Shown in pieces: positions 1 through 36,387 of a stretch of 36,387 nucleotides of DNA. The notes beneath the pieces were generated by a model that was not told where the DNA came from, searched no databases, and worked only from the letters and a program-made list of their open reading frames with translations. Both the position numbers and the translations under genes were made by a program. How positions within the stretch are numbered: position 1 is the first letter of the stretch; each line of letters begins with the position of its first letter. The stretch spans positions 1 to 36,387 of the forward strand of contig NYYQ01000012.1 of assembly GCA_002686855.1 (NCBI GenBank), in the 5' to 3' direction. The stretch is from Candidatus Woesearchaeota archaeon. Its GTDB lineage: Archaea > Nanobdellota > Nanobdellia > Woesearchaeales > GW2011-AR4.

Positions 1-78
1 AAAAATAAAAAAGACCTTACAAAAGTAACTGAATTGTTAAAAAAGCTAAAAATTGAGTTTGAGTTGGTCAGGAAGTAA
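1..78 (+). CDS. C-terminal fragment of a CDS truncated by the window edge (...KNKKDLTKVTELLKKLKIEFELVRK*)
   Basis: Open frame 1 from base 1 to TAA at 76-78; lysine-rich amphipathic tail. Confidence 0.5.
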   Translation, partial: KNKKDLTKVTELLKKLKIEFELVRK

Positions 79-163
79 GATATTTATTCAACACCGCATA
101 AATCCTCGTATTTAAACTTTGTTATTATTCTATAATAGTTACAAATAACAAAATAAATTAAGG

Positions 164-1369
164 TTAAATTAATTTCCTTACTCTTAAAATACCTTCAATA
201 CTTTTAATTTTCTCTAAAGCTTTCTCTGTTATATCTCCATTAACGTCTACTATATTATAAGCTATACCTCCTTTGCTCTTGTTAAGCATCTCTTCAATGT
301 TAAGCTTTTCCTCTGCAAGCACAGCTGTAATTTTCTCAATCATTGCAGGGATATTTTTATTAATAATAGACAACCTTGCAGATCCATTCCTCCCCAGATT
401 ACATTCTGGAAAATTTACAGAACTGGTTATATTTCCATTCTCCAAATAATCTATTATCTGCTCAGAAACCATAATTGCGCAGTTTTCTTCAGCTTCTTTA
501 GTTGATGCTCCCAGGTGAGGAACTAAAATAACATTCTCAACTCCATGAAGTTTTTCACTGGGGAAATCAGTTATATACTTCCCAACAATACCTTTATCCA
601 GTGCTTCTTTTAAATCATCTTCATTAACAATTGGTCCTCTGGAAAAGTTCATTATTTTCACTCCTTGCTTTACTTTACTAAGAGTTTTCTTATTAAAAAG
701 ACCTTTTGTAGCATCGACCAATGGAACATTAACAGAAATATAATCTGATTTTTCAAGTAATTTGTTAAGGTCTGTTGCTTTCTTAACAGCAACTGATAAC
801 TTCCAGGCATTATCTACTGAAATATGAGGGTCATAACCAATAACTTCCATTCCTAATGCTGAAGCATCGTTAGCTATTAACATCCCAATAGCTCCTAATC
901 CTATAACTCCAAGTGTTTTTCCTTTAATCTCATTGCCCTTAAATCTTGATTTGTTTTTCTCAACTAAGTTTGCTAGTTCTTCATTAACCTCTTGTTTATC
1001 AGTCCAGTTAATTCCATCGACAATTCCTCTTGAAGATAGTAATAAGCTGCATAAAACTAATTCCTTCACAGCATTGGCATTTGCCCCGGGAGTATTAAAC
1101 ACAACAACACCCTTCCCTGTGCATTTATCAATGGGTATGTTATTTACACCGGCGCCTGCCCTGCCTATAGCCTTAACTGAGTCACTAAATTCCAGCTCAT
1201 GCAGATTATAGCTCCTAACGACTATTGCATCTGCATCCTTGCTAATCTCATTGCACTCCGCAATATCTATCCCTGGCTTTTGCTCCAAGCTGAATTTTGC
1301 TTCTTTGAATATTTTAGCCGCAACTTCACTGACTTTATCAGGTATTGTAATTTTCATTTTTAGCTCCAA
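164..1369 (-). CDS. serA: D-3-phosphoglycerate dehydrogenase with C-terminal ACT-like domain (likely start at internal MKITIPDKV)
   Basis: Translation has the 2-hydroxyacid dehydrogenase core (GRAGAGVNNI, GKTLGVIGLGAIG, VPHLGASTKEAEENCA) and an ACT-like C-terminus. Confidence 0.93.
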   Translation of the reverse strand: MELKMKITIPDKVSEVAAKIFKEAKFSLEQKPGIDIAECNEISKDADAIVVRSYNLHELEFSDSVKAIGRAGAGVNNIPIDKCTGKGVVVFNTPGANANAVKELVLCSLLLSSRGIVDGINWTDKQEVNEELANLVEKNKSRFKGNEIKGKTLGVIGLGAIGMLIANDASALGMEVIGYDPHISVDNAWKLSVAVKKATDLNKLLEKSDYISVNVPLVDATKGLFNKKTLSKVKQGVKIMNFSRGPIVNEDDLKEALDKGIVGKYITDFPSEKLHGVENVILVPHLGASTKEAEENCAIMVSEQIIDYLENGNITSSVNFPECNLGRNGSARLSIINKNIPAMIEKITAVLAEEKLNIEEMLNKSKGGIAYNIVDVNGDITEKALEKIKSIEGILRVRKLI

Positions 1370-2457
1370 TATTTTTCCAATTCTGCTGTATATTCTTTTA
1401 TCTCATCTAATGTTAAGTCTCCCATATGGGCAATCCTAAAAGTGGGGTTTTTCCCTTCTTCTTCTAACTTTGAATTCATCTCCCTATAGCCTGAATCTAT
1501 ACTATATCCTTTTTTGGCCATATCTCTCTTTATTTCCTTAAAATCAACGTCTTTTTTGTTGTTTATTATGCAGGAGACTGTATCTGAATGATACCCTTCC
1601 TCGGAAAACATCTCAAAGCCGTTCTTTTTGGCCCATTCTCTGGCAAAGGATGCCATTTCCTTATGTCTTTTGAATCTATTATCCAAGCCTTCTTTTTCAA
1701 TTCTTTCAATTTGCTTTTTCAAAGCATACAAATGAGGTATTGAAGGTGTATAAGGAGTCATATCCTTATCATAGTATTTTTTTAACTCCAATACATCAAA
1801 ATAATAACCTCTTCCCTCAACATTCTTTGCCTTTTCATAAGACCTAGAACTTATTGAAGCGGCTGCAATGCCTGCAGGAAGTGCAATTGCTTTTTGCACT
1901 GATGCCAAGCAAATATCTATACCTAATTTATCTGTTTCAATCTTAATCCCTCCTATAGATGAAACTGCATCGACAAACCATAAGACATTTGGATGTTTTT
2001 CCATTACCTTGGATATCACATCTAAATCAGACATAACCCCTGTAGGAGTCTCATTATGTACCATGCAAAAAACCTCAAAATTTCCTTTAGACAAAGCATC
2101 ATCAATTACTTCAGGTTTTACTGCTTTCCCATAATCAAAAATTATTCTCTCGACCTTTTTTCCGCATCTTTCGGAAACACTGGCCCATTTCTTAGAAAAA
2201 GCGCCATTTACGGCATGCAAAACCTTTTCATTGACGCAGCTTCTTATGCTTGCTTCCCAGAATCCTGATCCGGATGAAGTAGAAATTAAAACGTCATTCT
2301 CTGTGCAAAAAATCTTTTTGAGGCCTGGCTTAAGGCTCCCAAATAACTCTGTAAACTCCTTAGTCCTATGTCCTATCTGAGGGTGTGTTAACTCATCCAA
2401 TACTTCTTTTCTTACCTCTGTTGGACCTGGAATAAATAATTTATTTGTCATTTTCAA
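1360..2457 (-). CDS. Class V aminotransferase (serine-pyruvate/alanine-glyoxylate type; probable phosphoserine aminotransferase role by context)
   Basis: FIPGPTEV, GHRTKEF, WFVDAVSSIGGI, SVQKAIALPAG motifs; overlaps serA. Confidence 0.88.
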   Translation of the reverse strand: MKMTNKLFIPGPTEVRKEVLDELTHPQIGHRTKEFTELFGSLKPGLKKIFCTENDVLISTSSGSGFWEASIRSCVNEKVLHAVNGAFSKKWASVSERCGKKVERIIFDYGKAVKPEVIDDALSKGNFEVFCMVHNETPTGVMSDLDVISKVMEKHPNVLWFVDAVSSIGGIKIETDKLGIDICLASVQKAIALPAGIAAASISSRSYEKAKNVEGRGYYFDVLELKKYYDKDMTPYTPSIPHLYALKKQIERIEKEGLDNRFKRHKEMASFAREWAKKNGFEMFSEEGYHSDTVSCIINNKKDVDFKEIKRDMAKKGYSIDSGYREMNSKLEEEGKNPTFRIAHMGDLTLDEIKEYTAELEKYWS

Positions 2458-3620
2458 CTACCAATTCTATAAATAACAAGCCCGGAAAACATCTTAGGAT
2501 AAAAATACGTCGATTTTTGGGGCATTACCTTGCCTGTATTTGCAATATTAAAAGTCTGTTCCAATGACGGACACCTGACGAAAAATGCAGTATTTGAGTC
2601 ATTTATCGAGTCAATAGTTAATTTGTTGCCCTTCACAAACTTTATTTTCGGAGGTTTTTGCTCTTCCATGGGGATTTTAAGGATTTTCTCAAAAATGAGA
2701 TTATGGAGTATAGCCACATCAAGATTTTTAAATATCTCATTATCTTTAAAAACCTCATTAAGTATTTCTTCCTCTTTTAATTTTATTAAGTATTTTTTTT
2801 CTTTTGTAGAAACAATAAAGCTTTTTTCTTCTAAATTTGTAATTTCATCTGCTTCTTTAACATCAAAGTAATCACTAAAATCTTCAATATTCACTTTTTC
2901 ATTAACTAACCTGTTTGTTGGAAGAATTACCACTCCTTCATTAAAAGAATTTACCAAAGTTGCCATTACATATTCATTACCGTGCTCTTTTCTGTATTTC
3001 AATGCTGTTTTATACCTATGATGGCCATCGGCAATAAGTAATTTTTTATCTGACATTAACGAGACAATTTTTTCTATAACTTCCCCATTATCTATTTTCC
3101 ATATCTTATGAACACAATTATCATCATCTATGAATTTTATGTTTTCTTCTTTTTCTGTGGACAGAATTATCAAACTATCTATCTCCTTATTCCTATCCTG
3201 ATAAATTAAGAATATATTCTCCAGATTTGATCTTGTCTTTACCATCAAATCAAACCTATCATTTATATACTTGTCAAATGTCTTTTCATGGGGCAGTATA
3301 TTTTTACCGAAGTCCTCTATTTTTAACAAGCAGATAAACCCCGTTCTTGTTATTATCTTATTATCCAGCTTAAATTCCTGCTGATAGATATATAATGAAT
3401 CTTCATCCTTGACAAGTATTTTTTTATTGATCCATTCATTAAATAATTCTTTAGCTTTGTTATGGTCATCATTCAATATTAAATTTACAAAATTATATTC
3501 GGATAATTCCTGGAATCTCTTTTTCATATCATCATCAATCACATCATAAGGAGGAGTTATTACTTTTTGGAAATCAACATCTTTATACCTAAGTCCCCCA
3601 AACGCCTTAATTTCGACCAT
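2454..3620 (-). CDS. DUF1015 family protein
   Basis: Starts VEIKAFGGLRYKDVDFQKVITPPYDVID; ADGHHRYKTAL motif; 4-nt overlap with the aminotransferase. Confidence 0.88.
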   Translation of the reverse strand: MVEIKAFGGLRYKDVDFQKVITPPYDVIDDDMKKRFQELSEYNFVNLILNDDHNKAKELFNEWINKKILVKDEDSLYIYQQEFKLDNKIITRTGFICLLKIEDFGKNILPHEKTFDKYINDRFDLMVKTRSNLENIFLIYQDRNKEIDSLIILSTEKEENIKFIDDDNCVHKIWKIDNGEVIEKIVSLMSDKKLLIADGHHRYKTALKYRKEHGNEYVMATLVNSFNEGVVILPTNRLVNEKVNIEDFSDYFDVKEADEITNLEEKSFIVSTKEKKYLIKLKEEEILNEVFKDNEIFKNLDVAILHNLIFEKILKIPMEEQKPPKIKFVKGNKLTIDSINDSNTAFFVRCPSLEQTFNIANTGKVMPQKSTYFYPKMFSGLVIYRIGS

Positions 3621-3679
3621 TGAAATCCAAAATTTGCCATTAGTATTTATATTTATCCAATCTTTGATTTAAGAAAAAA

Positions 3680-4393
3680 TTAATGGAATTTTTTTTCTAA
3701 TGGAGTTCCTAAAACCCATCCTAATGAATTAACAGATCCAGAATCATATGCTGGAAAGTTTGTAATAGGACGAGCATCATCCCTATTACCTAAAACATAT
3801 CTCTCAACTAGATAAATCCGGGATTGTATTGCAAGCATCTCTTGATCAACATTTCTAGTTTTACCCAGTCTATGTCCTGACCGTAAAAGAGTTTCATATC
3901 TTTCCTCGAGTTCTTTTTTCCCACTACTGCTAAAATGATCTTTAACCCTACGTACTATGTCAATGTCTCTTCCCCTTAACATTCTTCTTAGGGTATCTGG
4001 GTTTTCTGTACTGGCGTGTATATACATAGCTGATACTAGTTCTGATTGTATCCTCTCTCTTAGCTTAGGAGTACTTAGTTCGTCAGAAGCAGTATTACTA
4101 AAATAAATTTGGATTGCTTCCTTGAATACCTCTACTAAAGACCCAGATTTAGCAACATCACTAATCCTATCTGAAAATCCGTATTCTACGCTGATTACAT
4201 CCGGAATTGGAAAATAAGCCTCTAGCCCTACCCAGTGCATTTTTCTGTATCCTCTTGCTGGTTCTATCAAAGCAATTTCAAGACTACCCATTCTTTGACT
4301 TAAGCTTCCAAAGTCGTCTGGTCTGTGCATCAAAGCCATTGCAATGTGCTCTGAAACCAATACACCAGGTGACAGTTCAACCTTTCCATTCAT
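3680..4393 (-). CDS. Hypothetical protein
   Basis: 237-aa ORF, normal composition, no recognised family. Confidence 0.6.
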   Translation of the reverse strand: MNGKVELSPGVLVSEHIAMALMHRPDDFGSLSQRMGSLEIALIEPARGYRKMHWVGLEAYFPIPDVISVEYGFSDRISDVAKSGSLVEVFKEAIQIYFSNTASDELSTPKLRERIQSELVSAMYIHASTENPDTLRRMLRGRDIDIVRRVKDHFSSSGKKELEERYETLLRSGHRLGKTRNVDQEMLAIQSRIYLVERYVLGNRDDARPITNFPAYDSGSVNSLGWVLGTPLEKKFH

Positions 4394-4526
4394 TTTTCCA
4401 TCTCACATTCCCAATTTTATATAATTCATATATTCTTGAAACAAATATTTTTCTAAGAACTATCGCCAATTTTTAATATGTAGAATGTGTTTCTTATATT
4501 TAAATCTTTTTATTATTGAGTAATAG

Positions 4527-6941
4527 TTACAAATCAACCACAACTTCATCATCTATATTAGAATCTTCTTTTAGCTTCTCAAAAACTATCTCTTCCGCAT
4601 TTGTTGTTGCGTATAAATCATCTTTCATTAATTCAAAGTCTTTTGCATTGATTTTTCCTTTGGCTAAAACTTTCTTAACTGGTTTGTTCAATGATAAGCT
4701 TTTTGCGGATTTTGCTTTTCTTACTTCCTGCAAAACAAAAACAAAGAAATCACCTGCTTTCTCTGCTTGTTCATCAATCATGTCCAAAGATGGCCATTTT
4801 GAAATATGAATGCTCTTATCTTTTTCATACTTTTTAAAATAATGTTGATATAGCTCTTCTGTTATAAAGGGCGTTATAGGAGCCATTAGTTTCATTATTG
4901 ATAATAAAGTATGATGCAAAGCATATTGAGCAGATAATCTTGCTTCCTTGCCCCTTTTATCTGCATTATATAATCTATCTTTAATTATCTCAAGATAATT
5001 ATCTGCAAAAGTATGCCAAAAAAACTTGTCTGTTTCCAGTTTAGTATGTGAATATTCGTAATTCATGAAATTCTCTGTTGATTCCTTAATTAACCTACTC
5101 AATTTAGATAATATCCATCTATCCATTGCTTCTAATTTTTTAGGTTTTCCTAATTTATAATCAACAAGATGCATAAAAGCAAACTTAGAAGCATTCCATA
5201 TCTTTGTTGTAAATCTCATTCCTGTTACTAAATCTTTTTCCTGGAATGGTAAATCATCTCCTAACCTGGAACCAGCTGCCCAGAACCTCAAAGCATCTGC
5301 AGAATATTTTTTAATCATCTCTCTAGGATCAACAATATTTCCTTTTGATTTTGACATCTTCTTACCATGGGGATCTAAAGCCCAACCAGAAATCATAGCA
5401 TTTTTCCAAGGAATGTTCTTATGATGAAAATAGCTCTTAACTACTGTGTTAAATAACCAAAATGTAATTATATCATGAGCCTGAGGCCTTAAACTCATAG
5501 GAAGTAATTTTTTAAATATTGGTTTACTTTTAAACAGCTCAGCTGCAATGTCCGGTGTTAAAGAAGAGGTTGCCCAAGTATCCAAAACATCTTTTTCCCC
5601 TATAAACTCATTTGAGCCGCATTTGCATTTTTTATTCGGTTTATCAACCAAAGGATCAACTGGCAGTTGTTTTTCATCTGCTACTAGAATTTCAGGGCAT
5701 TTTTTGCAATACCAAACTGGAATTGGAATTCCAAAATGTCTTTGTCTGGAAATATTCCAATCCCATTTTAAACCATCAATCCAATTTTCATACCTGGCCT
5801 TCATATGCTCAGGATACCATTTTATTTTTCTTCCATATTTAATAAAATCTTTTTTTAGGTCTAAATATTTGATAAACCATTGGTCTGTTGTTAATATTTC
5901 AATATCTGTCTCGCATCTTTCATGAACATTTACAACATGGTGTATGGGCTCTATTTTCTCTATTCTTCCTTCTTCTTCTAAAGCCTTAATAACAGCTTCT
6001 CTTGCTTTTTTAACATGCAATCCTTTAAATTTCCCGGCCTTCTCATTCAATGTTCCATCTTTATTCATTATCTCTATAGGTTCTATGTTAAACTCTTCCA
6101 TCCACTTTACATCATCCATATCTCCAAAAGTGCAATGGTAAACAATTCCAGAGCCAAATTCCATATCAACATCCTTATTTGCTTCTATCGTAACTGTTCT
6201 ATCAGAAAAAGGAATTTTTGCTTTTGCTCCGATTAATTTGTTAAATCTCTTATCATCAGGATGAATATGTATTGCAACACATGCAGGAAGCAATTCTGGC
6301 CTTGTTGTTGCAATTGATATTTGCTTATTTTTACTTGTATCAAATTTAATATAAACTAAATTGCTGTCTCTCTCAGAATCTTTCATCTCAACTTGAGCTA
6401 TTGCAGTTTGACATTCAGGACACCATACAAAAGGCGCTCTTTTCCTGTAAATTCTTCCCATTTTATGCAACTCTAAAAAAGACCTTTGGGAGATTATTTG
6501 AGAATGTTCATTAATTGTCGTATAGAAAACATCGTAATCAGCGCTTACCCCTATTCTCTTCCAATCATAAATAAAATCAGGTCTTATTTCTTCTAAAGTT
6601 CTAAGGCACAGCTCTACAAACTCTTTCCTTTTCATTTTCTGGCCTTTGACATTTTTTATCTTTTCTATCATCCTTTCTGTAGCCAAGCCATTATCATCCG
6701 TACCAAAGGGATAAAAAACATTTTTACCCAGCATTCTTTGGAATCTTGCAACAAAATCTTCCTGAGAATAAGAAAAACTATGGCCAAGATGCATTTTGCC
6801 GCTTACTGTAGGTGGAGGAGTATCTACTGAGTAAACTTCTGCTTTGCTGTCTGGATCAAAAGCATATATTTTCTCTTTTTCCCAATACTTTAGCCATTTC
6901 TCTTCTGCTTCATAGGCATTATAACGCTTTGACAATTCCAT
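4527..6941 (-). CDS. valS: Valyl-tRNA synthetase (track ORF extends to 7073; likely start is internal MELSKRYNAYEAEEKWLKYW)
   Basis: PPPTVSGKMHLGHSFSYSQEDFVARF (HIGH-type) and KKMSKSKGN (KMSKS) motifs. Confidence 0.95.
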   Translation of the reverse strand: MELSKRYNAYEAEEKWLKYWEKEKIYAFDPDSKAEVYSVDTPPPTVSGKMHLGHSFSYSQEDFVARFQRMLGKNVFYPFGTDDNGLATERMIEKIKNVKGQKMKRKEFVELCLRTLEEIRPDFIYDWKRIGVSADYDVFYTTINEHSQIISQRSFLELHKMGRIYRKRAPFVWCPECQTAIAQVEMKDSERDSNLVYIKFDTSKNKQISIATTRPELLPACVAIHIHPDDKRFNKLIGAKAKIPFSDRTVTIEANKDVDMEFGSGIVYHCTFGDMDDVKWMEEFNIEPIEIMNKDGTLNEKAGKFKGLHVKKAREAVIKALEEEGRIEKIEPIHHVVNVHERCETDIEILTTDQWFIKYLDLKKDFIKYGRKIKWYPEHMKARYENWIDGLKWDWNISRQRHFGIPIPVWYCKKCPEILVADEKQLPVDPLVDKPNKKCKCGSNEFIGEKDVLDTWATSSLTPDIAAELFKSKPIFKKLLPMSLRPQAHDIITFWLFNTVVKSYFHHKNIPWKNAMISGWALDPHGKKMSKSKGNIVDPREMIKKYSADALRFWAAGSRLGDDLPFQEKDLVTGMRFTTKIWNASKFAFMHLVDYKLGKPKKLEAMDRWILSKLSRLIKESTENFMNYEYSHTKLETDKFFWHTFADNYLEIIKDRLYNADKRGKEARLSAQYALHHTLLSIMKLMAPITPFITEELYQHYFKKYEKDKSIHISKWPSLDMIDEQAEKAGDFFVFVLQEVRKAKSAKSLSLNKPVKKVLAKGKINAKDFELMKDDLYATTNAEEIVFEKLKEDSNIDDEVVVDL

Positions 6942-7077
6942 AACATCATAGAAAAAAGTTTTGTTTTTAAAGGTTGTGGGATATATCAAGAAAATTTTAT
7001 ATAGAGATTGTAAAAGGGAGTAATAAAAATGACATATCACTTCCGCTTCGTGGATTTTATGAGGGTGTTTCAATAAG

Positions 7078-7788
7078 ATGGCTTATGCTAGTGCATTAGG
7101 AACAGAATCTAAAGTTCCAGATAGACTCCATGACCCTTCGGGTTTAAATGGAAGATTAGAATTGGCTTATTTAAGCATGCGCGGTACAGATCCACATACT
7201 GCTATTGGTAACCTGTTGAACCACGATGAGAAAGTCTTAGTGAGAAATGGTATGCACTCCTTAGGTGAATTATGTTTAGTCAGATTTGATTTAGAGGGTA
7301 TGGTGAACCCTACTTCCTCCAATTCTGATGTGGATACATTATTCGGTGAAAGTGATGCACTATTTTTTGAAGATGGACCTTTGGATGATAGTAATGTTTA
7401 CCCTTAGCAGCTAATTTCATTTCTACTGAAATACCTTGGGGATTTGAAAAAAGGGTTAAAAAAGGTTTAAGTCCGAAAGATTTTATTTTATATGGCCGTT
7501 TGAAAGGTGGCTCAATTCCATCTTTGGACGATGTAAATCGTGACTACGATCCTAGAAATGGAGGTATTTCTCTATATCCACGGAGATGGTAAAGACCAAG
7601 AAGTATACATTGTAAGGCCAAATGAATTAACATTAGTCCCATCTTATCTTAAGATATCAGAATTATTGCCAAAAGCAGATAGAAGATCAAGACTAGTCAT
7701 AGTAGAATCCAAAAATAGGATAAAAAGATTAAGAAAAGAAATTATTGCAGAAGGGATGATTCCTGTTCGAATGCAGCCCCTTAGTTAA
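7078..7788 (+). pseudogene. Hypothetical gene split by two compensating frameshifts (frames 1, then 0, then 1)
   Basis: ORFs 7078-7407 and 7540-7788 are joined by a coding-like frame-0 segment (about 7398-7589: LPLAANFISTEIPWGFEKRVKKGLSPKDFILYGRLKGGSIPSLDDVNRDYDPRNGGISLYPRRW*). Confidence 0.6.
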
Positions 7789-7839
7789 ATTTATTCTTCA
7801 ACCCAAACAAATAAATACTAAAAAAATAAACTATTTCTT

Positions 7840-9048
7840 ATGCACCCCTTCACAATAAAATACCAGCCAAAAACAACAAATGAAATCATAGGCCAAGACC
7901 TAGCAATAAAAAAACTAAAAGACTTTGTTATTAATTTTAAAAAACAAAAAAAGAATGCGGTCTTATTGTACGGTCCCCCAGGAACTGGAAAAACAATAAG
8001 TGCTTATGTAATTGCAAATGAGCTTGATCTTGAAATTCTTGAAATGAATGCCTCGGATATACGTAATGCAAACCAAATTAATTCTTTATTAGGTTCTGCT
8101 ATTTCTCAAATGAGCTTATTCTCAAAAGGAAAACTGATTTTAGTTGATGAAATAGACGGCCTCTCAGGAACAAAAGATCGGGGAGGATTGCTGGCAATAA
8201 CTAAATTAATAGAAAAAACATCATTTCCAATTATTTTAACCATACAAAATCCATGGGATTACAAGTTCAACAAATTAAAAAGAAAAACAGAGATGATTGA
8301 GTTTTCTCCCTTGGATTACCTGCCTATTTTTGAAATCTTAAAAAAAATATGTGATAAAGAAAAGATAATGTATGAGGAAAATGTGTTAAAAGGACTGGCA
8401 AGAAGGGCTGGAAATGATGCAAGATCAGCGATAAATGATCTACAAACTTTAACGATAGAAGCCAAAGAATTAACAAAGAAAAGCTTGGAAGATTTAGGAG
8501 AAAGAAACAAGCTTGAGAGCATGCCTACTGCATTGACAAAAATCTTTAAGACAACAGATCCAAAAATCGCAATAACTGCTTTTGATACTGTGAATGAGGA
8601 TCTTAATGAGCAGTTGTTATGGATAGATGAAAATCTGCCAAAAGAATATACAAAACCAGAAGATTTGGCAAAAGCATACGACAAGTTAAGCAAAGCAGAT
8701 GTCTTCAACAGAAGAATAAGGAGATGGCAGCATTGGAGATTTTTAATTTATATCAACGCTCTAATCACAGCAGGAATTGCAGTCTCAAAAGAGGAGCGCT
8801 ACAAGCACTTTGTCCAGTACAAGCCAACTGGAAGATTATTAAAATTATGGTGGGCAAAGCAAAAATCAATGAAAAAGAAAGCAATTGCCCAAAAACTTGC
8901 AGAAAAAACACACAGTTCAATAAAAGAAACATTAAAAGATACATTACCTTACTTACAAGCTACATTTAAAAAAAACAAAGATTTTAGGGAAAAACTAACA
9001 GAAGAATTGGATTTAAGCAGGGAAGAGGTTATGTGGTTGAGGAAATAA
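7840..9048 (+). CDS. rfcL: Replication factor C large subunit
   Basis: IKYQPKTTNEIIGQ; Walker A GPPGTGKT; Walker B LVDEIDGL; RRAGNDARSAINDLQ. Confidence 0.93.
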   Translation: MHPFTIKYQPKTTNEIIGQDLAIKKLKDFVINFKKQKKNAVLLYGPPGTGKTISAYVIANELDLEILEMNASDIRNANQINSLLGSAISQMSLFSKGKLILVDEIDGLSGTKDRGGLLAITKLIEKTSFPIILTIQNPWDYKFNKLKRKTEMIEFSPLDYLPIFEILKKICDKEKIMYEENVLKGLARRAGNDARSAINDLQTLTIEAKELTKKSLEDLGERNKLESMPTALTKIFKTTDPKIAITAFDTVNEDLNEQLLWIDENLPKEYTKPEDLAKAYDKLSKADVFNRRIRRWQHWRFLIYINALITAGIAVSKEERYKHFVQYKPTGRLLKLWWAKQKSMKKKAIAQKLAEKTHSSIKETLKDTLPYLQATFKKNKDFREKLTEELDLSREEVMWLRK

Positions 9049-9051
9049 ATT

Positions 9052-9072
9052 CTAAAATTTGTCAAATTTTAG
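9052..9072. terminator. Perfect palindrome just after rfcL, possible terminator or regulatory hairpin
   Basis: CTAAAATTTG-T-CAAATTTTAG starting 3 nt after the stop codon. Confidence 0.3.
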
Positions 9073-9193
9073 TGATTTATTTAAAAAATACTTATTTTTT
9101 GTCAAAAAGAAAGAATAAAAATATTGGATATCTAATAAATCTTTTTTAATTAAAACAACAAAATTTATAAAAAACTAACTAAACAATTCTTAC

Positions 9194-10684
9194 ATGGAAA
9201 AATTAAGCATAGAAGCTATGGCCACATTCTGCAAGAAAAAGGGTTTCGTTTATCCCAGTGCAGAGATTTATGGTGGCCTTGCGGGATTCTGGGACTTTGG
9301 CCATTTAGGCGTAGAACTAAAAAATAACATCAAAAATGAATGGTGGAACTACCATGTTAAACAAAGAGAAGATATTATGGGCATTGATGGTAGCATTATA
9401 ACACACCCAAAAGTATGGGAAGCATCTGGCCATGTTGAAAACTTTGAAGATGTGATGTTAACATGCTCAAAATGCAATGAAAAAACCAGAGCTGATCATT
9501 TAATTGAAGAAAAACTAAAGACAAATGTAGAAGGCCGGAGTGTTGATGAAATCAACAAAATAATAAAAAAAAATAATTTAAAGTGCCCAAAGTGCAACTC
9601 TGATTTTAAGGAATTAAAAAAATTCAGTTTAATGTTAAAAACAAGCATAGGTCCTTTAGAAGATAAAAGCTCTATTTCTTACTTAAGGCCTGAAACTGCC
9701 CAGTTAATTTTTGCTAATTTTAAGCTAGTCTCAGATAACGCCCGTTTAAAGTTGCCATTTGGCATAGCTCAAATAGGAAAAGGTTTCAGAAATGAAATTT
9801 CTCCAAGAGACTTTTTATTTAGATGCAGAGAATTTGAAATGATGGAGATAGAATACTTTGTGCATCCGGATAAAGCAGAAAAATGTCCCTCCATTAAGGA
9901 AGTGGAAAATGAAGAACTAAATTTCCTGACATCAGAGATGCAGCAAAAAAAACAAGAACCAAAAGAAATGAAAGTCAAAGATGCTCTAAAGAAAAAACTA
10001 GTTTCAGAATGGCATGCTTACTGGCTTGCTACAGAACAAAAATGGTTTACAGATTTAGGAGCTAAACCAGAAAACTTTAGAGTAAGACAACACCTAAAAG
10101 AAGAAAAAAGTCATTATGCTACAGACACATGGGACCTTGAATATAATTTTCCTTTTGGCTGGAAAGAATTGCAAGGCATAGCAAACAGGACTGATTTTGA
10201 CCTAAAACAGCATATGAAATTTTCCGGTAATGACCTAAGCATTTTTGATGAGGAAACAAAGAAAAAAATTATTCCATATGTTATAGCAGAGCCTTCACAA
10301 GGTGTAGAACGCGCTTTCCTGGTTTTCATGTTCGATTCTTACACTTATGATAAAAAAAGGGGAAATGCTGTTTTAAAGCTGCATCCTAAGTTAGCTCCAG
10401 TAAAAGTTGGTATTTTTCCATTAGTTAATAAATTAGACAATGAAGCTAAAAAAGTCTATGATTTGCTAAAATCAGATTTTAATAGCATTTTTGATAAAAG
10501 TGGAAGCATAGGGAGAAGATATGCAAGAGCAGATGAAATTGGTATTCCTTACTGCATTACAATAGATTTTGATAGTTTAAAAGATAAGAAAGTTACAGTT
10601 AGAAACCGCAATGACACAAAACAAATAAGAGTAAAAATAAATGATTTAAAGGAAACTATGGGTAAATTAATTGATAATCCATAA
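9194..10684 (+). CDS. glyS: Glycyl-tRNA synthetase (archaeal/eukaryal class II alpha2 type)
   Basis: FCKKKGFVYPSAEIYGGLAGFWDFGHLGVELKNNIK; RPETAQLIFANFK; IAEPSQGVERAFLVFMFDSY. Confidence 0.95.
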   Translation: MEKLSIEAMATFCKKKGFVYPSAEIYGGLAGFWDFGHLGVELKNNIKNEWWNYHVKQREDIMGIDGSIITHPKVWEASGHVENFEDVMLTCSKCNEKTRADHLIEEKLKTNVEGRSVDEINKIIKKNNLKCPKCNSDFKELKKFSLMLKTSIGPLEDKSSISYLRPETAQLIFANFKLVSDNARLKLPFGIAQIGKGFRNEISPRDFLFRCREFEMMEIEYFVHPDKAEKCPSIKEVENEELNFLTSEMQQKKQEPKEMKVKDALKKKLVSEWHAYWLATEQKWFTDLGAKPENFRVRQHLKEEKSHYATDTWDLEYNFPFGWKELQGIANRTDFDLKQHMKFSGNDLSIFDEETKKKIIPYVIAEPSQGVERAFLVFMFDSYTYDKKRGNAVLKLHPKLAPVKVGIFPLVNKLDNEAKKVYDLLKSDFNSIFDKSGSIGRRYARADEIGIPYCITIDFDSLKDKKVTVRNRNDTKQIRVKINDLKETMGKLIDNP

Positions 10685-10698
10685 ATTTTATATATGAT

Positions 10699-11157
10699 AT
10701 GGCTTATTCTCTTTTGATTATGGCAATCAAAGACTTACAAGCAAAGCAGGGCAATGTAGACATTGAACTGGATGTAGTGGATGTTGGAGAAGTAAGAGAA
10801 TTTGAAAAATTCGGCAGAACTGGAAAAGTAGCAACTGCTATTGCAAAAGACGAAACCGGAGACATTAAACTTTCTTTGTGGAATGAAGATATTGAAAGAA
10901 TAAAAGCCGGAGATAAAATAAAAATAACAAATGGTTATGTTTCTGAATGGCAAGGTGAAAAACAGCTTACAACAGGAAGATTTGGAAAACTAGAAGTCGT
11001 TGGAGAAGACAAAGAAGCTAAAGAAGAAGCAACTAAAGGTCCGGACGAAGAGAAAAACAAGGAAGAATATCAGCAGGAAAAGGAAAAAATAGACGAAGTT
11101 GAGGAAAAGCTGAAAGAAGAGCCTGTAGCTGATGAAGAAGAAATTAAAGATAAATAA
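10699..11157 (+). CDS. OB-fold single-stranded nucleic-acid-binding protein (RPA/SOSS-B-like) with acidic tail; likely start MAIKDLQAKQ at 10720
   Basis: VREFEKFGRTGKVATAIAKDETGDIKLSLWNEDIERIKAGDKIKITNGYV is a typical archaeal OB-fold strand pattern. Confidence 0.85.
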   Translation: MAYSLLIMAIKDLQAKQGNVDIELDVVDVGEVREFEKFGRTGKVATAIAKDETGDIKLSLWNEDIERIKAGDKIKITNGYVSEWQGEKQLTTGRFGKLEVVGEDKEAKEEATKGPDEEKNKEEYQQEKEKIDEVEEKLKEEPVADEEEIKDK

Positions 11158-11224
11158 TATTAATCGAAAGTAATTTAAATAAAATCTATTTCTGAAAAAG
11201 GTTAAGGGACTGTAGCTCAGACTG

Positions 11225-11246
11225 GGAAGGGAAACCCTTCGTCTAA
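11225..11246 (+). other. tRNA intron 1 (D-loop), 22 nt
   Basis: Bulge-helix-bulge: AGAC/GTCT 4-bp central helix, 3-nt bulges TGG and AAG, inner helix GAAGGG/CCCTTC; cuts TG^G and AA^G. Confidence 0.88.
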
Positions 11247-11255
11247 GGAGAGCAC

Positions 11256-11277
11256 ATGCATTAAAAGTGCAGCTAAT
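11256..11277 (+). other. tRNA intron 2 (anticodon stem, about 27/28), 22 nt
   Basis: Central helix AGC/GCT plus a G.A pair, bulges ACA and ATT, inner helix TGCA/TGCA; splicing restores a perfect CTACG/CGTAG anticodon stem. Confidence 0.82.
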
Positions 11278-11296
11278 TACGCTGAAGACGTAGGTG

Positions 11297-11325
11297 ATTG
11301 GTACAGTCACGCTGGCCAACCTGAA
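11297..11325 (+). other. tRNA intron 3 (variable loop, about 46/47), 29 nt
   Basis: Central helix TAGG/CCTG (one wobble), bulges TGA and AAT, inner helix TTGG/CCAA; splicing restores a 5-nt variable loop GTGTC. Confidence 0.85.
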
Positions 11326-11354
11326 TCCTGGGTTCAAATCCCAGCAGTCCCACC

Positions 11355-11361
11355 TTTTTTT
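11355..11361 (+). terminator. Poly-T tract after tRNA-Phe
   Basis: TTTTTTT immediately after CCCACC. Confidence 0.5.
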
Positions 11362-13528
11362 AACCCAAGGAAGTTGTCAATATAGTTGAAGCAATGATAT
11401 TAAACAACAACATTACAACGAACGAGATAAAGCAATAAAGCAATGTGCTCCTTATCATATTAACTCCTAACTGATATTTCTCATTTAATTTGTCAGAGCC
11501 ATTCTCAATGCCATTTACCAGTATTGTCAATATGTAGGTTATCTGGACAACATACAAGCCAACTATTATTTGGAAAAAGTATGTTGGAATTCCATCTCCA
11601 AACAATCCCATCATTCCAATTCCCTGGGTTGCTGTATCACCGCCAGTAACATTCTGCAATTGTGACCCTAACTTGCCTAAAATTGTAGTAACCATTGATG
11701 TTATTCCAATAACAATTCCTGCTATTGCTGGTGTTAAAAACTTAATTTGGGAGTTCATTGAAGAAATGATGTCAGCCATCAAATCCTTTAGCCTTTCATT
11801 GACACTATGTATTTCCTTTATGTATCTGGAAACATTTGTCAGGGCTTGAGCGGCAATAACAGGACCTTTTTTAACTGATTGAACCAAAACTTTCATAGAG
11901 CTTTCTATCAAATTAGAAGGAAAACTTATTAAAGCTCCATGTGCTGAATCAAAAATTGATTGTTTAACACTCATTCCTAATTTTCTTATATTTGTACTTA
12001 CAAGTTTAAAGAAACTTCCAGAAACAGTACCTTCCATAGTATTTGCAACCTTACCAAAAGCTATCTCTGCCGGTAATCCATCACCCAGCCTATTCCCCAA
12101 TTGAAACAAACCTGATGCAAACTCTAATTCCAGCTTTTTTGCTCTTTCCCTTATCTTCATGACATTCTTTGACCTTAAATGATAAAATATTCCCAAGCTT
12201 AAGCCAAAAGCTAGCGTAATCAATAAGCTTAATATTGCTGCGCCAAGGCCATATGGCCCTATAAGTTCACCAGTTGCTTGACTTTCCCTATATTCCAGCA
12301 AACAGAACTTCTTTCCGCATGAACTTGACAAATCCATTTCGCCAAAGCCAATATCTGGAAAATCAATGCTGTGCAGCAAAACAGGGCTAATTCCAAAAAT
12401 AAATAATACTGCTCCTATAAAAATACTAAAGAAAATAGGGTTCATTAAAATTTCAATATTTCCTAATTTCATTATAACATTCTTGTATTTCTTAAGCTCT
12501 GGATTTTCCTCTGAGATATCTGTCTCGCCATAACCAGTAGGCCTTCTTGACAAAACTGATTTTCCCAGATAATAAACACTAATCGGCAAAGCCACATTAT
12601 ACAAAGCAGCTATATGAAACCATCTGATTCCTTCCATAAAGCTAACCATTAAAGGTAGTATAACCAACCCCAAAATAGGAAGAATTATGCCCAGCATATG
12701 CAGCATTGTTATGGGGCTTTGCAAATTATGTGCATAATGCAGCATCTTCTCATAAGTCTCGCTTAAAATAACATCTAATGATTTATCTAAAGCATTCAAT
12801 CTTCTCTCTTCACTTCCCTCATACAAAGATGATTCTATTAGATGAAAAGCTTCAATAAACTCAAAATTCCATTTCTTCCATGTCTCAAGATACATGTCAA
12901 GACTTTCCTTAACGCTTGCATATTTTTCAGTCTCGATATCCCACAGCACTTTCTTTAGATCTAGGCTTAACGGCGGTGATAAATGGTCGGCAGCAAACTC
13001 AATCGCATTTTCTATGTTACTTGTATGCCTCATATATGTTACCACATAAAATATGCATAGCACCATCTGATTGCTTGCCTTTAAGCGCCAGTTATTAGCA
13101 ATATAATTTGGCAAATTTCCCAAAGGTCTTATCAGAGAGAGTCCTATTATAAAGAAAAATAAAATGAAGAATGTAGATTGAAAAATAAGAAAAGAGAACA
13201 ATGAGCCCAATAAAATAATAAAAATCGGGGCTAAAAATGAAAAGGAGATTGCTCCAGAAGGGGTAATGTTCAAATGCGCTATATTGATATTCTCAATAAT
13301 TCTAGGTTCTTTTTTCTTATCTGGTTTTATATGCAATATTTTTTCGCTCAAGCCGCATAATTTCTCGTACAAAGTCAAATGTCTTGGCATATAAGCTTCC
13401 TTAAATTCTTCATACTCTCTTGATGAAACTTTCGGCTGGTAAACTCTGGCGCCTAGTTCTTTCTCTATCTGCTTCTTATATAACTCTACCAGATCCTTCA
13501 TCCTCTGTTTTTCACTCTGAGTAGGCAT
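11360..13528 (-). CDS. Type II/IV secretion F-family membrane protein (FlaJ/TadC-like, two T2SF-like halves)
   Basis: 722 aa with multiple TM segments; two T2SF-like blocks (VVTYMRHTSNIENAIEFAADHLSPPLSLDLKKVLWDIETEKY...; FASGLFQLGNRLGDGLPAEIAFGKVANTMEGTVSGSFFKLVSTNIRKLGMS...). Confidence 0.85.
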   Translation of the reverse strand: MPTQSEKQRMKDLVELYKKQIEKELGARVYQPKVSSREYEEFKEAYMPRHLTLYEKLCGLSEKILHIKPDKKKEPRIIENINIAHLNITPSGAISFSFLAPIFIILLGSLFSFLIFQSTFFILFFFIIGLSLIRPLGNLPNYIANNWRLKASNQMVLCIFYVVTYMRHTSNIENAIEFAADHLSPPLSLDLKKVLWDIETEKYASVKESLDMYLETWKKWNFEFIEAFHLIESSLYEGSEERRLNALDKSLDVILSETYEKMLHYAHNLQSPITMLHMLGIILPILGLVILPLMVSFMEGIRWFHIAALYNVALPISVYYLGKSVLSRRPTGYGETDISEENPELKKYKNVIMKLGNIEILMNPIFFSIFIGAVLFIFGISPVLLHSIDFPDIGFGEMDLSSSCGKKFCLLEYRESQATGELIGPYGLGAAILSLLITLAFGLSLGIFYHLRSKNVMKIRERAKKLELEFASGLFQLGNRLGDGLPAEIAFGKVANTMEGTVSGSFFKLVSTNIRKLGMSVKQSIFDSAHGALISFPSNLIESSMKVLVQSVKKGPVIAAQALTNVSRYIKEIHSVNERLKDLMADIISSMNSQIKFLTPAIAGIVIGITSMVTTILGKLGSQLQNVTGGDTATQGIGMMGLFGDGIPTYFFQIIVGLYVVQITYILTILVNGIENGSDKLNEKYQLGVNMIRSTLLYCFISFVVMLLFNIIASTILTTSLG

Positions 13529-13685
13529 TAAGAATAACTCACCTCTTTTTTGTTTATTTTTTGTTTACTGATTTAATTTTTTATTAATTTTAAATTTTAA
13601 TTATTATTGTATTATTTTCCAATTGTTATTTTATTTCATTTTGAATTAAATTATGTTTATTGTTATTTTCAATTATTAATTTTTT

Positions 13686-13820
13686 ATTATTTTAATTTTG
13701 AACTGTTTATTTTTTATTTTAAATTATTTTAATTGAATTTTTATTTATTATTGGATAATTTTTAATATGATTTTTATTGATTTTTTATAAATGGGAGTTT
13801 TTTATTATTTTAATTTTGAA
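13686..13820. repeat. Copy 1 of a 135-bp T-rich direct repeat, upstream of the T2SF gene
   Basis: 130 of 135 positions match 16222-16356 by hand alignment. Confidence 0.85.
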
Positions 13821-13891
13821 ATTTTATTATTGGTTTCTTTTTTTGTAATTTTTATTGAAACTATATCTATTATTGGCTAAATTAAATATTA

Positions 13892-16189
13892 TTATTTCAT
13901 ATTCATTTTTTTAACACTTCTTTTAAGCCATTCATTCCAGTCAAAAAATATCCTCTTGCTGTCTAAGCTGCCAACTTCATCTTTTACCACATCTGAAATT
14001 TTATGGAATTCGTCATTTGCATTAACAACAAATTCAGCTTCTAATAAATTCAGCATTTTAGATTTTTCAGCGTATTTTACTAAAGTTTCTTTTATTTTTG
14101 TTCTCAACAAAATATTGTCCCAAATAGCATCCCAGCTTCCAGCCCATTCCTTTACATTTCCCCCAATACTCTTCAGAATATCGCTTTCTCCATTAATCAA
14201 CTCATCACTCGGCTCTAATTGGTCTGTTCTAGTATCATATTTCATTAAATCCACAAAACCAGTCTCCAGTAAAGGGTCATTTTCCCAATGCTTCCTTACC
14301 TCTGTAATCTGAGTCACTCTTCTCCATCTATGAAGACCATCTGCGCTTCTTACCGGATTAGCAACAATGATAATATCTGTTGCCTTAAAACTTGTTCTTG
14401 GTACCTGTAAATCATTAACAACTCTGTCAAAAACACCATAAGGACTGTCACCATGAATTGTCCCGGCAACAACATTTGCCAATGCGCCTATCCTCATTGC
14501 TTCATACAATGCCAATGCCTCCTTTGAACGTATTTCCCCTACAATTAAAGCTGAATCTCCCATCCTTAATGTTGTTCTTATCCCTTCATCAGCAGGCACC
14601 TCCGCGCTTCCTTTTGTTAAAGCAGCAGCAACTTTCATAGGCTGTATATTATACCCTAACTTTCTCAAAGAAGATGTTGGCAGCTCTAAAGTGTCTTCAA
14701 TAGTAATAACTCTATATCTTCTCATTAATTCCACTAATAATGCTCCCAACAATGATGTTTTTCCAGCTGACCTTGTTCCTGCTACAAGCAAAGTCCTGCT
14801 GCCATCAATAATAAAACTCATTATTCCCGCAGATAAAGGACTCATCATTTTATTATGGATAAATAAAGGCAAAGTCCATGGTTTGTCTCTATGCCTTCTA
14901 AATGCAAATGAGACGCCATGAGGGTTTAATGGCTCTCCAACTGCTGCAACACGCGCATTCGCCCCTTTAATTCTAAGCTCTGTATCCAGGATAGGATTAG
15001 CCTCATCAAGAGGCCTGCCGGATATCAACCTTAATTTTGTTGCCCACGAGTCTGCTTCAGTTGGTGTTGGAACTACATTTGTCCTGCAATCCCCATAAGT
15101 TTGATGTACAATGAACATAGGCACGTCTCCCATCTGGTTATTTATTGATATATCTTGTACCTGCTCGTCCTGCAGCAAAATCTCTATTAACCCAAAACCT
15201 ACTGTGTACCTGACCAAAATATTTGTCAACTGCTCGATTTCTTGAGAAGTCATTTTTATGTTTCTATAGCCTACAAGTTCCTCAATTAAATCCTGGCCTA
15301 CATTAAAAAAAACCTGCCTCATACGGTCCGGCTCAACAAACTCGCTTCTTTTTGGCTTGTGTTCTGCCATGATTTTCCTTGCTGTGTCTAATATTTCATA
15401 TTTTTCCTCGGTTAATTTAAATTCCGGTGGCACCATATGATACAGGTATTGCACAGTGTCTGGCAGCTCAAAAATTGTTACATCTACATCCTTCCCCACA
15501 GTATAAGTCTCCAGTTCTTTAGCATCATGAGGGAAAGCAGCCATTAGTTTTGTAAACATAAAGTCCGGCCTTACAACTGGTATAAAAAAGCGCCTGTATA
15601 TTTCCCGGTCACTAACTTTATGGCCTGCAAGATATTGCTTTGCAGCTAAGATTAATTTTGTTTTTTCCAGGGTATTCATCAAATAATCAAGAATCTTGAG
15701 ATACTTCTGACTGCATTTTATGAAGTTTTCATCAGCCGCTCTTTCCACACTTATTCTTTCATCCCTTGTAATCCTTGTCAATTCCACGTAAGCTCCGATA
15801 GGGTCTGACCTTAACAAATTTGATATTATGTTCTGTACAGTAGAATACCAAGTATTAGCCCACTTTGCGCAGCTGGTGTCAGAAAGCAAAGCAGTATAAC
15901 TAAAAACATCTTTTCTTTTAGCAAGCTGGGAATATAGTTTTGCTATTTCTCTCAACAAAAATGTCTGATTAGAATCATATTCATAATTTCTCTTTTGCAT
16001 AAAGACAATTTTGGTTGCATCCCCCACCTCAATAAGCATATCGCATGTCTTTGACATAATCATTGCATCATCTTCTATAGCAGGTATATGCTGATAGTCC
16101 TCTAAATCAACAGAAAGTATTACATCATCCCCTTCCCTTATCACATCATAAGAAAAGGGCTTTTTATTATCAAACAATGCCATTTTCAA
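13892..16189 (-). CDS. Type II/IV secretion system ATPase (GspE/CpaF/FlaI family)
   Basis: LLVAGTRSAGKTSLLGALL (Walker A), VITIEDTLELPT, TLRMGDSALIVGEIRSKEALALYEAMRIG, NVVAGTIHGDS; long N-terminal domain. Confidence 0.93.
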   Translation of the reverse strand: MKMALFDNKKPFSYDVIREGDDVILSVDLEDYQHIPAIEDDAMIMSKTCDMLIEVGDATKIVFMQKRNYEYDSNQTFLLREIAKLYSQLAKRKDVFSYTALLSDTSCAKWANTWYSTVQNIISNLLRSDPIGAYVELTRITRDERISVERAADENFIKCSQKYLKILDYLMNTLEKTKLILAAKQYLAGHKVSDREIYRRFFIPVVRPDFMFTKLMAAFPHDAKELETYTVGKDVDVTIFELPDTVQYLYHMVPPEFKLTEEKYEILDTARKIMAEHKPKRSEFVEPDRMRQVFFNVGQDLIEELVGYRNIKMTSQEIEQLTNILVRYTVGFGLIEILLQDEQVQDISINNQMGDVPMFIVHQTYGDCRTNVVPTPTEADSWATKLRLISGRPLDEANPILDTELRIKGANARVAAVGEPLNPHGVSFAFRRHRDKPWTLPLFIHNKMMSPLSAGIMSFIIDGSRTLLVAGTRSAGKTSLLGALLVELMRRYRVITIEDTLELPTSSLRKLGYNIQPMKVAAALTKGSAEVPADEGIRTTLRMGDSALIVGEIRSKEALALYEAMRIGALANVVAGTIHGDSPYGVFDRVVNDLQVPRTSFKATDIIIVANPVRSADGLHRWRRVTQITEVRKHWENDPLLETGFVDLMKYDTRTDQLEPSDELINGESDILKSIGGNVKEWAGSWDAIWDNILLRTKIKETLVKYAEKSKMLNLLEAEFVVNANDEFHKISDVVKDEVGSLDSKRIFFDWNEWLKRSVKKMNMK

Positions 16190-16221
16190 TCAACCATTTT
16201 TTTATCATTTTATTTCCATCA

Positions 16222-16356
16222 ATTATTTTAATTTTGAATTGTTTGTTTTTTATTTTAAATTATTTTTATTGGATTTTTATTTATTATTGGATAATTTTTA
16301 ATATGATTTTTATTGAATTTTTATAAATGGGAGTTTTTTATTATTTTAATTTTGAA
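16222..16356. repeat. Copy 2 of the 135-bp direct repeat, upstream of the secretion ATPase
   Basis: About 96% identical to 13686-13820; contains TTTATAAATGGGAG (minus strand CTCCCATTTATAAA, TATA-box-like). Confidence 0.85.
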
Positions 16357-16527
16357 TTGTTTGTTTTTTATTATTGATTGAAATTGTTTGTTTTTTATTA
16401 TTTTAATTTTGAAATTTTATTATTGGATTTTTTATTGTTTTTTCTTAATAATATTTATTTATTGAAATTATTTTTATTGGCTTTTTAATTGGGTTTTAGT
16501 TTTTATTGGAGCTATTTTCATTAAGCC

Positions 16528-16665
16528 TTATTTCTGATTTTTTAACAAATCCAGTGCAATCTCAATCAAATGTGATTTATTCCTGTACTTTTTCCTATCC
16601 TGCAATGCTTTATCTATCCACTTTATTAGTTCCAGATCAATTGTTGCACTTATCGACTTTTTCAT
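16528..16665 (-). CDS. Ribbon-helix-helix (CopG/Arc-like) DNA-binding protein, 45 aa; absent from the supplied ORF track
   Basis: Translated by hand: MKKSISATIDLELIKWIDKALQDRKKYRNKSHLIEIALDLLKNQK*. Confidence 0.8.
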   Translation of the reverse strand: MKKSISATIDLELIKWIDKALQDRKKYRNKSHLIEIALDLLKNQK

Positions 16666-16671
16666 GTTGAC

Positions 16672-16728
16672 TATATTATAAAATATATTTTTGCATATTT
16701 TCAAATATTATATATATTTTATAATATA
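16672..16728. promoter_or_regulatory. Perfect 17-bp inverted repeat upstream of the RHH gene (candidate operator)
   Basis: TATATTATAAAATATAT (16672-16688) and its exact reverse complement at 16712-16728. Confidence 0.55.
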
Positions 16729-16844
16729 AAGTATTTAAATATTGTGTTTTTGCAAGGGAGATATAACCACTCCAATATCCTCACACAAATTTATATGTAT
16801 GGTAGTGGGACTAAACAATTGACCGATAATTCCGCCAGTAATTC

Positions 16845-16883
16845 GAAAACACAAACCATTTATGATCAATTTTTTGTGTTTTC
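16845..16883. repeat. 11-bp inverted repeat in the intergenic region before 16932
   Basis: GAAAACACAAA (16845-16855) / TTTGTGTTTTC (16873-16883). Confidence 0.5.
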
Positions 16884-16931
16884 TACTATAGAAACAAAAC
16901 ATATTTAATAAACAAAATCAAAATACTTAAA

Positions 16932-17369
16932 ATGGCAGATATGGGCATTCCTCCACCACCTAAGCAGCATAAAAGCCTTTTTCATAGTCAAAAGCCTCCA
17001 CAGCAGGACATGAGCTCTTTTAGGGGGGATATAAACAATCTAAGCAGAAGACTAAGGATTCTGGAAGAAAGCTTTACAAATCTAAGAAGAGCTTTACAAG
17101 TAACAGAGCAAAATATGCTCGGTAAAAACAAGTTGTTTACAACAGAAATCAAGACTATAACTTCTGACATAAGCGATATAAAAAAGGAAATTGCAGAAAT
17201 AAAGGAAAAAATACTTGATATTGTAAAAGAATTGCAAACATCAGCAAAAAGAGATGAAGTAAAAGTCCTGGAAAAGTACATAAACATCTGGAATCCTGTT
17301 AAATTTGTAACGCAAAAAGAAGTAGAACAAATTGTAAAAGAGTTTATGGAAAGAGAAAAAAATAAATAG
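16932..17369 (+). CDS. Coiled-coil hypothetical protein, possibly associated with the pilus-like locus
   Basis: Pro-rich N-terminus then heptad-like region; divergent from the secretion genes. Confidence 0.7.
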   Translation: MADMGIPPPPKQHKSLFHSQKPPQQDMSSFRGDINNLSRRLRILEESFTNLRRALQVTEQNMLGKNKLFTTEIKTITSDISDIKKEIAEIKEKILDIVKELQTSAKRDEVKVLEKYINIWNPVKFVTQKEVEQIVKEFMEREKNK

Positions 17370-17419
17370 AAACGTTTATATAGATTTTTTCAAATAAAAA
17401 CAAAAAAAGAGGAAAAATA

Positions 17420-18046
17420 ATGGTCTTATTTAGTTTTGGCAAAAAAAAGAAAAAACCCGAGCAAGCAGCTCCTGGCAGCCCCATTGAACAAATCATGGCT
17501 TTAAAACAACAGGGCATGGTTGATGACCAAATTATCAAGGAACTTGAAAGACAGGGCTATAATTCTTCCCAGATTTTTGATGCCCTGAACCAAGTAAATA
17601 TACAAGCACCTACATCAGCAGGACAGCCTCCGGGCTATAACATGCCATCACCTCAACAAGATCTTTCTTATGAGCAGCCTCCACCACAAAAACCACAGCC
17701 AAGAGAGACCCTGGACAGGGAGCAAATAGAAGAAATTGTTGAAGCAATAATAGATGAAAAGTGGAAAGAGTTTGAGGAAGATGTTAAAAAGATAATTGAG
17801 TGGAAAGATAGTACACAGACAAGGATAAATCATCTTGACCAGCAGATAAAAGATTTAGCTACAAGCTTAAATTCATTGCATAAAAACCTTCTAAATAAGA
17901 TTTCTGATTATGATAAGAATATAACAGATGTAGGAACAGAAATAAAGGCCATGGAAAAGGTTTTCCAGAAAATTCTTCCAAATCTGACAGAAAATGTAAA
18001 CAAGCTGGAACGGATGAGCAAAGGCTCTAAATCAACTAAGAAATAA
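17420..18046 (+). CDS. Coiled-coil hypothetical protein with Pro/Gln-rich linker
   Basis: 208-aa ORF: MVLFSFGKKKKKPEQ..., short helical domain (IEQIMALKQQGMVDDQIIKELERQGYNSSQIFDALNQV), then coiled coil. Confidence 0.75.
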   Translation: MVLFSFGKKKKKPEQAAPGSPIEQIMALKQQGMVDDQIIKELERQGYNSSQIFDALNQVNIQAPTSAGQPPGYNMPSPQQDLSYEQPPPQKPQPRETLDREQIEEIVEAIIDEKWKEFEEDVKKIIEWKDSTQTRINHLDQQIKDLATSLNSLHKNLLNKISDYDKNITDVGTEIKAMEKVFQKILPNLTENVNKLERMSKGSKSTKK

Positions 18047-18047
18047 A

Positions 18048-18551
18048 CTACATCTGCTTTGCAGCCAAAAGTCCAACAGTAAACACTGCCACCAGAGTTA
18101 TAAGAACAATTCCAAGAAAATTTGGATGAAATAAAACTGTGGATGATTTGCTGAAATCCTCCCCCGTTTCCGGAACTTCAATATTTTCTCTTACTACTGA
18201 CAAAGTTCCAACGACAAGGGCAATAACCATAACAACAAGCACAAGCCATTTCACGGCAGGAAGCGCATCTGTACCAGCAGTTACACCAATTGATCTCGAA
18301 GCAACAGATATAATAGCAACGAATACCAAAACTACAGCAAAAAGTGGTGATACCTGCTTAACAACCAAAGTGGCTAAATCCGATAGTATTACAAAAAAAC
18401 CGGCAACCACTGCAATAAGTGAGTTAATCAGCTGATTTTGGCCTAAAATCCTTGTATAAAGTAATATTGCATATATAAAAAGGAATACAAAAAGGAATAC
18501 AAAAACAATAGAAAGGCCTTCTACGGATGCTGCATCAAGAAAAGTTGCCAT
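18048..18551 (-). CDS. Small polytopic membrane protein, possible divergent member of the 18.0-19.7 kb paralog set
   Basis: 167 aa, hydrophobic, loosely similar layout to 18554 and 19201 ORFs. Confidence 0.75.
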   Translation of the reverse strand: MATFLDAASVEGLSIVFVFLFVFLFIYAILLYTRILGQNQLINSLIAVVAGFFVILSDLATLVVKQVSPLFAVVLVFVAIISVASRSIGVTAGTDALPAVKWLVLVVMVIALVVGTLSVVRENIEVPETGEDFSKSSTVLFHPNFLGIVLITLVAVFTVGLLAAKQM

Positions 18552-18553
18552 TT

Positions 18554-19147
18554 TTATTTGTTGAACAGTTTTGGAAAGTCCATACCAATCCTTCTCATTA
18601 CCCCTACTTTGTCTCTTTCTCCTTCTCCTCCAGTAATAAATGCTATGATAACACCAAACATGATTAACATTACAACTACACCTAGAGCATCAGAACCAAA
18701 AGTATCATCCATCCAATTGGTAATGGAAGAACCTCCCCATCCTGCAGCACTGCCAAATATCATGGCTAAAAAAATAACAGAAATAAGGGCTACCCATCCA
18801 GGCATTGTCGCACCAAGTAATATTTTTTCATGTCCAAAAACCCCTATCATGATCATCAATGCTACAATTGCAACAACAAATATTCCTACTTGGGGTAAAA
18901 CACTGTTAATTATTTCAACAGGATCAATCCCAGCAGGCAAATCTCCAGTTATATGAGGTATGATGACTGTCAATGCAAAAACAAGGGCTATGGCTGAATT
19001 CATATTTCTTTTTTCCTCTCCAAAAATCTTGCTTTTTTCCAAAACTGCAAATATTACAGTAAATATAAGAAGAAATGGTAGCATAACATCTGTAAAACCA
19101 AAGTCTTCCAATGCCTCAAAAAATTCCTCAAGTCCACTATTTGCCAT
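18554..19147 (-). CDS. Small polytopic membrane protein, paralog of 19201-19749
   Basis: DVMLPFLLIFTVIFAVLEKSKIFG...NMNSAIALVFA. Confidence 0.8.
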   Translation of the reverse strand: MANSGLEEFFEALEDFGFTDVMLPFLLIFTVIFAVLEKSKIFGEEKRNMNSAIALVFALTVIIPHITGDLPAGIDPVEIINSVLPQVGIFVVAIVALMIMIGVFGHEKILLGATMPGWVALISVIFLAMIFGSAAGWGGSSITNWMDDTFGSDALGVVVMLIMFGVIIAFITGGEGERDKVGVMRRIGMDFPKLFNK

Positions 19148-19200
19148 TAACCATCACTTTTTTGCTTAGTATGTATTATTAAATTTAAACTTTTTAAACT

Positions 19201-19749
19201 TTACGATGATTTCTTCTCAGGTTTCCTATCTTGGGTTACGTATACAATAAAAAATACCACTAAAACTAGTAATACTACTGATCCCACAAGTTCTCCACCG
19301 CTTGAACCGCTGAAAAAATCAGATGTTTCATCAAGCAATCCAAAAGCATCAAGGAAAATAAATGCTAGGCCAAGAAAAACTATAACCATAAACACGGTCT
19401 TCCAGCCGCCTTCCAAAAAAACACCTTCTGGTTTTTCCTGGAAAAATGACCCCACTAAAAGCAGGAAAAGCACTATTAAGAAAAGCAATACCACGAAGCT
19501 GGCTGATACCTGTGTTATGATCTCAACTAACTCTGAAGAACCAACAACAAAAAATGATATCACAAAAGCAGCTATAGAGTTAAGATTTTTCTTTGTATAA
19601 GTTTTGTCACCTATCTTCTCCACACCAAAAACTTTTGTTCTTTCCAATAACGCAAAAACAATCGTAAAAACAAGAAGGAAAGGCAACACTACATCAAAGA
19701 TACCTATACTATCAAAAAACTCCATTATATCTCTAAATGCACTGGCCAT
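19201..19749 (-). CDS. Small polytopic membrane protein, paralog of 18554-19147
   Basis: DVVLPFLLVFTIVFALLERTKVFG...NLNSIAAFVIS. Confidence 0.8.
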   Translation of the reverse strand: MASAFRDIMEFFDSIGIFDVVLPFLLVFTIVFALLERTKVFGVEKIGDKTYTKKNLNSIAAFVISFFVVGSSELVEIITQVSASFVVLLFLIVLFLLLVGSFFQEKPEGVFLEGGWKTVFMVIVFLGLAFIFLDAFGLLDETSDFFSGSSGGELVGSVVLLVLVVFFIVYVTQDRKPEKKSS

Positions 19750-19860
19750 CTTTTTTAATTATTTTATTGAGTAAACTATATATAAACTTTTCGAAAATAC
19801 CTTCATAAAAAACATGGTTATAAATTTAAAAAACTTTATAAAACAGGGGAGTTTACAAAA

Positions 19861-19999
19861 GTCAAAAACCACACATCAGAGATGAGTAGTGTGTTTTTAC
19901 TATAGCTAGTATTGTCTGGTGGTTTTTGACTAAGCGAATTCCACCAATCATACACACAAAACTCGTAGATTTTCATGAGAATTGGTGGAATTTTAGTGT
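19861..19999 (+). repeat. Two-hairpin repeat element, copy A
   Basis: GTCAAAAACCAC (19861-19872)...GTGGTTTTTGAC (to 19930), then AATTCCACCAAT (19937-19948)/ATTGGTGGAATT (19981-19992). Confidence 0.85.
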
Positions 20000-20150
20000 G
20001 TCAAAAACCACCCATCACAGATGGGTGGCATGATGAACATAACTATCTACAGCAAGTGGTTTTTGACGCCAGGAATACTACCAATAATGATGGTGGTTTT
20101 CGAGCACTACTCATACCACCAATCTAAGATTGGTGGTATTCCGTTGTATT
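20000..20150 (+). repeat. Two-hairpin repeat element, copy B, directly abutting copy A
   Basis: GTCAAAAACCAC (20000)...GTGGTTTTTGAC (20056-20067); local hairpin CCACCCATC-ACA-GATGGGTGG; second hairpin ATACCACCAATC-TAA-GATTGGTGGTAT. Confidence 0.85.
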
Positions 20151-20152
20151 AA

Positions 20153-20719
20153 ATGCTAAATGCAAAAGAATTTGAAAAAATAAGGGAAGACTTAGCTGCT
20201 TTTGAAGCTAAAAGAGAGTCTGTAATACAAAAATCCAGGGAGATCATTAACTTATCTAAAAGAATAATTTATGCCTTGCATAGAAATGATGTAAAGACTG
20301 CTTCTTCTCTTGTAAAGGATATTGAAAAGGGGAAAAAAACCCTTACAAATGTAAGAATGGATACAAACATAAATATTGTTGCCTTGCAGGAATATGCTGA
20401 AGCCCTATGCTATTATCACTTTGTCAAAAACAAAAAAATACCAACTGCAACATCATTAAAAATTGGCAATGAAAGCTATTTGCTTGGTTTATGTGATTTA
20501 ACCGGGGAACTAGTAAGAAAAGCAGTAAATGACGTTATAAATAAAAATTTTAAAGCCGCCTTTGAAATCAAAAATCTTGTTGAGGAGATATATGGTGAAT
20601 TTCTAAAATTTAATCTAAGAAACTCTGAATTAAGAAAGAAATCAGACCAGATAAAATGGAATTTGAAGAAACTAGAAGATGTTGTTTTTGAACTAAAGCT
20701 GAAAGGTAAATTAAAATGA
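20153..20719 (+). CDS. Translin family protein
   Basis: FEKIREDLAAFEAKRESVIQKSREIINLSKRIIYALHRND...LQEYAEALCYYHFVKNKKIPT...YLLGLCDLTGELVRKAVN. Confidence 0.88.
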   Translation: MLNAKEFEKIREDLAAFEAKRESVIQKSREIINLSKRIIYALHRNDVKTASSLVKDIEKGKKTLTNVRMDTNINIVALQEYAEALCYYHFVKNKKIPTATSLKIGNESYLLGLCDLTGELVRKAVNDVINKNFKAAFEIKNLVEEIYGEFLKFNLRNSELRKKSDQIKWNLKKLEDVVFELKLKGKLK

Positions 20720-22461
20720 GGACGCATACTTGTGGAGAATTAACAAAAAAAGATATAAAAAAAACTGTTTCTTTATCGGGTTGGGTTCAAAGCAGTAGAG
20801 ATCATGGGGGCATTATTTTCATTGACTTAAGGGACAGGTATGGCCTTACCCAGATAGTTTTTGACCCAAAACACAACAAAAAAAATCATGCAGAAGCTGA
20901 AAAACTAAGAAGGGAAGATGTTATTGCAGTAAAAGGCAAAGTAAGGCATAGAGGCAAAGGTCTTGAAAACCCCAATCTTAAAACAGGAGAAATAGAAATC
21001 CTTGTTGATGAATTAGAAGTATTAAGTAAAGCAGATACACCTCCCATTGAGGTAGAAAATAGAATTGATGCAAATGAAGACATAAGGTTAAAATATAGGT
21101 TTTTAGATTTAAGAAGGCCAAAGATGCAGAAACATTTGCTAGTTAGGCATCAGGCTGCTCAGGCTGCTCGTGCTTATTTGGATAAAAATAATTTTCTTGA
21201 GATTGAAACACCGATGCTTGTTAAGGCAACTCCAGAAGGCGCTAGAGATTATATTGTCCCATCACGTACAAATCCCGGCAAATGGTTTGCATTGCCTCAA
21301 AGCCCCCAATTATACAAGCAAATTTTAATGGTTTCTGGTTTTGACCGTTATTACCAGCTAGCCAGATGCTTGAGGGATGAGGATTTAAGGCAAGATAGGC
21401 AGCCAGAACATACTCAGATTGATCTAGAGATGAGTTTTGTTGAGCAGGAAGATGTCTTAAACATGGTTGAAGGGCTTTATAAGCACATGATGAAATCTGT
21501 TCTTGAAATTGATATTAAAGAAAAGTTTCCCAGAATGTCTTATGCAGAAGCAATAGATAGGTTTGGAACAGACAAGCCAGATTTAAGATTTAAGCTTGAA
21601 TTAATTGACGTAACAGATATTGTAAAAGATTCTGATTTTGAAGTCTTTAAGAAAACTGAACAGGTTAAATGCCTTGCTCCTGAAAAAGATTTTTCCAGAA
21701 AAGAACTTGACGAATATATAAATTTCTGCCAGCAGAATGGTGCAAAGGGAATGGCATGGATGCGTGTTACAAAAAAAGGCCTTGAAAGCAATATTGTAAA
21801 ATTCTTTAATCCTTCTATTCAAAAAAAATTATTGCAAAAAACAAAAGCAAAGAAAGGTGTCTTAATGTTTATTGCCGATAAGCCAGAAGCTGTTGCTGAA
21901 ATATTAGGCAAATTAAGATTAAAATTAAGTGAAGATTTGAAATTGACCAATAAAAAAGATTTCGAGTTCTGCTGGGTTTTGGATTTTCCTTTATTTGAAT
22001 GGGATGATGAAAACAGTAAATGGATGCCTTGCCACCACATCTTCACAGCTCCGAATAAAGAACACTTGAAGTTTTTGGAGAAAAACCCGGAAAAAGTTCA
22101 TGCAAACTTATATGATTTAGTCTTAAATGGTGTTGAATTAGGCTCTGGCTCAATAAGGGAAACTAATCCTGAAATTCAAAAGAAACTTTTTAAGATGATT
22201 GGCTTAAGTGATAAGGAAGCCCAAAGAAAATTTGGTTTCTTAATGGATGCTTTCAAATACGGAACTCCGCCGCATGGAGGTATTGGACTTGGCTTTGATA
22301 GAATAGTGGCCTTAATGTGCAACCATCATGACATTAGGGAAGTCATAGCCTTCCCAAAAAACAAAAACGCAGAATGCCCAATGGATGGAAGCCCTTCAGA
22401 TGTACCAGACAACCAACTCAAAGAACTTCATGTTAAAAGTGATTTGGTTAAGAAGCAGTAA
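20716..22461 (+). CDS. aspS: Aspartyl-tRNA synthetase
   Basis: CGELTKKDIKKTVSLSGWVQSSRDHGGIIFIDLRDRYGLTQIVFDP; RYYQLARCLRDEDLRQDRQPEHTQIDLEMSF; GGIGLGFDRIVALM. Confidence 0.95.
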   Translation: MRTHTCGELTKKDIKKTVSLSGWVQSSRDHGGIIFIDLRDRYGLTQIVFDPKHNKKNHAEAEKLRREDVIAVKGKVRHRGKGLENPNLKTGEIEILVDELEVLSKADTPPIEVENRIDANEDIRLKYRFLDLRRPKMQKHLLVRHQAAQAARAYLDKNNFLEIETPMLVKATPEGARDYIVPSRTNPGKWFALPQSPQLYKQILMVSGFDRYYQLARCLRDEDLRQDRQPEHTQIDLEMSFVEQEDVLNMVEGLYKHMMKSVLEIDIKEKFPRMSYAEAIDRFGTDKPDLRFKLELIDVTDIVKDSDFEVFKKTEQVKCLAPEKDFSRKELDEYINFCQQNGAKGMAWMRVTKKGLESNIVKFFNPSIQKKLLQKTKAKKGVLMFIADKPEAVAEILGKLRLKLSEDLKLTNKKDFEFCWVLDFPLFEWDDENSKWMPCHHIFTAPNKEHLKFLEKNPEKVHANLYDLVLNGVELGSGSIRETNPEIQKKLFKMIGLSDKEAQRKFGFLMDAFKYGTPPHGGIGLGFDRIVALMCNHHDIREVIAFPKNKNAECPMDGSPSDVPDNQLKELHVKSDLVKKQ

Positions 22462-22481
22462 TTTAGTTCTTTCTTTTTGAA

Positions 22482-22578
22482 AAAGTTCGTATAACTCACC
22501 TTTCACTCACAAATAGTTCGCAAAAAGTGTGTTACATGTTCGTGAGTGTCGCTTCTACATTATTATTTTACGTGTGTG
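22482..22578. repeat. Left arm of an imperfect inverted repeat
   Basis: Blocks AAAGTTCGTATAAC (22482-22495), TGTGTTACATG (22528-22538), GTGAGTGTCGC (22542-22552), ACGTGTGTG (22570-22578) recur in reverse complement and mirrored order at 23002-23354. Confidence 0.7.
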
Positions 22579-22747
22579 CAGAATGTAATAACACAGCCAA
22601 TGAATTAGTTAGGACTATTTTAATAAAAAAAGTAAATAATACACCCCATCTTTATATAGAAAATTTTATTTTTAACAATCTAGAAATAAATAATCATCTG
22701 GTTTTTTAGTAGTTTTTATAAAGTTTCAATACTAAAGGCTCTATAGA

Positions 22748-22960
22748 ATGGATTTCAAATGGAAGATTATATTTATTATATCTGTATTAATTATTTTATT
22801 TACCTTATCGGTCCCTTTTAATAGATGTGAAATCACTACAGAATACTATGGAATAGATTACCAGATAGGTAAACATAATGAGACTTTACCCTTATTTGTT
22901 GTATTGATGGAAAATTCAACACTATTCCCATGTAAAATAAATAGTGTTAGTATAAGCTAA
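22748..22960 (+). CDS. Small hypothetical membrane/secreted protein, 70 aa, between the inverted repeat arms
   Basis: ATG start, N-terminal hydrophobic helix, two cysteines. Confidence 0.45.
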   Translation: MDFKWKIIFIISVLIILFTLSVPFNRCEITTEYYGIDYQIGKHNETLPLFVVLMENSTLFPCKINSVSIS

Positions 22961-23001
22961 TGTAAAATAAAAAAGCACTAGTTTACTTGCTCTTTATTCT
23001 T

Positions 23002-23354
23002 CACACACGTCGATTTATCTCTCTCGCTTAATGTATGTACATTAAACGTAAACTTCGCGGATCTTTTCATTTCTAAAAAGACAAAACAATTCTAAAATAA
23101 TATAAGAACTAAATCCGAATTTCCATCAAAGAAAATTCGGGCGACACTCACAACTAAATCCTCACGAATTCGGACATCAAAATCCTCATTCGTTGCGGCT
23201 TAGCTCATGTAACACATCTTAAATGATTCACTCACTCAGCCATCAAAGGCTTCGTTCGCTCAACTAACTTTTTTCTCCGAAAAAAGTCTCGTCAGTCGGG
23301 TTGCCATACTGACGAGCCTATCGGTCATTTAAGAAAGTCCGTTACACGAACTTT
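23002..23354. repeat. Right arm of the imperfect inverted repeat, with a predicted multi-stem structure
   Basis: CACACACGT (23002), GCGACACTCAC (23141), CATGTAACACA (23206), GTTACACGAACTTT (23341); nested stems CTTAAATGA/TCATTTAAG, ACTTTTTTC-tcc-GAAAAAAGT, CTCGTCAGT/ACTGACGAG. Confidence 0.65.
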
Positions 23355-23401
23355 ACTGTTTGTCCTTAAATTTATATACTAACTAATAATTCCCTATTCC
23401 C

Positions 23402-23950
23402 ATGCAAATAAACCTAATAACATCAAACTTAAGCAAAGTAAAAGAATTCAAAGCAATACTGGGAGATAAAGTTCAAATTAACCACCTCAATATTGAATAT
23501 AAAGAACTAAGAAGCAATAACCCTGAAGAGATAGCAAAAGAATCAGCTAAAAGGCTTGCAGATGAATTAAACAAGACAGTAGTAGTTGAAGACTCTGGTT
23601 TGTTCATAAAAGCATTAAATGATTTTCCAGGAACCTGCTCAGCATATATCCATAAAAGAATAGGATTAAAAGGAATTTTAAAGCTGATGGAAAACATTGA
23701 AGATAGAACTTGCTTTTACAAATCAGCAGTTGCTTACTGCGAACCAAATAAACAACCAATTTCTTTCCTAGGTGAAGAAAAGGGAACTATAGCATTAGAA
23801 GAAAAAGGAGCCCATGGCTTTGGTCATGATACTATTTTTATTCCAGAAAGCAGCAATAAAACCTATGGAGAAATAGAAAAATGCGAAACTATTAAAAGAT
23901 TCAGAAAAATCGCGATTGAGAAACTGAAAGACTGCCTGGAGGAACAATAA
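23402..23950 (+). CDS. XTP/dITP diphosphatase (RdgB/HAM1 family)
   Basis: LITSNLSKVKEFKAILG; VVVEDSGLFIKALNDFPGTCSAY; GAHGFGHDTIFIPE. Confidence 0.93.
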   Translation: MQINLITSNLSKVKEFKAILGDKVQINHLNIEYKELRSNNPEEIAKESAKRLADELNKTVVVEDSGLFIKALNDFPGTCSAYIHKRIGLKGILKLMENIEDRTCFYKSAVAYCEPNKQPISFLGEEKGTIALEEKGAHGFGHDTIFIPESSNKTYGEIEKCETIKRFRKIAIEKLKDCLEEQ

Positions 23951-24540
23951 TGATAAAGAAAATAAAAGAGTTGATGGAAACAAAAGAAGAGATAAATGTA
24001 ATAAAAAACAATCTAAGCTATACCTCAACTGCTGTGTCAGAATTAAAAGAAGAAATAAGCTCCTTAAAAGAGCACCTAAACAACAATTTAGAAGAAGTCA
24101 GCCATAAATCCACTGAAATCCTCAAAAACTTCCAGGAAAACATGGATAAAATAAAGGATGTGAATCATAATTTCGAAAAAGAATTCTTTCAATTCAAACT
24201 ATTAAAATCGCAGATGCAAAAGAAAGTGATGGAAAAGTTTGAGGAAGAGCTTGACAAAGAGCTTAAGATACAAAGTGAAAAATTAGAAAGTGATGCAGAA
24301 ATTTACAATGAATTAAGAGAAAATATTGAAGAGATAACAACAAAAGTAAACAACTTAGGAGAAGAAATAAACAAATTCATAGAAATAAGCCAGACTATAA
24401 AGAAAGAAGACTTTGAGATGACAAGGTTTGCAAACAAATTAAGGGAAATGGACAGGGAAAAATTAGACTTAATGAGAAAGCTTGATACTATGGAAAGATT
24501 AGTTTCAAAAATGAGAAGGAATGAACATATCATAAGATGA
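23950..24540 (+). CDS. Coiled-coil hypothetical protein
   Basis: 196 aa, heptad-rich Lys/Glu composition; in a +-strand operon. Confidence 0.75.
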   Translation: MIKKIKELMETKEEINVIKNNLSYTSTAVSELKEEISSLKEHLNNNLEEVSHKSTEILKNFQENMDKIKDVNHNFEKEFFQFKLLKSQMQKKVMEKFEEELDKELKIQSEKLESDAEIYNELRENIEEITTKVNNLGEEINKFIEISQTIKKEDFEMTRFANKLREMDREKLDLMRKLDTMERLVSKMRRNEHIIR

Positions 24541-25007
24541 ATCTAAGAAAAGCTACTGTAAACGATGCAAATGGAATTTCTAAAGTTTTAATAGAAAGCT
24601 ATAATATAAAAGATTTAGAAGAAGGACAACAAATTTTCGAAGAAGAAAGAGCCAAATCACACCATTATATTGTTGCTGAAAAAGATGAAAAAATTATTGG
24701 AATTGTAACATGGCTTATGCACGGCTTGCCAAAACACCAATTAGCAGAACTTGACAGGATTGCAGTCCTTCCAGAATACCAAGGCAAAGGGGTTGCAAAA
24801 CAATTATTCAATGTCTTAGTAGAACATGCAAACGAATTCTTCAAAAAACATAACTCAAAATTAAGAAAACTGTACCTATTAACACATGCTGATAATGAAA
24901 GGGCCCATAAATTCTATGAAAAAATGGGATTTAAGCATGAAACAACTTTAAAACAGCATTACTACAAAGACAAGGATGAATTTGTTTTTAGCATGTTTTT
25001 TGATTGA
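24537..25007 (+). CDS. GNAT family N-acetyltransferase
   Basis: LDRIAVLPEYQGKGVAKQLFNVLVEHA; DNERAHKFYEKMGFKHE. Confidence 0.92.
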   Translation: MNLRKATVNDANGISKVLIESYNIKDLEEGQQIFEEERAKSHHYIVAEKDEKIIGIVTWLMHGLPKHQLAELDRIAVLPEYQGKGVAKQLFNVLVEHANEFFKKHNSKLRKLYLLTHADNERAHKFYEKMGFKHETTLKQHYYKDKDEFVFSMFFD

Positions 25008-25022
25008 ATTATTTTTTTATTA

Positions 25023-25067
25023 TCGTGAAATGCACTAATTAGTTTAATTATTATCTGCATTTCACGA
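25023..25067. terminator. 12-bp perfect inverted repeat between convergent genes, possible bidirectional terminator
   Basis: TCGTGAAATGCA (25023-25034) / TGCATTTCACGA (25056-25067). Confidence 0.45.
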
Positions 25068-25096
25068 GATTAGAAATGTGTTCAAATTTCATCTAA

Positions 25097-26084
25097 TCAA
25101 CGCATTTCTCTATATGTTTTGTTAAAAAGTTTATTCATTGAATTGTTATAAAATTCTAGGCAGTTTTGATAAAACCCATTTACTTTTGTTAAAAGAGCTG
25201 ATGCATGTCTTTCTTGTGTCAAATCAGTTTCTAAAACAACTTCCAAAGCCGCATCATAATCATTTTTTTGCCGGAGGGCCTGCGGCGCTTTCATCAAGTA
25301 CACTAAGGAAACACCCGCCATCCTTGAAGTTGCCCCCGCCAACAGCATCAGACCTAAAATAGGAACCGCTGACAAACCAAGGACGCGCCTTGTATCCATC
25401 TTCACCAATTCTGATAACAAAACTCATGCCTGCTCCTCTTGAAAAACATCCTTTTTCTTCAGCCTTTGGAATATATTTTTCTTTTAAAAACTTAGAAGCC
25501 TCTTCATAATCCTTTTCAGATGCCTTATTTTTTCCAACAGCCAGTTCCAGCCATCCATCATGTGTCGGGATTTCATCCTGTGTCAACCAATCATTTATCC
25601 TAAATCCACCTGCTTCTTTTAAGTCAGATAAGTTATATCCTCTCTCGTTTAATTGTTTCCTTATACCTTCATATTTGTCAGCTCGTATTGCATAATCTCC
25701 TTTAGCCCCTTCTATATCTGATTTACCTATAATTATAAATTCTGTTCCTTCTGACTGCTTGTATGTATCTTTATCTATTGGAATATATCTGTCTACATAT
25801 GTTTCATCTATGCCAAATGTGTCTTCATTTATAGACGAATTAACTATTTTGCTTAAATCAAAATCATGATCGATTCTAAAGCAACATCTGTTATCTTGAT
25901 TTACTCCGCCACTTAGATTTATTGTCTTTGAATTAAGCACAGTATCTTTCCATAAGTCTTTTCTATCTTCTAAAACAGGAGTTTTTACTCTGGTAATTAA
26001 GTTCTCCACCATAGAATAAGCTGCATTACCTAGTTCTCTTAACCCTTTTTGAACAGTGGCGTACTCTAATAATTTTAATACCAT
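25097..26084 (-). pseudogene. Hypothetical protein interrupted by a frameshift at an A7 run
   Basis: ORF 25260-26084 ends ...ESAAGPPAKK* at GCAAAAAAATGA; removing one A continues NDYDAALEVVLETDLTQERHASALLTKVNGFYQN...REMR* (ORF 25097-25420). Confidence 0.6.
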
Positions 26085-26135
26085 TTTAAAACTAAGAAAA
26101 CATATTAATTTATAAATTTTTTTGATTTTGCCACT

Positions 26136-26327
26136 TTAGGATAGTATTGACACATTTGAATTTTTGGAAAATGATATCACTTTGTAAAATCTCCTATTTT
26201 TAATTGTCCTTTTTAGTTCTTTAGGGCAGTAAATATCATATTCAAAAACATATTTACCTTCTTGCTCAGGAATGTATCTTTTTGTCTGTTCTTGAGATAC
26301 ATGTCCTGCGGAACTACCCTTATACTT
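26136..26327 (-). pseudogene. Coding-like fragment without a start codon
   Basis: KYKGSSAGHVSQEQTKRYIPEQEGKYVFEYDIYCPKELKRTIKNRRFYKVISFSKNSNVSILS*; in-frame stop upstream and no ATG/GTG/TTG. Confidence 0.45.
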
Positions 26328-26519
26328 TTAATGTGAATGACCTCTAAAAGAAGGAAAAGTTTAAGTTGATAGTTCTGCGTGAGAAACTCCTATTTAGTTA
26401 GATTTATTTTAGGAGTATATCCTTTTTTATCGTTTTTTTATTGAAATTATTATTTTGATTGGCTTTATCTTTTTTATCAATAAAATAGGTTTATATAGTT
26501 CTAATCCATTTCATTTACC

Positions 26520-27437
26520 ATGTCAGAAACAGCCTTATCAATTAAAAACCTGAAAAAAACATACAAAGGAAAAGTAGAAGCATTAAAGGGCATAGACCTA
26601 GAAGTAAAAAAAGGAGATTTCTTTGCATTGCTGGGGCCAAATGGCGCTGGAAAGACTACTGCTATCAATATTATAATCAGCCTAACAAACAAAACATCCG
26701 GCCAGGTGAAAGTCTTTAACTATGACATTGATAAAGAGTTAGGCAAAGCCAAAACATGCATAGGCGTTGTACCACAGGAATTCAACTTCAATATTTTTGA
26801 AAAGGTGTTTGATATTGTTGTGCATCAAGCCGGTTATTATGGAATAGGCAAAAAAACAGCATCTAAAAGAGCAGAAAAATATCTAAAACAGCTTGACTTA
26901 TGGGAAAAAAGAAACGCCACTGCCCAAGCGCTATCCGGAGGCCTAAAAAGAAGGCTGATGATTGTAAGAGCTTTAATTCATGAACCAGAGCTTTTAATTC
27001 TTGATGAGCCTACTGCAGGTGTTGATATTGAAATAAGAAGGAGTATGTGGAAATTTATTTCTGACCTAAACACAAAAGGCAGAACAATAATCTTAACAAC
27101 TCATTACCTGGAAGAAGCAGAAAACCTATGCAGAAACATAGCAATAATAGACAAAGGAAAAATAATAGAAAATACCTCAATGAAAAATCTTTTGAGCAGA
27201 ATGGACAAAGACACCTTTATTTTTGATATTACAACTCCAATAAAAAAAGTTCCTCAACTAAAAGATCATAAAATAAACATTCTAGACCCAACAACTATAG
27301 AAATTGAAATTTTAAAAAAACAGAATCTTAACAGATTATTTGAGCATTTCAAAAAAAATAATATTGAAATATTGAACATGAGAAGAAAAACCGCAAGATT
27401 AGAAGAATTATTCATGGGGCTTGTAAACAAAAAATGA
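26520..27437 (+). CDS. ABC transporter ATP-binding protein
   Basis: LLGPNGAGKTT, LSGGLKRRLMI, LLILDEPTAGVD. Confidence 0.95.
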   Translation: MSETALSIKNLKKTYKGKVEALKGIDLEVKKGDFFALLGPNGAGKTTAINIIISLTNKTSGQVKVFNYDIDKELGKAKTCIGVVPQEFNFNIFEKVFDIVVHQAGYYGIGKKTASKRAEKYLKQLDLWEKRNATAQALSGGLKRRLMIVRALIHEPELLILDEPTAGVDIEIRRSMWKFISDLNTKGRTIILTTHYLEEAENLCRNIAIIDKGKIIENTSMKNLLSRMDKDTFIFDITTPIKKVPQLKDHKINILDPTTIEIEILKKQNLNRLFEHFKKNNIEILNMRRKTARLEELFMGLVNKK

Positions 27438-28207
27438 AAGCTAAAGAACAATACTGCGCATTTAGGACAATTGTGGACAAGGAAGTCATAAGAATCCTAA
27501 GGATATGGATGCAAACTTTGCTGCCATCAGCAATAACAATGACTCTCTACTTCTTAATATTTGGAAAATTCATAGGCTCCCAGGTAAGAGATATTAACGG
27601 ATTTAGCTACATGGAATTCATTGTTCCGGGAATTATCATGCTATCAGTCATTACCAATTCATTTATGAACGTTGTTTCGTCTTTTTTCAGCACGAAATTC
27701 ATGAGAAGTGTGGAGGAAATTTTAGTAAGTCCAACACCAAATTGGATTATCCTAATAGGATATGCTGCTGGAGGTATTTTCAGGGGATTATTAGTTGGCC
27801 TTATCGTATTGCTTGTTTCCCTATTTTTTACCCATATCAATATCTATAATTTTGGCATTATCATTATATTTATTCTGCTAACCTCAATAGTCTTCTCTCT
27901 AGGGGGACTTCTTAACGCCATCTTTGCAAAGAGGTTTGATGACATAAGCATCATTCCTACTTTTGTCTTAATGCCCTTAACATATCTTGGAGGAGTCTTC
28001 TATTCGATATCAGTTCTTCCAGCATTCTGGCAAGGAATCTCTTTATTAAATCCAATCCTATACATGGTAAATGGGTTTAGATACGGCTTTCTTGGAATTT
28101 CTGACATAAACATCTGGATAGGGTTTGGAATGCTGGTTATATTTGCTGCAATCTTGTTTTACATCAACTTGCACTTAATGAAAAAAGGCACTGGTTTAAA
28201 AACATAA
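27434..28207 (+). CDS. ABC-2 type transporter permease
   Basis: Six hydrophobic segments, ABC-2 pattern (FIVPGIIMLSVI...SVEEILVSPTPNWIILIGYAAGG); overlaps the ATPase gene. Confidence 0.92.
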   Translation: MKAKEQYCAFRTIVDKEVIRILRIWMQTLLPSAITMTLYFLIFGKFIGSQVRDINGFSYMEFIVPGIIMLSVITNSFMNVVSSFFSTKFMRSVEEILVSPTPNWIILIGYAAGGIFRGLLVGLIVLLVSLFFTHINIYNFGIIIIFILLTSIVFSLGGLLNAIFAKRFDDISIIPTFVLMPLTYLGGVFYSISVLPAFWQGISLLNPILYMVNGFRYGFLGISDINIWIGFGMLVIFAAILFYINLHLMKKGTGLKT

Positions 28208-28238
28208 ATTTTTATAATTCTTAACAAAAATAAGTTAC

Positions 28239-28589
28239 ATGAAACAATTACTTACAAAAGAAAACTTTGAATGTGATAAATATTGCGGTGAATGCTGTAA
28301 AAAGCTTGCTATTAAACTCACCAAATCAGATATTTATAGTATAAAAAATTTAGGTTACAAAGAAGAAGATTTCATTGACAAAACCCTTTCCAAATTAGGA
28401 GTGTTATTCATAAAAAATGAAAATAGTTGTTTTTTTCTAAAAAAGCATTTAAGCGGAAAATTTTCATGCAAGATTTATGAAATAAGGCCAAAAACCTGTA
28501 AAGACTATCCTTTTTTCAACAAAAAAAGAATAAAAAGCTGTTTGCCTCGGGATTTATACCCAACTTTGCTCCAACCTAAAGTCAAATAA
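28239..28589 (+). CDS. YkgJ-type cysteine-cluster protein
   Basis: CDKYCGECCKKLAIKLTKSDI; CFFLKKHLSGKFSCKIYEIRPKTCKDYPF. Confidence 0.88.
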   Translation: MKQLLTKENFECDKYCGECCKKLAIKLTKSDIYSIKNLGYKEEDFIDKTLSKLGVLFIKNENSCFFLKKHLSGKFSCKIYEIRPKTCKDYPFFNKKRIKSCLPRDLYPTLLQPKVK

Positions 28590-28662
28590 GCAATAAACTT
28601 TTAAAATAAGGCTTTATTCCAGATTCTAGCTTAAAATCTACTAAACATGGAGGTAAAGTACT

Positions 28663-29202
28663 ATGGCAAGTTTCAAAATTAATATTGGAAATCCGAAAAC
28701 AAAAAAATGCTACAAAACAGAAGTTAAGGAACAGCAGGCAGCCCCATTAATGGGCTTAAATATAGGGGAAAAAATAGAAGGAAGCAAATTAGGAATGGAT
28801 GGCTATGAATTTCAGATAACAGGTGGAACAGATTACTCTGGTTTTCCGATGAGGCGTGGTATATTGGGAGAAAGAAAAAGAATTGTAATATACAAAAGTT
28901 CAGGATTTAAAGGTGGGTTAAAAGGCATGAAAAAAAGAAAGACTGTATGCGGCCATAAAATAAACGATAAAATATCGGCAATAAACCTTAAAGTTCTTAA
29001 AGAAGGATCAAAAAAACTTTCTGATTTATTTGGTGGAAAAGCAGAAGAGGCAAAGCAAGAAGAGAAAAAAGAAGTAAAGGAAGAGAAACCAAAAGAAGCA
29101 GTAAAGGAAGAAAAGCCAGAAGCAAAAGAACAAAAACCTGAAGAAAAAAAAGAGGCTAAACAAGAGCAAAAACCAGAACAAAGGAAAGAGGAACAAAAAT
29201 AA
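28663..29202 (+). CDS. rps6e: 30S ribosomal protein S6e with Lys/Glu-rich C-terminal extension
   Basis: FKINIGNPKTKKCYKTEVKE...IEGSKLGMDGYEFQITGGTDYSGFPMRRGI. Confidence 0.94.
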   Translation: MASFKINIGNPKTKKCYKTEVKEQQAAPLMGLNIGEKIEGSKLGMDGYEFQITGGTDYSGFPMRRGILGERKRIVIYKSSGFKGGLKGMKKRKTVCGHKINDKISAINLKVLKEGSKKLSDLFGGKAEEAKQEEKKEVKEEKPKEAVKEEKPEAKEQKPEEKKEAKQEQKPEQRKEEQK

Positions 29203-29205
29203 TAT

Positions 29206-30456
29206 ATGCCAAGAACAAAAAAAACTAGTGTAACAAAAGAAAAAATTATTCAGCCAGAGCTTAACATAGGGATGGTGGGGCATGTTGACCATGGAAAAAC
29301 AACTTTATTAGAACGCTTGTCTGGAGTATGGACTGATACTCATTCTGAAGAAATAAAGCGTGGAATAACAATAAGGCTTGGCTACGCAGACACGGTTTTC
29401 TATAAAGAAGGAGATAGCTACACTACACAGCCAAAAAACAAATCAAAAGCTAAAGTACTGAGAAAAATAAGCTTTGTAGATGCTCCAGGGCATGAAAGCT
29501 TAATGGCTACTATGCTGTCAGGAGCCACAATCATGGATGGAGCCTTATTGCTCATAGCTGCAAGTGAAGAATGTCCACAGCCGCAAACAAGAGAACATCT
29601 TATGGCTCTTGAGATAATGGGAATAAAAAATATTATTATTGTGCAAAATAAAATTGACCTTGCTGATGAAAAAGCAGCGATAAAAAACTATGAACAAATA
29701 AAGAAATTTGTAAAAGGAACAAGCTATGAAAATGCTCCAATAATTCCTGTATCTGCACAGCATAATGTTGGTTTAAGTTCTTTGATAAAAGCAATTGAAG
29801 AGACTATTCCAACACCAAAAAGAGATCAAAGCAAAGACCCTTTAATGCTTGTTGCAAGAAGCTTTGACATCAATAAGCCAGGCATATTACCCAAAGACTT
29901 AATAGGCGGAGTTCTTGGAGGAACAATGGAACAAGGTGTATTAAAAAAAGGCCTGGAAATAGAAATAAGGCCCGGAAGAAGTGTAACAGAAAAAAACAAG
30001 GAAGTGTGGAAGCCAATAAAAACAAAAATTGTTGATTTGAAATACGGGGGTATGTCTGTTGATGAAATTTCTCCAGGAGGAACTGCAGGCATATTAACTT
30101 CATTAGACCCTTCAATTGTAAAATCGGATCAGCTTCTAGGTTCTGTAGTTGGTTTGCCTGGAAAATTACCCGATGTACTGCATGAGATTACTTTAACTCC
30201 CAATCTTCTTGAAAGAGTAGTTGGAACAAAACAAGAATTAAGTGTGGAACAAATAAAGATGAATGAGACTTTAATGTTAAATGTAAATTCAGCTGCTACT
30301 GTAGGGACTGTAACTGGTTTTAAGAAAAAAAATATTATCTGCAGGTTAAAAATACCTGTTTGTGCAGAAATAAATTCAAGGGTTACAATATCAAGAAAGA
30401 TCGGTAATAGGTTTAGGCTTATTGGTTATGGTAAAATTGTTGATACTAAAACTTAA
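29206..30456 (+). CDS. eif2g: Translation initiation factor IF-2 subunit gamma
   Basis: [60 protein letters not shown]. Confidence 0.96.
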
Positions 30457-30527
30457 TCATTTATTATTTTAAATAGAAAAAATAGATACATAAAAACAAC
30501 AACTTCTATTACCATTAATTTTCCCTT

Positions 30528-30647
30528 TTATTTATTCTTAAAATCATCCATAGCATCATCTGCATAAACAAGGCCAAGCTCTTCCTCAAACTCTTCATCC
30601 CATAGCCCATCTACCTTTCTGAATCTTTCAGCATCTTTTTTGTTCAT
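30528..30647 (-). CDS. Small acidic hypothetical protein, 39 aa
   Basis: MNKKDAERFRKVDGLWDEEFEEELGLVYADDAMDDFKNK*; not in the ORF track. Confidence 0.5.
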   Translation of the reverse strand: MNKKDAERFRKVDGLWDEEFEEELGLVYADDAMDDFKNK

Positions 30648-30895
30648 ACTACCACCCCTAATAAATTACTGTACACCCTTTAAAATCACGCATTCCGGGA
30701 ATAGTATATACCATTATTTTTATATATTTTATCCTTAAATTTTATAAAAACCTTAAACTTTATATAAAAAAGAAAACTTTATATTTTAGATTTACCTTCC
30801 TTAAAGATAAACAAAGACTAAGGGGTGTATTTATAATAGTTTATAATTTATATTCTTATTTAAGTTTGTTTTAAGAATACTTAAAGGTGGTTTAA

Positions 30896-31816
30896 ATCAG
30901 AAGAAAAGTTATTCAAATAGCTAACAGCACGCAACTTATTTCCCTACCCATAAAATGGTCTCGGAAGTTTAACATTAAGAAAGGTGATGAGCTGGAAGTT
31001 GAGGAGGATGGAAGTAAGCTTTTAATTAGCGCAGAAACTTCTCCAAGCACAAAAGAAATAAGTGTAGATGTAAGTGGATTAACTCCAAGGCTTGCTGATA
31101 GATTCATGGCAAGAGCTTACCAAAAAGGTTATGATAAAATCACAATAAAATACAACAAACCAGAACTAGCGATCGCGATTCAGGATAAGACTAAAGAGCT
31201 CCTGGGATTTGAGATAATGCAACAGACTAAAGATACGATTATAATTAATAGTATCTCCCAAAAACTTAACATTGATTTTAATTCTAGCTTAAGAAAATGC
31301 TTTTTGATAACATTAGACATGGCAGATACTTGTTTAGAAGCTTTTGCCAAAGGCGATAAAAAAACCTTAGAAAATCTCTACCATAGAGATTTTGATTTAA
31401 ACAAATTCTGTTATTTTTGTCTAAGGTCCATAAACAAAGAATTTCATGGTGAATTTGGAACATATATTCTATATTACTTGATAGAGAATCTTGAAGATGT
31501 TGGTGATGAGTATAAGATATTAGCTCAACACCTAGCAAAGGTTAATGCTAAACAAAAGAAGAATTTGATTAAGATAATTTCCGATGTGAATGAATTAACA
31601 AAAATAGCATATGATTTTTTCTACAAGCCAGAAAAAGAAAAAGCAGTTAGATCCATCACATTACATGGAGAAGTAAGAAAAAATATCAATAGTATGCTTT
31701 CAACAAAAGATATCAATGAAACTGCAGCATTAAACGCCTTGGATGTGATAGCAAGAATTATGTATCATTATCCTACGATGAGATTGGATACATTAAAAGA
31801 GTTAAAAGGAAAATAA
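30896..31816 (+). CDS. AbrB/SpoVT + PhoU-type regulator (track ORF 31106-31816 lacks the N-terminal domain)
   Basis: In-frame upstream codons read (I)RRKVIQIANSTQLISLPIKWSRKFNIKKGDELEVEEDGSKLLIS, the usual AbrB N-terminus of this family; GGTGG at 30886-30890. Confidence 0.8.
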   Translation: MRRKVIQIANSTQLISLPIKWSRKFNIKKGDELEVEEDGSKLLISAETSPSTKEISVDVSGLTPRLADRFMARAYQKGYDKITIKYNKPELAIAIQDKTKELLGFEIMQQTKDTIIINSISQKLNIDFNSSLRKCFLITLDMADTCLEAFAKGDKKTLENLYHRDFDLNKFCYFCLRSINKEFHGEFGTYILYYLIENLEDVGDEYKILAQHLAKVNAKQKKNLIKIISDVNELTKIAYDFFYKPEKEKAVRSITLHGEVRKNINSMLSTKDINETAALNALDVIARIMYHYPTMRLDTLKELKGK

Positions 31817-31836
31817 TACATAGGATAATACTGAAT

Positions 31837-32790
31837 TTAAGCTTTTAATAAAATCGAGCCAAAGGGAGATCGTCTTCCACTTCCATGCTGTTCTACTGCT
31901 TTTTGTATTTGATCCGGGTCTGTAATATCAACAACACGTATCTGCTCGACAGAAGATTTTGGGTTTAAAAAATATCTCAATGCTAAATCTTCAGCTAAAT
32001 GATCTGTCCTATTATCGCCGCCCAAACGGCAGATTTTTCCTTCCAAAACATCTGTGGCAGTTAGTTCAGCTAAACGTTGATTTTCAGTGTACCCTAAACG
32101 GTGTAATTGGCCTTGAAGTGCTAAATACATATCGCCATCATTTTCTGTAACATTAGGATCAACAACCCATATCCCCCCCCGAGTAACTTTACCAAATATC
32201 ACTCTTTTTTGACCAAAGTAATGTGCAATAACTAATGTATGTGCGTCAGATTTGTCTTGAGGTATTTCACTTACATACTGCCTATCCCCACCATTTGTTA
32301 TTATTTCTGCATGATCAATATATTTTGGTCCAATAGTAGATAATACTGGGATTTTATCCTTTAACATACCACCAGTAATGTAATCTAAAGCACCTGGTTC
32401 AACATAAAGTCCAGTCTCACCTACTAAATCTGCAATTGTGTGTGCTTGGGTTGCTAATGCTCTTCCTGCAGATTCCCTAAAAACCGCATCAGATACTCCT
32501 AATGCCTCGGACATACCCCTAGTTACTTGATGAACTTTGCCCCCACCAGTAGTAAGAATTAAAGGGTAGCCTCCTTTGTGTAATTTCCTAAATTGCTTAA
32601 TTCTAGCTGCAATAATTTCCTCGAAATTCGGTGCACGAAAAGTGCTTCCCCCAAATTTAAAAAAAGCTACTTGAAGATCTAAAGGATTAGTCTCTTTTAA
32701 TCTATAATCTAAAACCCATTTTTCAACTGCGGGGCCATATCCACCTGAATTTCCACCTGATTCTGCTGGCATTTTATTATTTCTCCCCAA
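31837..32790 (-). CDS. Amino-acid-kinase-superfamily protein (UMP-kinase / molybdenum-storage-like)
   Basis: AFFKFGGSTF...YPLILTTGGGKVHQVTRGMSEALGVSD...KRVIFGKVTRGGIWVVDPNV. Confidence 0.65.
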   Translation of the reverse strand: MGRNNKMPAESGGNSGGYGPAVEKWVLDYRLKETNPLDLQVAFFKFGGSTFRAPNFEEIIAARIKQFRKLHKGGYPLILTTGGGKVHQVTRGMSEALGVSDAVFRESAGRALATQAHTIADLVGETGLYVEPGALDYITGGMLKDKIPVLSTIGPKYIDHAEIITNGGDRQYVSEIPQDKSDAHTLVIAHYFGQKRVIFGKVTRGGIWVVDPNVTENDGDMYLALQGQLHRLGYTENQRLAELTATDVLEGKICRLGGDNRTDHLAEDLALRYFLNPKSSVEQIRVVDITDPDQIQKAVEQHGSGRRSPFGSILLKA

Positions 32791-33121
32791 ATATCTCTAA
32801 ATCAATTTAACACACTTACCTTCCATCACCCTTTTTTTAAGAAACGTTAAAACCTTAATAAAAAACATTGAAAACTAACACAAACAAGAAATTCACACAA
32901 TACATTCCAATTTGATTATTTTCTTTTTTCCACATAATGTCCCATTTCCAACGTCAATAATAGTATATAGTAGTTAAAATCCATATTTAAAACTATCGCT
33001 TTTATATAACCCATATAAAAAAACAGGTTTTTGTCTTAGTTTTAGTGTTTAAAAATTAAAATAGTAGTTTAATTTAAAAAACCAAAAAAATTTATAAACT
33101 AACAAAGAAAAGATATATTTC

Positions 33122-33283
33122 ATGAAAAAAATATTCAAAAAAGCATTTATATTCAGAACACTTTATCTTGTGGTTTTTGTTGTAGTTGTAATTTTACTGG
33201 TTTTCATGATAAAAAACCAATGGGATGTGAATGATGCATTTAATGATATGTTAAGTTTATTGCGTTTATCTAAATCGCAATAA
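33122..33283 (+). CDS. Small single-TM protein, 53 aa
   Basis: MKKIFKKAFIFRTLYLVVFVVVVILLVFMIKNQWDVNDAFNDMLSLLRLSKSQ*; not in the ORF track. Confidence 0.5.
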   Translation: MKKIFKKAFIFRTLYLVVFVVVVILLVFMIKNQWDVNDAFNDMLSLLRLSKSQ

Positions 33284-34166
33284 ACTCATCATGAAACTCA
33301 TACATCTGCTCAGAGTCAAAGTTCCACAACTCTTTCCATTTTGATTCTGCTGACAAAAAATCAATCTCATTGCATTCATGAGCTATTGCGCTCTTTATCT
33401 GCTCTGCTATCAGCAATTTTCCCAAATTCTTTATCTCAACATTTCTGCCAGAGCCCAAAACATAATAGCATTTATTGTAAAATACACCTAAACCGACTGC
33501 CTCTGTTTTATTAGCAATTTTAATGCTGATTATATCCAATATATTCATTTTTTCTGCTGTTTCAACTATCTTTCTCATGCTTAAAACAAAATCTTTGTCA
33601 TTATAATCAGAATCTTTGCCAAATCTTAATTTATTCAAATCAACAAGCCTCTCAAAATCTTTTATATTGTTATTTATAATCTTAAAACCTCTTTCCTTTA
33701 ATTTTCTTAAGTCATACTTTAGATTTTTCCTATGCTTTTTATTAAAGGACATAAGATAGTTATCAAAACTATTTCCATATTTTTTCAAATCCAGGAAATA
33801 CCCTTTTTCCCCCTTAATAAAATCATAATATTCTGCTTCATTAGAATCAATATAATAAATGGAAGTCCCTTCAGGACTGTTCTCAAGAAAATATTTTATA
33901 TTTTTTTTATCTTTCAGAAAAAACTTGTTCTGCTCTGGAAACATATCCCCAAAATAAGCATAAGTATCATTTTCTTTATCATAAACTAAAGGCAGTATCC
34001 CAACTTGTTTTTTACCCTCCAGACCAAGAATAAAGTTAAACCTGAAATGATTATTATGGAAGCAATATCGGAAATCCCACAAGTCCCATAAAACTTCTTT
34101 TGTAGAAAAAATTTCCCAGAGTTTCCTGCACTCTGCCCCATCCTTAATTGTCTTAAATGTTAACAT
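33270..34166 (-). CDS. GNAT-fold protein (FemAB/BioF2-like acetyltransferase family)
   Basis: SFNKKHRKNLKYDLRKLKERGFKI...AVGLGVFYNKCYYVLGSGRN...LGKLLIAEQIKSAIAHECNEIDFL. Confidence 0.7.
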   Translation of the reverse strand: MLTFKTIKDGAECRKLWEIFSTKEVLWDLWDFRYCFHNNHFRFNFILGLEGKKQVGILPLVYDKENDTYAYFGDMFPEQNKFFLKDKKNIKYFLENSPEGTSIYYIDSNEAEYYDFIKGEKGYFLDLKKYGNSFDNYLMSFNKKHRKNLKYDLRKLKERGFKIINNNIKDFERLVDLNKLRFGKDSDYNDKDFVLSMRKIVETAEKMNILDIISIKIANKTEAVGLGVFYNKCYYVLGSGRNVEIKNLGKLLIAEQIKSAIAHECNEIDFLSAESKWKELWNFDSEQMYEFHDEFIAI

Positions 34167-35078
34167 CTACCTTCTTACGACCGAAAATGTATATGTCTTA
34201 TAAATTTTTTCTGGCTTAAACTTCCTTTTGAAAGTAAGCAGGACCTTATCAGAGCCTCCAAAATCAACATAGTCAAAGCCTTTCCTTTTCAATCTATTAA
34301 GATCATCTATATTGACAACTTCTCCCAATCCAGGATAAGAATAATCTACAATTCCTATGGCAGAATAATAGTTATTGCTATTAGGTATTCTCCATCCTGC
34401 AGTTATGGTGCTGGGCCTGCCGTCAACATACAAGGTCTTAGCAATATCAATGCCCTTAAAATCGTTATTAATTAAATTCAGATAGTAATCTGTATCCACC
34501 CTGTCATTCAGGCTTCTTTTCTTCAGCCAATTATTAAAAATCTTTTTGAGTTGTTCTTTTGGAATCTCTTTCGTGTCTTTTACTTTTATTCTATATTTCT
34601 TGTAAAATCTATTTCTAATATTCCTTAATTTTTTCATCTTATTGCCCCTAAGCTTGGGGTCCCAACTTTTCATATTGTATAAAGGCCAATGGAGAGTGTA
34701 TAGGTAAGCGCATATTCTCATTCCGTTCTGCCTCTTGAATTTCTGCAAGATCCCTTTTCTTATATCCTCAGAAACTTCCATTGTAAGCTTTTTTGCTTTT
34801 TCTTCCTTTAAAGTATAATGCAAAGCATCCCGCAACAAGTCCAGTCTATCCTTTTCAGGTGCCAAAATACCGTTAGGAAAAAGGCTCCATATATTGACTT
34901 TTTTATCGAACTGCATCAACATGCCTTTATCATTTCCATAATCGAAGAATACATTCTTGTCTTCACTATTCTCGCAGTAAAGATAATGCTTATAGTTATG
35001 CTCTGCAAAGTGGCCATATTTTCTTATTGCACCCTGTATCTTTTTTTTATGTTTAACAACATCATAAACAACTTTCAA
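34167..35078 (-). CDS. GNAT-fold protein (DUF2156/LPG-synthase-like)
   Basis: 303 aa; KKLRNIRNRFYKKYRIKV...GIVDYSYPGLGEVVNIDDLNRLKRKGFDYVDFGGSD; abuts the previous gene. Confidence 0.65.
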   Translation of the reverse strand: MKVVYDVVKHKKKIQGAIRKYGHFAEHNYKHYLYCENSEDKNVFFDYGNDKGMLMQFDKKVNIWSLFPNGILAPEKDRLDLLRDALHYTLKEEKAKKLTMEVSEDIRKGILQKFKRQNGMRICAYLYTLHWPLYNMKSWDPKLRGNKMKKLRNIRNRFYKKYRIKVKDTKEIPKEQLKKIFNNWLKKRSLNDRVDTDYYLNLINNDFKGIDIAKTLYVDGRPSTITAGWRIPNSNNYYSAIGIVDYSYPGLGEVVNIDDLNRLKRKGFDYVDFGGSDKVLLTFKRKFKPEKIYKTYTFSVVRR

Positions 35079-35244
35079 TTTCTAAATCACCCTTTCTGAA
35101 AATGATTTGTTCATTATAAGTTTAAATAATTTTTTATTATTAATTGTTTTTATTTTTTAATTGTTGTTTTTATTGTTATGGGAAATTTTTAAATTGATTA
35201 TATTGTTTTAATTAATAATGCTTTTATTTTTTATTGGGCTTTCA

Positions 35245-36120
35245 TTATTTTTTATCAAAAACATAACCAATCAGTTTATACATAACCTTTGCAGCAGCCA
35301 AATCAGAACTTACATCATCTTTTTTAGGGCATAATTCAACAACATCAAAACCAACAACATTTCTTTCCTTGCAGACTTTCCTCAAAAATCTAAGTATAGA
35401 ATAATACTGCAGCCCCCCTGGCTCCGGATTTCCAACAGCAGGCATCCATGAAGGATCAAGCCCATCCAGATCTATAGTAATGTAAACATTTTTTGAAAGC
35501 CTAGATATAGCATCATCAAACCATCCATCATTATCAACTACATCTTTCGCCCAAAAAATCTTTATATCTTTCTCTTTTGCAAAATCCGCTTCGTCGTGGT
35601 TAAGGCTTCTTATTCCTACAGGAACTAAATTTTGGCATATATCTAAGCATCTTTTCATTGCGCATCCATGATTAAACTTGCTATCATAGTTTTCTTCTTT
35701 TAAATCACCATGCGCATCCAATTGAAGAACAGAAAGCTCATCATACTTCTCAGCAAAGGCTTTTACACAACCAATAGTTATTGAATGTTCCCCGCCAAGA
35801 ATAATTGGGAATTTATTATCATTAATTAATTTCTTCACATTCTCAGAGACAACATTAACCATAACTTCAGATTCGTCATCTATTTTCAATTCATTTAATG
35901 TGCAAATTCCAACTTCACAACTATCCTGACCCAATTCTTCATCATAAAATTCAAGTTCTAATGAAGCTTTCAAAAGAGCACTAGGGCCATCTTTGGTTCC
36001 ATGAATATAAGTTGTTGTTTTCTCATAAGGAACTGACAATATAACAACTTTAGAATTTTCATAATTAGACAAAGGCTCGGGTAATTCAAAAAAATTATTT
36101 GGATATTTTATATATTCCAT
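35245..36120 (-). CDS. speB: Agmatinase/arginase (ureohydrolase) family protein
   Basis: ILGGEHSITIGCVKAF; LQLDAHGDLKE; YITIDLDGLDPSWMPAVGNPEPGGL; GFDVVELCPKKD. Confidence 0.93.
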   Translation of the reverse strand: MEYIKYPNNFFELPEPLSNYENSKVVILSVPYEKTTTYIHGTKDGPSALLKASLELEFYDEELGQDSCEVGICTLNELKIDDESEVMVNVVSENVKKLINDNKFPIILGGEHSITIGCVKAFAEKYDELSVLQLDAHGDLKEENYDSKFNHGCAMKRCLDICQNLVPVGIRSLNHDEADFAKEKDIKIFWAKDVVDNDGWFDDAISRLSKNVYITIDLDGLDPSWMPAVGNPEPGGLQYYSILRFLRKVCKERNVVGFDVVELCPKKDDVSSDLAAAKVMYKLIGYVFDKK

Positions 36121-36145
36121 TTTTATGATTTATCTAGAACTGATA

Positions 36146-36275
36146 GTCAAAAACCACATATCACAGATGGGTGGCATGTTTTTATTATAGCTATATTGTT
36201 CGGGTGGTTTTTGACTAAGCGAATTCCACCACTAATTTTCCACCAATCATAGGATTGGTAGAATTTTAGCGTATT
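36146..36275 (+). repeat. Two-hairpin repeat element, copy C
   Basis: GTCAAAAACCAC (36146-36157)...GTGGTTTTTGAC (36204-36215), TAAGCGAATTCCACCA...GATTGGTAGAATTTTAGCGTATT. Confidence 0.85.
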
Positions 36276-36313
36276 AAAATGTTTTTAATTATTTATTGAT
36301 AGAAATTGTAAAA

Positions 36314-36387
36314 TTAAGCCTTAAGATAAATGTGCTCCGGATGGCTTCTTGGAAAGTCTGTTCCCCTCTTCACTATATTTTTAGTAA
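36314..36387 (-). CDS. C-terminal fragment of a CDS entering from the right edge (...TKNIVKRGTDFPRSHPEHIYLKA*)
   Basis: Open minus-strand frame to the TAA at 36314-36316. Confidence 0.55.
   Translation of the reverse strand, partial: TKNIVKRGTDFPRSHPEHIYLKA

What the first reader, a model, noticed from the sequence alone, without database searches (positions are those of the whole stretch)
19861..20150. Tandem pair of repeats with two hairpins whose stems compete
Both copies begin GTCAAAAACCAC and later carry the exact complement GTGGTTTTTGAC. In copy B the left arm runs into CCACCCATC-ACA-GATGGGTGG, a 9-bp local hairpin that uses the same CCAC bases, so only one stem can form fully. The second half mirrors this: GGAATACTACCAAT or ATACCACCAATC can each pair with ATTGGTGGTATTCC. 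Covariation-like changes (GAATTCCACC/GGTGGAATT in A, ATACCACC/GGTGGTAT in B) keep the stem while changing its sequence. This suggests a bistable RNA/DNA element, REP/MITE-like unit or IS200/IS605-type end; no family is recognised.
Basis: partly seen in the sequence, partly recalled or inferred. Interest (0 to 1): 0.78.

Follow-up and report, generated by a model that had tools for sequence, protein, structure and literature searches.

The report
Transposase-less jumping elements in Woesearchaeota
The paired hairpin repeats are two copies, one inserted into the end of the other, of a small gene-less jumping DNA of the IS200/IS605 kind that is scattered through many uncultured Woesearchaeota and chooses its landing sites by base pairing with a short "guide" in its own end.

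Summary
The repeats are real, and they are a dispersed family: about 25 copies in this genome, and matches in 85 of 292 genomes of the order (Woesearchaeota and relatives). Read on the minus strand, each ~150-bp unit has the ends of an IS200/IS605 single-strand transposon. The left end sits after TTNAW, then a guide, then a CC..GG hairpin. The right end is CATG, a CC..GG hairpin, then TTTTTGAC. There is no gene inside.

Mobility is shown by two filled/empty site pairs between sister species: exact insertions of 162 and 146 nt with no target duplication. In 107 insertions the guide bases pair with target bases -3, -4 and -1, matching two published IS608 contacts (-3, -4); the fourth guide base, almost always T, faces A at +1. 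Elements that changed their guide changed their target. TnpA-bearing IS200 elements with look-alike ends exist in relatives, but not in the window's own assembly.

The "tandem" is a nested insertion: copy B landed in the end of copy A at a site its guide predicts. The "competing stems" coexist except for four shared bases. Closest known kind: PATEs of Haloquadratum.

Ordinary in kind, but a large and clean natural example of guide-directed targeting.

The parts
20000..20147 (-). Copy B, complete non-autonomous element of subfamily S1 (IS orientation is the minus strand: left end at 20147, right end at 20000)
   Evidence: conserved block ends at GTC (20000) and GTTGT (20147) in sister copies L001, L006, L008, L012
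20000..20004 (-). Copy B right-end cleavage sequence TTGAC
   Evidence: near-invariant in 103 aligned copies; followed by A at +1
20008..20028 (-). Copy B right-end hairpin CCACCCATC-TGT-GATGGGTGG
   Evidence: covarying helix, 5 of 9 pairs with two-sided changes
20029..20032 (-). Copy B right-end guide CATG, 5' of the hairpin foot
   Evidence: pairs C:G-3, A:T-4, G:C-1, T:A+1 with TTGAC|A
20056..20067 (.). Copy B inner arm GTGGTTTTTGAC, complementary to the right end
   Evidence: kept with compensatory A-T to G-C change in 9 of 101 sequences
20072..20085 (.). Copy B inner arm GGAATACTACCAAT, complementary to the left end (one base off)
20116..20136 (-). Copy B left-end hairpin CCACCAATC-TTA-GATTGGTGG
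20137..20140 (-). Copy B left-end guide AATA
   Evidence: position 5' of hairpin foot; guides ending in A go with TTNAT targets
20148..20152 (-). Target of copy B, TTAAT (minus strand); base 20148 is the displaced first base of copy A
   Evidence: sequence
19861..19999 (-). Copy A, older degenerate element of subfamily S2, its left-end terminus cut by the insertion of copy B
   Evidence: CM hit 57.8 bits; S2 sister copies end in TTTTAGCGTA
19861..19865 (-). Copy A right-end cleavage sequence TTGAC
19937..19992 (-). Copy A left-end stem AATTCCACCAAT/ATTGGTGGAATT with a mini-hairpin remnant (AAAACTCGTAGATTTT) in its loop
20149..20153 (-). Target of copy A, TTTAA; abuts the ATG (20153) of the Translin-family ORF
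36146..36273 (-). Third copy in the window, subfamily S2
   Evidence: CM hit 73.3 bits; ends

Best explanation
The elements are non-autonomous IS200/IS605-family transposons (PATE type). They hold only a left end and a right end and are moved in trans by a Y1 HUH transposase (TnpA). The model is as follows. While single-stranded, TnpA binds the CC..GG hairpin at each end. The four bases 5' of each hairpin foot (the guide) pair with the cleavage site: AATA/AATT/TTTT etc. with TTNAT/TTTAA/TAAAA at the left flank, and CATG with TTGAC at the right end. The element is cut out as a single-stranded circle and inserted 3' of a new target that matches the left-end guide, without duplicating it. SHOWN here: dispersed copies, boundaries to within one base, precise insertion without duplication at two sites, guide/target covariation, and look-alike ends on TnpA-bearing elements. 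INFERRED: TnpA as the enzyme, the ssDNA circle, the strand, and which TnpA moves the copies in this genome. Copy B landed in the first bases of copy A, which supplied TTAAT|A, giving the tandem pair.
For: Copies in 85/292 genomes of the order, 60/195 genera, nearly all named hits in MAGs labelled Woesearchaeota or Nanoarchaeota. Two filled/empty pairs between G153 and G095 (same genus): a DUF424 gene (162-nt insertion) and a DUF6847 gene (146-nt insertion), ORF restored, no target duplication. Guide/target map over 107 insertions: pos2 with -4 complementary 90% (z 8.7), pos4 with -1 92% (z 7.5), pos1 with -3 70% (z 5.7), pos3 (nearly always T) with A+1 90%; robust to removing S2 and to collapsing to 52 distinct combinations. 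The published IS608 contacts A16:T-3 and A17:T-4, and the ISDra2 +1 contact, are at the same target positions (PMC5934647). TnpA-bearing elements with look-alike ends, e.g. AATG-CCCCCAATC-TCT-GATTGGGGG-TTTGTTTAC (L228) and CATG..TTTGAC|A (L257). Y1 transposase presence goes with element presence, 49/85 against 58/207 (odds ratio 3.5, p = 4e-6).
Against: No TnpA of the look-alike subgroup was found in the window's own assembly (79% complete); its two Y1 genes belong to an IS200 with different ends. 36 of 85 element-bearing genomes show no Y1 gene at all. No full-length copy (same ends with a tnpA between them) was seen among ~130 copies read. The +1 = A rule is weak in subfamily S2. Right-end guide pos4 is not G in about 15 of 103 copies although the cleavage base stays C. 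The inner arms that could mask the cleavage site are not part of the textbook model.
Confidence: 0.92

Rival explanations
1. A MITE of a DDE transposase: terminal inverted repeats recognised by a cut-and-paste enzyme, with target duplication.
For: Short, non-coding, high copy number; subfamily S4 has short similar termini (ATGTCAAAA / TTTTTGACA).
Against: Subfamilies S1-S3 have no terminal inverted repeat; both filled/empty pairs lack a duplication; target base preference changes with an internal 4-mer.
Confidence: 0.03
2. REP/REPIN-type repeats mobilised by a domesticated TnpA-REP (RAYT).
For: Palindromes with a tetranucleotide 5' of the foot, ~150-bp doublets with inverted halves, high copy number; some genomes carry single, longer Y1 proteins (~200 aa).
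Against: No GTAG or CGTC tag (PMC3733652); none of the scanned Y1 genes is flanked by whole copies; left end and right end differ and follow the IS608 guide/target code; a published survey found only the IS200 subclass in Archaea (PMC6006769).
Confidence: 0.06
3. A structured RNA or regulatory element (bistable switch, terminator) conserved for function in place.
For: Stable folds and covariation; the copy A/B pair abuts the Translin-family start codon.
Against: Copies interrupt coding genes and are absent at the orthologous sites of a sister species; no Rfam match; covariation extends to flanking target bases outside the element.
Confidence: 0.03

Closest known systems
PATEs (palindrome-associated transposable elements) of Haloquadratum walsbyi, PMC3119063
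   Same: Archaeal, no gene, near-terminal palindromes, no target duplication, short conserved target oligonucleotide, ends like co-resident IS605-type elements, high copy number, often invaded by smaller palindromic repeats (SMR-A there, mini-hairpins here).
   Different: Different sequences and a different archaeal lineage; here both ends also have inner antisense arms, and several guide/target classes occur in one family.
IS608 / ISDra2 (IS200/IS605 family, TnpA Y1 HUH transposase), PMC5934647
   Same: Guide 5' of a hairpin foot pairs with the cleavage site at the same positions (-3, -4); +1 base matters; no target duplication. ISDra2's target TTGAT resembles the TTNAT class here.
   Different: No tnpA or tnpB inside the elements described here; hairpins and guides differ.
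IS200-type elements of Woesearchaeales carrying tnpA (L228, L229, L230, L257, L255 etc.)
   Same: Same layout and near-identical hairpin motifs, guide/cleavage sequences (CATG..TTGAC, AATG..TTTAC), in some an enclosing right-end stem.
   Different: Carry the transposase; not found in this assembly; ends not identical to the elements, so cognacy is unproven.
REPINs / REP-RAYT systems, PMC3116915 and PMC3733652
   Same: Short palindromic doublets thought to be moved by Y1 enzymes.
   Different: REP tags absent, no linked RAYT, distinct left and right ends.

Membership tests
PATE (non-autonomous IS200/IS605 derivative) | too short to encode a transposase | tested here: met
   115 complete copies, 97-324 nt, median about 148 in the 107 analysed
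PATE (non-autonomous IS200/IS605 derivative) | palindromes close to both termini | tested here: met
   right-end hairpin covaries; left-end hairpin found by script in 89 copies
PATE (non-autonomous IS200/IS605 derivative) | no target duplication | tested here: met
   two filled/empty pairs
PATE (non-autonomous IS200/IS605 derivative) | no terminal inverted repeats | tested here: inconclusive
   none in S1-S3; S4 has a short imperfect one
PATE (non-autonomous IS200/IS605 derivative) | ends related to those of TnpA-bearing IS605-type elements | tested here: met
   look-alike ends in relatives; weak CM hits of 29.9-31.8 bits at L228 and L233 right ends; own genome lacks one
IS200/IS605 mechanism | guide 5' of hairpin foot pairs with target/cleavage site | tested here: met
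   contact map over 107 insertions
IS200/IS605 mechanism | insertion 3' of a specific oligonucleotide kept in the left flank | tested here: met
   T-T-N-A-W flank: -5 T 98/107, -4 T 85/107, -2 A 103/107
IS200/IS605 mechanism | moved by TnpA through a single-stranded circle | not testable with these tools
   needs biochemistry
IS200/IS605 mechanism | lagging-strand orientation bias | not tested
   fragmented assemblies, origins unknown
DDE MITE | terminal inverted repeats with target duplication | tested here: not met
REP/REPIN | GTAG or CGTC tag and flanked RAYT gene | tested here: not met
Rfam RNA family | match above gathering score | tested here: not met
   0 matches in the window

The most novel reading that the evidence does not exclude
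A single family of transposase-less elements has repeatedly re-programmed its own landing site in nature by mutating a 4-nt DNA guide, and the conserved inner arms that are antisense to both ends form a DNA switch that hides the cleavage sites and guide until the element is single-stranded, limiting its transposition.
Probability: 0.25. Interest if true: 0.65.

Novelty: new member of a known kind. Interest (0 to 1): 0.45.

Why it matters
The guide/target code of single-strand transposons was worked out by structure and engineering on IS608 and ISDra2. Here more than 100 natural insertions in uncultured archaea show the same contacts by covariation, with several naturally re-targeted classes. 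It gives tractable substrates and candidate transposases (L228, L257) for a lineage with no known genetics, and explains a large share of the palindromic repeats seen in these genomes, including repeats at contig ends.

Tried and rejected
Pattern scan of viral contigs: 0 matches. Distant blastn in phages and plasmids: none. Rfam: none. Own Y1 genes as source: typical IS200 with other ends. First scan of Y1 loci for whole-element arms: nothing; only after turning the element round did the look-alike right ends appear. Integron attC, casposon and RUP/ERIC-type MITE ideas were dropped because there is no recombination core, no TIR and no duplication. A first reading of the boundary with a tetranucleotide RTWT on the window plus strand was dropped after the strand was reversed. 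The TnpA subgroup/element association is only suggestive (9/15 against 76/277, p = 0.015).

Full report
WHAT IS THERE. The arms described at 19861-20150 are present exactly and fold far better than shuffles. The window is a contig of a 1.26-Mb, 79%-complete archaeal assembly with ordinary chromosomal genes around it. The exact arm pair occurs 12 times in the assembly with none in the reversed-pattern control, and blastn finds 39 matching stretches, representing about 25 copies. An exact pattern of the first 28 bases brought in 30 stretches of named genomes, all but one labelled Woesearchaeota or Nanoarchaeota. A covariance model of the first half hits 85 of 292 genomes of the order, in 60 of 195 genera.

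ANATOMY. In 115 copies both ends could be read. In window orientation the unit starts sharply at GTC and ends in one of a few ways (GTTGT, GACAT, GCGTA). Among near-identical recent copies in one genome the third base beyond the end varies (T, C or A) while its neighbours do not, so those bases are flank, not element. Turned round, the unit reads: flank TTNAW; 4-10 nt; a 4-nt guide; hairpin CC..GG; a middle; CATG; hairpin CC..GG; TTTTTGAC. This is the layout of IS200/IS605 ends. In the right-end alignment of 103 copies, 95% of cells pair, 68 cells show changes on both sides (shuffles 13.9 +/- 2.9), and sliding the partners destroys it. Two caveats apply: the alignment was fitted to that structure, and relatedness is not removed.

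IT MOVES. Two copies in genome G153 lie inside coding genes. A sister species of the same genus, G095, has the same genes uninterrupted (83% and 95% protein identity). Aligning DNA across the sites gives clean insertions of 162 and 146 nt with nothing duplicated or lost; the boundary can slide by one T. The joined proteins match DUF424 and DUF6847 across the junction.

IT AIMS BY BASE PAIRING. For 107 insertions the guide was taken as the bases before the first CC of the left end, and the target as the flanking bases. Complementarity was computed for every guide position against every target position, with permutations. The strong pairs are guide 2 with -4 (90%, z 8.7), guide 4 with -1 (92%, z 7.5) and guide 1 with -3 (70%, z 5.7). 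Guide 3, almost always T, faces A at +1 in 90%. The -3 and -4 pairs are contacts of the IS608 target complex (A16:T-3, A17:T-4), and a +1 contact is described for ISDra2 (PMC5934647). By class: AATT goes with TTTAA, TTTT with TAAAA, AATA and TATA with TTNAT. The result survives dropping subfamily S2, whose boundary was shifted by one base, and collapsing to 52 distinct combinations. Neighbouring cells of the map (guide 1 with -4, guide 2 with -3) are also raised, as expected when guides come in few types. At the right end CATG faces TTGAC|A with all four pairs standard.

THE TANDEM EXPLAINED. On the minus strand copy A's left junction would have read TTTAA|TACACTAAAATTCC. Copy B has guide AATA and prefers TTNAT|A. 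The string TTAAT|A is formed by A's flank plus its first two bases, and B lies exactly there: bases 20148-20152 read TTAAT on the minus strand, and after B's TTGAC the sequence resumes ACACTAAAATTCC. So the pair is one element nested in the end of another (sequence; classes).

COMPETING STEMS. The predicted fold keeps the 8-bp outer stem and the 9-bp hairpin together; only CCAC is shared. The right end's antisense arm is inside nearly every copy (9-mer exact in 92, within one mismatch in 105, of 107). The left end's antisense arm is found within one mismatch in 51 of 107, against 9% for ends of other guide classes. An enclosing right-end stem also occurs in some TnpA-bearing relatives. Its role is unknown; masking of the cleavage site is a guess.

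WHO MOVES IT. The own assembly has two Y1 genes of a typical IS200 whose ends differ. Across the order, Y1 presence goes with element presence (49/85 against 58/207, p = 4e-6), though shared ancestry is not removed. A subgroup of TnpA genes (L228 type) has look-alike ends, with the left-end hairpin, guide and target obeying the same code in six examples read by eye. Those boundaries were chosen by eye and are illustrative only. The subgroup occurs in 15 genomes at E of about 1e-13 or better, 9 of them element-bearing. Most element-rich genomes, this one included, lack it. The mobilising enzyme for this genome therefore remains unidentified.

WHAT IT IS CALLED. PATEs of Haloquadratum walsbyi (PMC3119063) share the defining features. 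Membership in the IS200/IS605 family rests on ends, target rule and absence of duplication; enzyme and intermediate were not tested. No earlier description in Woesearchaeota was found in the open papers searched, but subscription papers were not covered.

Noticed in passing
L020, L019, L043, L062, L066, L108 inside element copies; window 19952-19978: A second class of tiny (about 40-100 nt) double-hairpin repeats (AAAATC-GTA-GATTTT type, joined by GGATCCTG-like linkers) sits inside the elements. L049 against L066 gives a filled/empty pair: 53 nt inserted between GGTT and TTCGAGC, no clear duplication. They recall SMR-A repeats that target PATE palindromes.
   Followed up: partly
L011 (G000:C10 3160-3227): In this copy the segment between the two GTCAAAAACCAC arms is inverted relative to the rest of the element.
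   Followed up: no
L019, flank just left of the element copy (G000:C48): A tRNA-like sequence carries two extra stretches, one palindromic (CGAAAATCCAGAGATTTTCTGGGTTCGCTGCGCGAAC) and one in the T-loop region; ARAGORN calls no tRNA there.
   Followed up: partly
window 20148-20155: The flank of the nested insertion abuts the ATG (20153) of a Translin-family ORF, so its promoter may be supplied or displaced by the elements.
   Followed up: no
L044 (QIDP01000006.1): A contig labelled Nitrospirae carries a right-end half of the family; it may be a misbinned archaeal contig or a transfer.
   Followed up: no
G000 contigs C34, C77, C72, C7; G004:C32: Several contigs end inside element copies, so the repeat breaks these assemblies and copy numbers are underestimates.
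   Followed up: no
L095, L237, L255, L240, L257, L239: TnpA-bearing elements whose right-end hairpin is enclosed in a second long stem (e.g. TTGAGCGCC..GGCGCTCAA), a feature shared with the non-autonomous family.
   Followed up: partly
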